NCBI GenBank assembly: GCA_944358385.1
Contig: CALVQW010000007.1
Coordinates: 1-64,000 of the forward strand
DNA: 64,000 nt
Origin: an uncultured Clostridia bacterium
GTDB taxonomy: Bacteria; Bacillota; Clostridia; Christensenellales; CAG-917
Direction: 5' to 3'
Shown here: piece by piece, positions 1-64,000 of the stretch
Numbering within the stretch: the stretch's first letter is position 1
Layout: each line of letters starts with the position of its first letter
Translations under genes and position numbers: made by a program
The notes under the pieces: generated by a model
The model's input: only the letters and a program-made list of their open reading frames with translations
The model's database searches: none
Told to the model about the DNA's origin: nothing

Positions 1-2100
1 ACTTCCGCGCCCGAACGGCGCGCGCCGAAGGATCTCGGCGCGGTTTCCGCGGGCAGGAGCGTGCTTTCCGCAGTCTGGTTCGGGGTGTGCTGCGCTTTCG
101 CCGTCGTGCTGCTCGGCACCGGCATGAACAAACTCGCCATCCCCGCGGTCGGGCTTGCCGCCCTCACGGCAGTGTTCTTCGCCGCGCTCTCCATTGCGGG
201 ACGCAAGGTCAACGTGTGGCTGTGGGCGTCCTACGGCGCGGTATTCCTGAGCCTCTTCCTCTACTCTCTCATATGGGGCGCGGACTCTTTCGGCTACCGC
301 GTGTGGTGGCATCTGGTGCTTCTCACCGCCCCCGCCGCACTCGCCGCAGTGTTCCTGCTCCTCGGCAAAGTCTTTCGCGGCAACGCGCTGAAAGCCGCGG
401 CGGCAGCCGTCGCCGTCCTTATGATAGGCGCGTGCGCGATGTATGCGGTGCTGATGAGCCTGCGCGTCCGCCCGACGGTGGACAGGATGTGGGAAGGACA
501 CGACGCGTATCTCGGCTCGCTCTCCTCCTCTTCGGCGAAACGGAACAGCCCCAACGTGCTCGTCATACTCATGGACGACATGGGATATGCCGACGTTTCC
601 GCATACAGCAGCCGTCTGACGGACGGAAAGCCGCAGATCTACACCCCCAACATCGACTCCCTCGCCGAAAACGGCGTGATAATGGAGAACTTCTACGCCG
701 CATCCCCCGTGTGCTCGCCCTCGCGGTTTTCCATGCTCACAGGCAGATACAACTCCCGCGGATGGCTGGACAACGTGGTATTCCCCACCGTCAACAGCCC
801 CTCGGACGGCACTCCGTGGTCACCCACGCACTTCATCAACGCCTACGACTTCCTAAACAACGTCGACGGCATGCTCGGCGACGAGATCACCTTTGCCGAA
901 GTGCTGAACGCGATAGGATACGACACCTACGCCGTCGGCAAATGGAACCTCGGCGACTACGGCGAATATCTCCCCACCGCGCAGGGCTTCGACTACTTCT
1001 ACGGCAGCTACTACGTCAACGACATGACGCCTTACACATGGGTGGAGGACTGCGCCGGCGGCGGCACGGGCGGCGTCGTACGCACGCACGGCGAGAACCT
1101 CGACCAGTCCATGAGCACCTCTCTCTTCACCGACAAGGTAGTCGAAAAGATGTCCGAATCCGCGGAGAGCGGATCGTCCTTCCTCATGTACTACGCCTCT
1201 CCGTGGCCGCACGCGCCTATTTACTCCGACAACGGCGGAGGCGGCAAGGGAGATACTTCCGACGATACCTACCGCGACTGCATAGAGGAGTTCGACCGCG
1301 GACTCGGCAGAATCCTCGATTACCTTAAAACCACGTCCGACGAAAAGAACGGCGGCTCGCTCTACGACAACACGCTCATAGTGTTCACCTCCGACAACGG
1401 TCCCGGCAACCTGGGCGCCGCGGGCTATCTGCGCGGCAGAAAGGGTACCCCCTTCGACGGCGGCATGAAAGTGCCCTGCATAGTCAGCTGGTCGGCGGGC
1501 GACGTGGGCTCGCTTCATGCGAACGGCGAAACCGCGGAGATACAAATACACGGCAACTACACCGAAGAAGTGACGGACACGGTGACCGCTTCCGTCGTTT
1601 CCGCACGGGCAATGAATTTCGACATCTTCACCACCCTGCTTTCGGCATGCGGCGTGACCGCCCTCCCGTCGGACAGAGTCATTGACGGAGTCGATCTGCT
1701 TCCCGTGCTCACGGGAGAGACGGCGGAAGACTCCGTACTGCATGACGTGCTCATTTTCCTCAAAGGCGGCACGGCGTGGGCGGCGGCGGTGCCCGTGACC
1801 TTCTCAGGCGGCAAGGCGTACGTCGGCGCGGGCACGGACGGCGAAGGCATCGCGCTCTCCTCAGCATATCCCGACTCGTACGAGGGCGCTACTTTCACTT
1901 TCAAGTTCTTTGACGAAGTGCCTACGGAAAACTCCGCCTACTTCGGCGCGGAGTACCGCAATCTGCTCGTCAATCTCGACGTCGATCCGGCGGAGTCGTA
2001 CAGCCTGTACAACACCTACCCGGAGATCGGCGAAGCAATACGCGCCGTGCTGGAAGATTTCCGCGCGGAGATGAAGAGCAACCGCAGGGGGATACGCTGA
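1..2100 (+). CDS. Membrane-anchored formylglycine sulfatase (5'-partial)
   Basis: Hydrolyses sulfate esters, probably outside the membrane. The reading frame is open to the window edge, so the true start may lie upstream; a GTG at 61 is the first visible start. Counting from that GTG, about five hydrophobic segments fill residues 1-131. The sulfatase domain follows, with the metal-binding segment LVILMDDMGYAD near 167-178 and the sulfatase signature C218-S-P-S-R, whose cysteine would become formylglycine. The five-helix anchor resembles the layout of LtaS-type enzymes, but LtaS uses Thr, whereas this is a Cys-type sulfatase. The next gene is its likely maturase, overlapping by one base (TGATG). 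The sulfated substrate is unknown. Confidence 0.9.
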   Translation, partial: TSAPERRAPKDLGAVSAGRSVLSAVWFGVCCAFAVVLLGTGMNKLAIPAVGLAALTAVFFAALSIAGRKVNVWLWASYGAVFLSLFLYSLIWGADSFGYRVWWHLVLLTAPAALAAVFLLLGKVFRGNALKAAAAAVAVLMIGACAMYAVLMSLRVRPTVDRMWEGHDAYLGSLSSSSAKRNSPNVLVILMDDMGYADVSAYSSRLTDGKPQIYTPNIDSLAENGVIMENFYAASPVCSPSRFSMLTGRYNSRGWLDNVVFPTVNSPSDGTPWSPTHFINAYDFLNNVDGMLGDEITFAEVLNAIGYDTYAVGKWNLGDYGEYLPTAQGFDYFYGSYYVNDMTPYTWVEDCAGGGTGGVVRTHGENLDQSMSTSLFTDKVVEKMSESAESGSSFLMYYASPWPHAPIYSDNGGGGKGDTSDDTYRDCIEEFDRGLGRILDYLKTTSDEKNGGSLYDNTLIVFTSDNGPGNLGAAGYLRGRKGTPFDGGMKVPCIVSWSAGDVGSLHANGETAEIQIHGNYTEEVTDTVTASVVSARAMNFDIFTTLLSACGVTALPSDRVIDGVDLLPVLTGETAEDSVLHDVLIFLKGGTAWAAAVPVTFSGGKAYVGAGTDGEGIALSSAYPDSYEGATFTFKFFDEVPTENSAYFGAEYRNLLVNLDVDPAESYSLYNTYPEIGEAIRAVLEDFRAEMKSNRRGIR

Positions 2101-3197
2101 TGCCCGCGATCTCCGTCATGCTCAAACCCGCCTCCTCGCTTTGCAACATGCGGTGCGAGTATTGTTTCTATCATTCTCTCGCCAGTCAGCGTTCCGCGCC
2201 CTCGCACGGCATGATGAGCGGCGACACGCTGAAAAATGTCATCGAAAAGGCGTTCGCATACGCGGACGGCGCGCCCGTCTCCCTCTCATTTCAGGGCGGC
2301 GAGCCTCTGCTTGCGGGCAAGGACTTCTTCCGTCTTGCGGAGGAACTCCTGCGCACGCTCAACCGCAAACGTTCGCGTGTGAGCGTGGGCGTGCAGACCA
2401 ACGGCACCCTGCTCGACGACGAATGGTGCGATATGTTCACCCGTTTCGGCTGGCTGGTGGGGCTGTCGCTGGACGGCGACCGCAACCACAACGCCATGCG
2501 CGTCTTTGAGGACGGCACACCGTCCTTCGATGCGGCGTATTCCGCGGCGAAATTGATGGAAAAGCACCGCACTCCCTTCAACATCCTCACCGTGCTCACC
2601 CGTCCCGTAGCGGAGAACATCGAGCGCGTCTACGCGTTTTTCAGGCGCAACAAGTTCCGTCACTTGCAGTTCATCCCCGTGCTGCGTCCCCTCCGTCGCG
2701 CCGGTGAAGATGCGGCAACGGAAGAGGCGGACGAGGACATCTACCTCACCCCCGCCGCCTATCTCAATTTCCTGAAAAAAGCCTTCTCCCTCTACATGAA
2801 GGACATGATAGACGGGCGATACACCTCGATAAGGCAGTTCGACAACTTCGTGCTGCTCGCGGGCTTCAAGCGCGCGGAACAGTGCGGCATGAACGGGGAA
2901 TGCACGAGGCAGTTCGTGGTGGAAGGCGACGGCGCGGTGTACCCCTGCGACTTCTATTGCCTGGACGAGTATCTTGCGGGCAACATCAACGAAAGCAGCT
3001 TCGAGGAGCTTGCCGAGTCGCCCGTGGCGGTGAAATTTCTGGAAGAAGGCTCTGTCCTTCCCGAAAAGTGCGATGGGTGCAAATATCTCAGGATGTGCAA
3101 CGGAGGATGCAAGCGCGAGCGCATCGACATCGACAAGTGCGAGGCGTACACGGAGTTTTTCGACTACGCCCTCCCGCACCTGAAAAGAATGAGCTGA
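2100..3197 (+). CDS. Anaerobic sulfatase-maturating enzyme (radical SAM/SPASM)
   Basis: Converts the active-site Cys of sulfatases to formylglycine without oxygen, in the cytoplasm. The 365-residue protein begins with the radical-SAM cluster motif C15-x3-C19-x2-C22 (CNMRCEYC). It ends with a SPASM-type cysteine set, including CGMNGEC, YPCDFYC and CDGCKYLRMCNGGC, which binds the two auxiliary clusters of this family. The ATG overlaps the stop of the sulfatase gene by one base, so the pair is translationally coupled. The partner has a CSPSR site, which matches this enzyme's known substrate type. Other SPASM maturases look similar, but the neighbour makes this assignment strong. Confidence 0.93.
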   Translation: MPAISVMLKPASSLCNMRCEYCFYHSLASQRSAPSHGMMSGDTLKNVIEKAFAYADGAPVSLSFQGGEPLLAGKDFFRLAEELLRTLNRKRSRVSVGVQTNGTLLDDEWCDMFTRFGWLVGLSLDGDRNHNAMRVFEDGTPSFDAAYSAAKLMEKHRTPFNILTVLTRPVAENIERVYAFFRRNKFRHLQFIPVLRPLRRAGEDAATEEADEDIYLTPAAYLNFLKKAFSLYMKDMIDGRYTSIRQFDNFVLLAGFKRAEQCGMNGECTRQFVVEGDGAVYPCDFYCLDEYLAGNINESSFEELAESPVAVKFLEEGSVLPEKCDGCKYLRMCNGGCKRERIDIDKCEAYTEFFDYALPHLKRMS

Positions 3198-3255
3198 ACC
3201 CATGCCTGCGCGACGACTCACGTTGCGGCACGGGATTTCCGAAAGGGGAAAGAAT

Positions 3256-4215
3256 ATGAATGTTATAGTTCCGAAAGGTTTTATCGTAGGCGCGGCGGAG
3301 GACGAATTCACGGGCGTGACCGTGCTGCTCTCTCCCAAGGGCGCGACGGGCGGCGCGGATTGCAGAGGCGGCGCGCCCGGCACGCGGGAGACCGATCTCC
3401 TGCGCCCCGAAAAGATGATGGACAAGGTGAATGCCGTCGTACTTTCGGGAGGTTCCGCATACGGACTCGCCTCCATGACGGGAGTCATGGACTGGCTCTC
3501 CCGCAAAGGGTGCGGCTACCGCTCAATGGGCAAGATAGTTCCCATCGTGACGGGTGCGGTGCTTTATGACCTCAACCACAAGAAATTGCACTATCCCGAC
3601 GCAAATATGGGGTTTAAAGCGTGCGAAAATGCAGGTAAAGTGCCGTTTGTGGGACAACACGGCGCGGGCAAGGGCGCGACGGTAGGCAAGATCCGCGGGC
3701 TTAGATATGCCTCCGTGGCAGGAGTCGGCGCGCATTCCGTCAAGGTGGCGGGCGTGACGGTCACGGCGATCGTTGCGGTCAACGCGCTGGGTGACGTGTT
3801 CGATCCCGAGGCGGGGAAGATAGTCTCCGGCGCGAAGGCTAACGACGGGAGTTTCCTCGACACCGAACGCCACATCGTGAACGGCGGACTCCTCAAACTT
3901 TTCATGGGAACGAACACGACGATAGGCTGCATACTCACGGATGCGAAGGTGGACAAGACGGGCGCGAACAAGCTGGCATCCGCGTCGCATGACGGGCTGG
4001 CGAGAGCGATACGCCCCGTGCATACGGACTTTGACGGCGACACGATGTTCTGTCTGGCTTCCGGGCATCGCCCCGTGCTCAACCTGCTGCTCTTGCAGAC
4101 GGCGGCGGCGTATGCCGCGGAGCGCGCCTGCGTGAACGCGGTGTCCGACACTGCGGGACTCACCGTCATTTACGACGAGACGGACGAAGCGACGGACACA
4201 TGGCAGTGCGAATGA
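3256..4215 (+). CDS. P1 family peptidase (S58/DmpA-NylC fold)
   Basis: Likely an Ntn-type aminopeptidase or amidase that self-cleaves to create an N-terminal nucleophile. I chose the ATG at 3256 because GAAAGGGGAAAG lies just upstream; a longer frame from 3202 has no such site. The 319-residue protein carries family hallmarks: LSGGSAYGL near residue 64, GKGATVGKIRG near 138-148, and MGTNTTIG near 217-224, where the N220-T221 bond would be the autocleavage site by analogy with NylC. It follows the sulfatase and maturase on the same strand and is followed by thiN, so all may share a transcript. The substrate is unknown. Confidence 0.88.
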   Translation: MNVIVPKGFIVGAAEDEFTGVTVLLSPKGATGGADCRGGAPGTRETDLLRPEKMMDKVNAVVLSGGSAYGLASMTGVMDWLSRKGCGYRSMGKIVPIVTGAVLYDLNHKKLHYPDANMGFKACENAGKVPFVGQHGAGKGATVGKIRGLRYASVAGVGAHSVKVAGVTVTAIVAVNALGDVFDPEAGKIVSGAKANDGSFLDTERHIVNGGLLKLFMGTNTTIGCILTDAKVDKTGANKLASASHDGLARAIRPVHTDFDGDTMFCLASGHRPVLNLLLLQTAAAYAAERACVNAVSDTAGLTVIYDETDEATDTWQCE

Positions 4216-4270
4216 CTGCCCCTCGATGCCCGATGCGGAAACGCGCGGCATCCGGACAACTGAGAAGAAT

Positions 4271-4882
4271 ATGGAAATTGCGATAATACTCAACTCCGGC
4301 GTCCCCGTCACGAGAGAGATCACCGCGGATAAGGTGATCTGCGCGGACGGGGGATATCTGCTCTCCCCCGTGACTCCCGACTATCTCGTGGGCGACCTCG
4401 ACTCGCTCGGCACCGCCCCGGAGGGCGTCCCTCTCCTCAAACACGACTCCCACAAGAACTTCACTGACGGCGAATCCGCCGTCTATTTCGCAAAAGAGCT
4501 GGGGGCGGATCTCGTCACCCTGTACGGTGTGACGGGAGGCAGATGCGACCATTTCCTGGGCAACCTCGCGGTGATGGCACTTGCGATGAAACTCGGCATG
4601 AAAGTGCGCTCCTTTGACGACGACGCCGAGATATACGGCGTCTCCGCGAGCCTTGAACCGCACTTCTCATTCTCCATCAATAAGGGCGAGACATTCTCTA
4701 TCATCCCGCACGGCGGTCCCGCCACCGTGACGGACTCGGAAGGCACGGAGTACCCCCTCCGTAGCCTCACCCTCACCCCCACGGACACCCGCGGAGTGTC
4801 CAATCTCGCCACCGCAGACGCCGTCTCATTCACGGTGACTAAGGGCTGCGTGTTCTTCATCCGCGACCTCTACTTCCGCTGA
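4271..4882 (+). CDS. thiN: Thiamine pyrophosphokinase
   Basis: Transfers pyrophosphate from ATP to thiamine, making the cofactor TPP in the cytoplasm. The start at 4271 has GAGAAGAA upstream. The 203-residue protein shows ADGG (25-28), GDLDS (41-45), FTDGESA (64-70) and GGRCDHFLGN (89-98), all characteristic of the ThiN family. A ThiT-like transporter under a TPP riboswitch lies convergently beyond an 0.9-kb repeat region, so uptake and activation of thiamine are neighbours. I see no TPP riboswitch in front of thiN. Its stop codon sits inside the first bases of a conserved terminator element. Confidence 0.93.
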   Translation: MEIAIILNSGVPVTREITADKVICADGGYLLSPVTPDYLVGDLDSLGTAPEGVPLLKHDSHKNFTDGESAVYFAKELGADLVTLYGVTGGRCDHFLGNLAVMALAMKLGMKVRSFDDDAEIYGVSASLEPHFSFSINKGETFSIIPHGGPATVTDSEGTEYPLRSLTLTPTDTRGVSNLATADAVSFTVTKGCVFFIRDLYFR

Positions 4883-4946
4883 ACGCTGTCATTTAGCGCA
4901 CAACTTTGTCAGCGCCCCCGCCGTGAGATGGGGGTTTCGTTTTAAA
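4879..4946 (+). terminator. GTCAAAGC-family terminator after thiN (short form)
   Basis: It starts at the thiN stop codon (CTGAACG), continues with CATTTAGCGCACAACTTTGTC, interrupted only by sequence shared with the other members, and then forms a C5/G5 hairpin followed by TTTCGTTTT. The same arrangement follows pfkA, hprK, mgsA and the phosphatase gene at 22.5 kb. Confidence 0.6.
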
Positions 4947-5588
4947 ATTTACTAAAAACAAACTGTACGTCTCGCGGGGGAGTTAGAATCCCCCTCCTTC
5001 CCTTCGGGCTTTCCTCCCCCGTGCCGATTAGACTTCTCTCCTCGCATCTTGCGGGACTGACTTCACATCTCTACAAAAGTTTATTTCTCGCACTCACATA
5101 ACCAAGCGGATGACTGCACTCACTGAATACCCGGCACGGGCGGAGGAATTCGGCACTCGGGCACGAGTTCTACCACTACTTAGTTGTACATTAGCCCTCG
5201 GCACTCAAATAGTCGCCGCCCTGCGGCTCCGGTTTCGTCTCCGAATGAGAGAACGTCGTGCTCAAAGACGCTCTGTCAAAGTATACGTCGCAAGTGTAAT
5301 CCCCCCTGCCGCCCCGTGGCGGCACCGCTTGAAACAAGCCGGAGTTATACCTCGCATTTATTTTGTCAAGGAGTTGCGCCGAAAAATTTTGCCTACTATG
5401 CAGGCGAAATTTTTCGCGCCCTTGACAACGACGTCAAGTTAAAATCAAAACACGCGCGGAGCGGTCTCCCGCCCCGCGCCTTAATTACTTTATAACCCGC
5501 CGAACACCGTTCGGAGGACTATTTCCCCGCCTACACCTCGGCGGGGTGCCGCTCTTTTGTTCAAGCGCGCCCGCTCTAAACTTATTCA
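4947..5588 (-). repeat. Composite intergenic repeat, copy A
   Basis: Non-coding stretch without a credible gene. Read on the minus strand it contains, in order: a GC-rich hairpin with a T-rich tail (5435-5480), a 66-bp imperfect palindrome (5363-5428), one tandem-type unit (about 5225-5300), and a module near 4973-5220 that matches 54285-54600 of copy C closely, including GTTATGTGAGTGCG and the purine-rich run after GGCACGGGGGAGG. The end facing thiN runs into the thiN terminator element. Copies B, C and D lie at 45.3-46.35, 54.0-55.1 and 59.8-60.85 kb. Confidence 0.8.
5363..5428. repeat. TTGTCAAGG...CCTTGACAA palindrome, copy A
   Basis: Imperfect inverted repeat of 66 bp. The arms begin TTGTCAAGG and end CCTTGACAA, with inner AT-rich arms (GCGCCGAAAAATTTTGC / GCGAAATTTTTCGCGC). 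The same structure occurs at 45659-45725 and 60160-60226 with compensating differences. Confidence 0.8.
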
Positions 5589-5713
5589 CTGAACGCCGCC
5601 ATTTTGCGTCAGACAAGGAAGATGCCCTGCCGCGGGTGCGTGGCGTACTTTCCGTACGTGAGCAATCGCGGCAGGGCGTCTGACGCAGTATCACACAAAA
5701 TGGCGACGTTCAG
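5589..5713 (-). terminator. Long CGTAC-loop hairpin element E1 (125 bp) beyond thiT
   Basis: Nested palindrome. The outer arms, CTGAACG...CATTTTG and CAAAATGG...CGTTCAG, differ at one position in 18. Next come GCGTCAGAC/GTCTGACGC arms, then GCCCTGCCGCG/CGCGGCAGGGC, and finally an apical CGTAC-tttcc-GTACG stem. It lies downstream of the minus-strand thiT gene, beyond a simple terminator. Related long elements are at 22363, 35511 and 55191. Confidence 0.7.
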
Positions 5714-5716
5714 GTA

Positions 5717-5752
5717 TGCAAAAGCGGGAGCTAAACTCCCGCTTTTGCAAAA
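5717..5752 (-). terminator. Rho-independent terminator of thiT
   Basis: Perfect hairpin TGCAAAAGCGGGAG / CTCCCGCTTTTGCA with a five-base loop, directly after the minus-strand thiT gene and before element E1. Confidence 0.75.
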
Positions 5753-5780
5753 AGGAAGGAAGGCGTATGCCGTGATGAGG

Positions 5781-7019
5781 TCAGACTGTCTCGTCCTCGT
5801 CGGAGAAGTCGTCCTCCACGCCTTTGGCGGGCTGGACGGCGATGTCCATCTGCCTGCGGAAGGCGCGGGAGAGGAAGAGAAGGATGCCCGCCGCAAGGTC
5901 GATGGCGAGGTCCACCATGGTGAAGGAGTTGTACGCCGCACTGTAAGCGAAGAAAGAGCTTGCGGTGTCGGGAGCATCCGCACCGAAGGCAAACGTACCC
6001 GAGCAGATGTGGCAGGCGTAGCGCAGCACGACGGCGATGATGGCACCGACGATGAACGCCGCGAGCTTATTCTTCCTGATGGGCGTGCGCTCGAAGAAGA
6101 TGCCGCTTGCCGAGATCATACCGAATGCGAGCGGATAGTCCAGCAGGAATTGCAGCGGATGGATGATGTAGGTGTCTTGAAGTGCTTGCAGGAAGCCGTA
6201 GATGAGGCAGACCACCACACCCCTGCGTGTGCCGAACATCGCGCAGTAGATCATGAGGGGCAGGAGGCTTGCGAAAGTGACGCTGCCGCCCTGGGGGAGT
6301 TTGATGAAACGCGCATAGGAGAGTGCGAAGGACATCGCGATGGCGATCGCGCCGTACACTATGGCTCTGGTGTTGTTGACTTCCCTCTTTTTGCCCAGGA
6401 TGAAGATGCCGATCATGATGAGGACGCCGATGACGACGGACACGATGAGTCCCGTCTGCGACATATCGGCGGAATACCACTCCGACCAGCTGCTCTCGAA
6501 GTTGCGGCTCATGAGGACCATGGCGGCTATGAACGCCGCGAGCAGTCCCGCACCCGTGATGACCGCCGCCACTTTGACGGCGAACTTGTTGAAGAAGGAC
6601 GCGATGCCCATAAGGCAGCCGCCGCCTATCGCTATGCACACGAAAGCGAGGATGGGATTGAAGGTGGCATCGGGCGCGCCGCCCTCGTAGTTATTGATCT
6701 GATAGAACTCCACAGTCGCCATAAAGACCGTCGCCATAATGGCAAGCCCCGCGACCACGCCGAACGCGACTTTGGCGTAATCTTTGAGCCTGTCACGCTT
6801 GAAACGGTACATCAAAAGGGCTACCGCAAGTCCGAGGACGGCAAGTGCCACCACGGTGTAAAGGATGGCGAAACCGAGCTGGGAACTCAATCCGTCGAAA
6901 AGAGTCTCGATCGCTTCCGAGATCTTCTCGTCCACCGCGCCCTGCACGGCTTCACCGGCACCCGCGATGATCTCGTCCGGCGTAGGCCCTTCCGCCGACG
7001 CCAACAAAAGGTTGATCAT
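5781..7019 (-). CDS. ThiT-like thiamine transporter with N-terminal membrane extension
   Basis: Probable substrate-binding (S) component of an energy-coupling-factor transporter that imports thiamine. The C-terminal part, about residues 225-400, has ThiT features: LPQGGSVTFASLLPLMI, FGTRRGVVVCLIYG and a DTYIIHPLQFLLDYPLAFG-type segment. The protein is 412 residues, about twice the usual ThiT length; the first roughly 215 residues add several hydrophobic helices of unknown role. The ATG is preceded by GGAGGA (7027-7032). A TPP riboswitch, terminator and strong promoter precede the gene, which supports the substrate assignment. No ECF ATPase or T component lies in the window; family members usually share one encoded elsewhere. 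Confidence 0.85.
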   Translation of the reverse strand: MINLLLASAEGPTPDEIIAGAGEAVQGAVDEKISEAIETLFDGLSSQLGFAILYTVVALAVLGLAVALLMYRFKRDRLKDYAKVAFGVVAGLAIMATVFMATVEFYQINNYEGGAPDATFNPILAFVCIAIGGGCLMGIASFFNKFAVKVAAVITGAGLLAAFIAAMVLMSRNFESSWSEWYSADMSQTGLIVSVVIGVLIMIGIFILGKKREVNNTRAIVYGAIAIAMSFALSYARFIKLPQGGSVTFASLLPLMIYCAMFGTRRGVVVCLIYGFLQALQDTYIIHPLQFLLDYPLAFGMISASGIFFERTPIRKNKLAAFIVGAIIAVVLRYACHICSGTFAFGADAPDTASSFFAYSAAYNSFTMVDLAIDLAAGILLFLSRAFRRQMDIAVQPAKGVEDDFSDEDETV

Positions 7020-7062
7020 TGTTGTATCCTCCGTAAAAGAATTTTCGTCTTGCGCGGGGAAT

Positions 7063-7090
7063 GAAAAACCCCGAACGTATGCTCGGGGCG
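7063..7090 (-). terminator. Riboswitch expression-platform terminator
   Basis: CCCCGAGC-atac-GTTCGGGG stem followed by TTTTTC on the minus strand, between the TPP aptamer and the thiT ribosome site. This fits control by premature termination. Confidence 0.8.
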
Positions 7091-7112
7091 TTCAACAAAA
7101 GGAATAAGGCTC

Positions 7113-7182
7113 GTTTGCTTCCTTACGCGAGGATTATCTCACAAGTTGAAGGGTATGATCTCAGCCTTTCGGCACCCCTAGC
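7113..7182 (-). promoter_or_regulatory. TPP riboswitch (THI element)
   Basis: On the minus strand the leader reads TAGGGGTGCC, then GGCTGAGATCATACCC, CAACTTGTGAGATAATCC and GCGTAAGGAAGC. These match the conserved THI-box blocks GGGGTGC, CTGAGA, ACCC, GATAAT and GCGTAGGGAA. It precedes the ThiT-like gene, so TPP should repress transporter synthesis. Confidence 0.93.
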
Positions 7183-7188
7183 GCATTC

Positions 7189-7217
7189 ATCGTATCACCG
7201 CTCTCCCCTTCTGTCAA
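7189..7217 (-). promoter_or_regulatory. Promoter of the thiT riboswitch transcript
   Basis: TTGACA (7212-7217), 17-nt spacer, TACGAT (7189-7194) on the minus strand. Transcription would start just before the aptamer. Confidence 0.85.
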
Positions 7218-7313
7218 GCGGGAAAAGCGCGGTTTTCGACTTAAATTTCTCCGAGACCGCGGACACCCTCTCCCCGCCCGCGGACGGTGCGCGCGAGAAA
7301 GTGCATAAAACGC

Positions 7314-7342
7314 TTGCATATGCGCGCGCGATATACTATAAT
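7314..7342 (+). promoter_or_regulatory. Promoter of mscL
   Basis: TTGCAT, 17-nt spacer, TATAAT (7337-7342). It gives a leader of about 70 nt before the chosen start. Confidence 0.8.
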
Positions 7343-7420
7343 GCAACAGCCTTGTACGCACGCGTATGCGTCGGGGCGCGGATAAGGGAAATGAGAAATA
7401 CAACTGAGGAAGATATCCGA

Positions 7421-8059
7421 ATGAAAAAGATCAAAATGCCCAAGATCTTCACCGAATTCAAGGAATTCATCACCCGCGGCAACGTCATGGGGCTTGCAGT
7501 AGGCATGATAATCGGCGCGGCTTTCACCGCCATCGTGAACGCGCTGGTCAACAGCATCCTCAAACCCCTCATCAACGCCATCCCCATCGGAGACGGACTC
7601 AGCGGACTCATCACCATGCTCGTGCCCCGCGACGCCGAAGGCGCAGAGATGGCGATGAGCGTTTTCCAAGCCGATCCCACCCTTGCGGACCTCACCAAGT
7701 CCGTCTACATCGACTGGGGTGCCTTCATCATGGCGATCATCACCTTCCTTCTCACCGCGCTGGTGCTCTTCTTCATCCTGAAAGCCATCGCCACCGCACA
7801 GAAAGGGTTCGGCGGTCTCAAGGGCGATATAGAACTGCTCTCCTCCGAGGAAGCGGAACAGCTCCGCAAAGAGGGCAAGAGCCGCAAGGAGATCAAAGTC
7901 ATCCTCGAGCAGCGTGCAGCCGAGAAGAAGGCGGCGGAGGAAGCCGCAGCAGCGGCAGCCGCTCCCGAGACCACGGACGATCTGCTCCGCGAGATCCGCG
8001 ACCTTCTGCGCGCACAGGCGGCAGCCGCAGCCGAAAAGAAGGACGCCGCGGCGGAATAA
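7421..8059 (+). CDS. mscL: Large-conductance mechanosensitive channel
   Basis: Pressure-relief channel that opens under membrane tension. The 212-residue protein starts at the ATG at 7421, which has GAGGAAGA at a good distance; an in-frame ATG at 7391 is possible but poorly placed. The N-terminal segment FKEFITRGNVMGLAVGMIIGAAF is interrupted here only by naming, and is the MscL TM1 signature. TM2 is near residues 103-125. The tail is longer than in E. coli MscL (136 aa) and very Ala/Lys/Glu-rich, ending with a LLREIRDLL helix of the C-terminal bundle. It has its own promoter and is a single-gene unit. Confidence 0.95.
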   Translation: MKKIKMPKIFTEFKEFITRGNVMGLAVGMIIGAAFTAIVNALVNSILKPLINAIPIGDGLSGLITMLVPRDAEGAEMAMSVFQADPTLADLTKSVYIDWGAFIMAIITFLLTALVLFFILKAIATAQKGFGGLKGDIELLSSEEAEQLRKEGKSRKEIKVILEQRAAEKKAAEEAAAAAAAPETTDDLLREIRDLLRAQAAAAAEKKDAAAE

Positions 8060-8173
8060 TCCCCCTACAACAAGCGATAAAGAGTCCGCATCTCTACGCA
8101 CCGGCACACGCGCAAGCGTCCCGCCGCGCCGAGGTGCGGACTTAGCTTAGAATCCTCAAATCTCGTACAATCG

Positions 8174-8202
8174 TTGTACAAGTCGCGTAAATATGTTAGA
8201 AT
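8174..8202 (+). promoter_or_regulatory. Promoter of ktrBA
   Basis: TTGTAC (8174-8179), 17-nt spacer, TAGAAT (8197-8202); GGGAGAGGA precedes the ATG at 8230. Confidence 0.75.
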
Positions 8203-8229
8203 GAGGCGGAACGGGAGAGGATCCATAAT

Positions 8230-9621
8230 ATGATACCTGCTGATCCTGCCGTTGTGGCGGAGAAACCTCAACGGCGCAAATTTAATTGGAAGCCTTCCAC
8301 CATGCAGATCCTCGTGCTGGGGTATCTTGGCATAATTTTGGTGGGGACGTTTTTCCTTTGTCTGCCCATCTCGGCAAAGAACGGCGGCTGGACCGCCTTC
8401 ATCGACTCCCTGCTCGTCGCCACATCCGCCACCTGCGTGACGGGGCTGATCACGGTGGACACCTTCCTTCATTGGACCACTTTCGGGCAGGTGGTGATCA
8501 TCCTGCTCATACAGATAGGCGGCTTGGGTTTCATGACATTCGTCACCCTGTTCTCCTTCGCTCTGGGGAGAAGGATAGGGCTTTTCGAACGCACTCTGCT
8601 CGCGCAGTCCGCGGGCGCGTTCACCAAAGGCGGCATACTCAGGCTCGTCAAACGCATCCTCATCTTCACCTTCTCGGTGGAAGTGGTGGGAGCGTGCGTG
8701 CTGATGACGCGTTTCGTGCCGGACTACGGCGGACAGGGGGTATGGTTCGCCTTCTTCCACTCCATCTCGGCATTCTGCAACGCGGGCTTCGACCTCATGG
8801 GCGTCAACGGCACACCATTTGCCTCCCTCACCTCTTACAGCGGCGATTGGGTGGTCAATCTCACCATCTGCGCCCTCATCCTCGTGGGCGGCATGGGCTA
8901 TGTGGTGTGGAGCGACATCTGGGACAAACGCTTCCGTTACAGGCAATACCGCCTGCACACCCGCATAGTGCTTTGGGCGACTCTCATACTCGTCTTTCTT
9001 CCCGCACTTCTCATCTTCGCCTTCGAACAGGGCGGGACGGTGCTGGAAGGAAAGAGCGCGGGAGAGAGCTTCCTCATCTGCCTCTTCCAGGCGGTCACTC
9101 CGAGGACGGCGGGCTTCAACACCGTCAACATAGCCGAGATGTCGGACAGCAGCGTGCTGCTCATACAGATCCTGATGTTCATAGGCGGCAACAGCGGTTC
9201 GACGGCGGGCGGCGTGAAGGTCACCACCATGGTGGTCATACTCTTCGGGCTTTATTCCTCCGTGCGCGGGCACAAGGACATCGTCATCGGCAAACGCTCC
9301 CTCGACCTCTCGCTCGCAAAACAAGCCATGTCCCTCTTCACCATCTATCTCATATTCGTGATGACCGCGACGCTCATCATCTGCGCCATCGAGCCGCCGG
9401 ATGTCACCCTCAGGGACGTCTCCTTCGAGTGCGTCTCCGCGATAGCGACGGTGGGACTCACCACGGGCATAACGCCGGGGTTGCATGCTGCCTCCAAATT
9501 CATCGTCACTCTGCTCATGTTCGCGGGAAGGCTGGGAGTGCTCACTCTCGCCTCCGCCATGATGACGAGCAAGGTGCAGCCCAACATCAAACGCCCGACG
9601 GAAAAAATATTGATAGGCTAA
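8230..9621 (+). CDS. ktrB: Potassium uptake protein KtrB/TrkH family
   Basis: Membrane pore subunit of a K+ (possibly Na+-coupled) uptake system. The 463-residue protein has the four pore-loop repeats of the family: TSATCVTGL, FCNAGFDLMG, TPRTAGFNTV and IATVGLTTGIT. Each keeps the selectivity-filter glycine. A conserved GGNSGSTAGGVK segment follows repeat three. The regulatory subunit KtrA is encoded 36 bp downstream, so the two form an operon with a clear promoter and terminator. Size and the separate single KtrA favour Ktr over Trk. Confidence 0.93.
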   Translation: MIPADPAVVAEKPQRRKFNWKPSTMQILVLGYLGIILVGTFFLCLPISAKNGGWTAFIDSLLVATSATCVTGLITVDTFLHWTTFGQVVIILLIQIGGLGFMTFVTLFSFALGRRIGLFERTLLAQSAGAFTKGGILRLVKRILIFTFSVEVVGACVLMTRFVPDYGGQGVWFAFFHSISAFCNAGFDLMGVNGTPFASLTSYSGDWVVNLTICALILVGGMGYVVWSDIWDKRFRYRQYRLHTRIVLWATLILVFLPALLIFAFEQGGTVLEGKSAGESFLICLFQAVTPRTAGFNTVNIAEMSDSSVLLIQILMFIGGNSGSTAGGVKVTTMVVILFGLYSSVRGHKDIVIGKRSLDLSLAKQAMSLFTIYLIFVMTATLIICAIEPPDVTLRDVSFECVSAIATVGLTTGITPGLHAASKFIVTLLMFAGRLGVLTLASAMMTSKVQPNIKRPTEKILIG

Positions 9622-9657
9622 CGCCCGCCGCAAAAGTCATGCGGCAAAGGAGATAAT

Positions 9658-10299
9658 ATGAAATCCATTCTGGTCATAGGCATGGGACGCTTCGGCACCT
9701 ACCTCGCCCTCAAACTCACCGAACTCGGCAATCAGGTCATGATCGCCGACAAGAACGAGGAGACCGTCAACCGCCTCGCCCACCACTTCACGGACGCCGT
9801 CATCGGCGATTGCAGCCGCGAGGAAGTGCTGGCGGAGATCGGCGTCAACAACTTCGACATCTGTTTCGTCACCATGGGCGAGAGCTTCCAATCCTCTTTG
9901 GAGGTCACTTCCCTTCTGAAAGATATGGGCGCGAAACACGTCGTCTCCAAGTCCGGCAGCGAGATCCAGAGCAAATTCCTGCTCCGCAACGGCGCGGACG
10001 AGGTGGTCTATCCCGAAAAGGACCTCGCCTTCAAGACGGCGGTGAGATACAACGCCGACAACATCTTCGACTTCATACAGCTGGGCGCGGATTACGGCGT
10101 GTTCGAGATCAAAGTCCCCCGCGAATGGGCGGGCAAAAACCTCGTGGACGCCAACGTGCGCAAGGAATACGGTCTCAACGTCCTCGCCGTCAAACACGGC
10201 AATTCCGTCGCCCTCGCCGCCAGTGACTATGTGTTCCGCGAGGACGATCACGTCATTGTGGCGGGTGCCTTCCGCAACGTCGACCGCCTGAAACACTGA
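9658..10299 (+). CDS. ktrA: Potassium uptake regulatory subunit KtrA (RCK)
   Basis: Cytoplasmic ring-forming subunit that gates KtrB in response to bound nucleotide. The 213-residue protein starts with a Rossmann RCK-N domain (ILVIGMGRFGTYLALKL, then acidic IADKNEE) and continues with an RCK-C/TrkA-C domain from about residue 135. AAGGAGA precedes the ATG. It is the second gene of the ktrBA operon and is followed by a Rho-independent terminator. Confidence 0.93.
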   Translation: MKSILVIGMGRFGTYLALKLTELGNQVMIADKNEETVNRLAHHFTDAVIGDCSREEVLAEIGVNNFDICFVTMGESFQSSLEVTSLLKDMGAKHVVSKSGSEIQSKFLLRNGADEVVYPEKDLAFKTAVRYNADNIFDFIQLGADYGVFEIKVPREWAGKNLVDANVRKEYGLNVLAVKHGNSVALAASDYVFREDDHVIVAGAFRNVDRLKH

Positions 10300-10340
10300 C
10301 CTTCCGCGCAGCATCCGTCTCAACTCTTGATGACCGTTCA

Positions 10341-10370
10341 AAGCCACCGGCACCACCGGTGGCTTTTCTT
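10341..10370 (+). terminator. Rho-independent terminator of ktrBA
   Basis: GCCACCGG / CCGGTGGC stem followed by TTTTCTT. Confidence 0.85.
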
Positions 10371-10454
10371 GCGGGATAACTGCCTTTTAGCCGTTGTCAT
10401 AAACAGGCAAAAACCCGCTCGAAAGCGGGTTCCCGTCCGTTTGGCGATGTGAAC

Positions 10455-11438
10455 TCATGCATTGGACACAAAATTATATGTCTTCCGCAACGGCGAATTT
10501 TGCCGTACCGTGAAGCCGTCGGGCAAGAGTATACTGCGGCGGTCGGAGCGCGGCATATAACCGTTGAAGTAAAAACTCGCCTTTTCCAGGTTGAAGTCCT
10601 TGTCGATGATGTACACCTCATAGACATCTATTATATGAGGCTGATGTATGTCCGAAACGGAATAGCGGCGCATCGAACCGTACGGCATGCTTGTATTGCA
10701 CTTTCTCGCCACGACGACTTCTCCGTCAAGACCGACAAGCCCCGGGATGATCTCCAACGCCGCCCCTGCATACAAAAACGCATCCTTCGAGGGCAAGAAT
10801 CCCATAGGATCCTCCGCGCAAAATCCTCTCCCCGTGCGATCGGCGGCGGAGCAAGGCTCGTCATCGAGTTTCGATATCATATACCGGATGAAATCGCCGT
10901 ATGGCATATTCAGATCAAGGGCTTCGGTGTTGAGTCCCTTCATAAAATGGTAGACGCTGCGCGTCGTTTTACCCATATACGCATAAACCGTGCCGAGCAA
11001 GATATTGAACTCGCCGTATTCGCGCAGCCATTCTATCCATCTCTCATCCGCCGTAAACGGATATAACGGCATTTTGCCGCTGAGTTTGTAAATGCCGAAA
11101 TGACAGCACTGTTCCGCCTTCGCAAGGTCCTTCTCAAAGCCGAACGAACCGAAAATATAAGCAAAAATCGACCGCTTGAATTCCGTATAATTCATCTCCT
11201 CCGCATCTTTGCGCGGAATCGGAAGCCTTTCCGCCGTCAGCGCAAACCACGGATCGCGCTCCATCATTATCGCAAAGATATCCTCATCCATCTCCATCCC
11301 GAACGGGCTTACATACTTTCTCATGCCTTCTCCTCCCGAACTTTTTTCTTTGTCTGCCTCATATTTCTTCCGCATGAAATATTTGAACTGCTCGACCGCT
11401 TCCGCCAAACCGAGATCTTCCGGCTTAGGTTCCTTCAT
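10455..11438 (-). CDS. Protein of unknown function in a VWA-linked set
   Basis: I do not recognise this 327-residue soluble protein. The start at 11438 is set by AGGAGGGAGGAT immediately upstream; a longer frame exists but lacks such a site and its extra 77 residues look untranslated. The sequence is rich in aromatic and acidic residues and predicted helices (for example ERWIEWLREYGEFNILLG near the middle), which could be helical repeats; no catalytic motif is visible. It is the last gene of a minus-strand set with a VWA protein and an HTH protein, separated from the VWA gene by 235 bp. Function is open. Confidence 0.7.
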   Translation of the reverse strand: MKEPKPEDLGLAEAVEQFKYFMRKKYEADKEKSSGGEGMRKYVSPFGMEMDEDIFAIMMERDPWFALTAERLPIPRKDAEEMNYTEFKRSIFAYIFGSFGFEKDLAKAEQCCHFGIYKLSGKMPLYPFTADERWIEWLREYGEFNILLGTVYAYMGKTTRSVYHFMKGLNTEALDLNMPYGDFIRYMISKLDDEPCSAADRTGRGFCAEDPMGFLPSKDAFLYAGAALEIIPGLVGLDGEVVVARKCNTSMPYGSMRRYSVSDIHQPHIIDVYEVYIIDKDFNLEKASFYFNGYMPRSDRRSILLPDGFTVRQNSPLRKTYNFVSNA

Positions 11439-11673
11439 ATCCTCCCTCCTTAAAATCGATCCCGTGCTCCGTTCCGATGCTTTTGTGCAGGATCCGGCGG
11501 TGGAGCTGCGTCTTTGTTTGATGTGCCGTTTTATTAGATCTGTCACGCGGGATGTCCGCTTTGACGGCGATCGCGCTGTTTGCCGTTGCCTTTGGTGACT
11601 TTCACAAGGTTTGACCTGTCGTTCCGATGAAGGCTGCATAAACTGCTCGGCGGCATTCTCGAAGATCACGTCA

Positions 11674-12309
11674 CTATTCGTCTGTGTCGAGAGAGGATTT
11701 CCAGTCCGAGCCTATGTCGGAGCCGACACGCGCAGAACACATCACTTCGTCCAATGCCACACGGTACATCTGGCTGACGCCACGCCGGCTTGGGGCGAAA
11801 TTCGCCGCATATTTTGCCGAGATGCCGAGCTTGCCCGCCTCGGAAACGGCGTCCATGTTCGCACCGAGGAAAACGAACTGCCAGGAATACTTCTGCTGCT
11901 GATGCTCGACCATCTCGCGCACTTGTTTCGCGGTGTATTCGCAGCTGGCGTTTTCCATCCCATCCGTCGTGATCACAAATACGACGTGCGCAGGTCTTTC
12001 CTCCTCGGGCATGGCTGCAAGACGCGCGCCTACGGTGTTTATCGTCCTGCCGACGGCATCGAGGAGCGCGGTGCTGCCTCGCGCGAAATATTCCCTGTCA
12101 GTCAGCGGAGCCACATCTTTCAGCGCGACATGATCATGCAACACCTCATACTCATGGTCGAACAGCACGGTGGTGACATAAGCGTCGCCCTCAAGTTTCT
12201 TCTGCTTTTCGATGAGTTCGTTGAAGCCTCCGATAGTGTCGGCGGTAAGGCTTATCATTGAACCGCTGCGATCAAGCACAAATACCATTTCCGTCAGATT
12301 TTCTCTCAT
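11674..12309 (-). CDS. Stand-alone von Willebrand factor A domain protein
   Basis: A 211-residue cytoplasmic protein made almost entirely of one VWA domain. The metal-ion-dependent adhesion site is intact: D-R-S-G-S in VFVLDRSGSM near residue 13, a middle Thr in ARGSTALLDAVG, and ITTDGMENAS for the third loop. The start at 12309 has GGAGGAT upstream. No signal peptide or membrane segment is visible, so it likely scaffolds an intracellular complex, as other cytoplasmic VWA proteins do. The adjacent HTH gene upstream and the unknown gene downstream are candidate partners. Confidence 0.85.
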   Translation of the reverse strand: MRENLTEMVFVLDRSGSMISLTADTIGGFNELIEKQKKLEGDAYVTTVLFDHEYEVLHDHVALKDVAPLTDREYFARGSTALLDAVGRTINTVGARLAAMPEEERPAHVVFVITTDGMENASCEYTAKQVREMVEHQQQKYSWQFVFLGANMDAVSEAGKLGISAKYAANFAPSRRGVSQMYRVALDEVMCSARVGSDIGSDWKSSLDTDE

Positions 12310-12365
12310 AAAACATCCTCCTTTTGTCGCATTTGCGGCAATATTTATCCGCATAGCAATGCGTT

Positions 12366-12722
12366 TCATTCATAAGTGCGGTAAAGACGGTTGAGGACGG
12401 GACGGAGGCGGTCGGCGAGGGCGGCACGCTCCTCCGGCGACATTTCCGCGGGAAGCTCCTCGCCGCGGACGGCTGCAAGCACATACTTTATCTCATCGCT
12501 GTCGAACTTCCTGCCCGAAAGATAACACCCGCGCGTGGTCTTGACGATGGGATAGCCCATGCCGATGAGGGCGTTGATATTGCGCCCCACCGTCTTTCTG
12601 TCGCAAGGCAGGGCGGACGCGATGACGGAAGTCAGCTCCGTCTGCGTCATCGGATGCCTCTCATCCGTCTCCGTTTCGAGTATCTTCAGCACATAAAGTA
12701 TCAATGATTTTTTCCCGCTCAT
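12366..12722 (-). CDS. Small HTH regulator (WYL-regulator N-terminal type)
   Basis: A 118-residue protein with an N-terminal winged-helix segment (TQTELTSVIASALPCDRKTVGR, shown here in part) typical of DeoR/WYL-type transcription factors, but without the following WYL domain. The C-terminal half is a short helical tail. A strong AGGAGGG site precedes the ATG, and a TATAAT lies at 12740-12745. It is the first gene of the minus-strand set with the VWA gene and may regulate it. It could also be a truncated member of a larger family. Confidence 0.7.
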   Translation of the reverse strand: MSGKKSLILYVLKILETETDERHPMTQTELTSVIASALPCDRKTVGRNINALIGMGYPIVKTTRGCYLSGRKFDSDEIKYVLAAVRGEELPAEMSPEERAALADRLRPVLNRLYRTYE

Positions 12723-12739
12723 TTTACCCTCCTACTCTA

Positions 12740-12745
12740 ATTATA
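12740..12745 (-). promoter_or_regulatory. Candidate -10 box for the HTH-VWA gene set
   Basis: TATAAT on the minus strand, 17 nt before the ATG. The -35 region at the usual spacing is poor (GCGATT). Confidence 0.4.
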
Positions 12746-13036
12746 ACAGAGCGATGTCCCAAAAATCGCCCGCTGTGATTTTGCCGGACTCCCGCCCGAA
12801 AACGCGCCGAAGTCCTCAACCATATGCGATTTGAATTATATTAATTTCCGCGGTTTAGTTTTTTTGATGTCGCTCGTCTCTTTGTCCCATCGCGCGCTCT
12901 GCCGGCCCCGCACAAAACGGCACGCAAATGTGTCGATTTCCATTGTAAGGGCATATATGGCTGCGTGCAACCATATGCGAAAGAAAAAATATAATAATAT
13001 AAGTTTGGTACAAAATTGGTACAAAGGGGTGCGGCG
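12746..13036 (+). promoter_or_regulatory. Intergenic control region of the XRE gene
   Basis: No gene seen. It holds a GCATAT...ATATGC inverted repeat (about 12949-12979), an AT-rich TATAAT-like stretch (12990-12995) and a direct repeat of TTGGTACAAA (about 13004-13025). The last two are a plausible promoter and operator for the XRE gene that follows. Confidence 0.4.
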
Positions 13037-13279
13037 ATGAACACCGTGGCAAAGGCATTGAGGCTGCGCATCGAGGAATTGCTCAAAGAAAAGGGGATGT
13101 CGCGTTATCGGCTGGCGATGAATTGCGGCATCACCCATTCCACCCTGAAAAACATCATGAACGAGACGGTGGCGGACAGCCTTCTCTCCACCGTCATACT
13201 CATCGCCTACGGCTTCGGCATGAGCGTGAGCGAGTTTCTGGACAGCCCGCTCTTTGCAGAGGACAGGCTGGACATCTAA
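13037..13279 (+). CDS. XRE/Cro-type HTH regulator (80 aa)
   Basis: Small DNA-binding protein composed of one helix-turn-helix domain: RIEELLKEKGMSRYRLAMNC begins the domain, and ITHSTLKNIMNE is the recognition-helix region. The ATG at 13037 is the likely start, as GGGGTGCGGCG lies just upstream. No enzymatic or dimerisation domain is attached. It is transcribed alone and ends at a good terminator. Direct TTGGTACAAA repeats in front of it suggest autoregulation, which is inference. Confidence 0.8.
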   Translation: MNTVAKALRLRIEELLKEKGMSRYRLAMNCGITHSTLKNIMNETVADSLLSTVILIAYGFGMSVSEFLDSPLFAEDRLDI

Positions 13280-13298
13280 AAAGCGAACGGGACAAAGC

Positions 13299-13328
13299 AA
13301 CGCCGCACCCGATGGTGCGGCGTTTTCG
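13299..13328 (+). terminator. Terminator of the XRE gene
   Basis: ACGCCGCACC-cgat-GGTGCGGCGT stem followed by TTTCG; may also serve transcripts from the other side. Confidence 0.75.
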
Positions 13329-13412
13329 TTTCGGGACATACTCCCGTTCTCAACATTGTTTGCCGGAAAGTGAATGAACTCTCCGCACGCTCAGCCGCTT
13401 ACCGCCGCGATG

Positions 13413-15053
13413 TCACAGGAATTTCCCTGCCTCGGTGTCGTAAAGTCCGGTGTCCAGCAACCTCATGCGGGGGATGACGGGCAGCGCGACGAAGGAGAGC
13501 GTGGTGAAGGCGTCCACACCGGGATTAACGCCCATCGCGTGCGCGACGCGTTCCATCTCCTCTATGCGACGAGAGACCTCCTCCGCTCCGCCCGTCGCCA
13601 TAAGCCCGAAGGCAGGCATGGGAAGCTCCGCCGCGACCTTTCCGCCCGCCGCGATGACATATCCGCCGCCTATCTCTTTGAGCCTGCGCAGAGCAAGGGC
13701 CATATCCGCCCCGTTGTCTCCCGCGCACACGGCATTGTGGGAATCGTGGGAAATGGATGTCGCCACCGCTCCACCCTTCACACCGTAGCCTTTGAGATAG
13801 CAAACGGCGAGGTTTCCGTTCCTGCCGTGACGCTCCGCCGTGGCGAGGATGTTGAGCCTCTCCTCTCCCTCGCCCACCCGGACGAGTTCGGTGAGAAGCT
13901 GCCCGTCCACCAACCCGATGGCGACGTCTTTCAGCCTTTCGGAGACGGTGAAATCCTCCGCCGAGAAGTCTCTCAGATGCACGGTATTTTCAAAAACGGC
14001 GGGTTTATCTTCGCCTTTTGTATGTTTTAAGATGAGTTTATGATCTTTGGCGACGAGTTCACCGTCCTTTAAAACATAGCGGACGTGTCTTGCGTCATCG
14101 CTCGTCACCACGATGTCCGCCCTCATGCCCGCGCGCATGTTGCCGCGGTCGGACAGCCCGTAGTAGAGGCAGGGATCGTACGAGGACATCCTTGCGATCT
14201 CCCCCCAGCCGAAGCCCTTTTCCCTCGCCAAAGCCGCGATGTAAGAGATGTGTCCCTCCCTCGCTATGGTGGCGAGGTGCTTGTCGTCCGTGCAGAATGC
14301 GAAACGCCCGATGTCAAGCCCTCTCTCCTTCACGCCGTCCAAGAGGTCGGAGGCGTTGCGCGCCGCACTCCCCTCTCGGATGTAGATGTTCATCCCCCTG
14401 TCGTAGCGGGCGAACATCCCCTCCTTGGACGCGCACTCGTGGTCGTTGCACACTCCCGCCGCCACATAGGCGTCCAGCATGCTTTCGGGCATACCCGATG
14501 TGTGTCCGTCCACCGTCCTGCCCTTGAACAGGGCGAGTTTTTCCGCCATCTCTGGCGTGCCTTCCGCCGCATCGCGGAAACTCATCACCTCACCAAGCCC
14601 CACCACGCGGCTGTCGGCAAGGAAAGGTCTCATATCTTCGGCCAGGAACTTGCCCGCCCCGTTGGTGTCCAAAGGAGTCGCCGGCACGCAGGAAGGCAGA
14701 CAAACGAACACATCCGTGCGGGACTTTCCGCACTCCCGCAGGAATACTTCGAGTCCCGCCGCTCCCGCCACGTTGACCACCTCGTGAGGATCGGCAATGA
14801 CCGCCGTGGTGCCGAAGGGCAGGACTGCATCCCCGAACGCTTCGGGAAGCACCATGCCCGACTCTATGTGTACGTGCGCGTCCACATATCCAGCGACGGT
14901 CACCAGCCCCGTACAGTCCAGCACCTGCGCGCCTTCCGCGGAAAGATCCTCCCCTACGGCGGCTATCTTCCCTCCATCGACGAGAACGTCGAGGCGGCGC
15001 ACTGTCATATCCTCGCCGTCGGCGACCATGCCTCCCTTCAAAAGCAACTTCAT
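13413..15053 (-). CDS. ade: Adenine deaminase
   Basis: Deaminates adenine to hypoxanthine for purine salvage in the cytoplasm. The 546-residue length is normal for the bacterial Ade family. The metal-binding amidohydrolase core shows AGYVDAHVHIESGM, TTAVIADPHEVVNV, VDGHTSGMPE, FCTDDKH and, near the C terminus, SISHDSHN. It lies 112 bp downstream of a TetR-type gene on the same strand. A 28-bp inverted repeat in that gap (15068-15095) is a candidate operator or attenuator. A related amidohydrolase function is unlikely given the full-length Ade layout. Confidence 0.93.
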   Translation of the reverse strand: MKLLLKGGMVADGEDMTVRRLDVLVDGGKIAAVGEDLSAEGAQVLDCTGLVTVAGYVDAHVHIESGMVLPEAFGDAVLPFGTTAVIADPHEVVNVAGAAGLEVFLRECGKSRTDVFVCLPSCVPATPLDTNGAGKFLAEDMRPFLADSRVVGLGEVMSFRDAAEGTPEMAEKLALFKGRTVDGHTSGMPESMLDAYVAAGVCNDHECASKEGMFARYDRGMNIYIREGSAARNASDLLDGVKERGLDIGRFAFCTDDKHLATIAREGHISYIAALAREKGFGWGEIARMSSYDPCLYYGLSDRGNMRAGMRADIVVTSDDARHVRYVLKDGELVAKDHKLILKHTKGEDKPAVFENTVHLRDFSAEDFTVSERLKDVAIGLVDGQLLTELVRVGEGEERLNILATAERHGRNGNLAVCYLKGYGVKGGAVATSISHDSHNAVCAGDNGADMALALRRLKEIGGGYVIAAGGKVAAELPMPAFGLMATGGAEEVSRRIEEMERVAHAMGVNPGVDAFTTLSFVALPVIPRMRLLDTGLYDTEAGKFL

Positions 15054-15067
15054 ATTCCTCTCCTTAA

Positions 15068-15095
15068 AACAAGTTCGGCTCGCGCCAAACTTGTT
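15068..15095 (-). promoter_or_regulatory. Inverted repeat between TetR gene and ade
   Basis: AACAAGTT(C/T)GGC arms around a GCGA centre. It sits 15 bp before the ade start, overlapping the ribosome-site region, so it could be an operator or an mRNA hairpin. Confidence 0.45.
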
Positions 15096-15165
15096 CTCGC
15101 AATGTCATATTTGCATAATACGCGTTGTCAAACTGCAAAAATGATTGCATCAACACCGTGTTCGG

Positions 15166-15735
15166 TCATTTCAGGTTCTCGTCTATGAGCGCGTCAAGGT
15201 ACTTCTCTATCTCCTTGTCCCTGAGCATCGCCGGGTTGTCCAACAGCCATATGAGCAGGCTCACCAGCGCGCCGGCATAACACATCGCCGTCATCTGCAC
15301 GGGTACGGCGGAGGGGTGGGACGCCCTGAATTTGCCCAGCTGATAGCGGATGGACTGCGCGAGGGAATCCGTCAGAGTGTGCACCACCTTCTCGTTGCGG
15401 TTGTGTTCCACTATGCGGGCAACGTGGTTGTGCTTGTCCGAAAGATACTCCACCGCCATGATGAGCAGTTTGCGGAACAATTCCTTGGGAGACGCCGCGG
15501 GGACTTCCTTGGTGAAGTTCTCGTAAATGGAATCCTTCAACTCCTCGAGAGCGAAGGACAGCAGATGATATTTGTCCTCGAAATGCGCGTAAAACGTCGC
15601 GCGGTTGACCATTGCTCTCTTGCACAGGTCTATGACGCTGATCTTCTCGATGGAACTCTCCTCCATCATGTCGAGCAGCGTCGCGCTGAGCAGCTTTCTG
15701 GTGCGGATAATGCGCAGATCTTCCTTATACTCCAT
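15166..15735 (-). CDS. TetR/AcrR family regulator
   Basis: A 189-residue transcription factor. The N-terminal HTH (TRKLLSATLLDMMEES, then VIDLCKRAMVNRATFYAHF) is typical of TetR. The helical C-terminal ligand domain resembles that of short TetR proteins with a TetR_C-type fold. The start at 15735 is preceded by GGGGAAGAGAT; a longer frame would run through the promoter and is rejected. It has its own strong promoter and is followed by ade, which it may regulate. The ligand is unknown. Confidence 0.85.
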   Translation of the reverse strand: MEYKEDLRIIRTRKLLSATLLDMMEESSIEKISVIDLCKRAMVNRATFYAHFEDKYHLLSFALEELKDSIYENFTKEVPAASPKELFRKLLIMAVEYLSDKHNHVARIVEHNRNEKVVHTLTDSLAQSIRYQLGKFRASHPSAVPVQMTAMCYAGALVSLLIWLLDNPAMLRDKEIEKYLDALIDENLK

Positions 15736-15763
15736 ATCTCTTCCCCGATCCAGGATTTGTACC

Positions 15764-15792
15764 ATTATCCCACACTCCCGCTCTTTTGTCAA
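15764..15792 (-). promoter_or_regulatory. Promoter of the TetR gene
   Basis: TTGACA (15787-15792), 17-nt spacer, GATAAT (15764-15769) on the minus strand. Confidence 0.85.
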
Positions 15793-15893
15793 GATAGGAT
15801 ACACGCGATATGTTATAATACACGGATTTTGTTTGCCCCCGCCACGCTCCCCTTCCCGCGCTCCGTTGAAAAAATAAAATGAGCGGATATTCC

Positions 15894-15922
15894 TTGATAA
15901 ACCGCAAAATATCTGTTATAGT
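15894..15922 (+). promoter_or_regulatory. Promoter of the first M28 peptidase gene
   Basis: TTGATA (15894-15899), 17-nt spacer, TATAGT (15917-15922). Confidence 0.8.
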
Positions 15923-15985
15923 AAATGATATCAATCGCAAAACACGGGCATTACGCGCGCGGTTTGCATATCATGGACGGAGATT

Positions 15986-17224
15986 ATGAGGGTTTCCAAG
16001 GAGATCCGCGATAAAGCGGTCGACTACAGTTTCGATTCCATCAAGTACATCTGCGAAGAGATAGGACCGAGAGAGTCAGGCATGCCCAACGAACGCAAGG
16101 CGCAGGAGTGGCTGAAAGATCAGCTCCTCGACAACGGTTGGGCGGACGAGGCGGCGATAGAGCCTTTCACCGTCTCCCGTCACGGGCTGGTGGGCTTCAC
16201 CAAGATCGTGTCCGTCATGCTCGCCGTCGCGGCGGCGGTGCAGTTCGCGGCATATTTCGCGGGCGGCGCGGCGAATCTCGCCGCCAACATCGTGACCATC
16301 CTGCTCGGCGTCATCGCCCTCACCATCACGGTCGCGGAATTTCTGATGTACAAGCCTTTCATCGATCCTCTCCTTCCCAAGACGGAGTCCGGCAACGTCT
16401 ACGCCAAGTATCATTCGAGCGGCGAGACCAAACGGCGCATAGTCTTTTCGGGACACTGCGACTCCGCTTATGAGTGGACTTTGATGAAGATCAAGCCCGC
16501 ATTCATGATCACGGTCATCGTGATGTGCGTCGTGGGTGTGCTGGCGACATTCGCCCTCTGCATCACCAACCTCGTGCGCGGCAACACCGCCGTATGGAGC
16601 CTTGCGGTCACTTCCGCATTCCTCCCCTTCTACATCATGCTGTGGTTCTTCTGCACCTTCAAGGTGGTGGTCCCCGGCGCGAACGACAATCTTACCGGCG
16701 TGCTCGCTTCCGTCGCCGTCCTCAAATGCCTGAAAGAGAGCGGCATCCGCTTTGAACACACCGAGGTCGCCGTCCTGCTCACCGGCTCGGAAGAGGCGGG
16801 ACTCAGAGGCGCGTTCGCGTGGGCGAAAAAGCATAAGCAGGAGATCTTGTCCGACGGCACCGAGACGGTGTTCGTGGGCTTGGAGACTCTGAGAGACTGG
16901 GATCACCTCAACATCTACAACCGCGACCTCACGGGTACGGTCGCTCACGACGCCGGCGCGGTCAAGCTCCTCGACAAAGCCTCCGCCGCCTGCGGCAGAC
17001 CTCTGAAACATTTTTCGGTGTTCTTCGGCGCGTCCGACGCTGCCGCGGTCACCAAGGAAGGACTCCGCGCGACCTGTCTTGCGGGCATGGATCCCACCCC
17101 CGCCGACTACTACCACAACGTCAAGGACACCGCGGACAATATGGACAGAAAAACATTTGCTCTCGGTCTGGACATCGCCATAGAAGCTGCCGAGATCTTC
17201 GACAGAGACGGCGCGCCCGAATGA
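15986..17224 (+). CDS. Membrane-embedded M28-type metallopeptidase
   Basis: A 412-residue protein with an M28 (aminopeptidase S/Y-like) zinc-peptidase core interrupted by hydrophobic helices. Zinc-site motifs are visible: FSGHCDSAYEW, GANDNLTGV, TGSEEAGLRGA and, near the end, a DYYHNVKDT histidine. Hydrophobic segments lie near residues 70-130 (two or three helices) and 170-230 (two), the second set between the first His motif and GANDN. A paralogue with the same design lies at 33026-34303. The substrate is unknown, but a peptide or modified amino acid at the membrane is likely. A lipoprotein gene follows 15 bp downstream. Confidence 0.85.
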   Translation: MRVSKEIRDKAVDYSFDSIKYICEEIGPRESGMPNERKAQEWLKDQLLDNGWADEAAIEPFTVSRHGLVGFTKIVSVMLAVAAAVQFAAYFAGGAANLAANIVTILLGVIALTITVAEFLMYKPFIDPLLPKTESGNVYAKYHSSGETKRRIVFSGHCDSAYEWTLMKIKPAFMITVIVMCVVGVLATFALCITNLVRGNTAVWSLAVTSAFLPFYIMLWFFCTFKVVVPGANDNLTGVLASVAVLKCLKESGIRFEHTEVAVLLTGSEEAGLRGAFAWAKKHKQEILSDGTETVFVGLETLRDWDHLNIYNRDLTGTVAHDAGAVKLLDKASAACGRPLKHFSVFFGASDAAAVTKEGLRATCLAGMDPTPADYYHNVKDTADNMDRKTFALGLDIAIEAAEIFDRDGAPE

Positions 17225-17239
17225 GCAAAGGAGTGTTAT

Positions 17240-17989
17240 ATGAAAAACTTTAAAAAATTGATCTGCATCCTGATCACCGCCGCGCTTGCGGTCACCTTCG
17301 CGTTCGCGCTCGTCGCGTGCAACAAGGATCCCAAGCCCACGGAAATGACGCAAGCGGACTTCGACGAACTCGAAGGCTACCGCCTCGCCACGATGGGTTA
17401 CAGCACCTACCGCACCAACATCACCACCGAGACCACCACGGACGATGGCGTGCAGGTGGAGGAAAAGTCCGTCGGCTTCTATTACAACAGTCTGGGCGGA
17501 CACACCATCACCATCGACACCGTGCTCAAAGACGAGTCGGGCAAAACGGTCTCCCGCACCTATTATCTCGCAAGCGACAGCAGCACGCAGAAGAAGACGG
17601 AGGCGGAAGCCGTCTATGAGGGTGACTCGACCACTCCCACTTCCAGCGAATTCAACGAAAGTGCATCCGATGTCACCATCGGCGAGATCCTTCCCGCCAG
17701 CGGTGCGCATGATGCGGTCAACGAGGTCCTCAATGCCAAACCCGACAAAGTAGACATCGTCTCCGCAAAAGTGACCAAGTACAGCGACGACCACAAGGCG
17801 TATGTCATCGAATATACGGATGATGGCGACACCGAAAAGACCACCATTTCCGTCACCGTCAAGGGCGGCACCTTCTCCTCCGTCACCGTGACAAGCGGCA
17901 ATGTCTCTTACACCACGACTTACGAGTTCAACATCGGCATACTCTCCATGACCGAAGCAGAGTGGTATGCTCAGCATCCTCGCGCCTGA
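17240..17989 (+). CDS. Predicted lipoprotein, unknown function
   Basis: A 249-residue exported protein. The signal peptide ends with a lipobox, FALVAC, giving an N-terminal acylated Cys near residue 27. The mature part is rich in Thr, Asp and Ser with predicted beta structure (for example TTTDDGVQVEEKSVGFYYNS), and no enzyme motif is evident. It is 15 bp downstream of the M28 peptidase gene, with AAAGGAGTG as ribosome site, so the two are probably cotranscribed and may act together at the cell surface. A strong terminator follows. Confidence 0.82.
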   Translation: MKNFKKLICILITAALAVTFAFALVACNKDPKPTEMTQADFDELEGYRLATMGYSTYRTNITTETTTDDGVQVEEKSVGFYYNSLGGHTITIDTVLKDESGKTVSRTYYLASDSSTQKKTEAEAVYEGDSTTPTSSEFNESASDVTIGEILPASGAHDAVNEVLNAKPDKVDIVSAKVTKYSDDHKAYVIEYTDDGDTEKTTISVTVKGGTFSSVTVTSGNVSYTTTYEFNIGILSMTEAEWYAQHPRA

Positions 17990-18013
17990 TGTAAAATGCG
18001 AGATTAGCTTATC

Positions 18014-18045
18014 AAGCCGCGCTGAAAGGCGCGGCTTTGTTTTTA
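18014..18045 (+). terminator. Terminator of the M28 peptidase-lipoprotein operon
   Basis: AAGCCGCGC / GCGCGGCTT stem, then TGTTTTT. Confidence 0.88.
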
Positions 18046-18716
18046 TGACGATCTCTCCGGACGGTGCGGTATGCACCGCCGCTCTGTCCCGGCGCGTGAT
18101 CTCCGATGATGCCATGCGGCGGAGAGCGACAACGCCAAAGAGACGGGGCGGGACCACGACAAGGAGGCAGAAAGTGGCCACGGCAAGAGGCTGCGAGTGA
18201 TCACGGCAAGACGGGACGACCAGGGCGGAGCGAGCGTGCTTTTCATACGCATCCCGCATTTCACCCTCTTATTGACACAGTATCGCATATCCGTCAGAAA
18301 ACTTCCTCTTGCATTCCCGCGCGCACGGGTGTATCATCATGGTGACGACAGGGCGATGGCCGCATGAAGAGCGACAACAAGAAGTCCTGCCCCACAGCCA
18401 CTTGCGCCGAGGTCGGGCGCACTCCGCGCGCGGCGGAACAATTACCGACAGACGCAAGTGACCACGATGTATCACCCGTCCGACAAGGACGGGTTTTCTG
18501 TTGCGTCCGCTCTCCCGAACGCCCTGCGTCCCTCTTGGCTCATCCCCCGTACTGCACCGTCACTCCCCTTCCGGCAGCCCCGAACATTTCATCTCCCTCT
18601 CCGCGACACATGCTCAAGCCGATGCCGTGCGCGATCCCCTGCCGCATGTATCTTCTTTGTCCGCGATCTCGCGGTAATGCCGCACACCGTCATTGTCCGC
18701 CGTCACCGCAGTAATG
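18046..18716. other. Gene-free stretch of about 670 bp
   Basis: Several short open frames occur on both strands, but none has a ribosome site with protein-like composition. A terminator-like hairpin (ACCCGTCC-gacaa-GGACGGGT then TTTCTG) lies near 18475-18503. Nothing else is recognised. Confidence 0.5.
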
Positions 18717-18745
18717 TTGACAAAATAATATAAATAAGCTAAACT
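18717..18745 (+). promoter_or_regulatory. Promoter of the zinc-ribbon/DUF4190 gene
   Basis: TTGACA (18717-18722), 17-nt spacer, TAAACT (18740-18745). Confidence 0.8.
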
Positions 18746-18769
18746 GTAAAAAAACGGGGAGGTCACATC

Positions 18770-19423
18770 ATGTTTTGCAGCAACTGTGGAAAAGAAGTAG
18801 ATGATGCGGCGGTGAAATGCCCTTATTGCGGAGAGTCCATTTCCGACGCGGCGGACACCGTCACCGAGCCTGCCGCGGAAACGCCCGCGGTTGAGGACAT
18901 CGCGCCCGAGACGAACGCGGCGGCGGATGCCACCGATGCAGGCAGCACCGCATCCGACGGCGGACAACAGGCGCAGGGACAATATCAGGGACAATACCAG
19001 GGACAATACGGACAGGGCTACGGTCAGTACGGTCAGGGTTACGGTCAATACGGGCAGGGCTACGGTCAGTACGGTCAAGGCTACAACCCGTACGGACAGG
19101 GCTACAATCAATATCAATACCAGCCGCCTCAAAAGAAGGGCGAAAACGGTATGGCGATAGCGGGACTCGTGCTTGCCTTCTTCTTCCCGCTGGTGGGACT
19201 GATCCTGAGCTGTCTGGGACTCAAACAGTCCAAGACCATGGACGACGAAGGCAAAGGGATAAGCATCGCAGGCATAGTCATCTCATCCCTCGGACTTGTC
19301 GTATATTTAGCCCTCATCATATACGCGATCATAGCGGTAGCAATGGCCGCCACCTTAGCGGGTACGCTTTCGGACCCCAACACCTATATGAATGTGGTCG
19401 CAATGGTGGGCGCATTTGTCTGA
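18770..19423 (+). CDS. Zinc-ribbon membrane protein with GQGY repeats (DUF4190-like)
   Basis: A 217-residue protein. An N-terminal zinc ribbon, CSNCGKEV...CPYCGES, is followed by an acidic Ala/Glu/Thr-rich linker (about residues 25-65). Next comes a low-complexity tract of about ten Y-G-Q-G-type repeats (residues 66-118), then two transmembrane helices (about 125-190) of the DUF4190 type, with GLVLAFFFPLVGLILSCLGL between charged flanks. GGGGAGG precedes the ATG. The Tyr/Gln/Gly tract resembles prion-like disordered regions, so self-association is possible but unproven. It is transcribed alone and terminated cleanly. Confidence 0.85.
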   Translation: MFCSNCGKEVDDAAVKCPYCGESISDAADTVTEPAAETPAVEDIAPETNAAADATDAGSTASDGGQQAQGQYQGQYQGQYGQGYGQYGQGYGQYGQGYGQYGQGYNPYGQGYNQYQYQPPQKKGENGMAIAGLVLAFFFPLVGLILSCLGLKQSKTMDDEGKGISIAGIVISSLGLVVYLALIIYAIIAVAMAATLAGTLSDPNTYMNVVAMVGAFV

Positions 19424-19456
19424 AACGCCGTTTAAATCCCTAAAAAACGCATGATA

Positions 19457-19494
19457 AAACCCCGTCAAAGTCATTGACGGGGTTTTTGTTTTTG
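19457..19494 (+). terminator. Terminator of the zinc-ribbon gene
   Basis: AAAACCCCGTCA / TGACGGGGTTTT stem followed by TTGTTTTTG. The A-rich left arm lets it also act on the convergent MGMT-like gene. Confidence 0.9.
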
Positions 19495-19523
19495 CAAAAT
19501 GCCGTGCATTCCGCGCAGCGGTT

Positions 19524-19829
19524 TCAGCCTAAGAAGCGGTAGCGCGCAAGATCCACAGTGAAGTCCTCGCGCACTTCCACGCCTTCTTTTTTCAGCAGCT
19601 CCGCCTGCACTTCTCTGCCGCCGAAGGCGAATGCTGGCGCGAGTTTCCCCTCACGGTTGACCACCCTGTGACAAGGGATGACGCCGGGACGCGGGTTGCA
19701 ATGCAAGGCGTAACCTACGGCGCGCGACGCGTGCGGCGAGCCGCACATCAACGCGATCTGCCCATATGTCGCCACTTTGCCTTTCGGGACGGTCATCACC
19801 GCCTCGTACACTCGGTCGTAGAAACTCAT
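19524..19829 (-). CDS. MGMT-family DNA-binding domain protein
   Basis: A 101-residue protein equal to the C-terminal domain of O6-methylguanine-DNA methyltransferase. It has the helix-turn-helix segment VATYGQIALMCG, ASRAVGYALHCNP and the active-site motif IPCHRVV. The cysteine is present, unlike in alkyltransferase-like proteins, which have another residue there. The N-terminal MGMT domain is absent. The start at 19829 has AAAGGAG upstream; a GAGGGTG-caa-CACCCTC hairpin lies in the leader (about 19843-19861). It may repair alkylated guanine or flag it for other repair. Confidence 0.85.
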   Translation of the reverse strand: MSFYDRVYEAVMTVPKGKVATYGQIALMCGSPHASRAVGYALHCNPRPGVIPCHRVVNREGKLAPAFAFGGREVQAELLKKEGVEVREDFTVDLARYRFLG

Positions 19830-19899
19830 TTTTTTCTCCTTTGCGAGGGTGTTGCACCCTCGCGCTCCCATACTATTTACGGAACGTGTGTTAACGGCT

Positions 19900-20140
19900 G
19901 CCGGGCGAGACAAGAGCAACAGTCAGCCGTCCGCTCAGGACCCTCACGCTCCCTGTGGGGGAATTATTCCCCCACGCCCCCACACTAATGCGGGACGTAA
20001 ATAAAATGCTGTTGCGCGTGAAGTGACACCACAGCCAGCCGTGCGCTAGCACCCCACACCCCCACACTATTGCGGGACGTAAATAAAATGCTGTTGCGCG
20101 TTAAGTGACACCACAGCCAGCCGTCCGCTCAGCACCCGAG
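19900..20140. repeat. 83-bp tandem repeat beside the amidohydrolase gene
   Basis: Two nearly identical 83-bp units begin with CCCCCACACTA(A/T)TGCGGG at 19976 and 20059. They share GACGTAAATAAAATGCTGTT and AGTGACACCACAGCCAGCCGT split across the unit. A partial unit precedes them. The last unit runs into the stop codon of the amidohydrolase gene. Confidence 0.85.
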
Positions 20141-20923
20141 GAGTTTTTCGGCTGCGCCGTGCAGTATGCTCTCCTTCTCCTCGTCCGTGAAGTCGCAGTG
20201 CCTGATCATCTCCGCCGCCTCCGCGGTGTCGCTCCACGGGGAATCGGAGGCAAAGAGGATCCGTTCCGCGCCGTGTTTTTTGACGATGAACTCGAAAAGA
20301 TCCTTGGGGCAATACTTTGTCGCCATGGAGGTATCCATATAGACGTTCTTGCCGGCGAGGAACTCTGCCGTCTCCACCCACTGTTCCTGCCCGCCGAGGT
20401 GCGCGACCACCATTTTCGCGCCGTCGAACCTGTCCGCAAGGGCGGCGAAACGGCGGGGATTGCTCCTGTAAGGCGGCGTACCGACGGGATCGTAACCCGC
20501 GTGCCAAAGGATGATGAGTCCCTTGGAAAACGCGTATTCGTAGAAGGGGAACATCCTCTCGTCGTCCACGGTGAAATCCTGATATTCGGGGTGGAGCTTG
20601 ATGCCCTTGAACCCTCTCGCCACGACATCGTCGATGTCCGCCCGCCAGCTCTCCGCCATGGGATAGACCGCGCCAAAGGGGATGAGCCTGTCGCTTGCGA
20701 TTGAGGACGCCCACGCATTGATCTTTGCCGTCTGCGAAGGCTTGGTGGCTATGGAAAGCACAACGCTCCTGTCTATGCCGTGCGCGTCCATATAGCCGAG
20801 CAACCCCGCGCGCGTCATATCCGTGCAATGCCGATACGCGCCGTGGGAATTTTTGATGAGTGCCGCCCGCGCCTTGGGCGCAAGCTCGTCATTGAAGATG
20901 TGAGTGTGAAAATCTATTACCAT
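20129..20923 (-). CDS. Amidohydrolase (Amidohydro_2, TIM-barrel)
   Basis: A 264-residue metal-dependent hydrolase or decarboxylase-like enzyme. The N-terminal metal motif is IDFHTHIF; further conserved positions are GIKLHPEYQDF, ILWHAGYD, VVAHLGG and FASDSPWSD. This order fits the Amidohydro_2 family, which acts on diverse carboxylates or amides, so the substrate is unknown. No Shine-Dalgarno site precedes the ATG; instead a good promoter's -10 box ends 8 nt before it, suggesting a leaderless mRNA. Its 3' end is embedded in an 83-bp tandem repeat. Confidence 0.87.
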   Translation of the reverse strand: MVIDFHTHIFNDELAPKARAALIKNSHGAYRHCTDMTRAGLLGYMDAHGIDRSVVLSIATKPSQTAKINAWASSIASDRLIPFGAVYPMAESWRADIDDVVARGFKGIKLHPEYQDFTVDDERMFPFYEYAFSKGLIILWHAGYDPVGTPPYRSNPRRFAALADRFDGAKMVVAHLGGQEQWVETAEFLAGKNVYMDTSMATKYCPKDLFEFIVKKHGAERILFASDSPWSDTAEAAEMIRHCDFTDEEKESILHGAAEKLLGC

Positions 20924-20931
20924 ACCGTAAA

Positions 20932-20960
20932 ATTCTACTCTTTCGGCGGCGAAATGTAAA
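20932..20960 (-). promoter_or_regulatory. Promoter of the amidohydrolase gene (leaderless)
   Basis: TTTACA (20955-20960), 17-nt spacer, TAGAAT (20932-20937) on the minus strand. Only 8 nt separate the -10 box from the ATG. Confidence 0.75.
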
Positions 20961-21125
20961 GCGCGCGGGAACAGTCTCCCCCGCCGTTTTCGCCGTTTTC
21001 GTCATGGGCGGCGGCGCGAATGCGGCGTGAACGCCGCGACACGCATGCAACGAGAGTGCAGCGGGATGCCGCAACAGAACATGAGCGGCGCGGGAGCGCG
21101 ACGATACCCTTCCGTCACACCGCCG

Positions 21126-21899
21126 TCAAAGCAGATCCTTCACCGCCTTGTAGCTGTAATTCTTTTTGAGCACGCGGTAGAAGGTGGGGATGGAGTTGAA
21201 CCCGCTCTCCAACGCGGCTTCGGACGCGGTGCAGCCCGTGTTCTTCATCAGATCGAGCGCGTGCATGAGCCTGACCGCCGAGACGTAATCCGTGATGGAA
21301 GTGCCTAGCGCGAGGTTGAACATCCGCGAGAAGTAGTAGCGGCTGTAACCGAAATGCTCCGCCATGCTCTCCAACGTGATCTCCTCGGCGTAATGCTCCC
21401 CGATGTAGGCGATGAGCGCGTCCACAAATGTCTGTCTGCTCCTCGCGCCCTCCTCCCAGCCGAGCTTGTCCGCGATGCTGCCGAGCAACATATCGCAATG
21501 CGCTTGCAGGAGGAGCTTGTTGTCCGCGCCATCGACGATCGCGCGGATGTCCGGGAGCAGCGAGCGGCAGAACTCCCCGTCCCGTATGATGCACCCCTTC
21601 ATCAACTTGTCGCCAAAGACGGCGTAATAGTCGTGCAACATGTGGTTGGGAAAGACGATGACGGTCTGCCTACCCCCTTCGCTCTCCTCATAGCCGTGCA
21701 TCTCGTAGCTGTTGGCGAAATAGATCTGATCGGGAGAGAGGGTAACGTCCTTGCCCGCCGCGCATATCTTCTTCTCCCCGGAAAGGACGTACATCACCTC
21801 CACCTTGCGGTGGAAATGTATTGGACACACGTTGTCACACTCGGAGGCGATGAAGATGTTTTCGTCACGTTCACGGTTGATCTCATATTGCGCCAGCAT
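21126..21899 (-). CDS. AraC family regulator with cupin-type N-domain
   Basis: A 257-residue transcription factor. The N-terminal half is a cupin-like sensor (HFHRKVEVMYVLSGEK, then YFANSYEMHGY). The C-terminal half holds the two AraC helix-turn-helix motifs: ITLESMAEHFGYSRYYFSRM and TASEAALESGFNSIPTFYRV. The ATG at 21899 is chosen because AAAGGAG lies six bases ahead; a GTG two codons earlier would sit on the ribosome site. It is transcribed away from the small gene at 22059. Such regulators usually respond to sugars or small molecules; the target is unknown. Confidence 0.9.
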   Translation of the reverse strand: MLAQYEINRERDENIFIASECDNVCPIHFHRKVEVMYVLSGEKKICAAGKDVTLSPDQIYFANSYEMHGYEESEGGRQTVIVFPNHMLHDYYAVFGDKLMKGCIIRDGEFCRSLLPDIRAIVDGADNKLLLQAHCDMLLGSIADKLGWEEGARSRQTFVDALIAYIGEHYAEEITLESMAEHFGYSRYYFSRMFNLALGTSITDYVSAVRLMHALDLMKNTGCTASEAALESGFNSIPTFYRVLKKNYSYKAVKDLL

Positions 21900-22058
21900 G
21901 GTCACTCCTTTTGCGAAAAATCACATTTCCCGCATCACGATAGCAATAAGTGAGAATATTATAACCAAATTTTTAATGCGCGTCCAGCGAATGGAGAATA
22001 CAATGTCGGCGAAAAATAAATATGCGCCCGCATATTGCGGGACAAAAGGAGGTTTTGC

Positions 22059-22151
22059 ATGAAAACGAACGTCAGGACAAACACGCACGTCAAATCGAAC
22101 GGCATTGCCAAACGCATCGGCGAAGCCCTCTTCTGGGCAACGAGACGCTGA
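22059..22151 (+). CDS. Possible 30-residue basic peptide
   Basis: Short frame encoding 30 residues, starting MKTNVRTNTHVKS and ending EALFWATRR. The ATG is preceded by a strong AAAGGAGG with good spacing, which is why it is listed. The peptide is basic with a short amphipathic C-terminal half. A small hairpin (CCCGCA-tat-TGCGGG) precedes the ribosome site, and a perfect 24-bp inverted repeat follows the stop by 25 bp and could end transcription. It is divergent from the AraC gene. No family is recognised, and chance cannot be excluded. Confidence 0.4.
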   Translation: MKTNVRTNTHVKSNGIAKRIGEALFWATRR

Positions 22152-22176
22152 CGGACCATATCCGTTTTAGACACTT

Positions 22177-22225
22177 GGGGACGGGCTTGTTTTGTCCAAA
22201 ATTTGGACAAAACAAGCCCGTCCCC
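22177..22225. repeat. REP-like perfect palindrome
   Basis: Two perfect 24-bp arms (GGGGACGGGCTTGTTTTGTC plus CAAA, and its complement) separated by one base. The same GGGGACGGGCTT(A/G)TTTTGTCC unit recurs at 34553-34653. Confidence 0.85.
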
Positions 22226-22292
22226 GAATGTCCAAATTCCGGTTTCGGCACATTAGGGCGAGATATACAGCTCCCGATAACAGTGTATTTTG

Positions 22293-22336
22293 AAGCAAAC
22301 CCCGTCTCTCAACGGGGCTTTGACAAAGCAGGTCGC
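22293..22336 (-). terminator. GTCAAAGC-family short hairpin E6
   Basis: AACCCCGT-ctctca-ACGGGG hairpin with the family flank GCTTTGACAAAGCAGGTCGC. It lies just beyond element E2. Confidence 0.55.
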
Positions 22337-22362
22337 AAAAACTCAACAATGCTGCACAAAGC

Positions 22363-22486
22363 CCGAGGGCGATATTTGGATGCAGAACGCGAAAGCACCC
22401 CCTTTTCGGCGAGGCGCGTACTTAGGCGTACGTAACGAGCCGGAAAGGGGGTGCTGACAAAGTTGTGCGCCAAATAGCACCCTCGG
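22363..22486 (-). terminator. Long CGTAC-loop hairpin element E2 (124 bp)
   Basis: Lies 4 bp beyond the stop of the phosphatase gene. Outer arms CCGAGGGC...TTTGG / CCAAAT...CCCTCGG, inner arms AGCACCCCCTTT / GGGGGTGCT, and an apical part with GCGTAC and CGTACGT. It is about 90% identical to E3 at 35511 and of the same length. Confidence 0.72.
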
Positions 22487-22490
22487 TAAC

Positions 22491-22967
22491 TTAGGGTTTT
22501 AACTGTTCTTCGAGCTTCGCCGCGTACAGGGTGAGATAGACCTTGATGACACTCATCACCTTGTCATAGTCCTCCTGCGATTTGTAGAGGAAGGGATCGG
22601 GGATGGGGGTGTATTTCCCTTCGGCGGCTTCGGAGAGAGTGAGGAACTTTTTGCGGTAGCGGCAGGGGGTGAGCCACTTGTGCATCTTGGACATGCCGAT
22701 GATGACGTCCGCATCGCGGAACTTTTCCTTTGCCGTCCACTTGAACGAGGGTTTGAATGCCGCGATCTCCGCATCCGAAAACCCTTCCCTCCTGAGACTT
22801 ACGGCAGCCTTGGGGAAGATGACTTTGCTGCGGTTGAACACGGCGGAGGAACTCACCTCCACACCCGCCGCGGACAGCACGGGGCTGCTGCTCACCATAC
22901 GGCGGAACACGAACTCCGCATAAGGGCTGCGGCACACGTTGCTGGAACACACAAACAATATCTTCAT
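22491..22967 (-). CDS. Low-molecular-weight protein tyrosine phosphatase-like protein
   Basis: A 158-residue protein with the phosphatase P-loop at its N terminus: VCSSNVCRSP, with nucleophile C7 and R13. The catalytic aspartate is probably in IPDPF near the C terminus. It may dephosphorylate Tyr, Arg or arsenate-like substrates, as family members do. Its start overlaps the end of the upstream reductase gene by 4 bp (ATGA), making it the last gene of a six-gene minus-strand operon. A long conserved hairpin terminator follows its stop directly. Confidence 0.88.
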   Translation of the reverse strand: MKILFVCSSNVCRSPYAEFVFRRMVSSSPVLSAAGVEVSSSAVFNRSKVIFPKAAVSLRREGFSDAEIAAFKPSFKWTAKEKFRDADVIIGMSKMHKWLTPCRYRKKFLTLSEAAEGKYTPIPDPFLYKSQEDYDKVMSVIKVYLTLYAAKLEEQLKP

Positions 22968-24034
22968 ATCAAATCCTCCGCGGGATCGTGCGGCATGACG
23001 ATCTCCGCATCGCTTTCGGGATAGGTGCAGCAGGGGTGGAATATGCCCGCGGCTTTATCCTCCTCCGTCCTTCTGTCATGGGCGGCGTCGGCGGTGAGAG
23101 AGCCGGAAAGCACCCTGCTCCTGCAAAAGCCGCACTCGCCCACTCTGCATTGCGAGAGGGCTGCAAGCCCCGCTCGCTCCGCAGCCACCATGACCGTCTC
23201 CGAAGCGCGGGCGGGGATGAGGAAAGTCTTTCCCGCAAGATGCACGGTGAGGGAGAACACCCTCCCCTCCTCATCCTCACGGTCGGTGACGGAGTTGGCG
23301 GAAAACTTCATATTGCGCACAAGTGCGTCTCCCGCAAGTTCGCGCGTGACGTGCGCATAGAGCGCGTCCCCGCCGCACGCAAAGAGAGTGCACTCCTCGC
23401 CGACATAACGATGCAACAGTTCGCGGGTGAAAACGCCCGTTTCCATCCCTTTGCCCGCACCGTTCTCCGCGACGTAGACCACTCTCACCCTGTCTCCGGG
23501 CAGAGCGTCCAGCACCTCTTTGAAGAGGAACTCATACGCATTCTGCACGCAGAAAAAGAGTGTCATGCGGAAAGGCTCGCTGCCCTCCGCCGCCGCCTTC
23601 GCCATGGAGAGCAGAGAGGTGATGCCCGCGCCGCCCGCAACGCCGACAACGTGCGCGCAGTCTCTCTCCGCGTCGTATACAAAATTCCCGGCAGGTCTGC
23701 TCGCTTCGATGACATCTCCCGCCTTCACCTCGTCCACGAGGTGGGAGGAGAGGATGCCCGCCTTCTTCACGGTGGAGATGTACACACCCCCCTCCGCCTC
23801 TTTGGGAGAGGACGCAAGGGTGTAAGCGCGCGTGACTCTGCTCTCCCCCACCTTCGCGGTGAGAGCGATATAGTTGCCTGCGCGCTGGGGCGCGAGTCTC
23901 TTTGTCCTCACGCCGTCCGCCTCAAAGACGAACGTGCTGAGACCGGGGAAATGCTCTACGATCTCCCTCACTCTCAAAAACTGTTTGCCGCCGTCCGCGG
24001 GGGCTTTGGATGCGTTGAATACGGTCTTTGTCAT
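22964..24034 (-). CDS. FAD/NAD(P) reductase with C-terminal 2Fe-2S ferredoxin domain
   Basis: A 356-residue electron-transfer flavoprotein. The N-terminal FAD-binding domain shows RAYTLASSP. The NAD(P)-binding domain shows GVAGGAGITSLLSMA and FACGGDALY. From about residue 270 a plant-type ferredoxin domain carries CRVGECGFC and a later Cys in FHPCCTYP. This layout matches reductases that feed oxygenases or other partners; in an anaerobe it more likely links NAD(P)H to an acceptor. The start is 18 bp after the histidine kinase gene. A paralogue lies at 37979-39130. Confidence 0.88.
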   Translation of the reverse strand: MTKTVFNASKAPADGGKQFLRVREIVEHFPGLSTFVFEADGVRTKRLAPQRAGNYIALTAKVGESRVTRAYTLASSPKEAEGGVYISTVKKAGILSSHLVDEVKAGDVIEASRPAGNFVYDAERDCAHVVGVAGGAGITSLLSMAKAAAEGSEPFRMTLFFCVQNAYEFLFKEVLDALPGDRVRVVYVAENGAGKGMETGVFTRELLHRYVGEECTLFACGGDALYAHVTRELAGDALVRNMKFSANSVTDREDEEGRVFSLTVHLAGKTFLIPARASETVMVAAERAGLAALSQCRVGECGFCRSRVLSGSLTADAAHDRRTEEDKAAGIFHPCCTYPESDAEIVMPHDPAEDLI

Positions 24035-24052
24035 GATACGCTCCGCTCCGGA

Positions 24053-25129
24053 TCAGTCCATCGCAAGGATCATTCTGTTGTAGAGGATCTCGCTCCAAAT
24101 GTCATAAAGGAAGATGACCGGCCACAGCACGAAGTTGAACACGGCGGTGATGAGAGTGCCCGGACGCCATGACTCGAAATAGCGCATAAAACGCAAAAGC
24201 CAGGGCATTATGAAACAAAACATGAAGATCAAGATGACTTTCAGCAATTTGGGCAGTTGCTCGAAACGCTGAGTCGGAGTGGTCTCGTCGGGGAGTTCCG
24301 GGATGCTGACCGTGAACACTGAGCCTTTACCTTTCCTTGAGCGCACCTTGATCTCGCCGCCGTGGCGGTGCGCTATCTGCTGCGCGACGTAAAGCCCCAG
24401 CCCGGAATTCCTGGAATCCGTGCGGGAGGATTCCTCCATAAAAAACTTGTCAAAGACGTAAGGCAGGTTCTTCTTCTCTATGCCCTTGCCGGTGTCGCGG
24501 ATCTTGACAAGAAAGAATTTCCCGTTGTGACCGAAGGAGACGACGATCTTCCCGCCCTCCTCGGTGTACTTAACGGCATTGGAGACGAGGTTCTGAAAGA
24601 CGCGTTCCAGCTCGCGCCTGTCGGCGTAGATCTCGGCGGAGGGGATGTGCCGCACCTTGTAGGAGATGTTCTTTCCCTTGGCGAGAGCCTCGTATTTCCC
24701 CAGCACCGCACCCAGAAAAGCGCGGGTGTTCACCTTCTCTTTGAGGGTGTCGATCTCGTCTATCTCGTGTTTTGAAGTCTCCACGAGTTTGAGGACAAGC
24801 CCGTTGAGCTGCTCCGTTTTTTCCGTGATGAGCGCGAGATAGTCCTTGTCGTCCATGCCGTCCTGCAAACACTCCGCATAGCCCGAGATGAGGGCGAGCG
24901 GAGTTTTGACGTCATGCGCGACGCTGGCTATGGCGAGCTTGTTCTGTTCTATGGCGCGGGCGTGAGCGATCTGCTGTTCCAGCACGGTGACTCTGAGCTT
25001 TTCCAGCCCCCGCATGATCTTGCGCTGAGAGGCGGAGCCTTTGGGTTCTATGGGCGTGGAAAGATCGCCGGCGTTCAACGCGTCGACGGCAGCCTGCACA
25101 TAGTTCTTGCGACCTCTCAATCCTGCCAT
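24053..25129 (-). CDS. Sensor histidine kinase with C-terminal membrane helices
   Basis: A 358-residue kinase with an unusual layout. There is no N-terminal sensor or membrane region; a short helical linker leads to the H-box SVAHDVKTPLALI (His72). The ATPase domain has NLVSNAVKYTEEGG, DTGKGIEKKN, FDKFF and NSGLGLYVAQQ. Two hydrophobic helices follow at about residues 303-320 and 328-350, so the membrane anchor is C-terminal. It overlaps the response-regulator gene by 13 bp, its evident partner. It probably senses something at the membrane or through another protein. Confidence 0.92.
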   Translation of the reverse strand: MAGLRGRKNYVQAAVDALNAGDLSTPIEPKGSASQRKIMRGLEKLRVTVLEQQIAHARAIEQNKLAIASVAHDVKTPLALISGYAECLQDGMDDKDYLALITEKTEQLNGLVLKLVETSKHEIDEIDTLKEKVNTRAFLGAVLGKYEALAKGKNISYKVRHIPSAEIYADRRELERVFQNLVSNAVKYTEEGGKIVVSFGHNGKFFLVKIRDTGKGIEKKNLPYVFDKFFMEESSRTDSRNSGLGLYVAQQIAHRHGGEIKVRSRKGKGSVFTVSIPELPDETTPTQRFEQLPKLLKVILIFMFCFIMPWLLRFMRYFESWRPGTLITAVFNFVLWPVIFLYDIWSEILYNRMILAMD

Positions 25130-25791
25130 TTATAGCCCAGCCCCCAGACGGTGACCACGTTCTCGATGCCGTATTTGGCAAGTTTTTCTCTCAATCTCGC
25201 CACCGTGACGGCGACGGTGTTCTCGTCGATGTAGTCGTCATAGCCCCACACCACGTCGATGAGCTTCTGTTTGCTGAAGATCTGATTGGCATTCTTGGTG
25301 AGGAAGTCGAGCAGGTTGAACTCTTTGAGGGTGAGAGGGACGCTCTCCCCGTTCACCTTGACCTCGTGGCGGGTGGAGGAGATCTTCATATCCCCGTACA
25401 CTCTCTCGCTCCTCTCCTGGGTGTTCAGCTCATAGTAACGTCTGAGCTGCGCATTCACCCTGCCCACCATCTCCTTGAAGGAAAAGGGCTTGGTCATATA
25501 GTCGTCCGCGCCAAGCTCGAACATCCTGAGTTTCTCGTCCTCGCCGACGATGGCGGAGACCACGATGACGGGGATGCTGTACTCGCGGCGAAGAGACTTG
25601 CACACTTCATATCCGTCGATGACGGGCATCATGATGTCCAGAAGCACGAGATCGGGCTGCATGCTGCGTGCATACTCCAACGCCTGCGCACCGTTGAACG
25701 CCTGATAGACGGTGTGTCCCGCCTTCAGGAGATAGTTGCGCATCATGTCATTGAGTTCCGTGTTATCCTCTGCGATAAGTATCTTCCTCAT
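25117..25791 (-). CDS. OmpR/PhoB-type response regulator
   Basis: A 224-residue two-component regulator. The receiver domain has acidic E8-D9, phosphoacceptor D52 in LLDIMMP and Lys in MTKPFS. The C-terminal winged helix (LTLKEFNLLDFLTKNANQIF, then DENTVAVTVARLREKL and VWGLGYKW) is typical of OmpR/PhoB. GGAGAGC precedes the ATG. It is followed by its kinase with a 13-bp overlap and preceded by the EFR1 gene 10 bp away, so it likely controls this redox operon. Confidence 0.95.
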   Translation of the reverse strand: MRKILIAEDNTELNDMMRNYLLKAGHTVYQAFNGAQALEYARSMQPDLVLLDIMMPVIDGYEVCKSLRREYSIPVIVVSAIVGEDEKLRMFELGADDYMTKPFSFKEMVGRVNAQLRRYYELNTQERSERVYGDMKISSTRHEVKVNGESVPLTLKEFNLLDFLTKNANQIFSKQKLIDVVWGYDDYIDENTVAVTVARLREKLAKYGIENVVTVWGLGYKWQD

Positions 25792-25801
25792 ATGCTCTCC
25801 T

Positions 25802-26659
25802 TCACTTCAAGTCAATGCCGTGTTCGCGGAAATATCTGACATAGGAGCCTCTCCAATAGGCACACACGTCCTTTTTGGTGAGACCTTCGCGGGGGGCGTC
25901 CAGCCTGTACGCGCCGTTCACCCTCCACCCGTTGAGGACGCCGATGGAGATCGCGTCCGCGGGACAGTTGAAGGAACACGCCGTGCAGCCTATGCACTCT
26001 TTGCCGAACACGGGCAGCCCATCCTTCATGACGATGTTGCCCATGGGACACAGTTTCTCGCATCTGCCGCAGGAGACGCACTTGTCCTTCTTCACCTTGA
26101 AGAGCCTGCCCAGATACGGCATAGCCTTATGTTCCACCGCCACGACGCAGCGGGTGAGCTTTGCGAAAGGACTCGCTTTCAGCGCACGCTCCTTCCCCTC
26201 GAAAACGTCGTCCGCGTCCGCGGGAGCGGTGTTGCGCGCCGCCTGCCACATCAGTGCCGCCATGTCGTCCGAATGACGGAAGATCATGTTGTACGGCATG
26301 ACGTAGTGGAACTCCCCTCTCTTGCTGTACCCCTTCTTTGCCAGGATGCGGTCGAGGATGCGGGAGGACGCGTCGTTGACGTGCAGCGGCTCTCCGCTGG
26401 TCTTTATAATATAATAAACTTTATTTTCACATTCTGGCAAGCCCTTTGCAAAATCCAGCACATTTTGAGGTGCGTTGAACCCGTGGACGGGATAGCCTAT
26501 GACGAGGGTGTCCGCACCCGCGACGTCGGGAGCCTTCATATCCGTGCGTATGCGCACAGTCTCACACTCCGCTCCCCTCTCTTTGAGCCTCTCCGCGAAA
26601 AGCCGGCACACTCTCGCCGTATTGCCGCTTGCCGAAAACACCGTGAACAGCACTTTCAT
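25802..26659 (-). CDS. EFR1-type flavodoxin-ferredoxin protein
   Basis: A 285-residue electron carrier combining two domains. The N-terminal flavodoxin-like part binds FMN (FTVFSASGNTARV, and GYPVHGFNAPQNV). The C-terminal part carries two 4Fe-4S motifs, CVSCGRCEKLCP and CIGCTACSFNCP. Such EFR1 proteins are common in anaerobic Clostridia and are thought to move low-potential electrons. The start at 26659 has CAGGAGAT upstream. One base separates it from the SDR gene before it, indicating tight coupling. It may supply or take electrons from the operon's other redox enzymes. Confidence 0.92.
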   Translation of the reverse strand: MKVLFTVFSASGNTARVCRLFAERLKERGAECETVRIRTDMKAPDVAGADTLVIGYPVHGFNAPQNVLDFAKGLPECENKVYYIIKTSGEPLHVNDASSRILDRILAKKGYSKRGEFHYVMPYNMIFRHSDDMAALMWQAARNTAPADADDVFEGKERALKASPFAKLTRCVVAVEHKAMPYLGRLFKVKKDKCVSCGRCEKLCPMGNIVMKDGLPVFGKECIGCTACSFNCPADAISIGVLNGWRVNGAYRLDAPREGLTKKDVCAYWRGSYVRYFREHGIDLK

Positions 26660-26660
26660 T

Positions 26661-28223
26661 TCAATATCTCCTGTACATCGCTTTGCCGCCGCTGAAGAAA
26701 TACTCCGTGTTCTCCTCCCTTGCGTGGGTGTCATACCACACCTGCGCATAGAAGGGCATGAACTTTGCGAGCCTGTCATAGTCCCAGGGTTCGGGCTGAC
26801 AGCACACGGGACACCAATGCCCCGCTTTCAGGACGGTGTAGGGGGACGCCTTGAAGGTATGCCCGTCGTGGCACTCCCATTCGAGCTTGGTGTAAAGGTC
26901 GCCCTTCACCATGCTCTCGCTCAGGCACTTGCCGCCGCGGTAAGCCGCCGCGGACCGCATATCTTCGATGTCCAGCTCGCTGTCCGACTTGCTCTCGTCA
27001 TAGCCGTGATTGAGGAGGAACCCGTACTTCCTGATGTTCTCCTCCTTGCGTATGGCGTCGTAATCTATGTTGCCGTCCGCCACCTCGCCCTTGGCAAGCA
27101 CGGGAAAATCCTTCCAGCTCTTCGCCATGCATTTGATGTTCTCCTCGCTGCCGAAAAATGCACGAATGCGACCTTTATCTCCGTTTTTCACCCATTCAAG
27201 TGGCGAATTCTCCGTTCCGAGCAATCTCTTGAACCCCACCGCGGAGATGAGACCGGAGGGAACGGCGGCTGCTGCCTTGTAGATGGGGAACTTGCTCACG
27301 ATGGCGTTGCAGAACTCGTCTATGGTCTGGTGCTGGTAGTCAAAAAGATCGTTCAAGACATGCCCGTCCGCAAACCACAGCCCGTGGAAATTACGGATGG
27401 AGTTCCACCCCGGACTCATCACCTTCTCGATGTCGCTGCCTATGGTGGTGAGCAGTTTCGCATAGGTGTCATAGCCCGTCACGCGGTTAGCCGCGCCGCC
27501 GCCGAGGTTGTAGCACTTCTTCCAGAAGCAGTCCACTTCCCCCTTAATGTCGCGCTCCACTATGCGCTTGATCAGAAGCCCGCTGTCGGGAGCGGTGGAC
27601 CACTCCAAAGGGACGTTGATGACGGTGTGGAACATCAAGCCGTCGCTCATATTGTCCTTCATCATATTGTAGTGGAGCATGGCGGTCTGACGTATGATCG
27701 CCCAATTTCTGAGCGAGCTGTCCAGCACATACCTCTCCCCTTTCAGCTTATACTCCGCATAGACGTCGTACATGCTGGGGAGCAGAGGATCGCCCACCCT
27801 TCCCCAGGGGTGCAGATAGTTGCGGTGACCGTACACCGCCACCGTGGAGATATGCACGAACTTGGGCTGTTTTTCGCCCAGCTTCTCCACCTCGTCCACC
27901 ATGTTGCGGGTGCCGACATAGTTGGCGAGTTTGGTGCCTTCGGGATCGTGATCGGACGCGGGCGGGATGATCGCCCCCACATGAAAGACGTAATCCGTGT
28001 CCGCGACAAGCTCCTTGCAGGACTTTGCGTCCGCAAGGTCTCCCCACACCGCTTCTGCGCGCTTGCCGAACATTCTGCGCGCGGCGGCTGCAAACTGCTT
28101 GTCCCTGCCATTGCGGCGGACGAGGAACTTGACCTTCTCCACCTCATCGAGTTCGAGGAGCTGCCTCAGGCACTCCTTCCCCATATTTCCGCTTGCTCCG
28201 GTGAGAGCGACGATGACCGACAT
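26661..28223 (-). CDS. Extended SDR/epimerase fused to a zinc-binding C-terminal domain
   Basis: A 520-residue protein. The N-terminal part is an extended short-chain dehydrogenase with the NAD(P)-binding TGASGNMG (8-15), a V-F-H-V-G segment and the catalytic YAEYK pattern. The C-terminal part, from about residue 440, contains WECHDGHTFKASPYTVLKAG, followed by HWCPVCCQPEP. This resembles a treble-clef zinc finger (C-x2-GH...CPxC). I know of no function for this fusion. It is the first gene of the six-gene operon and has AAGGAGG before the ATG. The substrate is unknown. Confidence 0.88.
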   Translation of the reverse strand: MSVIVALTGASGNMGKECLRQLLELDEVEKVKFLVRRNGRDKQFAAAARRMFGKRAEAVWGDLADAKSCKELVADTDYVFHVGAIIPPASDHDPEGTKLANYVGTRNMVDEVEKLGEKQPKFVHISTVAVYGHRNYLHPWGRVGDPLLPSMYDVYAEYKLKGERYVLDSSLRNWAIIRQTAMLHYNMMKDNMSDGLMFHTVINVPLEWSTAPDSGLLIKRIVERDIKGEVDCFWKKCYNLGGGAANRVTGYDTYAKLLTTIGSDIEKVMSPGWNSIRNFHGLWFADGHVLNDLFDYQHQTIDEFCNAIVSKFPIYKAAAAVPSGLISAVGFKRLLGTENSPLEWVKNGDKGRIRAFFGSEENIKCMAKSWKDFPVLAKGEVADGNIDYDAIRKEENIRKYGFLLNHGYDESKSDSELDIEDMRSAAAYRGGKCLSESMVKGDLYTKLEWECHDGHTFKASPYTVLKAGHWCPVCCQPEPWDYDRLAKFMPFYAQVWYDTHAREENTEYFFSGGKAMYRRY

Positions 28224-28444
28224 AAAAGCCTCCTTACACTTTTCTACGCTCTCATTCTACCCCGCCACTCTTACCACGTCTTGACGAAAACCTTACATTT
28301 TTCTTACATCTGCCTTAATACGCGGATACGCTCACAGGGACGCGTGCGCTCCTCTTGGCACCTGTCGCCAAGGGCGGAGGCGCGGCGGAGCTAAGACCTG
28401 CCGTGCCGGACACGGTTTTATCATTTCTACACGAAACGGAACAT

Positions 28445-28475
28445 AAAAAAGACCTCCCGTCGGGAGGTCTTTCTT
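28445..28475 (-). terminator. Terminator of the 28.5-kb lipoprotein gene (bidirectional)
   Basis: AAGACCTCCC-(gt/ac)-GGGAGGTCTT stem with a run of T on the minus strand (A run on plus). Confidence 0.88.
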
Positions 28476-28502
28476 CTAGGACGCAAGAACGCCCTTCCCG
28501 CC

Positions 28503-29018
28503 TCAAACGGGGGCGTTGAAGATGAATGTGGTGTCGCCGTAAACGACGTATAGGATGAGATGACGGGTGCCGTCCTGCTCTTCCACCCTGCCGCAGGTGC
28601 CAGCCGACTTTTCACCGTCGAAGGTGTACTCTATCATGCTGGCGGACATCGCATCTCCGCTCCGTTTCCAAGTGCCGTAGACGTCGCTGCCGTCCGCAAA
28701 GCCGAGGATGACCTCCTTGCTTGTGAAATCCACGGTGACGGTGGAGGAGTCGAGGGGCATGCCCTCATATTTCAGCCACTTGCTTTTGTCATCGGGATGT
28801 TTCGCCTTCAGCTGCTCGGCAAGGGCGACGGAATAGGTGGTGGTGCCGCGCTCGCTCTCCACGACGATGCTCTCCAACACCCACGCATCACTGTCCGTGG
28901 GCAGGGGGTAGGCAGACTTGCCGTCACACGCCGACAGCACTCCGCACAGCGCGGCGCACAGCAGCATGACGCAGAGGATGATCGCAAATTTCGATGTTTT
29001 TGTCCTGAAAATGTTCAT
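28503..29018 (-). CDS. Predicted lipoprotein, unknown function
   Basis: A 171-residue exported protein. A signal peptide with a hydrophobic core (FAIILCVMLLCAALCGV) ends in the lipobox LSAC, placing the acylated Cys at about residue 31. The mature part has a probable beta-rich fold (TVTVDFTSKEVILGF, HLILYVVYGDTTFIF) like many small substrate-binding or META-type lipoproteins, but no family is certain. It is transcribed alone on the minus strand and ends at a strong terminator. Confidence 0.8.
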   Translation of the reverse strand: MNIFRTKTSKFAIILCVMLLCAALCGVLSACDGKSAYPLPTDSDAWVLESIVVESERGTTTYSVALAEQLKAKHPDDKSKWLKYEGMPLDSSTVTVDFTSKEVILGFADGSDVYGTWKRSGDAMSASMIEYTFDGEKSAGTCGRVEEQDGTRHLILYVVYGDTTFIFNAPV

Positions 29019-29071
29019 ATAAACTCCGTTTTATGCGTTCTCTCCCCTTTCCCTTCCTTTTCCTTCTCCCC

Positions 29072-30010
29072 TCAGTCGGCGCGGGAAATCATCTCTCCCG
29101 CAAACTTCTGCGCTGCGGCAAGGCACTCTCTCCCGGAGCGCGCAAGCTCGCACGCGAGCGCGCCCGCATGCACACCGTTGATGCCCGTGCAGGTGAAGAT
29201 CTCGTGTCTGACGCACGCCGCTTCCAGCTCCTCTTTCAGCGTTTCGGACTCCGCTTTCAGCCTGTCCGCCGAAGATGCGACGATGAAGGTCGGCGGGAAA
29301 TCGTGATCCGCATAGGCATCCGCGGCAGACGGCAGCGCGCTCTCGCGCGAACTGTAACTCACCAGCTCCTGCTTGGATTTGCCGAGAAACGCTCTCACGA
29401 AAAGTTCTATGGACGGGAAACGCGTGCCTATGGAACGCACGGGATCGAAAAGCCCGCTGAGCAACACCAGCGCGGACACCTTGAAGGGATCGCGCGGCTT
29501 GAACTCTATGCCCAGCTCGTCATAGAGCGCGGGATGAGATGCTACGGCTCCGACGAGAGCGGCAAGATAAGCCCCCGCACTGTCCCCCGCCACGACAACG
29601 CGCGAGGTGTCGATGCTGAACTCCTCCGCACGCTCCAGCACGAACTCTATCCCTTTGAATATCTCGCGTATGTGCGCGGGATGCTCCGCATCGAGGGCGT
29701 AATCGTAGCCGATGTTGGCGGCGACATACCCCTTCTCCACCCAATTATAGCAATAGAATCTGCGGTTGGGGCGCAGACCGGAGACGAAACCGCCGCCATG
29801 TATGTACACAAAAAGAGGCAGTTTGCCCTGTTGTCCTTCGGGCGAGAACACATCCAGAGCCGTGCGCTTGCCGTCCGCATAGCGCAGCCCCATGCGTTTC
29901 ACTATGCCGCGGTGCGCGCGTGCGAAAGGAATGTAAAGCAACACTTCTCCGAGATTGAGATAAGCCTTGGAGAAGTTGACGGCGAATCTGTCACCCGCGG
30001 TCAGTCCCAT
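29072..30010 (-). CDS. Alpha/beta hydrolase, HSL-type esterase
   Basis: A 312-residue esterase or lipase of the hormone-sensitive-lipase group. The oxyanion motif HGGGF is in VYIHGGGFVSG, the nucleophile Ser is in GDSAGAY, and the likely acid and histidine are in SSADRL and NGVHAG. The start at 30010 is preceded by AGGGGGC; a longer frame overlaps the upstream gene and is rejected. Only 14 bp separate it from the upstream YbaK-type gene, so they are probably cotranscribed. The acyl substrate is unknown. Confidence 0.9.
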   Translation of the reverse strand: MGLTAGDRFAVNFSKAYLNLGEVLLYIPFARAHRGIVKRMGLRYADGKRTALDVFSPEGQQGKLPLFVYIHGGGFVSGLRPNRRFYCYNWVEKGYVAANIGYDYALDAEHPAHIREIFKGIEFVLERAEEFSIDTSRVVVAGDSAGAYLAALVGAVASHPALYDELGIEFKPRDPFKVSALVLLSGLFDPVRSIGTRFPSIELFVRAFLGKSKQELVSYSSRESALPSAADAYADHDFPPTFIVASSADRLKAESETLKEELEAACVRHEIFTCTGINGVHAGALACELARSGRECLAAAQKFAGEMISRAD

Positions 30011-30024
30011 AATGCCCCCTATTG

Positions 30025-30513
30025 TCAAAATCTGAGAAAATAGACAAAGTTGCCGTGCCCCCTGATGAGAGCGACCAGCTCGTCCGCATCCAGCCACACC
30101 GTAGCCGTGTTGTCGCAGGGATGCACGCCTATGACGCCGCCCCTGAACTCGGCGTCGATGACGAACTTAACCTTCTTGCCCGTGTCATTGATGTAGCCGA
30201 GCGGAGTCACCGAGCCTTTGGACAGACCGAGCAGCGCGTCAAGCTCCTCCTCCGAGGCAAAGGAGAGTTTTCTGGAACCCATCTTCTCCTGCGCCTCTTT
30301 GAGAGAGACGTGCCTGTCCTGCCTCACCGTGAGGACGTAGTAGTTGAGTTTTTTGTCGTCTCTCACAAAAAGGTTTTTGGCGATGCGCTCCCCGTCGGGC
30401 AGCCCAAGTGCGATCACATCGTCTATGGTGTCCGCGTGCGCGTGTTCCGCCATCTTGTATGCCACTCCCGCCGCGTCCAACGCGGCAAGACACTTCGCTA
30501 TCTTCTCGTTCAC
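30025..30513 (-). CDS. Prolyl-tRNA editing protein (YbaK/ProX family)
   Basis: A 162-residue tRNA-editing enzyme, probably hydrolysing mischarged Ala- or Cys-tRNA(Pro). The fold's conserved segments are present: AKNLFVRDDKKLNYYVLTV, SVTPLGYIND and FVIDAEFRGG. This pattern matches the ProX/PrdX branch. I chose GTG at 30513, which has AAGGGAGAAA upstream; a frame from 30552 lacks a ribosome site. The esterase gene follows 14 bp later. A second YbaK-like gene is at 36189-36668, from a different branch. Confidence 0.88.
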   Translation of the reverse strand: MNEKIAKCLAALDAAGVAYKMAEHAHADTIDDVIALGLPDGERIAKNLFVRDDKKLNYYVLTVRQDRHVSLKEAQEKMGSRKLSFASEEELDALLGLSKGSVTPLGYINDTGKKVKFVIDAEFRGGVIGVHPCDNTATVWLDADELVALIRGHGNFVYFLRF

Positions 30514-30570
30514 TTTTTCTCCCTTGACATCCGCATATGCCCGTTGCGGCAATGCTCCCGCTCATCATAG

Positions 30571-30624
30571 CACGCATCGTGTTTTACACCCGCGTCACCC
30601 GTAGAGTATAAAACACGATGCGTG
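30571..30624. repeat. 16-bp-arm inverted repeat between the 2-enoate reductase and ProX genes
   Basis: CACGCATCGTGTTTTA and its exact complement separated by 22 bp. A second inverted repeat, TCCGTCCGCGG/CCGCGGACGGA, is at 30698-30732. They may end the upstream transcript. Confidence 0.7.
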
Positions 30625-30754
30625 TTCATTTTCTTCCCGCGCTCCTTTGCGACATCCTCCGCGCGCCCTGTGTGCGGCGGGAAATGCCGAGGTACGCTCC
30701 GTCCGCGGAGGCATGACGTCGCCGCGGACGGACACGAAACGTGTTATCTTACGG

Positions 30755-32806
30755 TCACAGTTTCTCTGCAACCTCCCAAGCTTTCCACACCACGGTGCGG
30801 AGGTTGCCCACCTTCTCGGCGTCGCCCACGATGTGGACGTGCGCGCTCTTTTCCGCCACGGGGGCGGGGACATAGCCCACCGAGACAATGACGCTGTCCG
30901 CCTTGATGTCTTTGGTCTTGCCGTCCGCGCCCTCAACGGTGACGGAGCCTTCCGAGATCTTCTTCACCTTGCTTTCCAGCAACACCGGCACTTTCTTCCA
31001 CGCGAAGTAGTCCCTGAGATAGGAGGAATTTGCAAGGCAGAGTCCCGGAGTGGTGATAATGTCGTTCTGCGCCTCGACGATGACGGGGTGTTTGCCTTTG
31101 AGGAAGAGGTCGTAGGCTATCTCGCAGCCCGTGAGACCTCCGCCTATGATGACGACATTCTCGCCGACCGCCGCGCCGTTAAGATAGTCGATCGCCTCGA
31201 TGCTCTTTTCGATGCCGGGGATGCCGAGCTTTCTGGGCTTCGCGCCCGTCGCCACCACCACTTCGTCCGCGCCGAGAGATGCGATGTCCTTCACTTCGGT
31301 GTTGAACTTCACATCGATGCCGAGTTTCGCTATCTGTCTGCGGTACCACTCGATGAGCGCGCGGTCCTTCTCCTTAAAGGAAGGTGCGGCAGCGGGGATG
31401 AACACGCCGCCCAGCCTGTCGCTCTTTTCGTATATGGTGACCTTGTGTCCGCGCAGAGTGGCTATCCTCGCCACTTCCATGCCGCCCACGCCGCCGCCGA
31501 TGACCGCGACATTCTTCTTTTTCTTTGCGGGGACGACGGTATACTTGCCGTTCTGCATGGTGAGGGGGTTCAAGGCACATCTCGCCATATGCTGCGCGTC
31601 CGAGATGGGCGCGTCGTTGCCCGTACCCTTGTGCTTTGACATGGTGAAGCAGCCGTTGTGGCAGCAGATGCAGGGCTGGATGTCCTCGATCCTGTCCTCC
31701 ATGAGCTTGGTCACCCATTCGCCGTCGGTGAGGAACTGTCTTGCCACGCCCATGGCGTCTATCCTGCCTTCCGCGATGGCTTCCGCGGCGACTTCCGGCT
31801 CCATACGTCCCGCACACACCACGGGGATGTCCACGAACTTCCTGATGTGCGCCACGTCGTCGAGGTTGCAGTTGACGGGCATATAGGCAGGCGGATGCGC
31901 CCAATACCACGCATCGTAAGTGCCGTTGTCGGAGTTGAGCATATCATAGCCCGCATCCTGCAGATATTTCGCGGCTTTCTCGCTCTCCTCCATATCTCTG
32001 CCCACTTCGACGTAATCCTCGCCGGGCACCGCACCCTTGCAGAACCCCTTGGTCTTGCTGACGACGGAATATCTCAGCGAGACGGGATAGTCCTCGCCGC
32101 ACTGCTTCTTGATCTCCTTCACCACGGCGACGGGGAAGCGGTATCTGTTCTCAAAGCTGCCGCCGTACTCGTCCGTGCGCTTGTTGGTGTATTTCAAAGT
32201 GAACTGGTCAAGGAGATAACCCTCATGCACCGCGTGCACCTCGACGCCGTCCACGCCCGCTTCCTTGCACATCTTTGCGGTCTGACCGTAGGCGTAGATG
32301 ATGTCCTCAATCTCCTTTTTGGTGAGAGCGCGGCAGGTGACGTCCTCCGTCCACCTGGACGGCAGTTCGCTCGGAGACGCGCTGATGTAGGAAGGATCGA
32401 GGATGGGTTTCATGAGCGCGCCCACCACCTTGTTCTTGATGGGGAGCGCGAGCAGCTCGCTCAGCGCGAAGGAACGCCCGAACCCCGCCGTGAGCTGCAC
32501 AAAGAGTTTCGCTCCCGTCTTGTGGATCTCCTCCATATAGGGTTTGAGCTTTCTGAACGCGCCCTTTGCTTTATACAGCCACTGTCCGCCGATGAGGTTT
32601 TTCAAAGGCGCGATGCCGGGGATGATGAGACCGACGTTGTTTTTCGCGCGTTCGAGAAAGAAATCCGCCGCATCCTTGTCGAGGTGATGAGGCTCCATCC
32701 AGCCGAACAGCGATGTCCCGCCCATGGGACAAAGCACGATGCGGTTCTTGATCTCGACATTGCCTATCTTCCACGGGGTGAACAAAGGTTCGTAAATTTT
32801 GTTCAT
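30755..32806 (-). CDS. 2-enoate reductase-like flavoprotein (OYE + 4Fe-4S + FAD/NAD)
   Basis: A 683-residue enzyme with three parts. Residues 1-370 form an FMN TIM barrel of the old-yellow-enzyme family (GVDGVEVHAVHEGYLLDQF, and YGGSFENRYRFP). A 4Fe-4S site CICCHNGC with a later Cys follows near 385-420. The C-terminal half has two nucleotide-binding motifs (AVIGGGVGGMEVA and VIIGGGLTGCEIA). This matches 2-enoate reductases, 2,4-dienoyl-CoA reductases and bile-acid BaiCD/H proteins, which reduce activated C=C bonds. It has its own promoter and AAGGAGG site. Which substrate it uses cannot be told from sequence. Confidence 0.92.
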   Translation of the reverse strand: MNKIYEPLFTPWKIGNVEIKNRIVLCPMGGTSLFGWMEPHHLDKDAADFFLERAKNNVGLIIPGIAPLKNLIGGQWLYKAKGAFRKLKPYMEEIHKTGAKLFVQLTAGFGRSFALSELLALPIKNKVVGALMKPILDPSYISASPSELPSRWTEDVTCRALTKKEIEDIIYAYGQTAKMCKEAGVDGVEVHAVHEGYLLDQFTLKYTNKRTDEYGGSFENRYRFPVAVVKEIKKQCGEDYPVSLRYSVVSKTKGFCKGAVPGEDYVEVGRDMEESEKAAKYLQDAGYDMLNSDNGTYDAWYWAHPPAYMPVNCNLDDVAHIRKFVDIPVVCAGRMEPEVAAEAIAEGRIDAMGVARQFLTDGEWVTKLMEDRIEDIQPCICCHNGCFTMSKHKGTGNDAPISDAQHMARCALNPLTMQNGKYTVVPAKKKKNVAVIGGGVGGMEVARIATLRGHKVTIYEKSDRLGGVFIPAAAPSFKEKDRALIEWYRRQIAKLGIDVKFNTEVKDIASLGADEVVVATGAKPRKLGIPGIEKSIEAIDYLNGAAVGENVVIIGGGLTGCEIAYDLFLKGKHPVIVEAQNDIITTPGLCLANSSYLRDYFAWKKVPVLLESKVKKISEGSVTVEGADGKTKDIKADSVIVSVGYVPAPVAEKSAHVHIVGDAEKVGNLRTVVWKAWEVAEKL

Positions 32807-32841
32807 AACCGACTTTCCTCCTTATCGTTGTCGTCGGATAC

Positions 32842-32870
32842 AGTATAGTCTAATAAATACTAAAAGTAAA
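32842..32870 (-). promoter_or_regulatory. Promoter of the 2-enoate reductase-like gene
   Basis: TTTACT (32865-32870), 17-nt spacer, TATACT (32842-32847) on the minus strand. Confidence 0.82.
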
Positions 32871-32978
32871 TAGCCTTTTCCCGCAAAATGCCGTTTAATG
32901 CGCGGCAACGCGTCCTGCAAATACGCATTTCACCGATACGCTCAAACAAATCATCCGCGCAATATGCCGGACCGGCAT

Positions 32979-33006
32979 AAAAAAAGGAGCCTCGGAAGAG
33001 GCTCCT
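32979..33006 (-). terminator. Terminator of the second M28 peptidase gene
   Basis: AGGAGCCTC-ttcc-GAGGCTCCT stem followed by TTTTTT on the minus strand. Confidence 0.9.
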
Positions 33007-33025
33007 CTCGTTTTCTCGGTACGGC

Positions 33026-34303
33026 TTATTTGCCGAACTTTTTGTCGAACTTTTCAAGGCACTTCACGCTGATGGCATAGCAGTCCGCAAGGCAGTCCTT
33101 GTCGAGGTTGGTGTAGGTGTCCTTCAGGGTGTGGTAGTAGTCCTCAAGGACGTGGTTCAGAGCCGTGATGCCCGTCACCTTATAGCCGCCCTGCGCAAAT
33201 GCCGCGGAATCCGTCGCGCCGCCGAAGGGAGGCACCCAAGTCTTGTTGCAGTGTATGCCGAGTTCCTTCGCGCTCTCCATAAAGGTGTCGCTGACTTCCT
33301 TGTCCGCCTTGACTGTGCCGTTGAGGTCGCGGTAGTTGACGCCGAGGAACTTGCTGGCGTGTATGGTGTCGTAGGAATAGATCCACGTAGGCACGTCGTC
33401 AAACTCGCCCTTGTGCTGTTCCACCCACGCTTTCGCGCCGCGGAGTCCCGCTTCTTCGGAGCCGGAGAGGATGACGCCCACTTCGGTGTGTTCAAGCTCG
33501 ATGCCCGCATCCTTCATGGCTTTGAGGATGGCGATGCCCATATAGCAGCCGGTGAGGTTGTCGTTCGCGCCGTCCACCGTCGTCTTGGGATCCCACATAA
33601 AGTACATGCCGATGAGTCCGGGGACAAAGACGAGCTGGGCGATGCCGCACCAGAACAGCGCGTCACCGTAAACGGCGGTGTATGCGTCAAGGCTGAACTC
33701 GCTCATGTACGCAATGCCCTGAGAGCCGAGCACCGCGGTGGCGACTATCGCAAGCACGAGAGCGATGAACGCGCCGAGGAAGCTGGAGCCGATGTGCAGC
33801 TCGTAAACCGCGCCGCCGAACTTGTTGTTGACGGGCCAGTTCCACGCCGCGTCGGGGTGACCGTTGAAGAAGATGCGCGCCTTCACTTCGCCCGTGCATT
33901 TCTTGATGGCGGTGACATTGTGTCCCGTCTCTTCGGGGAAGAGGAAGTCAAACGTCTTTTTGTACAGCACGAATTGGCAAATCATGATCAGGAACCCGAC
34001 CGCGATGAGTGCCACTCCGAGTGCCGGCAGGAAGAAGAAACACAACATGCCCAGAAGTGCGCATGTGATGGTGTAGTTCAGCCAGCCGAGGAAGGAATGG
34101 GGATGTTCCTTGAAGGACTCCACATCCGCTCTCTCACAGCCGCACTCGTTTTTGAGAACGTCCGCCATATACTCGCAGGACTTTTTCTCGCCTTCGCTGC
34201 CGGGACCGCGCTTGCCGCACTTCTTGATGACGTCGGTGATGCCGTCGATCATGTACTGCGCGCTCTCCGCCTTGTTGTCTATGAGCTTTTTGAAATCAGC
34301 CAT
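33026..34303 (-). CDS. Membrane-embedded M28-type metallopeptidase, second copy
   Basis: A 425-residue paralogue of the protein at 15986-17224 with the same interrupted layout. Zinc-site motifs are FFNGHPDAAWNW, GANDNLTGC, SGSEEAGLRGA, FGGATDSAAF and EDYYHTLKDT. Hydrophobic helices lie near residues 78-115 and, between the first His motif and GANDN, near 175-235. In this copy the first His motif has Pro (HPD), as in typical M28 enzymes, whereas the other copy has HCD. It has its own promoter and terminator. The substrate is unknown. Confidence 0.86.
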   Translation of the reverse strand: MADFKKLIDNKAESAQYMIDGITDVIKKCGKRGPGSEGEKKSCEYMADVLKNECGCERADVESFKEHPHSFLGWLNYTITCALLGMLCFFFLPALGVALIAVGFLIMICQFVLYKKTFDFLFPEETGHNVTAIKKCTGEVKARIFFNGHPDAAWNWPVNNKFGGAVYELHIGSSFLGAFIALVLAIVATAVLGSQGIAYMSEFSLDAYTAVYGDALFWCGIAQLVFVPGLIGMYFMWDPKTTVDGANDNLTGCYMGIAILKAMKDAGIELEHTEVGVILSGSEEAGLRGAKAWVEQHKGEFDDVPTWIYSYDTIHASKFLGVNYRDLNGTVKADKEVSDTFMESAKELGIHCNKTWVPPFGGATDSAAFAQGGYKVTGITALNHVLEDYYHTLKDTYTNLDKDCLADCYAISVKCLEKFDKKFGK

Positions 34304-34337
34304 AGTACATCGTCTCCTTGTTTTTTAGAATGGTTAA

Positions 34338-34366
34338 ATTGTAACACAATTCATTTCCTCTTTCAA
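34338..34366 (-). promoter_or_regulatory. Promoter of the second M28 peptidase gene
   Basis: TTGAAA (34361-34366), 17-nt spacer, TACAAT (34338-34343) on the minus strand. Confidence 0.82.
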
Positions 34367-34552
34367 TAGCCTTTCCGTATCTTTCACACTTTTTTAACAT
34401 TTGTAGCCTTTCCGACACACCCGCCCCCTTGCAAGAACATTGCACGGTCGCGTTCTCTGCGCGCATTGGACATTCCCCACACCCCGCGCCGTTGCATTTC
34501 CCGTCACCTGTTTTGTCGGGGAACAGACACCCGTAGGCAAGCTTATTTTGTT

Positions 34553-34653
34553 GGACACTTGGGGACGGGCTTATTTTGTCCAAAAACCGGACACTCGGGG
34601 ACGGGCTTATTTTGTCCGGAAATCAGACAGATCAAGCCCGCCCCCAAGTGTCT
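34553..34653. repeat. REP-like cluster (two direct units and one inverted)
   Basis: 29-bp units GGACACT(T/C)GGGGACGGGCTT... at 34553-34581 and 34589-34617, then an inverted, diverged unit at 34624-34653. Same family as 22177-22225. It lies just after the stop of the phosphatase gene on the minus strand. Confidence 0.85.
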
Positions 34654-34689
34654 ATACGAGTGATAGCCTCGCCCGCGATAAACGATAAA

Positions 34690-35373
34690 CTAAAACGCAC
34701 GCACGTATGTGCAGCGGCAGGTCTCCGTCTCCACACAGCCCAGAACGCCGCCAAGGTACACTCCCGTGTCGAGGTGTACCTTGCAACAGTCCGCGGCTCG
34801 CCCGCTCCCCCGCACGCCGTCCGCCCGCGGATAGAACAATATCTCATCCCTGCCCGTAAGATAGCGCGTGGGAGTGTGACCATACAGCACACACTTCCCC
34901 TCCCTCGGCAGAACGTCTGCGTCCTTGAAACGACGGTCATACACCAGCTGCTCCCGCGCAGCCTCCCGCAAAGGCAGGATGCGTCCGTCCGCGAGCGGAA
35001 CGCCCGCATGCACGAGGATAAGCTCCTCCGTCTCGATGTAATAAGGCAGGGAATCGAACCCTTCCACAGTCTCCGCGTCCAATAAATGCCCGTCCTCGAA
35101 ATCGCCGCGCAGCCCGTCCAACGCCCGCTCGAAGTCCCCCGTCTGCTCCGTCAACGCGCGAAACCGCTTCAACATGTCGTACTCGTGATTGCCCGCGATG
35201 CAAAAGACGCCGGGCAGCGAAAACAAGAGCTTCGCCAAACGTATGCTCTCCCTTCCCTTCCCCACGATGTCGCCGAGCACATACATCCTGTCCCCGCCGC
35301 CGAATTTCAGCCTGTCCAGCAAACGGCAGAATAACTCATAATGCCCGTGTATGTCCGAAATGCAATACACCAT
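34690..35373 (-). CDS. Calcineurin-type metallophosphatase
   Basis: A 227-residue phosphoesterase like bacterial Ser/Thr protein phosphatases or diadenosine-tetraphosphatases. Metal motifs are ISDIHGHYELF, LGDIVGKG, IAGNHEYDM, ILVHAGV and LYGHTP, with a final GVYLGG. The ATG at 35373 begins MVYCISDIHGH; the sequence before it lacks a clear ribosome site, and a TATCAT -10-like box ends 6 nt upstream, so the mRNA may be leaderless. The physiological substrate is unknown. Confidence 0.9.
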   Translation of the reverse strand: MVYCISDIHGHYELFCRLLDRLKFGGGDRMYVLGDIVGKGRESIRLAKLLFSLPGVFCIAGNHEYDMLKRFRALTEQTGDFERALDGLRGDFEDGHLLDAETVEGFDSLPYYIETEELILVHAGVPLADGRILPLREAAREQLVYDRRFKDADVLPREGKCVLYGHTPTRYLTGRDEILFYPRADGVRGSGRAADCCKVHLDTGVYLGGVLGCVETETCRCTYVRAF

Positions 35374-35379
35374 ACCCCG

Positions 35380-35385
35380 ATGATA
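35380..35385 (-). promoter_or_regulatory. Candidate -10 box of the phosphatase gene (leaderless)
   Basis: TATCAT, 6 nt from the ATG. The -35 match at the usual spacing is weak. Confidence 0.4.
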
Positions 35386-35510
35386 CCACACTTCTCCCCC
35401 AAAACACAGCCCCCACGAAATAAAAAAGGATATTTGTCGTGTTCAAGCACGCCCTATCAAGCTATTTAAACCCGAAGGCGGGAACGAAAACTACCCCCCT
35501 CTTACCGAGT

Positions 35511-35634
35511 CCGAGGGCGATATTCGGATGCAGAACGCGAAAGCACCCCTTTTTCGGCGAGGCGCGTACTTGATCGTACGTAACGAGCCGAAAAAGGGGT
35601 GCTGACAAAGTTCTGCGCCGAATAGCGCCCTCGG
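35511..35634 (-). terminator. Long CGTAC-loop hairpin element E3 (124 bp) after mgsA
   Basis: Lies 16 bp beyond the mgsA stop. Arms CCGAGGGC...TTCGG / CCGAAT...CCCTCGG and AAAGCACCCCTTTTTCGGC / GCCGAAAAAGGGGTGCT, apical GCGTAC...CGTACGT. Near-copy of E2. Confidence 0.72.
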
Positions 35635-35650
35635 AAACCAGGGGCGGGGT

Positions 35651-36028
35651 TTATATTAAGGTAGAGTGTATCACGTAGTCGGCAGTGGCTTTATTCGTCG
35701 CAATGGGTATGTCATACACCACGGCTATCCTGAGCAATGCTTTGACATCGGGATCGTGGGGCTGGGCTTGGAGAGGATCCCAGAAAAAGATGACGAGGTC
35801 GATCTGCCCTTCCGCTATCTTCGCGCCGATCTGCTGGTCGCCGCCGAGAGGTCCGGAGAGGTAGCGATGCACGTCAAGACCGGTGGCTTCCGCAACGAGT
35901 TTGGATGTCGTACCGGTGCCGCAAAGCTCAAAGCGCGCGAGGGTATCGCGGTTCTTCATAGCCCAGCTCACCATTTCGGCTTTCTTATTGTCGTGCGCGA
36001 TGAGCGCGATGCATTTGACTTCTTTCAT
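35651..36028 (-). CDS. mgsA: Methylglyoxal synthase
   Basis: Converts dihydroxyacetone phosphate to methylglyoxal and phosphate, a bypass of lower glycolysis. The 125-residue protein has the family motifs [38 protein letters not shown], and [20 protein letters not shown], interrupted here for length. The start at 36028 has AAAGGACG upstream and a perfect-spacing promoter. The gene is transcribed alone and ends at element E3. Two phosphofructokinases in the same window suggest active sugar-phosphate flux. Confidence 0.95.
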
Positions 36029-36056
36029 GGTTCGTCGTCCTTTATGTGTTGAGAGC

Positions 36057-36085
36057 ATTATACCACAACGCTCCCCTCTTTTCAA
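36057..36085 (-). promoter_or_regulatory. Promoter of mgsA
   Basis: TTGAAA (36080-36085), 17-nt spacer, TATAAT (36057-36062) on the minus strand. Confidence 0.87.
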
Positions 36086-36132
36086 GCGGGATGAGCCAAA
36101 CATTTCAACCGCCTCACGGCGCGGACGCACAC

Positions 36133-36160
36133 GAAACGCCGATCGCAGGATCGGCGTTTC
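36133..36160 (-). terminator. Terminator-like hairpin after the YbaK gene
   Basis: GAAACGCCGATC-(loop)-GATCGGCGTTTC palindrome. The T tract is short, so strength is uncertain. Confidence 0.6.
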
Positions 36161-36188
36161 ACATTGCGATTTTGACGGTTAAAACCCG

Positions 36189-36668
36189 TTATTCCGCGAT
36201 TTCGTAGGGTTTGCAGACGTCTGTCCATCCCTTCGCGCGGGAAAACTTTTCCAGCTCGTCTATGCCGAGTTCGATGGCACTGGACGCACTGCCGCAGGCG
36301 GGGAACACCGTGACAAATCTTTTCAGGGACTCGTCCAGCCACACCTCCGCACCTTCCGCCACCGCAAAGGGACACACCCCGCCCGCGGCGTGTCCGGTGA
36401 GGCATTCGGTATCCTCACGGGCGAGCATCTTCGCCTTGCCGCCGAAGAAGTCCTTATACTTGCGGTTGTCCACTTTGACGTCTCCCGCCGCCACGATGAG
36501 GATAACCCTTTCCCCCAACATGAAGGAGAGCGTCTTGGCGATGCGCGCCTCCTCGCAACCGAGGGCTTTTGCCGCAAGCTCCACCGTCGCGCTGGACACG
36601 TCGAACTCTCTCACTCTTTCCGCCGCGCCGAATGCGGCGAGATACTCTTTCACTTTGGCTACGGACAT
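36189..36668 (-). CDS. YbaK/EbsC family aminoacyl-tRNA deacylase-like protein
   Basis: A 159-residue protein of the YbaK/EbsC branch. Conserved positions include ARIAKTLSFMLGERVILIVAAGDVKVD (given in part), the Lys in RIAKTL, and GHAAGGVCPFAV. Members hydrolyse mischarged Cys-tRNA(Pro) or related species. It differs from the ProX-type protein at 30025. GGAGGAG precedes the ATG; a CCGCCGC-aaaa-CGCGGCGG hairpin and a TATAAT box lie in the leader region, near 36680-36716. Confidence 0.87.
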   Translation of the reverse strand: MSVAKVKEYLAAFGAAERVREFDVSSATVELAAKALGCEEARIAKTLSFMLGERVILIVAAGDVKVDNRKYKDFFGGKAKMLAREDTECLTGHAAGGVCPFAVAEGAEVWLDESLKRFVTVFPACGSASSAIELGIDELEKFSRAKGWTDVCKPYEIAE

Positions 36669-36808
36669 AGCTCCTCCTTCCGCCGCGTTTTGCGGCGGGA
36701 ACGTGCCGATTATACCACATTTTCCTCTCCCGCGACAGAGAAAAGGCGCACTTTATACGCAATTAAAGTTTATTATTTTAATTTATATGTGTTTCGCGCG
36801 GAAAACTA

Positions 36809-36837
36809 TTGACATACCCCGCCGTTTAATTCAAAAT
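36809..36837 (+). promoter_or_regulatory. Promoter of the GtrA-like gene
   Basis: TTGACA (36809-36814), 17-nt spacer, CAAAAT (36832-36837). Confidence 0.7.
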
Positions 36838-36868
36838 GTATACATAAATGCGCTCCGGGGGGAGATAT

Positions 36869-37690
36869 ATGTCCGACACCGAAAAGGATGCCGCCATCAA
36901 CGCGGCGGAAGAGATCACCGAAAACACCGTGAACGAAGCGGAAGAGACCGCTGCGGAAACAGCCGACGGGACGGCTGCCGCCGAGGGCGAAACCGCGACG
37001 ACGAGCGGCATGAAAGGCAAAGCCACCGCCGCCTTCCACAAGGGCAAGGCATTCATGACTCGCCACGGCAACATCTGGCAGATCGTCAAATTCACACTCA
37101 TCAGCCTTATCGCATTTCTTGCCGAATTCGCCACCATGTATGCCCTGCAATACGGACTTGCTGATGTGTGCGGACAAGATTTTCATTGGTTCGTCTTTAA
37201 CTACGATGCAAGCCAAGGCGGACAAGCGACATTCATCGCGATGCTCGGCTCCAAGTGCGTGGCGGAGATCATCTCCTTCACCATCAACCGCAAAAAGACC
37301 TTCAAAGCCAACAATAACGTGGTGTTCAGCGTGATCATGTACGTCATCACCGTCGTCGCGCTCATCATCTTCAGCACCTGGCTCGCCGGCCCGATCGGCA
37401 ACGCAATGGGCGCTCATAACATTGACGAAGGCTTGAGTTCGACCGTCAGCAAGATGGTTGGCTCCATCATCAGCTTCGTGGTCATCTTCCTCATGGACAA
37501 ATTCGTCATCATGCGCAATGTGAAAGGCAAGGGCGAGGAGACCTCCGCAGACGAGGAAACGGCAGCGGACGGCGAAGCCGCCGAAGCACTTGCCGCCGAC
37601 ACCGCAGACGGCATGAACGTCACCTACGACAGCACGGACGCCGAGGAAAACGAAGCCGAGACGGAGATCTCCTCCGGCGACCGGGAATAA
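36869..37690 (+). CDS. GtrA-like membrane protein with acidic tails
   Basis: A 273-residue protein. The first 65 residues are acidic and Ala/Glu/Thr-rich. Four transmembrane helices follow, beginning WQIVKFTLISLIAFLAEFAT, with a conserved NRKKTFKANN loop after helix two, typical of GtrA/DPMS-related proteins. A second acidic tail of about 60 residues ends the protein. GtrA proteins are thought to move undecaprenyl-linked sugars or assist teichoic-acid and cell-wall glycosylation. The start at 36869 has GGGGGGAGAT upstream. The acidic extensions are longer than usual. Confidence 0.85.
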   Translation: MSDTEKDAAINAAEEITENTVNEAEETAAETADGTAAAEGETATTSGMKGKATAAFHKGKAFMTRHGNIWQIVKFTLISLIAFLAEFATMYALQYGLADVCGQDFHWFVFNYDASQGGQATFIAMLGSKCVAEIISFTINRKKTFKANNNVVFSVIMYVITVVALIIFSTWLAGPIGNAMGAHNIDEGLSSTVSKMVGSIISFVVIFLMDKFVIMRNVKGKGEETSADEETAADGEAAEALAADTADGMNVTYDSTDAEENEAETEISSGDRE

Positions 37691-37715
37691 GTACGCTTAT
37701 CAACGGACTGCACAC

Positions 37716-37749
37716 GCACGCCGCGGCATGACGCCGCGGCGTTTTGCGT
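37716..37749 (+). terminator. Terminator of the GtrA-like gene
   Basis: GCCGCGGC-atga-CGCCGCGGC-type stem followed by GTTTTGCG. Confidence 0.8.
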
Positions 37750-37855
37750 GCGCCGAACACGGCAGCTCTGCCAGGCGGCACTGCCCTGCCGGTCCTCTCT
37801 GCGACGCATATCTCCCGGCAGCCGGACGCACACCTGCGCGGCTTACAGAGCATGA

Positions 37856-37884
37856 CAAAAGAGAGCGCGCCGCGCTCTCTTTTG
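37856..37884 (-). terminator. Terminator of the DUF296-CrtI-reductase operon
   Basis: AAAAGAGAGCGC / GCGCTCTCTTTT palindrome. T-rich on both strands, so it serves the minus-strand operon and backs up the GtrA terminator. Confidence 0.82.
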
Positions 37885-37978
37885 ACGTATTGTCCGATTT
37901 TCATGCCGCATACTGCCCAAACCTCCGCGCATCGCAGCGGAGCGGCGCAAGCCGTCATGCAGGCGGCGCGAGGGCCCG

Positions 37979-39130
37979 TTACGCCTTGGGCACTACGATC
38001 TCCATGTCCGAATCGGGATAAGTGCAGCAGGGGTGGATGTAGCCGAACTTCCCGTCCGCGAGTCTGCGCTTGTCAGCGCCGGCGATGGAGAATTTGCCGG
38101 CAACGAGCCTGCTGTGGCAGAAACCGCAGCCGCCCGCGCGGCACTTGGACGGCACTTTCAGCCCCGCCCTTTCCATGGCGACGAGCAAGGTTTCACCTGC
38201 GTCCGCCTTCACTTTGAACGTATCGAAGCCGATATGCACGGTGAGGTCGTACGCCGCGGGCGCGGCGTCGCGCACTCCCACGCAGTTCGCCTCTTTCTTG
38301 ACGCGTTTCAGCGGCAGACCGAGGGGCACGAGCTCCTTGTCCTGGAAGGCGTACATCGCGGAAGGTCCGCACATCATCACGGTGAAATCGCCGTCAACGT
38401 ACTTCTTCACGAGAGCGAGATTCACAAATCCGTGCTCACAGCCTTCTTCCTCCTTCTCGGTCACGTACACGACCTTGAACTTGCCGGGCATTTGCGCCGC
38501 AAGGGCGTCGAGCCTGCTCCTGAATGCGAGATCGGCAGCCGTCTTTGCCCCGTAGAACAGCGTGAGCGAATAGTCGTCGGTGCCGTCCGCAAGCGCCTGC
38601 GCCATGCTGTAGAAGGGAGTGATGCCGCTGCCGCCCGCGATCGCAACGATCTGCTTCGCGTCCTTGATCGGCTCGTAGCAGAAATCACCGGACGGATCGC
38701 CTATGACAAACTTGTCGCCCGGCTTCGCGTTGTCGAAGAGCCATTCGCTGAAAAATCCCGCTTTCTTGACGGTGAACGCGGCTTTTTTCGCAAGCGCTTC
38801 ACGGGGCGAGGACGAGAAGGCGTAGGGGCGGGACACTTCGCTCCCGCCCGCGTTGCAGCCGAGAGTGGCGTACTGACCGGCGCGGAAGTAGAAAGGCTTC
38901 TCCGTTTCGAAGACGTACGTCTTCATGTCCGCGGTTTCGAGCCTGACTTCGATGAGAGTCGCGGACTGGTAGCCGGGGTGGAGGATCTTCGCCGTTTCGT
39001 TCACCTTATAGGTCGCGGGCAGCGGAGTCGCCGGCGCTTCCGCCATTATCTTTCTGCGCTTCGGCACCATTTTCTTGAAGCGCAGGAGGTCCATAAATCC
39101 GAAAATCTGTTTCTTGAATACGAATGCCAT
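37979..39130 (-). CDS. FAD/NAD(P) reductase with C-terminal 2Fe-2S ferredoxin domain, paralogue
   Basis: A 383-residue paralogue of the protein at 22964-24034. It has a basic N-terminal extension of about 40 residues, an FAD domain (RPYAFSSSP), an NAD(P) domain (AIAGGSGITPFYSMA and MMCGPSAMY) and a ferredoxin domain with CRAGGCGFC and HPCCTYP. It starts 4 bp after the CrtI-like gene, so both belong to one operon. It likely passes electrons between NAD(P)H and the flavoprotein or an external partner. Confidence 0.88.
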   Translation of the reverse strand: MAFVFKKQIFGFMDLLRFKKMVPKRRKIMAEAPATPLPATYKVNETAKILHPGYQSATLIEVRLETADMKTYVFETEKPFYFRAGQYATLGCNAGGSEVSRPYAFSSSPREALAKKAAFTVKKAGFFSEWLFDNAKPGDKFVIGDPSGDFCYEPIKDAKQIVAIAGGSGITPFYSMAQALADGTDDYSLTLFYGAKTAADLAFRSRLDALAAQMPGKFKVVYVTEKEEEGCEHGFVNLALVKKYVDGDFTVMMCGPSAMYAFQDKELVPLGLPLKRVKKEANCVGVRDAAPAAYDLTVHIGFDTFKVKADAGETLLVAMERAGLKVPSKCRAGGCGFCHSRLVAGKFSIAGADKRRLADGKFGYIHPCCTYPDSDMEIVVPKA

Positions 39131-39134
39131 AAGT

Positions 39135-40661
39135 TCAGCCCTCCCTCTTGATGTCGCCGACGGTCTGCCTGCCGGAGATGTCGCCCGCGAAATACGCGCT
39201 GGAATAGCCGGACAATCTCATCGCGTAAGCACTGCCGAAACGCAGTCCGCGCACGCGGTGGTCCTCCGCCATCATCTGGAGCCTGGGCATGAGCCCGTCC
39301 CAATACTGCGATTCGTAGCCGTAGATCACGCCCTGCGGATGTCCGCAGTAACGCGCATACGTCATCGGCGTCGCGACCGAGATCTCCTCTATACTGTCGC
39401 GGATCTTCGCGCCGGTATCGTGCTCGAAGCGCGAGATCATCTTGTCCGCGACGTAATTCTTGGTCTTGTAATAGTTTTCGGGAGTCACCTTCGCCCAGTC
39501 GTCGGACATGTAGAGCGTGGTGAAGTACATCATGCAGGTGCCCTCCGGCGAGCAGTCGGGAAGCGCGCGGTTAAGGCATACCGTCGCCTGCACGCTGTTG
39601 TCCTTTATCGTCCGCATCCTGTCGTACTGCGCGACGGAATCCATCGTGTCGTAAAGGAAATAGTTGTGGTTCTCGATGCCGAGTTCGTCGGCGGATTTGT
39701 TGAGTCCCAGGAACATGGTGAAGCCTCTTCCCGCGAATTTGCGCGAATTAGACGCACGCACCTCCGACTCCGGCACCTTGTCCATCATCCTGCCGAACAC
39801 GACGTGCGGCGAGCAGTTCGCCACGACGTGGCGCGTCTCGATCTCCGTCCCGTCGTCCAGCACGACGGCGCGCACTCCGCCGTCCTTCGGATCGGTGAGT
39901 ATCTTCACCGCTTCGGTGTTGAACAGGACGTCGCCGCCGAGTTCGAGTATGCGTTCGGTCAGCGCGAGAGAGATCTCGTGCGAACGGGACTTCGGCATGC
40001 TCGCGCCGCGCAGGATGTAGCGGTTGACCATGGACGCGTAATGCACAAAGCTCAGGTCGTCGCAATGCGCGCCCAGGTAGCACCAGTACGCCGTGAGGAT
40101 GTCGACGGCTTTCTTCGGCATTTTGAGCGCCTTGAGCACTTCGTTCACGGAGTAGGAACCGCACCTCACGAAGTTGCCGTAATCGCGCACCATCACCTTG
40201 GGATCAGCATTGCCGTTGACCGACGCGGTGTAAGCCTGTCCGAGCCTGATCTCCTCCGCCAGCTCGAAAAATTCCGTGACGGATTTGCGGCTGCCGGGCA
40301 CATAGCTCTCCATCTTGTCGATGAAGGCTTTCACGCCGAAAGGCATCGTCGCGTCGAGCTTTTCCGCCTGCGAGATCACGCGGTACGCCTCCGGGATCTG
40401 CAACCACTCGATCTTGTCCGTCACTCCGAGTTCGTCGAAGAGCACGCGGACGTCGCCCGCGTTGTCGGCGGTACCGAAATCGTTGAGCTCGTGCAAAGAC
40501 GCCTCGAACTCGAACCGCCCCCTTCTGAAGCTGGTCGCGAAGCCGCCGGGAATGTTGTGCTTTTCCACAAGCAGCACCCGCGCTCCGCCCTGCAGCAGCC
40601 TGATCGCTGCGGTAAGTCCGCCGTTACCCGCACCGATAACGACGGCGTCGTATTTTCTCAT
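39135..40661 (-). CDS. CrtI-like (phytoene desaturase/retinol saturase family) FAD protein
   Basis: A 508-residue flavoprotein. The N-terminal dinucleotide fold is VIGAGNGGLTAAIRL followed by VEKHNIPGG. The C-terminal FAD motif is near GYSSAYFAGDISGRQ. The overall design matches the NAD(P)/FAD-dependent CrtI/retinol-saturase family, which desaturates or saturates polyene or other hydrophobic chains. No carotenoid or terpene genes lie nearby, so the substrate is open. AGGAGGTT precedes the ATG. It lies between a DUF296 gene and a ferredoxin-type reductase gene on the same strand. Confidence 0.88.
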   Translation of the reverse strand: MRKYDAVVIGAGNGGLTAAIRLLQGGARVLLVEKHNIPGGFATSFRRGRFEFEASLHELNDFGTADNAGDVRVLFDELGVTDKIEWLQIPEAYRVISQAEKLDATMPFGVKAFIDKMESYVPGSRKSVTEFFELAEEIRLGQAYTASVNGNADPKVMVRDYGNFVRCGSYSVNEVLKALKMPKKAVDILTAYWCYLGAHCDDLSFVHYASMVNRYILRGASMPKSRSHEISLALTERILELGGDVLFNTEAVKILTDPKDGGVRAVVLDDGTEIETRHVVANCSPHVVFGRMMDKVPESEVRASNSRKFAGRGFTMFLGLNKSADELGIENHNYFLYDTMDSVAQYDRMRTIKDNSVQATVCLNRALPDCSPEGTCMMYFTTLYMSDDWAKVTPENYYKTKNYVADKMISRFEHDTGAKIRDSIEEISVATPMTYARYCGHPQGVIYGYESQYWDGLMPRLQMMAEDHRVRGLRFGSAYAMRLSGYSSAYFAGDISGRQTVGDIKREG

Positions 40662-40700
40662 TGCAACCTCCTGTTTCCGTGCCCGGCACTCGGCCGCGCC

Positions 40701-41120
40701 TCATAATTCCATAAGATTCAGTCCCGTGCGCTCGTCGTAGAACCTCGGCACACGGCCGTAAACGGTGTGCAGGACCAGTTCGCACGTCGCGCTGATGACG
40801 GCGCGTTTGAGATGTCCGCCGACGGCGGTCCCGTCCCTCCTGCACGCTGCGGCGTGGATGTGGACGTAAGGCGCGCCGTTCATCTCGGTCACCGTGCCCG
40901 AAAGCGACGTGATCTCCAGCGGCTCGCGGAACGTGTTGTCGAAATACACCTTCGCCTTCACGTCGTAGACGGACACGTCGAATTCGTCCGCCGCGCCTAT
41001 CCCGCTCACCTCGGCGAACGTCACGCCCTCGCGCTCCGCGATGTCGGAAAGGGAGGCGATGACCTCTTCGCCCACTTCCAGCCTTGCGACGATGTCTTCA
41101 CCGAACCGCTTATATTTCAT
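40701..41120 (-). CDS. PPC/DUF296 domain protein
   Basis: A 139-residue single-domain protein of the plant-and-prokaryote-conserved (PPC, DUF296) family. Visible family features are SLSDIAEREGVTFAEVSGIG, the central EITSLSGTVTEMNG and PYVHIHAA. In bacteria these small trimers often bind metal or nucleotides, but their roles are poorly known. The ATG at 41120 has GGAGGTGTG upstream. It is the first gene of a three-gene operon with the CrtI-like and reductase genes, 39 bp ahead of the former. Confidence 0.87.
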   Translation of the reverse strand: MKYKRFGEDIVARLEVGEEVIASLSDIAEREGVTFAEVSGIGAADEFDVSVYDVKAKVYFDNTFREPLEITSLSGTVTEMNGAPYVHIHAAACRRDGTAVGGHLKRAVISATCELVLHTVYGRVPRFYDERTGLNLMEL

Positions 41121-41201
41121 ACCACACCTCCGTGCCGCCTTGCTCTTACACACCGCGCGACCGTTCGCTACCCTTCTATTTTACCACGCCCTGCATGAAA
41201 A

Positions 41202-41972
41202 TCAATTTGGATCATCCATCTTTTTCTTAAATTTGCATTGCGGATAATTAGCACACCCGTAAAATTTTCCATATGGTCCATCACGCAAGATCAACTTCCC
41301 CTTGCACCTCGGGCAGATACCGGATGATACTTCATCACGAATCTTATTCACAGAAGCGACGTGTTCCTCCGACAAACATTCATCTTCATTTGCGGTCAAT
41401 ATTGCATTTATCTCTTCGATTTGTTCCTCCGAGATACGAACTCCGTTAGCCGAATGACATACCGCCATTCGTACTGCATAAAGTGGCATGGTATATGTTG
41501 ATCGGACATTTCTGATATCTCCCATCGCAAAAACAACGAAATTATAAATCGGGATCTCGACAGGTAAAAGTTTTTTAAGACAACATAAGTGTGAAAAATT
41601 TTGCTTGACGGGATTATAAAATCTGTGTTCTTCGCCGTTTGGCATTCGTTGTATCCATTCATGCCAATCGTCATTACCTATTATTTTCCCGCCATATGCT
41701 TTGACCTCTATAACAAAAACCCCATTACGATTGATACAGATTTGATCTATCTCGCGTGTCTTATCTTTCTCTCTAACAATGTAATTGCTAAAGATATATT
41801 GTGGTGTCATCCCGCTCTGTTTAAGCTCTGCATACACCAAGTCCTCTCCGAACTCTCCCTTGCTACTACGACCAAGTGGAAAATTATCGGAATTGCGCAT
41901 TGCGAACAAAACAATATTAATGATCACCGAAACGAACAAGAGCACCGATAATATCCCGATGGCAATCCCCAT
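41202..41972 (-). CDS. NERD-domain protein with C4 zinc finger
   Basis: A 256-residue protein. An N-terminal membrane helix (residues 3-24) is followed by a NERD nuclease-related domain with GEFGEDLV, REIDQICINRNGVFVIEVKA (the acidic-x-x-lysine core), and later helices. The C terminus has a topoisomerase-type C4 zinc finger: CPRCKGKL...GCANYPQCKF. NERD proteins are suspected nucleases. The gene is visibly AT-rich with codons such as TTT, ATA and AAA, unlike its neighbours, which suggests recent transfer. Its ATG is one base after the stop of the upstream methyltransferase gene. It has no terminator of its own that I can see. Confidence 0.85.
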   Translation of the reverse strand: MGIAIGILSVLLFVSVIINIVLFAMRNSDNFPLGRSSKGEFGEDLVYAELKQSGMTPQYIFSNYIVREKDKTREIDQICINRNGVFVIEVKAYGGKIIGNDDWHEWIQRMPNGEEHRFYNPVKQNFSHLCCLKKLLPVEIPIYNFVVFAMGDIRNVRSTYTMPLYAVRMAVCHSANGVRISEEQIEEINAILTANEDECLSEEHVASVNKIRDEVSSGICPRCKGKLILRDGPYGKFYGCANYPQCKFKKKMDDPN

Positions 41973-41973
41973 A

Positions 41974-43332
41974 TCAAATCTCCTTTTTCGCTTTTTCCAG
42001 CACGGCGAGCGTCTCGACGTGCATTGTCTGGGGAAAGAGGTCGTAGGGGCGGAGGGATGTGATGGTGTAGCCGCGGTCTGTGAGGAATTTTAAGTCGCGG
42101 GCGAGAGTCGCGGGGTTGCAGGAGATGTAGACAATGTGTTCGAACCCCGCCTTGACCGCCGCGTCCAGCACGCTCTCGTCGCACCCTTTGCGGGGAGGAT
42201 CGACGAGGAGAGCGCGGGGAACGATACTGCCCGCGAGGGAGCGCATATACTCCGCCGCATCCCCGCAGATCTCCGTCACTCTCTCCGAAAGTCCGAGGGA
42301 GCGCATGAGTTTCTCCGCATCCTTCACCGCCTCGGGGACGATCTCCACCGCGGTGATGTGCGCGTCTTTGAGGCGCAAAGCAAGTTCCGCCGTGAGCAGT
42401 CCCACGCCGGAGTAAAGCTCCGTGACGTCGCCGTCAAATCCCGCGAGCGCGGCGCACGCATCGGCGTACAGCCTGTCCCGCATCTCGTCATTGACCTGCA
42501 AAAAGCTGAGCGGCGAGACGACGGCGGAGAAGGAACCCAACTTTTGAGGGCGTTCTCTGCCCTTTACGAGGCGGGCGTCCTCACCGAAGATGACGTTGGT
42601 GTTCGCCTTATTGGAGGAGAGGTAGAGCGCGACATCGTCAAACCGCGCGGTAAGCTTTGCATACAGCCTGTCCGCGTGCGGGATGCTGTCACCATTGAGC
42701 ACTATGACGACGGAGAGCGTGGTGATATATCTCGCCACGACGTGCCGCAAAAGCCCTTTGCCCGTCCTCTCGTCGTAGACGGAAAGCCCGCACTCGTTCG
42801 CCCATTCCGTGACGGCGGAGACCACCTTCGCCGCCCACTCGCCGTGCAAGGGACAGTCCTTGAGGGGGACAACGCGGTGAGACCTTTTCTCAAAAAATCC
42901 CAGCACGATCTTCCCTTCCCTGCCCATCCTGCCGAAGGGAAGAGCGAGCTTGTTGCGGTAAGCCCACGCACCGCCGCAGACGACGGGCGGCACTTGCGCG
43001 CGCACCCCGGCTTTTGACAGCGTGCGCTCCACAAACACCCTCTTCACCTCCTCCTGTACGGAGTGGGAAAGGTGTTGCAGATCACACCCACCGCACCTGC
43101 CAAAATGACGGCAACGGGGTTTTACTCTGTCATTTGAAGGGGATAAAACCTCGATAAGTTCACCGAAGGCATAATCTTTCTTGGCATGTACGACGCGGAG
43201 ACGCACCCTCTCGCCCACAGCGGCAAAGGGCACAAAAATCGGATAGGCACCGTCTTTGACGATGCCTTCTCCGCTCATTCCGAAGTCCGTTACGACTCCT
43301 TCGAATTCGTCTCCCGTGCGAAATCTGCCCAT
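41974..43332 (-). CDS. 23S rRNA (uracil-5-)-methyltransferase (RlmD/RlmCD type)
   Basis: A 452-residue SAM-dependent tRNA/rRNA uracil methyltransferase. The N-terminal TRAM domain covers residues 1-60. A 4Fe-4S site is formed by C74, C80 and C83 (CRHFGRCGGC) and a distal Cys in KDCPLH. The methyltransferase domain has LYSGVGLLT, DPPRKGC and ISCNPATLARD, whose Cys is the nucleophile. Bacillota members often methylate both U747 and U1939, but that cannot be told here. The gene starts one base after the PPi-type PFK stop. Confidence 0.93.
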   Translation of the reverse strand: MGRFRTGDEFEGVVTDFGMSGEGIVKDGAYPIFVPFAAVGERVRLRVVHAKKDYAFGELIEVLSPSNDRVKPRCRHFGRCGGCDLQHLSHSVQEEVKRVFVERTLSKAGVRAQVPPVVCGGAWAYRNKLALPFGRMGREGKIVLGFFEKRSHRVVPLKDCPLHGEWAAKVVSAVTEWANECGLSVYDERTGKGLLRHVVARYITTLSVVIVLNGDSIPHADRLYAKLTARFDDVALYLSSNKANTNVIFGEDARLVKGRERPQKLGSFSAVVSPLSFLQVNDEMRDRLYADACAALAGFDGDVTELYSGVGLLTAELALRLKDAHITAVEIVPEAVKDAEKLMRSLGLSERVTEICGDAAEYMRSLAGSIVPRALLVDPPRKGCDESVLDAAVKAGFEHIVYISCNPATLARDLKFLTDRGYTITSLRPYDLFPQTMHVETLAVLEKAKKEI

Positions 43333-43333
43333 A

Positions 43334-44578
43334 TCACTTCTTGGCGTAGATCTTTTTCAGTTTCGCAAACCGCGGCAGTCCCTTCTCCTCCGGCACTTTG
43401 ACATCGCCCTGGATGAGAGGCATGGCGTATTTCACGAATTCCTCGCTGATGCCCGTGCCGCCGTCCACTATCCATTCAAGAGGCACTTTCCTTTCCGCAT
43501 TGGCGGCGTGTTCCAAGGATACAAGTGCGGGGTTGCACACATAGGTGTCCGCGCCGTAATCGCGCTCGAAGATGACCATCTTGTCCGTCTCTCCCGCCAC
43601 AGCCGCGCGCACCGCGTAAGAACCCGCGCGGAACGCCTCGTCCACGTCGATGGCGGAGGCGAGATGTGCGGCGCAGCGTTGCATGAGGCTAAGCTCTATG
43701 GGTCGCACCTTGACGCCGAGACGTTCCCTGATGATGCCGCCGAGGATGGCGGCAAGCCCGCCGAGGGCGGCGTGTCCGAAGTGATCGTGCGCGCCCGCCT
43801 TGAAGTCGCCGACATACTTGCCGTTCTCGTCCTTCAAGCCTTCCGCGACGACGGCGATGCACTTGCCCTCGTTGCGTTCGCAGACATTGAACACGTCCTG
43901 CACGAATTTCTCCACGCTGAAAGGCACTTCGGGGAGATAGATGAGGTCCGCACCCAAGCCCGTCTGATCGGCAAGGGCGGCGGAGGCTGCCAGCCAACCC
44001 GCGTTCCTGCCCATGACCTCGATGATGCACACCAGACCGAAGTTGTACACTTTGGCGTCGAGGTTGCACTCCATGACGGTGGTGGCGATATACTTCGCGG
44101 CACTCGCGTAGCCGGGGCAATGGTCGGTGCCGAAGAGGTCGTTGTCAATGGTCTTGGGGACGCCGATGACGTTGCAGTCGTAGTCCTGCTCTTCCATGAA
44201 CTTGCTGATCTTGTTGCAAGTGTCCATGCTGTCGTTGCCGCCGTTGTAGAAGAAGAAGCGGATGTCGTACTTCTTGAACACTTCCAGCAAACGCATATAG
44301 TCCGTGTCGTCCTCGGCGTAGTCCTTGAGCTTATATCTCGATGAGCCGAGAGCGGAGGACGGGGTGTGACGGAGCAATTTCAACTCGTCTATGTCCTCTT
44401 TGGAGATGTCGTAGAATTTCTCCTGCAAAATGCCGAGCACACCGTGCTCCGCGCCGTAAACTGCCGTGATGTTCTCCTGTTTGAGTGCTTCGAGAAAAAC
44501 TCCCGCCGCACTGCTGTTGATGACAGCGGTGGGGCCGCCGCTCTGGCAGAACATACACGCCCCTTTCAATCCCTTCAT
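43334..44578 (-). CDS. 6-phosphofructokinase, PPi-dependent type
   Basis: Phosphorylates fructose 6-phosphate, probably using pyrophosphate. The 414-residue protein is longer than ATP-PFKs. The donor-site signature reads GGNDS, with Asp116 at the position that is Gly in ATP enzymes, and the later motif is PKTIDND, with Lys142 in place of Gly. Both changes mark PPi-PFKs. The sugar-phosphate region is present (VMGRNAGWLAA). The start at 44578 has AAAGGAGAA upstream. A separate ATP-type PFK lies at 46409-47398. The enzyme may run reversibly in glycolysis and gluconeogenesis. Confidence 0.92.
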   Translation of the reverse strand: MKGLKGACMFCQSGGPTAVINSSAAGVFLEALKQENITAVYGAEHGVLGILQEKFYDISKEDIDELKLLRHTPSSALGSSRYKLKDYAEDDTDYMRLLEVFKKYDIRFFFYNGGNDSMDTCNKISKFMEEQDYDCNVIGVPKTIDNDLFGTDHCPGYASAAKYIATTVMECNLDAKVYNFGLVCIIEVMGRNAGWLAASAALADQTGLGADLIYLPEVPFSVEKFVQDVFNVCERNEGKCIAVVAEGLKDENGKYVGDFKAGAHDHFGHAALGGLAAILGGIIRERLGVKVRPIELSLMQRCAAHLASAIDVDEAFRAGSYAVRAAVAGETDKMVIFERDYGADTYVCNPALVSLEHAANAERKVPLEWIVDGGTGISEEFVKYAMPLIQGDVKVPEEKGLPRFAKLKKIYAKK

Positions 44579-44657
44579 AAATTCTCCTTTATCATGCGCC
44601 TCCCCGTAGGCGGGCTGCACGCCTTCCCCGCGGGAAAGTACGGCGTAATGTAAAATC

Positions 44658-44686
44658 ATTATACTACCCATCCGAATATATTTCAA
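44658..44686 (-). promoter_or_regulatory. Promoter of the PPi-PFK gene
   Basis: TTGAAA (44681-44686), 17-nt spacer, TATAAT (44658-44663) on the minus strand, giving a leader of about 70 nt. Confidence 0.85.
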
Positions 44687-44702
44687 CACCTAATTGCGCG
44701 AC

Positions 44703-44731
44703 TTGCGCCGCAGCCGCCCGCGTGCTAGAAT
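44703..44731 (+). promoter_or_regulatory. Promoter of luxS (very short or no leader)
   Basis: TTGCGC (44703-44708), 17-nt spacer, TAGAAT (44726-44731). Only 6 nt (GAAGGT) separate the -10 box from the ATG. Confidence 0.65.
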
Positions 44732-44737
44732 GAAGGT

Positions 44738-45208
44738 ATGAAAAAGATAGCAAGTTTCACGATAGATCACCTTGAGCTGCTCCCCGGGCTGTACCTCAGC
44801 CGCCGCGACGAGAAGGACGGCGTCGCCGTCACCACCTTCGACCTGCGTTTCACCGCGCCCAACCGCGAGCCTGCCATGGACATCGCCGCACTGCATACGG
44901 TGGAACATCTCTTCGCCACCCGCCTCAGAAACTCATCCGCCGCGGATGACGTGGTCTATTTCGGACCGATGGGTTGCAGGACGGGGTGCTACCTCCTGCT
45001 CTTCGGCGAAAAGACTCCCGAGGACGCCCTCCCGCTCGTGCTGGACGCGTGCGATTTCACCCTGAACTTTGAGGGCGACATCCCCGGCGCGCAAGCGGCG
45101 GAGTGCGGCAACTACCTCGAACACAACCTCACCCTCGCCAAATACTACACCGCCCGCTATAAAGCGGAACTTCTCACCCACCGCCGCTTCACCTACCCGG
45201 AAAAATAG
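44738..45208 (+). CDS. luxS: S-ribosylhomocysteine lyase
   Basis: Cleaves S-ribosylhomocysteine to homocysteine and the AI-2 precursor DPD in the activated methyl cycle. The 156-residue protein has the zinc ligands H53 and H57 (HTVEH) and C123 (AECGNY), with the catalytic-site Cys80 in GPMGCRTG. No pfs/mtnN gene lies in the window. The start codon lies only 6 nt after a -10 box, so the mRNA may be leaderless. A weak GAGGG-aaaa-CCCTC hairpin follows its stop, and then the large repeat copy B begins. Confidence 0.95.
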   Translation: MKKIASFTIDHLELLPGLYLSRRDEKDGVAVTTFDLRFTAPNREPAMDIAALHTVEHLFATRLRNSSAADDVVYFGPMGCRTGCYLLLFGEKTPEDALPLVLDACDFTLNFEGDIPGAQAAECGNYLEHNLTLAKYYTARYKAELLTHRRFTYPEK

Positions 45209-45607
45209 AGGGAAAAGCCCTCCTTTCAATCTTTCAAGCGGCAAAATTTAGCCTTTCTTTGGGAAGCGAAACAGCCAAAAGCACCGGCTTTAAATTTTCA
45301 AGCGGCGGGGAATGCAGCCTTCCTTTTGTACGCAAAAGGAAGCGAAAACGGCAAGGGGCTGTTTTCCGAACGGGGTCCCCGCCGAAAAAAGTTTCGGCGG
45401 GGTATTTCCGCCCCTGCACCCGAAAACTCCTCATACCCCCACAAGGAACATATTAAGCTATAAGCACCGTTCGCCCCCTTGTCTAAGGGGGCCGTCAGCA
45501 AGAGGATAAATTAGATAATCGGGGACGAGAGCATACAAAAGAGCTAGTATTGACAAAAGATACGGCAAAACGCGCAAGTGCAAAGGGAGAATCATTTTGT
45601 AATTAAG

Positions 45608-45646
45608 GCGGACGGCAAGAAGTGCCGTCCGCAGTTTTTATATTTT
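45608..45646 (+). terminator. Internal terminator of repeat copy B
   Basis: GCGGACGGCA-agaag-TGCCGTCCGC followed by AGTTTTTATATTTT. The same hairpin, with a conserved position, is in copy D. Confidence 0.75.
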
Positions 45647-45658
45647 AACTTGACGGCG

Positions 45659-45725
45659 TTGTCAAGGGCGCGAAAAATTTTGCCGGCTCTGCCGTGCAAA
45701 TTTTTTCGACGCAACTCCTTGACAA
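45659..45725. repeat. TTGTCAAGG...CCTTGACAA palindrome, copy B
   Basis: 67-bp imperfect inverted repeat with GCGCGAAAAATTTTGC / GCAAATTTTTTCGACGC inner arms. Confidence 0.8.
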
Positions 45726-45794
45726 AAAGAGGGTTGAAGTGCAACTTCTGCCGGTGTAGAGCTGTCCCTTATTGGGTGGGCGGGCGGGGTGCAC

Positions 45795-45940
45795 TAGTGA
45801 CGTACACCCTGACAGAGCGTATTCGAGTACGACGCACACTCATTCGGAGACAATTTAATGCACACTCATTCGGAGATATTTAACGTACACTTTGATAGAG
45901 TGTGCTTGAACACAACGTCTCTTTTTCGGAGACGGAACTA
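45795..45940 (+). repeat. Tandem units in copy B
   Basis: Two to three degenerate units of the about 57-bp type, each with ACG(C/T)ACAC... followed by GAACAC(A/G)ACGTCTC and TTTCGGAGACG. Confidence 0.7.
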
Positions 45941-46351
45941 CGCGCCGCAAAGCCAAACTTTCACCGCGGGCGTTTTGCGCCCGCGCTTGAAAGTCGCGGC
46001 GCGAAACTGCGACCTCGCAAGCTAGACGGAAAATTAAGTAGAGACGTTGCTCGTGCGCGTCGAGTCGCCCTCCTCGCCCCACGAGCGACGCTCACTCAAT
46101 ACCGGCATCCGCTTAGTTATGTGAGTGCGATTACCAAAATTTTGGTAAAGTACAATAGTTAGTACCGCATTTTAGGAGGAGGGAACTCTATTCCGAGTGG
46201 GGGAGGAGTCCCGTAGGGGAGGTGGGGGACAATAACTCCCCTGTCAGAGGACGTCAGCCCGTTTTACACTCTCCGAGCACGACGTACCCACCGAGCGAGC
46301 GTCCCCGAACACGACCTACACTCCCCCGCGAGACGCACAGCCGGTTTTAAT

Positions 46352-46407
46352 AAAGCAAAGCCACCGTCCGACGGTGGCTTTGACAAAGTTTTGCGCCGAA
46401 TGACGCC
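46352..46407 (-). terminator. GTCAAAGC-family terminator after pfkA (short form)
   Basis: On the minus strand the pfkA stop is followed by GGCGTCATTCGGCGCA, ACTTTGTCAAAGCC and the hairpin AAAGCCACCGTC / GACGGTGGCTTT. Confidence 0.75.
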
Positions 46408-46408
46408 T

Positions 46409-47398
46409 TTATTTGCTTATTGTGGTGGCAAGGGCGAACAGATTATCATCAAAATTCTTCTTCGCTTTCAGGGCTTCGATGACGTTGACGTCGATGATGT
46501 CGCTGCCCTTGACGCCGACCACTCTGCCGCTCTGACCGCACTCGATGAGTTCGACGGCGCGGGCTGCGAGACGGCTGGCGAGGACACGGTCGAACATGGA
46601 AGGCGTGCCGCCGCGCTGGATGTAGCTGAGTGCGACGTGGTTGACCGTCCTGCCCGTGGAGGCTTTCACCTTCTCTCTGAGTTCGTCTTTGAGGTCGTTC
46701 CTGCCCTCGGCGAGGACGATGATGGTGGAAGTCTTGCCCTTGTCAAAGCCCTTCTTGACGCTTGCGGCTATGGCGTCCACGTCGGTGGGAGCTTCGGGAA
46801 GGATGACATATTCCGCACCGCCGGCGAGAGCGGTCTTTAACGCGATGTCGCCGCAATGTCTGCCCATGACTTCGAGGATCATGATCCTGTCATGAGAGGT
46901 GATGGTGTCGCGGAGCTTGAGCATGGCGTCCAGCACGGTGTTGCACGCAGTGTCGAAGCCGATGGTGTAGTCGGTGTAACCCATGTCGTTGTCGATGGTG
47001 CCGGGGATGCCGATGACGTTGATGTCGGTGAGCTGATGCAGGTCGGAGACGCCGTGGAAAGAGCCGTCGCCGCCTATGACGATGAGGTTGTTGATGCCGC
47101 GTTTCAGAAGGTTCTGCGCCGCGGCCTGCACGACCTCGGGCTTTTTGAACTCGTCCGTCCTGCCCGTGCGGAGGATGGTGCCGCCGGTGTGGACGCAGTT
47201 GGAGACGGAGCCGTAAGGCATCTCGATGATGTCGTCCTCGATCATGCCGACATAGCCGTGACGCACGCCGTACACTTCATATCCCTTGTTGAGCGCGTAG
47301 CGGACAGCCGTCCTGATGCACGCATTCATGCCGGACGAGTCGCCGCCGCTGGTGAGGATCGCCAATTTTTTACTCTGTTTGCTAGCGTTCTTTGCCAT
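46409..47398 (-). CDS. pfkA: 6-phosphofructokinase, ATP-dependent type
   Basis: Committed step of glycolysis. The 329-residue protein has the ATP-type donor signature GGDGS (109-113) and PGTIDND (132-138), with TSGGDSSGMNA at the N terminus and VMGRHCGDIAL in the sugar site. GGAGGTAA precedes the ATG, and a perfect-spacing promoter lies about 85 bp upstream. A terminator after dnaE separates it from that gene, although the dnaE-pfkA order is the conserved Bacillota arrangement. It ends at a conserved hairpin next to repeat copy B. Confidence 0.96.
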   Translation of the reverse strand: MAKNASKQSKKLAILTSGGDSSGMNACIRTAVRYALNKGYEVYGVRHGYVGMIEDDIIEMPYGSVSNCVHTGGTILRTGRTDEFKKPEVVQAAAQNLLKRGINNLIVIGGDGSFHGVSDLHQLTDINVIGIPGTIDNDMGYTDYTIGFDTACNTVLDAMLKLRDTITSHDRIMILEVMGRHCGDIALKTALAGGAEYVILPEAPTDVDAIAASVKKGFDKGKTSTIIVLAEGRNDLKDELREKVKASTGRTVNHVALSYIQRGGTPSMFDRVLASRLAARAVELIECGQSGRVVGVKGSDIIDVNVIEALKAKKNFDDNLFALATTISK

Positions 47399-47484
47399 AT
47401 TTACCTCCGGGGGGGCGGAGTCCCCGATAAATCCGCTTTTGTATCCTTTTGTGCGTATATGCGCAATGCGCGCATACCTTGTTT

Positions 47485-47513
47485 ATTATACCCGCAAAAA
47501 GTTGAATTGTAAA
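47485..47513 (-). promoter_or_regulatory. Promoter of pfkA
   Basis: TTTACA (47508-47513), 17-nt spacer, TATAAT (47485-47490) on the minus strand. Confidence 0.87.
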
Positions 47514-47566
47514 GCATTTTCAAGGGATGCGCCCGTAGAATTCCGCTTCCCGCTCCGCGCATCTAA

Positions 47567-47590
47567 AAAGAGCGGGCGCACCCGCTCTTT
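47567..47590 (-). terminator. Terminator of the murB-dnaE gene group
   Basis: AAAGAGCGGG / CCCGCTCTTT stem followed by TTAG on the minus strand, after the dnaE stop. Confidence 0.75.
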
Positions 47591-47616
47591 CGCTGCCTTG
47601 AGCACTCTCCCCTCTC

Positions 47617-50600
47617 TCACTTGGGAAGGGTGTAACGCACGCTCTCGTCTCCGACGAGGTTGGCGAGTCGGCGAAGAAGCTCCTCATCCGGGACCACCTT
47701 CTGCTTGAACTCCCTTAGGCACATCCTGCCGTCCTTTCCTTTCATCTGTGCGCGCACGGGGACGGTGCCGGGGAACATGGCGAGCAGCCCCGTGACTATC
47801 TTGGTGACGGCGGGATCCTCCACCAACACATAGATGACGCCCGACCGCGTGACATCCGTCTTTTTGCGCGCGCCGTTCTCCCAGATCTCCACCTTCTCGA
47901 CGGAGACCTTCGGCTCGCTCTCGTCTCTGAGATCGAGCTTGCCGTAGACCTTGACGGGGACATCCGCGTCGAGGAGCGCGCCGTACTGCTCGTATGCGCG
48001 GGGATACATCGAGAAGGGGATGCTCCCCTCTCTGTCCTCTAATCTCCCCACGGCGAACCTCTGCTGTTTGCCCGTGAGCTTGCGCTCGTAGGATTCCACT
48101 ATACACCCCATGCACACCGTCCTGCCCGTAAGCTCGCGGTTGAGCACCGAGACCTCCTCTCCCTCCTCGTCATACTCTTTGAGGAAGAGCATGGAAGTGT
48201 CGAAGTTGAACTCCCTGCGCGTGTCGGCATAATCGTCGAGGGGGTGTCCGCTGATGTACATCCCCAGCACCTCTTTCTCGCCCGCGAGGATGTGCATGAG
48301 GTCGTACTCCGCAAGTTCGGTATATTTCACCGTCACGTCCTCGATGAGGGAATCGAAAAGCGAGAGCTGCCCTTCCAGCTGGTTTTTCCTGTCCGTGGCG
48401 ACCGCGTCCATGATGCGCTCGTAGGACGCCATGAGCGTGGCGCGCGTCTTGCCGAAGGAGTCGAATGCGCCGCCCTTGATGAGGCTCTCAATCATGCGCT
48501 TGTTCACCTGTCCCGCGCAGCGTTCCAGGAAATCCCTGAGGTCGGTGAACTTCCCCCCTCTCTCCCTCTCGCCGAGGACGTACTCCATCGCCTGTTCGCC
48601 GACGTTCTTTATGCCCATCAAGCCGTAACGCACGTTGCCGTCTTCGATGGAAAACACCTTCTTGGAGCGGTTGATGTCGGGGGCTAAGATCTTCACCCCC
48701 GTGCGGCGGAGATAGTTGATGTAGTGCTTCACCTCGTCCGCGTTGGTGATGCGGTTGTTGATGACCGCGGTGATGAAGTGAGTGGGATAGTAACATTTCA
48801 GCCACGCCGTCTGATAGGACACCACGGAGTAAGCCGCCGCGTGCGATTTGTTGAATGCGTAGCTTGCGAATTTCAGGATCTGCTCGAAAAGTTCCTCCGC
48901 GATCTCGCGGCTCACGCCGTTCTTCACCGCGCCGGGGATCTGTTTTTTGGTGGTGTCGTCCGCGAGGACGCCGCCGTTGATGAAGATCTCCTTCTGCTGC
49001 ATGAGGACGTCCAGCTTCTTTTTGGCGATGCTTCGTCTCATTATGTCCGCGCCGCCGAAGGAATATCCCGCGATCTTCTGCGCGATCTGCATGACCTGCT
49101 CCTGATAGACGATGCAGCCGTAAGTGTTTTCGAGGACGGATTTCAGCAGCGGATGCGAGTAATGCACCGAAGAAGGATCGCGCTTGCCCTGTATGAAAAG
49201 GTCGAGGAACTGCATGGGACCGGGGCGGTACATGGAGATGCCCGCCATGACGTCCTCCAGATTGGTGGGCTGCAGCTGCATCATAAACTTTTTCATGCCG
49301 CCGCCTTCCAGCTGAAAGACCGCCTCGCAGTCCCCGCCCGCGATGAGCGCGTAGACATTGGGATCTTCATACCCCAACTTGTTGAAATCCACGTCCACGC
49401 CCTTGTCCTCTTTGATGTATTTGAGGGCTTCGCTGATGTCCGTGAGAGTTTTCAGACCAAGGAAGTCCATTTTGAGGAGTCCCTGCGCCTCCACCATATT
49501 CTTGTCGAACTGCGTGGTGATGTCGTTGCCGTTGCGGGAAAGGGGGACGTGTTCCACGATGGGATCGCCGCATATGACGACGCCCGCCGCGTGCATCGAG
49601 GTCTGACGGGGCATGCCTTCGAGCTGGATGGCGGTGTCGATGACCTTTCTCGCCGTGGGATTGTTGCGGTAAAGAGAGGCAAATTCCTCCGAATACAGAC
49701 TGCTGCCGGGAGTCAGACACTGCCGCAACAGCACCTTGCCCGTCGGGATGTCCTTCACCCACGTGTTCGCATCCGTGTACGGGACGTCGTACACCCTCGC
49801 CACGTCCTTGACCACCGCCTTCGCGGTCATGGTGGAATAGGCTATGATCTGCGCCACGTTGGGCGCGCCGTACTTCTCCACCACATACTCGATGACTTCG
49901 GGACGGCGCACGAAACAGAAGTCGATGTCGAAGTCGGGCATGGACACCCTCTCCTCGGAAAGGAATCTTTCAAAGAGCAGACTGTACCGCAAGGGATCCA
50001 CATCCGTGATGCCGATGGCGTAGGCAACCAGGCTGCCGACGCCGCTGCCTCTGCCCGGTCCCACGGGGATGCCCCTCTCCTTTGCCGCGTTCACGAAGTC
50101 CCAGACGATGAGGAAGTAGTCGTTGAAGCCGCACCTGTCTATGACGCCGAGTTCGTAATCCAGCCTCTCCTTTATCTCCGGCGTGATGACGTCGAAACGG
50201 CGGTGTATCCTCTCCCACGCGAGGTCGTGGAGATACTCCTTGGAGTCCCTCCCGTTCATATCGTCGTTCTCGTAGTGCGGGATGAAGGTCTTTTTGTACT
50301 TCACGACGAAGTAGTCGCCGTCCACCTTGTCCGCGATCTCCTTCGTGCTTTCGATCGCCTCCGGGATCCAGTCAAACAGCTTCTCCATCTCCTCACCGCT
50401 TTTGAGGTAGAATTCGTTGTTCTCGAAACGCACGCCCACGGGATCCGTCTTTTTGCATTGCAGGGTGATGCACATCATGGTGTCCTGCGTGTCCGCGTCC
50501 TCACGGGTGAGATAGTGCGCGTCGTTGGTGGCGACCACCTTGACGCCTATCTCCCTTGCCAACGCAACAAGAGGTTTAAGTATGCGTTTCTGTTCCTCAA

Positions 50601-51183
50601 GCCCGTGATCCTGCAACTCGATGTAGAAGTCCCCTTCCTCGAACATCCCTTTGAGGCGCAGCGCGTATTCCTTCGCGCCGTCGTGATCGTTCTTCAGAAG
50701 CAGCTGCGGGATGCGCCCCGCAAGACACGCCGAACAGCAGATAAGTCCCTCGGAATATTTACTCAAAGTGTCGAGGTCTATCCTCGGCTTGACGTAAAAG
50801 CCGTCCACGAAAGAGATGGTGGAAAGCTTCATCAGATTCTTATATCCCGTGGCGTTCTTGGCAAGAAGGATGAGGTGATCCCTGCGGTGCATGGTCTCGG
50901 GCGTCTTGACGTGAAGGTCGTCCGCGACGTAAAACTCGCTGCCGATGATGGGCTTCAGCCCCGCCTTGCGCATGGCGGTGACAAAGGTATGCACCCCGTA
51001 AAGGTTGCCGTGATCGGTGATGGCACACGCCGTCATCCCCATCCCTTTCAATGCCTCGGTCAGCGGGGAGACGTGTTCCACCTTGTCCTGCTCCTTGTCG
51101 GAGAGGACCTGCTGGTCCAGCCTTATCGCGCCGTCGAGCAGACTGTATTCGCTGTGAACGTGCAGATGTACGAAATCGCTCAT
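47617..51183 (-). CDS. dnaE: DNA polymerase III alpha subunit
   Basis: Replicative polymerase. The 1188-residue protein begins with a PHP domain (FVHLHVHSEYSLLDG) and contains the polymerase active-site motif MPDFDIDF near residue 420, the YRPGPM segment, a helix-hairpin-helix region and a C-terminal OB domain. The size and order are those of DnaE1-type subunits. I chose the ATG at 51183, which begins MSDFVHLHVH and has GAGGAAGAT upstream; 15 extra N-terminal residues are possible otherwise. It follows whiA by 28 bp. Confidence 0.96.
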   Translation of the reverse strand: MSDFVHLHVHSEYSLLDGAIRLDQQVLSDKEQDKVEHVSPLTEALKGMGMTACAITDHGNLYGVHTFVTAMRKAGLKPIIGSEFYVADDLHVKTPETMHRRDHLILLAKNATGYKNLMKLSTISFVDGFYVKPRIDLDTLSKYSEGLICCSACLAGRIPQLLLKNDHDGAKEYALRLKGMFEEGDFYIELQDHGLEEQKRILKPLVALAREIGVKVVATNDAHYLTREDADTQDTMMCITLQCKKTDPVGVRFENNEFYLKSGEEMEKLFDWIPEAIESTKEIADKVDGDYFVVKYKKTFIPHYENDDMNGRDSKEYLHDLAWERIHRRFDVITPEIKERLDYELGVIDRCGFNDYFLIVWDFVNAAKERGIPVGPGRGSGVGSLVAYAIGITDVDPLRYSLLFERFLSEERVSMPDFDIDFCFVRRPEVIEYVVEKYGAPNVAQIIAYSTMTAKAVVKDVARVYDVPYTDANTWVKDIPTGKVLLRQCLTPGSSLYSEEFASLYRNNPTARKVIDTAIQLEGMPRQTSMHAAGVVICGDPIVEHVPLSRNGNDITTQFDKNMVEAQGLLKMDFLGLKTLTDISEALKYIKEDKGVDVDFNKLGYEDPNVYALIAGGDCEAVFQLEGGGMKKFMMQLQPTNLEDVMAGISMYRPGPMQFLDLFIQGKRDPSSVHYSHPLLKSVLENTYGCIVYQEQVMQIAQKIAGYSFGGADIMRRSIAKKKLDVLMQQKEIFINGGVLADDTTKKQIPGAVKNGVSREIAEELFEQILKFASYAFNKSHAAAYSVVSYQTAWLKCYYPTHFITAVINNRITNADEVKHYINYLRRTGVKILAPDINRSKKVFSIEDGNVRYGLMGIKNVGEQAMEYVLGERERGGKFTDLRDFLERCAGQVNKRMIESLIKGGAFDSFGKTRATLMASYERIMDAVATDRKNQLEGQLSLFDSLIEDVTVKYTELAEYDLMHILAGEKEVLGMYISGHPLDDYADTRREFNFDTSMLFLKEYDEEGEEVSVLNRELTGRTVCMGCIVESYERKLTGKQQRFAVGRLEDREGSIPFSMYPRAYEQYGALLDADVPVKVYGKLDLRDESEPKVSVEKVEIWENGARKKTDVTRSGVIYVLVEDPAVTKIVTGLLAMFPGTVPVRAQMKGKDGRMCLREFKQKVVPDEELLRRLANLVGDESVRYTLPK

Positions 51184-51211
51184 ATCTTCCTCGTTGGTTT
51201 CTCCTTCTCTC

Positions 51212-52162
51212 TCATTCTTCCGCGTCAAATCCGTTTTCCCGCGCGATCTCGGCGAGCTTGCGCAGACGGTGGTTGAGACAGCTCTTGCTCACACCCAGGA
51301 TCTCGGCGAGTTCGCTCAGACTCGCCTGCGGATATTCCAGCCGCGCATTCGCCGTGTCACGCAGTGCGGGGGTGAGACTGTCCAGCCCCACGCTCTCCTC
51401 TATGGCTCCGATCTCCATCAGCTTGCGCGACGCCGCGGCATATGTTTTGTCAAGGTTCGCCGCCTCGCAGATGGTCACGCGGTTGATGCTGTTGGCGGTC
51501 TCCCTCTCGTCGATGATGCTTTTGAGTTTCAGCACGCTCTCGGAAAGTCCGAGCGCGGCGAGCGCGGAAAGGATCTCCTCCTTGTCCTTGATGTAGACGA
51601 GGGTGAGCGCGCCTCTCTCGCTGAGTTTGGCTTGCACGCCCAGGGCGGCGAGCAGTTCCGCCACTTCGGCGGCATATTCCCCGCCGTCGAGGGCGAACTC
51701 GAAATGATAGCCCTCCCTCTTTTCGGCATCTCCCTCCGTGGACGGGACATAAACGCTCCCGCACACGAGGAAAAGCCCTTTAAGATAGCTCTCCGCGGCG
51801 GTGCGGCTCCTCTTCACAAACCCCGGCACTCCGCCCTCCGCCAGGCAAAGATCCTCCACCGCCTGCGCCGCATATCCCGTGGGGACGGCGACGGAAAATT
51901 CCGTATTCCCCTTCTTCGACCCCGTCTTGATGCGGGAGGCGGAGATCTCGAACTCGGAGGGATAGAGGACGCGCAGCAGCCTCACCACGGCGAGGCACTC
52001 CTCATACGAGGACAGCCCGAAAACGAGGTTCCTGCGCCTGCCCACCATGTGGAGATAGCCGCCCTGTTTCGCCGCCGCGGAAAGGAACGCCCGCACTTCT
52101 TCCCCGCTTTCGGGGAGGGCGGTGAGCAATTCTTTTTCGGCGTTGTCTTTGAAAGATGCCAT
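51212..52162 (-). CDS. whiA: DNA-binding protein WhiA
   Basis: A 316-residue protein of the WhiA family, which in Bacillota influences cell division and chromosome segregation. The N-terminal and central parts are degenerate LAGLIDADG-like domains (YLKGLFLVCGSVYVPS and YHFEFALDGGEYAAEVAELL). The C terminus is an HTH (LSELAEILGVSKSCLNHRL). The ATG at 52162 has GGAG five bases ahead; a GTG two codons earlier would clash with that site. It lies 10 bp after the PHP gene and 28 bp before dnaE. The usual rapZ and glmR neighbours are absent. Confidence 0.94.
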   Translation of the reverse strand: MASFKDNAEKELLTALPESGEEVRAFLSAAAKQGGYLHMVGRRRNLVFGLSSYEECLAVVRLLRVLYPSEFEISASRIKTGSKKGNTEFSVAVPTGYAAQAVEDLCLAEGGVPGFVKRSRTAAESYLKGLFLVCGSVYVPSTEGDAEKREGYHFEFALDGGEYAAEVAELLAALGVQAKLSERGALTLVYIKDKEEILSALAALGLSESVLKLKSIIDERETANSINRVTICEAANLDKTYAAASRKLMEIGAIEESVGLDSLTPALRDTANARLEYPQASLSELAEILGVSKSCLNHRLRKLAEIARENGFDAEE

Positions 52163-52172
52163 GTTCACTCCG

Positions 52173-52937
52173 TCATTTCGTATGCTTAAAACCCTTTTTA
52201 TCGTGAAACACCGGTTTCCTGCCGATGCCGCATATCCTGTTTTCCGCTATGCCGTGCCTGCGTATGAACGCGGCAACGGCGTCAAATCTTCCCACCTTGT
52301 CCGTGGAGTGCGCGTCCGAGCCTAGGATGAACTCGACGCCGGATGCAAGCACTTCCTCGACGCATCCTTCGAGGGCGTCGATGTGCTTCTCGTTGAGTTC
52401 CACATACACCCCTCTCTCGGCGGCGGCACGGCACACAGCTCCAGCGTCGACGAGCGCGCGGTGTCCGATGTGGCACAGCACGTCCACGGGATAACGCTCC
52501 AGGACGGCGAGCCATGCGCGCGTGTTGAAGGCGACAAGCTTCTCTCTCGCCCTCTCCCCTCCCCAGCCGTTCACCAGAAGGAAACGGGGGGACGCAAGGA
52601 TAAAGCGGGGTTGCAGGAAGCGGTGGAACCCTACCGTCAGCACGTCGCACTTTGCGATGACGGAGTCAGGGACATCCGTCTCGCCCTCCTCCCCCGTGAT
52701 GCTCGCCTCTATGCCGGACAGCACCCGCACGCCGCACTCGCTTGCGGCAGCGGCTATCTCCCGCTGTTGGGCGGCAAACTTTTTCTCCGTCTGATGAAAG
52801 AGAAAGCTGCCGCAGCCGTGGTCTGCGATGGCGATCTCCTCAAGCCCCAGCGCGGCGGCGGCTCTCGCTTTGTCGAGCACGCCTCCTCTGCCGTCGCTTG
52901 CGGAAGTGTGGATGTGATAGTCGCCCGTGATCTTCAT
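52173..52937 (-). CDS. PHP-domain phosphoesterase
   Basis: A 254-residue metal-dependent phosphoesterase of the PHP superfamily. Metal motifs are GDYHIHTSASDG, IADHG, GIEASI, LCHIGH and GSDAHS. In many Clostridia a PHP gene sits between murB and whiA, and its role is not established; histidinol-phosphatase or polymerase-editing-like activities are known relatives. The start at 52937 begins MKITGDYHIH; a longer frame reaches 53063 but lacks a ribosome site. It precedes whiA by 10 bp. Confidence 0.88.
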   Translation of the reverse strand: MKITGDYHIHTSASDGRGGVLDKARAAAALGLEEIAIADHGCGSFLFHQTEKKFAAQQREIAAAASECGVRVLSGIEASITGEEGETDVPDSVIAKCDVLTVGFHRFLQPRFILASPRFLLVNGWGGERAREKLVAFNTRAWLAVLERYPVDVLCHIGHRALVDAGAVCRAAAERGVYVELNEKHIDALEGCVEEVLASGVEFILGSDAHSTDKVGRFDAVAAFIRRHGIAENRICGIGRKPVFHDKKGFKHTK

Positions 52938-53067
52938 TCTCGCATCCCGCGGGATGGCACGGATAAGATAGCATGTGCCGCGTCCCGTTTTCATCCCATC
53001 ACCCGCGGACCGTCGTGACGCGCGGAGCGTGCGGACGCGCTCGCGCAGGCGATGATAAATCATTATA

Positions 53068-53997
53068 TCATAGGTTTGCCCGGAATGGCAGACCGTCTTT
53101 GAGAATTTCGAATTCTTTTTCGAGCGACACTCCGAAAAGCTCCCTCACTCTCTCCGCCGCAAGCTCCGCCAGCCCGAAAAGATCGGCAGCGGACGCCCCG
53201 CCCGTGTTGACGATGAAATTGCCGTGCAAGCGGGAGATCTCCGCCCCGCCAAGGCGCATCCCTTTCATACCCGCCCGCTCTATCAACTCGCCCGCGAACG
53301 CCTCTCCCGCATTGCGGAACACGCTCCCGCAGGAAGGCAGCGCGGGCTGCCGCGCCCTCCGAGCGGCGATATATCCCAGCCGTCTCCTCTCCCTCTCCTC
53401 CGCGCTCATAACGGGAAAAGCAAAGGTGACCGCAAGCACGAATCCCCTCTCTCCCCTGCGGTAGCCGAAGTCCGTCTCGCTCCCCCGCTTTTTGACGATC
53501 TCACCCGAAACAGGGTTTAAAATCTCTGTTTCGTACACATGATCGGCGGTTTGCTCGCCGAACGCTCCCGCGTTCATGCGCACCATCCCGCCCACGGACG
53601 CGCGCACTCCCGCCATGAATTCAAGCCCGCCGCACCCCGCCTCGGCGCATACGGCAAGGACATCGGCGACGCGCGCGCCGCTCTCCGCCCTCACCAGCAC
53701 CCGCCCCTCGTCAAAGCCCGCGACTTCCACCCTGCGCATATTCGCCGTGGAAAGCACGGGGAGAGAGATGCTGCCGTCCGCCATCACCGTCTTGCTCCCT
53801 CCGCCCATCACAAAGAGCCGCTCTCCCCTCGCCGCACATTCCGCCGCAAACTCCGCCGCCCTCTCCGCCCCGCAAGGGAGGTACACCCGCTCGGCGCACC
53901 CGCCCCCGCGATAAGTGGTGAGCAAAGAGGCAGACACTCCCCGCCTCACTTCCACTCCCAGCCTCTCGGCAACACCGTCGCACACCCTCTCACCCAT
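53068..53997 (-). CDS. murB: UDP-N-acetylenolpyruvoylglucosamine reductase
   Basis: Second step of peptidoglycan precursor synthesis, using FAD and NADPH. The 309-residue protein has TTYRGGG near residue 28, the FAD segments FVMGGGSKTV and GLEFMAGVRASVGGMVRMNAG (given in part), the catalytic Ser in CGSVFRN and the Glu-containing C terminus after HGNFIVN. No ribosome site precedes the ATG; a TATACT box ends 5 nt before it, so the mRNA may start at the AUG. Upstream lies repeat copy C, which separates murB from hprK. Confidence 0.93.
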   Translation of the reverse strand: MGERVCDGVAERLGVEVRRGVSASLLTTYRGGGCAERVYLPCGAERAAEFAAECAARGERLFVMGGGSKTVMADGSISLPVLSTANMRRVEVAGFDEGRVLVRAESGARVADVLAVCAEAGCGGLEFMAGVRASVGGMVRMNAGAFGEQTADHVYETEILNPVSGEIVKKRGSETDFGYRRGERGFVLAVTFAFPVMSAEERERRRLGYIAARRARQPALPSCGSVFRNAGEAFAGELIERAGMKGMRLGGAEISRLHGNFIVNTGGASAADLFGLAELAAERVRELFGVSLEKEFEILKDGLPFRANL

Positions 53998-54002
53998 ACG
54001 AC

Positions 54003-54008
54003 AGTATA
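54003..54008 (-). promoter_or_regulatory. Candidate -10 box of murB (leaderless)
   Basis: TATACT on the minus strand, 5 nt from the ATG. The -35 match is weak. Confidence 0.35.
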
Positions 54009-55093
54009 TGCACCCCGCCCGAAGTGTACATCGCGTACGGGTGAATTAACGCACAGCCTGTACGTGTGAGTTTGAACACGACGGATTCGGGAAAATTAAC
54101 GTGCACTGTGATAGTGCGTGCCTGAACCCGACGTGTACTCTTTCGGAGACGGTCTAACGCACACTCCGAGCGAGCGTATTTGAGCACGACGTCTCTCTTT
54201 CGGAGAAATTTAACGTACACTTCGAGCGAGGGTTGCTTGAACACGACGTCTCTCTTTCGGAGACGGATTCGGAGCCGCAGGGCGGCGACTATCTGAGTGC
54301 CGAGCGCAGACGTATACCTAAGTAGTGGTAGCACTCGTGCGCGAACCGAAGGTCCAGCGATTGCTGCGCCTTGCGCCAATCGCGTCGTGCCGAATTCCTC
54401 CGCCCGTGCCGGGTTTTCAGTGAGTGCAGTTATCCGCTTAGTTATGTGAGTGCGCGAAATAAACTTTTGTGGAGATGTACAGTCAGTCCCGCAAGATGCG
54501 AGGAGTGGACTTCAATCGGCACGGGGGAGGAAAGCCCGAAGGGAAGGAGGGGGTATCTAACTCCCCTGTCAGAGGACGTCACCCGTTCTACACTCTCCGA
54601 GTACGACGCACACTCTGTGCGGGTGCATTTGAGAACGATGTCTCTCTTTCGGAGACGGTCTAACGCACACTCTGTGCGGGCGTATTTGAGCACGATGTCC
54701 CTCTTTCGGAGACGGAACCACGCGCCGCAAAGCCAAACTTTCACCGCGGGCGTCTTGCGCCCGCGCTTGAAAGTCGCGGCGCGAATCTGCGACCTCGCAA
54801 GCTGGACGGGAAATTAAGTAGAGACGTCGCTTGTGCGCGTCGAGTCGCCCTCCTCGCCCCACGAGCGACGCTCAACCGGTACCGGTATCCGCTTAGTTAT
54901 GTGAGTGCGATTACCAAAATTTTTGGTAAAATTCAAAAGTTAGTCCCGCATTTTGGGAGGAGGGTACTCTATTCCGAGTGGGGGAGGAGTCCCGTAGGGG
55001 AGGTGGGGGACAATAACTCCCCTGTCAGAGGACGTTGGCTTATTTTACACTCTCCGAGTACGACGCACACTCCGAGCGTGCGTGTTAAAAACG
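54009..55093 (+). repeat. Composite intergenic repeat, copy C (about 1.08 kb)
   Basis: Gene-free. In order: four about 57-bp tandem units (54033-54290); a module like copy A (54285-54600) with AGCCGCAGGGCGGCGACTAT and GTTATGTGAGTGCG; two more tandem units (54590-54716); the conserved module shared with B and D (54717-55060); and closing units. It runs into terminator elements E5 and E4 at the hprK end. Its layout shows that the A-type and B-type modules belong to one family. Confidence 0.85.
54033..54290 (+). repeat. About 57-bp tandem repeat in copy C
   Basis: Four consecutive units. Each has TAACG(C/T)(A/G)CAC near its start, GAGCG..GCGT, TTGA(A/G)CACGACG and CTCTTTCGGAGA near its end. The unit can form two small hairpins, one being CGTCT-CTCTTTCGG-AGACG. 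Confidence 0.8.
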
Positions 55094-55170
55094 AAAAGCC
55101 TCTGCCGAGAGGCGGAGCGTACACAGACGTACGTGAGCATCTACGGCAGGGGCTTTGACGCAGTTGTTCG
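55094..55170 (-). terminator. Long-form hairpin element E5
   Basis: AAAGCC(T)CTGCCG / CGGCAGGGGCTTT stem around GCGTACacagaCGTACGTGAGC, with GCTTTGACGCAGTTGTTCGC on its right. It lacks the outer arms of E4, which lies 20 bp further. Confidence 0.65.
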
Positions 55171-55190
55171 CTCAACGCTAAGCAAGTTCG

Positions 55191-55318
55191 CTGAACGCCG
55201 CCATTTGGATGAGCTGCGCGAAAAAGCCCCTTCCGCAAAAGGGAGCGTACTTTCTCGTACGTGACCGCATTGCGGAATGGGGCTTTGACAAAGCAGATCG
55301 CCAAATGGCGACGTTCAG
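55191..55318 (-). terminator. Long CGTAC-loop hairpin element E4 (128 bp) at the hprK stop
   Basis: The outer arms CTGAACGCCGCCATTTGG / CCAAATGGCGACGTTCAG include the hprK stop codon. Inner arms AAAAGCCCC / GGGGCTTT, TTCCGCA / TGCGGAA and apical CGTAC...GTACG. GCTTTGACAAAGCAGATCGCC marks the family flank. Confidence 0.72.
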
Positions 55319-56271
55319 TCGAAGTCGGTGTCTTCCGGCCGATTCTTCTCCATCAACCTCGACGACAACTCATCAAGGGCGTCCCTGCCCATGGAACGCA
55401 GACGGAAATTGCGGGAGGCGGCTTCGATGACGACGGCGAGATTGCGGCCGGCGGAGACGGGGACGACGATGCGCTGGAACTTGACGCCGAGGATGTCGTA
55501 GGTGAGGTCCTCATTGCCGAGGCGGTCGTAGCTTTTGTTGTCGTCCCACTGCTCCATCTCGATGACAAGGTGGATGCGCTTTTGGTTGAGGACGCCGCCC
55601 ACGCCGTACATCGCCTCGACGTCGATGAGACCGACGCCGCGCACTTCCAAAAGATTTGCGATGCGCTTGGGGGGATAGCCGTAGATCTTGTTTTTGATTC
55701 GCTTGACCTCTACAAGGTCGTCGGCGACGAGCATATGCCCGCGGTGGACGAGTTCGAGAGCGGTCTCGGATTTGCCGATGCCGCTGTCGCCGATGAGCAG
55801 GACGCCTATGCCGCTTATGTCGAGCAGTTCGCCGTGGATGGTGTCACTTGCGGCGAGCGCGGTGGTGAGATAGTGCACCACATCGCTCTCTATGGCGGAA
55901 GTGGACTCATTGCTGACAAAGAGCGGGGTGGCATATCTCTCCGCCACTCTCTCCATATCCTCCGTCACGGGATGCTTGTGGGTGACGATGACGCAGGGCA
56001 CGCCCTTGGAGAACAGCCTTTCCAGCTGGGAGAGCCTCTTTGTTTTGTCCAGCGATTCCAGATAAGCCATCTCGGCGTTGCCTAGGATCTGTATCCTATG
56101 CTCCGGGAAATACTCGTCGAAGCCCGCAAAGAGCAAACCGGGACGGTTGGTAGCCGTTGAGCGGAACACGATCTCCCCCGCGGGCGCGCACACCACTTCC
56201 AGATCGAGATCGGCGGCGAACTTTTCCGTCCCGATGGCGACTTCACTTTTTCTCACGATATCCTTGACCAT
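55315..56271 (-). CDS. hprK: HPr kinase/phosphorylase
   Basis: Phosphorylates and dephosphorylates Ser46 of HPr, controlling carbon catabolite repression. The 318-residue protein has the Walker A motif GDSGIGKSE (161-169) and the family signature EVRGVGLIDVEAMYG near 202-216. The start at 56271 has GGGAGGATAT upstream. The stop codon is part of the arm of element E4. It follows uvrC by 28 bp; the usual downstream neighbour murB is separated by 1.3 kb of repeats. Confidence 0.95.
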   Translation of the reverse strand: MVKDIVRKSEVAIGTEKFAADLDLEVVCAPAGEIVFRSTATNRPGLLFAGFDEYFPEHRIQILGNAEMAYLESLDKTKRLSQLERLFSKGVPCVIVTHKHPVTEDMERVAERYATPLFVSNESTSAIESDVVHYLTTALAASDTIHGELLDISGIGVLLIGDSGIGKSETALELVHRGHMLVADDLVEVKRIKNKIYGYPPKRIANLLEVRGVGLIDVEAMYGVGGVLNQKRIHLVIEMEQWDDNKSYDRLGNEDLTYDILGVKFQRIVVPVSAGRNLAVVIEAASRNFRLRSMGRDALDELSSRLMEKNRPEDTDFD

Positions 56272-56299
56272 ATATCCTCCCGGGACGCCCACGCGCCCC

Positions 56300-58192
56300 T
56301 CATTCCTTGTCCTTCTCATCATTCTCCGATGTCCCGCCATCCGACGAAACATCGGTTTTATCCGTCGTTTTCGGCACGTCAACGCCGCTTTCCTGCGCAT
56401 TGAGAGCTGCGAGCAGTTTGCGCGCGGAGCTTAGCGAGAAGCCTTCCAACGCGGCTATCCGCTCCTCTCCCGCGTGGCGCACGTTCTCCGCCGAGCCGAA
56501 CTCTTTTATCAGCCGAGCCGCCCTCTCCCTGCCTATGCCGGGGACTTTCATCAGCGCGGTCTCGGACATATGTTTGCCTCTCAAAGTGCGGTGGTAGGTG
56601 ATGGCAAAGCGGTGCGCTTCGTCACGGACGCGCTGCAACATCTGTAAAGCCACGCTGTCCCTCGGCAGGAGTATGGACTGCTTGGGGGAGCTGCCGAGGA
56701 ACACTTCCTCCTCCCTTTTTGCGAGGGAGAGGATCTCCAAGTCCTCCTCGCCGCACTCCTTCAACGCCTCCAATGCGTAAGCGAGTTGTCCTTTGCCGCC
56801 GTCTATGAGGATGAGGTCGGGCGGAGTGGCGAAGCTCTCGTCCTCCCCTTCTTTCAGACGCATGAGCCGTCTGGTCAGAGCCTCTTTCATGCACGCGAAA
56901 TCGTTGTTGCCCTCCACCGTCTTTATGCGGAATTTGCGGTAGTGCGCCTTCTTGGGTTCACCTCCCTCGAACACCGCCATGCTCGCCACCTTGTCCGTCC
57001 CGGAGATGTGGGAGATGTCGTAAGCCTCTATGCGGTTGGGAAGGGTGTGCAGCCCGAGAAGCTCGCCCAGCTGTTTCACCGCGCCCTCTGTGCGCAGCAC
57101 CCTGCGCTCCTCCCTGCTGCCGAACTTTTCCAACGCGTCTCGGGCATTGGAATGAGAGAGATCGAGGAGCTGACGGCGCACTCCCTGTTTGGGTTCTATC
57201 ACCCGCACGGTGTGTCCGGCAAGGGAATTGACGGCGGTCTCCAACGCCTCCGCATCCCCCGCGCAATCCGTGACTATCTCGTTGCACACGGGAGGAGCGG
57301 CGAGATAAAACTGATAGATGTACGACGAGATGTCCTCGTCCGCCGCCGCGAAAACGCGGTTGTCCCCGCCCACCAGCTTGCCCGCGCGCACGACAAGCAT
57401 ATTCACCGCGCCCATGACGCCGTTGCTCTCATAGGCGAAGATGTCGAGGTCGAGGTCCTTCGGGAGCGCGCTCACCTGCTTGCGGACGAGGTTGTCCAAC
57501 ACTTTCAGCTTGTGTTTGTAGCTCAGCGCGACCTCGAAATTCTCCCCGTCGGCGAACTGCATCATACGCTCGGTAAGGATACGTTCCACTTCCCTGTCGT
57601 TGCCCTTCAAAAAGGAGATGACCTTCTTCACTTCCTCCTTATACTCCTCGCTGCTCACCTTGCCAGAACAGGGCGCGAGACATTTGCCCAGGTGGAAGTT
57701 GAGGCAGGGACGGGAGGGCTTGGTGAGATCGCGCGAACAGTCCCGCACCTTGAACGCGGTGTGGATGAGATCGGTGATGTCGCGTATGTTCACGGACTGC
57801 ATATACGGCCCGAAATATTGCGCGCCGTCGCTTTTCAGCCGCCGCACCAGCCGCACTCCGGGGAAATCCTCGTGCATGTCTATGCGCAGGAAAGGATATG
57901 ACTTGTCGTCTTTGAGCAGGATGTTGTACTTGGGGGTGTACTTTTTGATGAGGTTGTTCTCGGTGACGAGAGCGTCCACCTCGCTCGGACATATGATGTA
58001 GCGGAAATCGGCGACATGGGCGAGCATCGCCATCACCTTCGCCGTCTTGTTGCCGGACTGATAAAAATATTGCCTGAGACGGGCTTTCAACCGCTTGGCT
58101 TTACCGACGTAGATGATCTCCCCGTCCTTGTCCAGCATCATATATACGCCGGGATCCTCCGGCACGTCTTTGAGCTTCGCCTTAAAGTCCAC
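56300..58192 (-). CDS. uvrC: Excinuclease ABC subunit C
   Basis: Nuclease subunit of UvrABC nucleotide-excision repair. The 630-residue protein has the GIY-YIG-type N-terminal domain (PGVYMMLDKDGEIIYVGKAK), the Cys-rich segment CLNFHLGKCLAPC, the UvrC RNase-H-like domain (IEAYDISHISG, ILIDGGKGQL) and C-terminal HhH motifs (KVPGIGRERAARL). I chose GTG at 58192 because a promoter's -10 box ends 6 nt before it and no ribosome site exists; a start at 58210 would lie inside that promoter. The mRNA is thus probably leaderless. Confidence 0.94.
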   Translation of the reverse strand: MDFKAKLKDVPEDPGVYMMLDKDGEIIYVGKAKRLKARLRQYFYQSGNKTAKVMAMLAHVADFRYIICPSEVDALVTENNLIKKYTPKYNILLKDDKSYPFLRIDMHEDFPGVRLVRRLKSDGAQYFGPYMQSVNIRDITDLIHTAFKVRDCSRDLTKPSRPCLNFHLGKCLAPCSGKVSSEEYKEEVKKVISFLKGNDREVERILTERMMQFADGENFEVALSYKHKLKVLDNLVRKQVSALPKDLDLDIFAYESNGVMGAVNMLVVRAGKLVGGDNRVFAAADEDISSYIYQFYLAAPPVCNEIVTDCAGDAEALETAVNSLAGHTVRVIEPKQGVRRQLLDLSHSNARDALEKFGSREERRVLRTEGAVKQLGELLGLHTLPNRIEAYDISHISGTDKVASMAVFEGGEPKKAHYRKFRIKTVEGNNDFACMKEALTRRLMRLKEGEDESFATPPDLILIDGGKGQLAYALEALKECGEEDLEILSLAKREEEVFLGSSPKQSILLPRDSVALQMLQRVRDEAHRFAITYHRTLRGKHMSETALMKVPGIGRERAARLIKEFGSAENVRHAGEERIAALEGFSLSSARKLLAALNAQESGVDVPKTTDKTDVSSDGGTSENDEKDKE

Positions 58193-58198
58193 GGAGAC

Positions 58199-58227
58199 AT
58201 TATACCCCACCGCGCGCTTTTAGTAAA
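58199..58227 (-). promoter_or_regulatory. Promoter of uvrC-hprK (leaderless)
   Basis: TTTACT (58222-58227), 17-nt spacer, TATAAT (58199-58204) on the minus strand; the GTG start is 6 nt further. Confidence 0.78.
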
Positions 58228-58360
58228 GAGGAGAGCGTGTCCCTGCGGATACGCTCTTTTTACCTGTTCGTTCTTATGCGCGGATGAATGGGGAAGGATG
58301 ATGGCAGAGACGCATCACGCGTCCTTGCGCCGACGGCGGTTTCCTTCGTGCGGCGTAGCT

Positions 58361-58558
58361 TTAACGGCAACCGTCCGCGCCCGCGGAGGATCCCTCCTCC
58401 GAGTCGGCGTCGCGGGGGACGAGCGTCGGTCCCGCCACCGTGAGCGCGAAAAGCACGGAGAGCATGACGGCGGTCTCCGTCGAGGACACCTTGCCGTCCG
58501 ACGCGAACACCGCCATCACTATGAGCAGGAACAAAAACCAATTTTCGTCGAATCCCAT
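58361..58558 (-). CDS. Small two-helix membrane protein (65 aa)
   Basis: A 65-residue protein with two hydrophobic stretches (WFLFLLIVMAVFA near 7-19 and a second near 32-50) joined by a short polar loop containing SDGKVSS. A good GGAGAGGG site precedes the ATG at 58558, which supports expression. The tail is acidic and glycine/serine-rich. I do not recognise a family. It lies upstream of uvrC on the same strand. Confidence 0.55.
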   Translation of the reverse strand: MGFDENWFLFLLIVMAVFASDGKVSSTETAVMLSVLFALTVAGPTLVPRDADSEEGSSAGADGCR

Positions 58559-59011
58559 ATCCCTCTCCTGCCCCAATCTATGCCGCATACCGCCCAAAGG
58601 TGCAAAAAATGCGGGAAAACGCCCGCCGAGGGCGAAAGGCGGAAGATCAAGCGCGAAAAAAACGGCGATGCCGTGCGAGACGCACGGCACCACCGCTGTT
58701 GGAATATGTCTCAGGGACGTGGAAGTCCCTTCATCGGCTGAGATGCGGGACTTCCCCTGCCCGCTTGCCCCGCGTCTGCGCGGCTAAGACCGATTTGATG
58801 ATTTAAATACTACACACGCACGCGCGAATTGTCAACACGTTTGTGCCTATCCTTAACATTGTTTTGGCATTAAGCCCGCACTTTTGCACAGCTCTCCCGT
58901 GCCGCCTACGACGGCGCGCCGCTTAACACTAGTTGCCCAAAATCAATGCTACAACACGATTTCGTGTAAAGTCAATATGTTTTCAAGAAATTGTGTAAAC
59001 CTTGTCTTGTG
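58559..59011. other. Intergenic region before the XRE gene
   Basis: No gene seen. It holds imperfect inverted repeats (GCCGTGCGAGACGCACGGC near 58669) and, at 58954-58967, the palindrome ACACGA-tt-TCGTGT, a candidate operator for the following XRE gene. Confidence 0.45.
58954..58967. promoter_or_regulatory. Candidate XRE operator
   Basis: Perfect ACACGA-TT-TCGTGT palindrome, about 45 bp before the start codon, with a TTGTGTAAAC half-site closer to it. Confidence 0.4.
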
Positions 59012-59227
59012 ATGAAGAATGACAAAAACCGTTTAGCCGATAATCTGAAAGCCATGCGCGTCGCGCGCGGGCTGACTCAGCACGAGCTTTCCGAAAAGAC
59101 GGGCATCTCCCAGCAAAATCTGTCCCGCTGGGAACTGGGCATACACGTCCCAAACATCGACGACTGCATCACTTTGGCGGATTTCTACGGCGTATCGCTG
59201 GACGAACTCGCGGACAGAGAGCCGTAA
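59012..59227 (+). CDS. XRE-type HTH regulator (71 aa)
   Basis: Small DNA-binding protein made of one HTH domain: NLKAMRVARGLTQHELSEKTGIS, given in part, with QQNLSRWELG as recognition region, and a C-terminal LADFYGVSLDELAD. The ATG at 59012 is the best start, but no clear ribosome site precedes it; TTG at 58991 is an alternative. Such SinR/Cro-like proteins are usually repressors. A palindrome 45 bp upstream may be its own operator. Confidence 0.82.
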   Translation: MKNDKNRLADNLKAMRVARGLTQHELSEKTGISQQNLSRWELGIHVPNIDDCITLADFYGVSLDELADREP

Positions 59228-59373
59228 AACGCACCCCTTCTCCCCCGCAGCGCAAAAGATCACGGAAACTGCGCCGACGATTTTCCCACGCGCGGCACAA
59301 TGCGAAAACGGCGTAAAGACAAAAATCGTGCAAGGGCGGCAAATGCCGCCCTTTTCCGAGCGCGGAAAGGAAT

Positions 59374-59379
59374 TACAAT
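59374..59379 (+). promoter_or_regulatory. Candidate -10 box of the ArsR gene (leaderless)
   Basis: TACAAT, 6 nt before the ATG at 59386; the -35 region is poor. Confidence 0.4.
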
Positions 59380-59385
59380 GCGGGC

Positions 59386-59718
59386 ATGGAGACTCTTTTG
59401 GACGAAAACACCGTCGCGCTCATCCGCGATTACGTTCCGCGCAACGCCACCCTGCATATGCTCTCGGAGTTTTTCGGGGCATGCGCGGATGCGACGCGCA
59501 CCAAGATCATCTGCGCCCTCTCCATCTCCGAGATGTGCGTGGGAGACCTCGCGCGGGTGCTGAAACTCAACCAAACGACGTGTTCGCACCAGCTGCGCCT
59601 GCTGCGCGCGGCGGACATTGTGTCCGCCCGCCGAGACGGGAAAATCGTCTACTACTCTCTTAAAAACCGCCGCATAGAGGACGTGATGTTCGCAGGCGTA
59701 CGATTTTTGGGATTATAA
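59386..59718 (+). CDS. ArsR/SmtB family regulator
   Basis: A 110-residue winged-helix repressor. It has FFGACADATRTKIICALSI (given in part), the metal-site-like segment EMCVGDLARVL, and the recognition helix TTCSHQLRLLRAADIV followed by the wing RRDGKIVYYSL. The CVGD motif keeps one of the two cysteines of the arsenic/cadmium alpha-3 site (CxC), so metal sensing is possible but not assured. No ribosome site is well placed; the -10 box lies 6 nt before the ATG. Repeat copy D follows it. Confidence 0.88.
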   Translation: METLLDENTVALIRDYVPRNATLHMLSEFFGACADATRTKIICALSISEMCVGDLARVLKLNQTTCSHQLRLLRAADIVSARRDGKIVYYSLKNRRIEDVMFAGVRFLGL

Positions 59719-60109
59719 CGCCAACCGCCCGCCATAAGGCAGAGCTAAACGCACTCTCCCGGAACGCGCCGGACTAATGTACAACGAAAACCAAATTATA
59801 TTTTAAGCGGCGAGGAATGCAGCCTTCCTTTTGTACGCAAAAGGAAGCGAAAACGCCCAGGGGGAATTTTCCGAGTATCCCCCTGGGAACCCCAAAACTC
59901 CTCATACCCCCACAAGCAATATATAAAGCAAAAAGAGCCGTTCGCCCCCTTATCTAAGGGGGCAAAAAGGGAAACGTTAGCAAGAGGATAAATGAGATGA
60001 TCGGAGACAAGCACATACGAAAAGTCAGAGTAAGTATTTACAAAAGATCAGACAAAGCGTGTAAACGTGCAAAAGAGAGTGTGTTGTGGAGAGTATTTTT
60101 GTAATTAAG

Positions 60110-60147
60110 GCGGACGGCAAAAAGTGCCGTCCGCGGTTTTAAATTTT
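60110..60147 (+). terminator. Internal terminator of repeat copy D
   Basis: GCGGACGGCA-(aaaag)-TGCCGTCCGC followed by GGTTTTAAATTTT. Confidence 0.75.
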
Positions 60148-60159
60148 AACTTGTCATTG

Positions 60160-60226
60160 TTGTCAATGGCGCGAAAAATTTTGCCGGCTCTGCCGTGTAA
60201 ATTTTTTCGACGCAACTCCTTGACAA
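60160..60226. repeat. TTGTCAA...TTGACAA palindrome, copy D
   Basis: 67-bp imperfect inverted repeat; GCGCGAAAAATTTTGC / GTAAATTTTTTCGACGC inner arms. Confidence 0.8.
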
Positions 60227-60849
60227 AAAGAGTGTAATACCGCAACTCCTGCCGTTGCAGAGATGTTCCCTTATAGGGCGGGTGGGTGGGGTACACTAGT
60301 AACGCACACTTATTCGAAGCGTCTTTGAGTACGACGTCTATCTTTCGGAGACGGTCTAACGCGCACTTTGAGCGGGCGAACCTGAGCACGATGTCTCTCT
60401 TTCGGAGACGGAACTACGCGCCGCAAAGCCAAACTTTCACCGCGGGTGCTTTGCGCCCGCGCTTGAAAGTCGCGGCGCGAATCTGCGACCTCGCAAGCTA
60501 GACGAGAAATTAAGTAGAGACGTCGCTCGTGCGCGTCGAGTCGCCCTCCTCGCCCCACGAGCGACGCTCAGCGAGTGCTGTTCGCCGCTTGAATAAGTGA
60601 GTGCGAGAGTCAAACTATTTTCAAGAGGTGTTTTCATAAAGACGCAGATTGCGCCTTTATGAAAAAGTTAGTACCGCATTTTAGGAGGAGAGAACTCTAT
60701 TCCGAGTGGGGGAGGAGTCCCGTAGGGGAGGAGGGGGACAATAACTCCCCTGTCAGAGGACGCCAGCCTGTTTTATATTCTCCGAGTACGACGCGAACTT
60801 TGAGCGTGCGCACCTGAACCCGACGTACACTCCGAGCGAGCGTATTAAA

Positions 60850-60891
60850 AACAAAACCCCCGTCGCGTGACGAGGGCTTTGACCGGACTCA
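60850..60891 (-). terminator. GTCAAAGC-family terminator after the membrane-protein gene
   Basis: On the minus strand the stop is followed by GTCCGGTCAAAGCCCTCGTC-acgc-GACGGGGG and TTTTGTTTTT. Confidence 0.75.
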
Positions 60892-61512
60892 GTCATCAAA
60901 CTCGTCAAACGGACTTTTGTTTTCCTCATCCTCCTGCGCGATCTCCTCCTCCGTCACTTCGGAGGTGTGCTTGTCGCGGAGGACTTTGGCGAGGACGTGG
61001 CGCAGGGTGCGGTAGACGTAAACGGTGAAAAGATCGACTATGAGCAGGGCTACCGTGCCGAGGATGGCGATCGCCCAATAGTCGAAATAGCCGATGATGT
61101 CGGGGGCGAGGACTTCAAGCCCTTGAAGGGCGAAGTACAGCACGGCGAGCGCGGCATTGATGTAAACTATCTTGACGGGATAGGAGATGAACCACTTGAC
61201 TTTTTTCTCCCACATCACGGCGGAGATGAGAGCCATGGGACCGAAATAGACGGCGTAGCCCGCCACCGCGGTCACGTCGCCCACCAAAAATCCCAGCCCT
61301 GCCGAGACGATGTAGGCAAAGACGGCGGAGAGGTAATAACGCTTGGAGAGGGGTATGCTCACCGCGATCCCCGCCGCCGCGAACATCGCAACGGTGACAT
61401 AGCGCACCACCACTCCCAGCCAGACAAACAAAAGCGCGAGCGCGGCGGAGATGCCCGCCAACGCCAGCGCATATGCAGTCTTTCTTGCCGAGAAGCGGCG
61501 TTTGTGTTTCAT
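60889..61512 (-). CDS. Predicted integral membrane protein, unknown function
   Basis: A 207-residue protein with about five or six transmembrane helices (for example YALALAGISAALALLFVW and GTVALLIVDLFTVYVY) and a charged, acidic C-terminal tail ending SPFDEFDD. The fold looks like small ECF-S or DUF2232-type proteins, but I cannot assign a family. The start at 61512 overlaps the stop of the DnaJ-like gene by one base (TGATG), so it is the last gene of a three-gene operon. It ends at a conserved terminator next to repeat copy D. Confidence 0.78.
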   Translation of the reverse strand: MKHKRRFSARKTAYALALAGISAALALLFVWLGVVVRYVTVAMFAAAGIAVSIPLSKRYYLSAVFAYIVSAGLGFLVGDVTAVAGYAVYFGPMALISAVMWEKKVKWFISYPVKIVYINAALAVLYFALQGLEVLAPDIIGYFDYWAIAILGTVALLIVDLFTVYVYRTLRHVLAKVLRDKHTSEVTEEEIAQEDEENKSPFDEFDD

Positions 61513-62192
61513 CAGCAGCAGCGGATGAGGTCGCCGCCCATGCACTCGCAGCAGCAATCCGCGCACAGTGCGCACTGACACGCCGTGCAGCATCCGTCCG
61601 CCGCCGAAGGCTGAGCCTGCTGCTGATAGCTGCGCTGCGTCGCGTAGCCGGTGCCTTCGTCCGTGGTGTAATACTGCCCGCCCTGCTGCGCCTGCCCGCG
61701 AGGCTCCTGTTTGAACGCGCCGGTGCCGTCGATCTTCTTTTTCATATTCTCGAGCGCGCGCTTATACTTCTCGTTCTCAGGCTCGAGATCCACGGCGAGT
61801 TCGAGCTGTTTTTTGCTCTCGTTCAGCCAATTTTTCTCGTAGAAAATGATGGCTTGATAGTAGTGCCACTCGCCGCCGCGGTAGTACATATCGTCCAAAA
61901 GCGTCTGCGCCTTGGCAAAATCCCTTGCCGAGACCGCGGCTTTGACGTCCTGATAGCGGCTCTGTTCGCTGTCCGGATCGCCGCTCACCTGCGCAGCCTC
62001 GTGGGTGCGGCTCATCGCCTCCTGATAGGCGTTGTCCAGCACTTCGAGCATGCGTGCGGCATCCGCGCCCGCCTCTCCTTCGTCAAAGACGTGCTCCTGA
62101 TAGTAGGCGCGTTTCTTCTTGTACGCGTCGAGGATCTCGCTCTGCGACGCGCCCTGTTTAACACCGAGGATCACAAACGGGTCACTTGGCAT
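61512..62192 (-). CDS. DnaJ-like protein with TPR-like helices and Cys-rich tail
   Basis: A 226-residue protein. The N terminus (DPFVILGVKQGASQSEILDAY) resembles a J domain, but the HPD tripeptide that activates DnaK is absent. A helical middle (about residues 85-150) looks like two TPR-type repeats. A Gln/Gly/Tyr-rich linker leads to a tail with about ten cysteines in CC pairs (CCTACQCALCADCCCECMGG). The tail could bind metal or be a site of lipidation or folding. It overlaps the end of the DUF5685 gene by 22 bp. Confidence 0.8.
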   Translation of the reverse strand: MPSDPFVILGVKQGASQSEILDAYKKKRAYYQEHVFDEGEAGADAARMLEVLDNAYQEAMSRTHEAAQVSGDPDSEQSRYQDVKAAVSARDFAKAQTLLDDMYYRGGEWHYYQAIIFYEKNWLNESKKQLELAVDLEPENEKYKRALENMKKKIDGTGAFKQEPRGQAQQGGQYYTTDEGTGYATQRSYQQQAQPSAADGCCTACQCALCADCCCECMGGDLIRCC

Positions 62193-63031
62193 TTATCGTC
62201 TCCTTTGAGCAACCTTTCCATCTGCATATAAAGTCCGAGATAGACGGTGTTGGAGAGGACACCCTCGCTCACCACTATATGCATGGCATTGTATGCTCCG
62301 ACCAGCTTATTATAAGTCGAGCGCAGCAAAAAGTCGAGTTCCTGCGCGTTTTTCTCCAAAAATTCCGCCTTGGTGTCGCACTTCCCGTAGGCGGCGAGGA
62401 GAGGATTGTATCTCCCCTTCTTCGCGTCCTTCTCCACATCGTCCACCGCGTCGAAGAGATAGACCAGCCTGCCGAGATTGTACATAAAGGTGTCCGTGTT
62501 CTCGTCCACGGGGATGAGAGCGCGCGTCACGTCCCGCATGAGGGATGCGAAACAATCCGCCACCATGTCGATGTCCGCCGAGTCCCGCTTTTCCAGCACG
62601 GAGAGCTTTCTGAAACTCTCCCGCATGAGCGCGTCCACATCGGGCATACGCCTCGCCGCGGCGCGTTTTCTCGCCGCCAGCACCCCGACCACCGCCGCAC
62701 GCGAACGCTTGCCGTCATGCACGTCGTCGAGGGCGTTGTAGTAGACCAAGAGTACGGAAAGATCCGCAACCTTGCGGGTGAGTTCGTCCGTGGCGATGAC
62801 CGTCTTTTTCTTGCCGTTGATGAGGCAGAGCCTGCGCTCGAACTTCACCTCCGTGTCCGTGAGAGAGTGCAGGAGCGCGTTGTAGAAGGTGGTGTCATAG
62901 TTGGTGCACAGCCGCGAGAGTTGGCTGCCCGAACGCGACAGTGCCTTGCACAGACCGCAATAGTACGCCTGAAAGACGTTGAAGTCCTTGACGTACATAT
63001 TGTTCTTGTCCGGGATCACATAGCCAAACAT
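62171..63031 (-). CDS. DUF5685 family protein
   Basis: A 286-residue helical protein that I recognise by its N terminus: MFGYVIPDK, then AYYCGLCKALSRSGSQLSRL, with a conserved Cys pair. The remainder is alpha-helical with acidic D-D-V repeats (NALDDVHDG, LFDAVDDVEKDAKKGRYNPLL, given in part), reminiscent of isoprenoid-synthase-like folds, though catalysis is unproven. The start at 63031 has GAAGGGACGA upstream. It is the first gene of a trio with the DnaJ-like and membrane-protein genes, 53 bp after trpS. The family has no known function. Confidence 0.82.
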   Translation of the reverse strand: MFGYVIPDKNNMYVKDFNVFQAYYCGLCKALSRSGSQLSRLCTNYDTTFYNALLHSLTDTEVKFERRLCLINGKKKTVIATDELTRKVADLSVLLVYYNALDDVHDGKRSRAAVVGVLAARKRAAARRMPDVDALMRESFRKLSVLEKRDSADIDMVADCFASLMRDVTRALIPVDENTDTFMYNLGRLVYLFDAVDDVEKDAKKGRYNPLLAAYGKCDTKAEFLEKNAQELDFLLRSTYNKLVGAYNAMHIVVSEGVLSNTVYLGLYMQMERLLKGDDKCQVTRL

Positions 63032-63084
63032 TCGTCCCTTCTCACTCCACTCTGCCCGCACAAGTTGAAACGGGCATTAAAACC

Positions 63085-64000
63085 TCACTTATCAAAGGAG
63101 ACCAGCCCCACCTTACGTTTGACCTTGGCGAGGGTGCGCGCGGCGATCCTCGCCGCCTTCTCCGCGCCCGCTTTTGCGACCTCGGCGATGTACGCCTTGT
63201 CCGCGAGATAGCGCGCATATTCCTCCCTGATGGGCTTGAACTTAGCCGCCACCGCCTCGCCGACCGCGGTCTTGAAGGTGCCGTAGCCGCACCCCGCGAA
63301 TTCCCTCTCCGCCTCCTCGACGGTCTTGCCCGTCATGACGGAATAGATGACGAGCAGGTTGGTGATGCCGGGCTTGTCCTCGCGGGCGACTATCTCGTTG
63401 CCGCTGTCCGTGACCGCGCGTTTAAACTTCTTCATTATGGAACTTTCGTCCTCGATGACGGACACCCAGCCGTTGGGATCGGGATCGGACTTGGACATCT
63501 TCGCCGTCGGATCCTGCAAGGAACACACCTTCGCACCCGTCTTGGGGATGTAGCCTTCCGGGACGACGAACGTGTCGCCGTAACGGTTGTTGAAACGGAT
63601 GGCGATGTCGCGGGCGAGTTCCAGATGCTGTTTCTGATCTATGCCCACGGGGACGAGATCGGAGCGGAAAAGCAAGATGTCCGCCGCCATGAGCACGGGA
63701 TAGTCCATCAGCCCCATATTGATATTGTCCGCGTGTTTCGCGCTCTTATCCTTGAACTGCGTCATCCTGGACGCCTCGCCCACATAAGTGTTGCAGTTGA
63801 GGATCCACGCAAGCTCGGAGTGCGCGGGAACGTGGGACTGGAAGTACAGCACGGACTTTTCGGGATCTATGCCGCAGGCGAGGAGCTGCGCGAAGAAACT
63901 CATGCACATCTGCCTGAGTTCGGCAGGCTCTCTCCTCACGGTGAGGGCGTGCAAGTCCGCGATGAAGAAGAGGGAGTCATAGTCGTCCTGCATCTTCCCC
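63085..64000 (-). CDS. trpS: Tryptophanyl-tRNA synthetase (N-terminal part outside window)
   Basis: Charges tRNA-Trp. About 305 residues of the C-terminal portion are visible: the frame runs open to the window edge on the minus strand and ends at 63085. Class I features are the KMSKS motif (TAKMSKSDPD), the tryptophan-pocket region MDYPVLMAADILLF and VPVGIDQKQHLELARDI. The HIGH motif would lie beyond the window. The start and any regulation are not visible. DUF5685 follows 53 bp downstream. Confidence 0.93.
   Translation of the reverse strand, partial: GKMQDDYDSLFFIADLHALTVRREPAELRQMCMSFFAQLLACGIDPEKSVLYFQSHVPAHSELAWILNCNTYVGEASRMTQFKDKSAKHADNINMGLMDYPVLMAADILLFRSDLVPVGIDQKQHLELARDIAIRFNNRYGDTFVVPEGYIPKTGAKVCSLQDPTAKMSKSDPDPNGWVSVIEDESSIMKKFKRAVTDSGNEIVAREDKPGITNLLVIYSVMTGKTVEEAEREFAGCGYGTFKTAVGEAVAAKFKPIREEYARYLADKAYIAEVAKAGAEKAARIAARTLAKVKRKVGLVSFDK

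What the first reader, a model, noticed from the sequence alone, without database searches (positions are those of the whole stretch)
45293..46351. About 1.05-kb structured non-coding repeat in two nearly collinear copies (B and D)
Regions 45293-46351 and 59799-60849 align along almost their whole length in the same order: CTTCCTTTT/AAAAGGAAG hairpin, GCCCCCTT/AAGGGGGC hairpin, an internal terminator, a 67-bp palindrome, tandem units, a 350-bp module with a long CGCCGC/GCGGCG hairpin, and closing units. They contain no credible gene. Retention of stems despite sequence differences suggests a structured RNA or a non-autonomous mobile element rather than decay.
Basis: seen in the sequence. Interest (0 to 1): 0.75.

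Follow-up and report, generated by a model that had tools for sequence, protein, structure and literature searches.

The report
Folded, high-copy mobile intergenic repeat
The 1-kb repeat is two of more than 50 copies, in this one genome, of a gene-free DNA element that is found only in one genus of gut bacteria, has moved between the gaps separating genes, and is built around a roughly 330-base segment whose folded shape has been preserved by matching mutations.

Summary
B and D are two of five full-length copies (among the loci read) of a composite intergenic repeat. Its constant part is a ~330-bp core (window 45925-46253, 54705-55034, 60401-60762, plus diverged remnants). A covariance model of the core's 5' domain finds 53 copies in this genome and about 400 in 7 of 10 species of the genus (Candidatus Limadaptatus, Clostridia). 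It finds none in the other 3 species, and none outside the genus in samples of 297 genomes of the order and 391 of the class.

The core strand folds into a conserved structure with compensatory changes: a CGCGCCGC/GCGGCGCG hairpin and a helix that closes over ~105 nt. At hprK-murB the repeat is in one orientation in two species and in the other in two more, while a fifth has 72 bp there. So elements have been gained or lost at fixed sites. Copies favour convergent gaps and are rare in divergent ones.

Best reading: a non-autonomous, folded, mosaic mobile repeat that works like pneumococcal BOX elements or BIMEs but has an unusually long conserved core. The enzyme that moves it is unknown; a REP-type Y1 transposase co-occurs in six of seven carrier species but has its own palindromes. 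Folded ssDNA and RNA cannot be told apart from sequence.

The parts
45293..45727 (+). Module A of locus B: separate repeat family carrying several hairpins; occurs with or without the core
   Evidence: mean divergence 14.4% among five loci against 9.1% for the core
45319..45342 (+). CTTCCTTTT/AAAAGGAAG hairpin
   Evidence: sequence
45372..45405 (+). GGGGTCCCCGC...GCGGGG hairpin, a small palindrome of another family; close relatives sit inside the core of other copies
   Evidence: (q79-112 matches inside cores)
45473..45492 (+). GCCCCCTT/AAGGGGGC hairpin
45607..45637 (+). Intrinsic-terminator-like hairpin with T run inside module A
45659..45725 (+). 67-bp palindrome TTGTCAAGG...CCTTGACAA
   Evidence: other copies at 60160-60226 and 5363-5428
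45800..45924 (+). 5' flanking array of small hairpin units (..CACTCATTCGGAG.. / ..TTGAGTACGACG..), variable in number
45925..46253 (+). Conserved core of locus B (330 model columns)
45941..46003 (+). 5' hairpin of the core (CGCGCCGC...GCGGCGCG) with covarying pairs
46070..46082 (+). 5' arm of the long-range helix (CTCCTCGCCCCAC)
46197..46208 (+). 3' arm of the long-range helix (GTGGGGGAGGAG)
46254..46351 (+). 3' closing hairpin units of locus B
53998..55090 (+). Locus C: tandem units, diverged core (54381-54578), second core (54705-55034), closing units; lies between murB and hprK
54705..55034 (+). Core of locus C
   Evidence: 351.5 bits
59799..60849 (+). Locus D: full composite (module A, units, core, closing units)
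60401..60762 (+). Core of locus D, with the extra ~31-nt hairpin at column 227
4971..5488 (-). Locus A: diverged core (4971-5200) and module-A remnant with the palindrome (5363-5428)

Best explanation
This is a lineage-specific family of non-autonomous mobile repeats. It encodes no protein. Its ~330-bp core is kept in shape by selection on the fold of one strand (the strand called + in the window) and is bordered by hairpin units whose number varies. Shown here: high copy number confined to one genus; gain or loss, and both orientations, at orthologous intergenic sites; copies within a species more alike than between species; conserved pairing with compensatory changes; preference for convergent gaps. 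Inferred: the fold is what an enzyme supplied in trans recognises when it copies or excises the element, most simply as folded single-stranded DNA or as an RNA; copies landing downstream of genes survive because they do least harm; unit number and module order then change by recombination, and other small palindromes insert into its loops. The mobilising enzyme is not identified.
For: Copy number and range: core model R1 gives 53 copies in G000, 42 G005, 90 G006, 88 G009, 85 G002, 25 G004, 17 G008 and 0 in G001, G003, G007; no match outside the genus among 297 genomes of the order (125 genera) or 391 of the class (223 genera); no hit in phage or plasmid records by BLAST or in viral contigs by exact pattern. 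Mobility: the hprK-murB gap holds the repeat in one orientation in G000 and G004 and in the other in G006 and G009, with 72 bp in G005, 73 in G007 and 71 in G008; the luxS-pfkA gap is filled in G000, G006 and G009 (split across contigs in G009) and is 186 and 113 bp in G003 and G007; at another site G009 carries a core where G000 has 177 bp, while the neighbouring gap is the reverse. Concerted amplification: the nearest relative of a copy is in the same species for 87 of 100. Fold: long-range helix with CG/UA, GC/AU/GU, CG/UA and GC/CG/AU replacements, 97% of cells paired, 25 both-side changes against 8.3 in shuffles, 0 of 500 shuffles as high for pairing or covariation score, slid versions 45-72% paired; two 5'-hairpin pairs exceed every one of 60 tree-based null alignments. 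G-U outnumbers A-C 97 to 23 in the two main helices, pointing to the + strand. Placement: 37 convergent, 47 tandem, 4 divergent gaps against 9/35/8 in the window (Fisher p 0.003 for convergent, 0.056 for divergent).
Against: No transposition intermediate, target-site duplication or defined terminal repeat was found. No enzyme gene is linked to the core. Many orthologous sites are occupied in several species, so some copies could be old and only gene-converted; that list is biased because the loci were fetched for carrying repeats. The closest pair of full-length copies read differs by 2.7%, so recent jumps are not seen directly, although many contigs end inside a core, which would hide identical copies. 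The gene finder used for gene contexts is home-made. The covariation count on A2 used match columns only (long inserts removed).
Confidence: 0.72

Rival explanations
1. A multi-copy structured non-coding RNA: the core is transcribed, and its fold serves the cell (or the element itself) as RNA. Mobility is how it spread; RNA function is why the fold is kept.
For: Covariation in a long-range helix and G-U excess on one strand; extra hairpins inserted at few points, 31 of 42 long inserts at one unpaired column; the gene upstream of a core reads in the core's direction in 71 of 97 cases, so read-through would give the folded strand.
Against: No Rfam match; no clear promoter in B (best 9 of 12); no conserved terminator at the 3' end of the core; copy number of 17-90 per genome and absence from sister species argue against a housekeeping role; no transcript data.
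Confidence: 0.3
2. The core is moved by the REP-associated Y1 (HUH) transposase of the genus as folded single-stranded DNA, a much enlarged REP/REPIN system.
For: Y1_Tnp is found in six of the seven carrier species and in none of the three non-carriers; it resembles NCBIfam REP_Tyr_transpos just below the cut-off; in G006 the gene lies between two cores in inverted orientation.
Against: In the five species whose flanks were read the gene is flanked by its own GGGGACG palindromes; outside G006 the core profile finds no core within 1.5 kb. G008 carries the repeat without a detectable Y1 gene, and the six Y1 carriers form one clade, so the correlation is a single event. No consistent link to GC skew: 21 copies on the G-rich and 16 on the C-rich strand.
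Confidence: 0.15
3. A cis-acting site (terminator, mRNA 3'-end stabiliser or chromosome-structure site) kept by selection at useful places.
For: Preference for gene 3' ends; terminator-like hairpins, 8 found against 2.5 in shuffles.
Against: Sites are not conserved: close species are empty or inverted at the same gap; three species of the genus do without it; the hprK-murB cluster is split by it in G000, G004, G006 and G009.
Confidence: 0.08
4. An ORF-less group II intron, an omega-RNA (TnpB type), or an IS110 bridge-RNA remnant.
For: Size and folded nature only.
Against: Reverse transcriptase only in G006; no TnpB/Cas12f-type zinc domain and no IS110 DEDD transposase in any of the ten genomes; no Rfam intron or HEARO match.
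Confidence: 0.03

Closest known systems
BOX elements of Streptococcus pneumoniae (PMC3049150)
   Same: Composite modules with a variable tandem array; high copy; intergenic; over-represented between convergent genes; predicted fold; mobiliser only inferred.
   Different: The conserved core here is ~330 bp and holds a long-range helix with compensatory changes; a second, independent module (A) is often attached; no terminal inverted repeats found.
BIMEs/REPs and REPINs with RAYT transposases (PMC2817692, PMC3116915, PMC8266576)
   Same: Palindromic, intergenic, many copies, mosaic arrangement; a RAYT-like Y1 gene exists in most carrier species.
   Different: REPs are 20-40 bp palindromes and REPINs are inverted doublets of them; here the RAYT-like gene has its own GGGGACG palindromes and the core does not match them.
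MITEs
   Same: Small, non-autonomous, gene-free, high copy, folded.
   Different: No terminal inverted repeats, target-site duplication or parent transposon detected.
Large ornate RNAs (ROOL, GOLLD, OLE; PMC12286853) and HEARO/omega-RNAs
   Same: Large covarying non-coding structure.
   Different: No Rfam match; dispersed in 17-90 copies per genome; no associated protein of the TnpB type.

Membership tests
BOX/BIME-type mosaic interspersed repeat | Many dispersed intergenic copies per genome | tested here: met
   17-90 core copies in seven species
BOX/BIME-type mosaic interspersed repeat | Composite of modules with variable number of internal units | tested here: met
BOX/BIME-type mosaic interspersed repeat | Sequence relationship to BOX (boxA/B/C) or E. 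coli BIME | not tested
   no direct comparison made; no match in phage and plasmid records
REP/REPIN mobilised by a RAYT | Cognate REP flanks the RAYT gene | tested here: not met
   the gene is flanked by GGGGACG palindromes; core nearby only in G006
REP/REPIN mobilised by a RAYT | RAYT present wherever the repeat is | tested here: inconclusive
   6 of 7 carriers; not found in G008, a draft of about 100 contigs
MITE | Terminal inverted repeats and target-site duplication | tested here: inconclusive
   none seen in the sites read; flank-against-flank comparison no better than random pairing; element ends are not sharply defined
MITE | Variable presence at orthologous sites | tested here: met
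Structured non-coding RNA class | Covarying base pairs beyond relatedness | tested here: met
Structured non-coding RNA class | Transcribed | not testable with these tools
   no RNA data
Known Rfam family (including HEARO, ROOL, GOLLD, group II intron) | Score above the gathering threshold | tested here: not met
   0 matches in the window and in ten loci from other species; only chance-level hits at relaxed threshold

The most novel reading that the evidence does not exclude
The core is a transposable structured RNA or ssDNA of a new kind: its own ~330-nt fold, with a long-range helix, is the substrate or guide of an undescribed mobilisation machinery that works on an element several times larger than a REP and without terminal repeats.
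Probability: 0.2. Interest if true: 0.85.

Novelty: new variant of a known kind. Interest (0 to 1): 0.6.

Why it matters
Bacterial repeats with long, covarying folds are normally taken either as RNA genes or as spreading palindromes. This family has both a conserved fold and clear signs of movement in closely related species, so it makes the question 'what is the fold for?' directly testable. It fills much of the intergenic DNA at dozens of places in a gut genus, breaks genome assemblies, and splits a gene pair that is otherwise closely spaced (hprK-murB).

Tried and rejected
Phage and plasmid BLAST and viral-contig pattern searches: nothing. Flank-specific inverted repeats as sign of a closing stem: self-pairing no better than random pairing. 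Replication-strand bias: none overall. Group II intron, TnpB omega-RNA and IS110 bridge RNA: the needed proteins are missing. RAYT as mobiliser of the core: kept as a weak rival because its own palindromes differ; GGGGACG motifs are dense near cores in G005 but not in G000, so co-location in the same gaps explains this better.

Full report
WHAT WAS CHECKED. Copies B and D are present as described and align over 1.03 kb at 75% identity. All named hairpins, the internal terminator-like hairpin and the 67-bp palindrome are at matching places in both. Neither contains a coding-like ORF.

HOW MANY. The description 'two copies' is far too low. BLAST gives 78 matches in the same genome. A profile and then a covariance model of the core's 5' domain give 53 copies in the genome of the window, and 42, 90, 88, 85, 25 and 17 in six other species of the genus; the three remaining species have none. 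Outside the genus nothing was found in 297 sampled genomes of the order and 391 of the class (these used stricter filters that lose weak matches). The named records hit by an exact pattern are uncultured Clostridia and Candidatus Limadaptatus stercoripullorum; the genus name appears in a chicken-gut genome paper (PMC8035907, found, not opened here). The window itself carries four loci, at about 4971-5500 (-), 45293-46351 (+), 53998-55090 (+) and 59799-60849 (+).

ANATOMY. The constant part is a core of about 330 columns. It is preceded and followed by short hairpin units that vary in number. Module A, the first ~435 bp of copy B, is a separate family that also occurs alone and is less conserved than the core in the same loci (14.4% against 9.1% divergence). 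Small palindromes of other families, including GGGGTCCCCGC...GCGGGG, are inserted into the core at a few places; 31 of 42 long inserts are at one unpaired column, nearly all of them the same ~31-nt hairpin.

FOLD. On 100 aligned copies, two pairs of the 5' hairpin exceed every one of 60 alignments simulated on the tree without structure. A second helix pairs columns 145-163 with 269-285, about 105 nt apart in the model. On 17 diverse copies 97% of its cells and those of an inner helix pair, with 25 both-side changes (shuffles 8.3), 0 of 500 shuffles as high in pairing or covariation score, and 45-72% when the partner is slid; the number of pairs with both-side changes is not unusual by itself (71 of 500 shuffles). 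Two subfamilies use different sequences for the same helix. G-U pairs outnumber A-C pairs 97 to 23 in the two main helices, so the + strand is probably the folded one (the structure was predicted on that strand, which favours it somewhat). This cannot separate RNA from single-stranded DNA.

MOVEMENT. The region pfk2-luxS-pfkA-dnaE-murB-hprK was fetched from all ten species. Between hprK and murB, G000 and G004 have the repeat in one orientation, G006 and G009 in the other, and G005, G007 and G008 have 71-73 bp. Between luxS and pfkA, G000, G006 and G009 are filled and G003 and G007 have 186 and 113 bp; G004 has a core downstream of pfkA at a contig end. A further pair of gaps is filled in G009 and empty in G000, and the reverse. 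The tree from these genes puts G005 inside the carrier clade with weak support, and G008 as sister to the non-carrier G001, so loss or transfer must have happened. Copies cluster by species: the nearest relative is in the same species for 87 of 100. No target-site duplication and no flank-specific stem was found.

PLACEMENT. Of 88 copies with both neighbours read, 37 lie in convergent, 47 in tandem and 4 in divergent gaps, against 9/35/8 for neighbouring genes in the window (p 0.003 and 0.056). The same preference for convergent gaps is reported for BOX, RUP and SPRITE in pneumococcus and is read there as a sign of tolerated parasites (PMC3049150). There is no overall link to GC skew.

ENZYME. 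A Y1 transposase resembling REP-associated tyrosine transposases (just under the NCBIfam cut-off) is present in six of the seven carrier species and in no non-carrier. It is, however, flanked by its own GGGGACG palindromes in each of the five species whose flanks were read, as expected of a RAYT with its own REPs (PMC3116915; PMC8266576); the six carriers of the gene form one clade, and G008 lacks it. It remains a weak candidate. TnpB-type and IS110 proteins are absent and a reverse transcriptase is found only in G006.

VERDICT. This is a genus-specific, non-autonomous mosaic mobile repeat with an unusually long structure-conserved core. It works like BOX elements and BIMEs; membership in either by descent was not tested. 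The mobiliser, the exact ends and the question of RNA against ssDNA are open.

Noticed in passing
window 19970-20137: An 82-bp unit in two tandem copies at 94% identity, apparently another intergenic repeat; a similar sequence is nested inside the 67-bp palindrome of L056 and L058.
   Followed up: partly
window 55090-55320 and 5585-5690: Long nested palindromes at gene ends (loops with GTACGTGAGC, arms with CGCCATTT), a further palindromic family; similar ones in G006 and G009.
   Followed up: no
L280 633-1400 (-), G000:C8: RAYT-like Y1 transposase beside a conserved neighbouring gene, flanked by AACAATTGGGGACGGGGCAAA palindromes; the palindrome differs in sequence from species to species around a constant GGGGACG.
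   Followed up: partly
L092, L095, L096 and other G005 loci: Inverted GGGGACGGGG pairs about 100 bp apart (REPIN-like) are dense in the same gaps as the cores in G005 (1.62 against 0.16 per kb) but not in G000.
   Followed up: partly
G000:C3 and G005:C1: All nine core hits read on G000:C3 and eight of nine on G005:C1 are on the minus strand, although no overall link with GC skew holds.
   Followed up: partly
window 53998-55314: The repeat splits the hprK-murB pair, which is only 71-73 bp apart in G005, G007 and G008, and terminator-like hairpins lie in the enlarged gap.
   Followed up: partly
L266, L273: luxS, next to pfkA in other species of the genus, was not found in the syntenic stretch of G001 and G008.
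   Followed up: no
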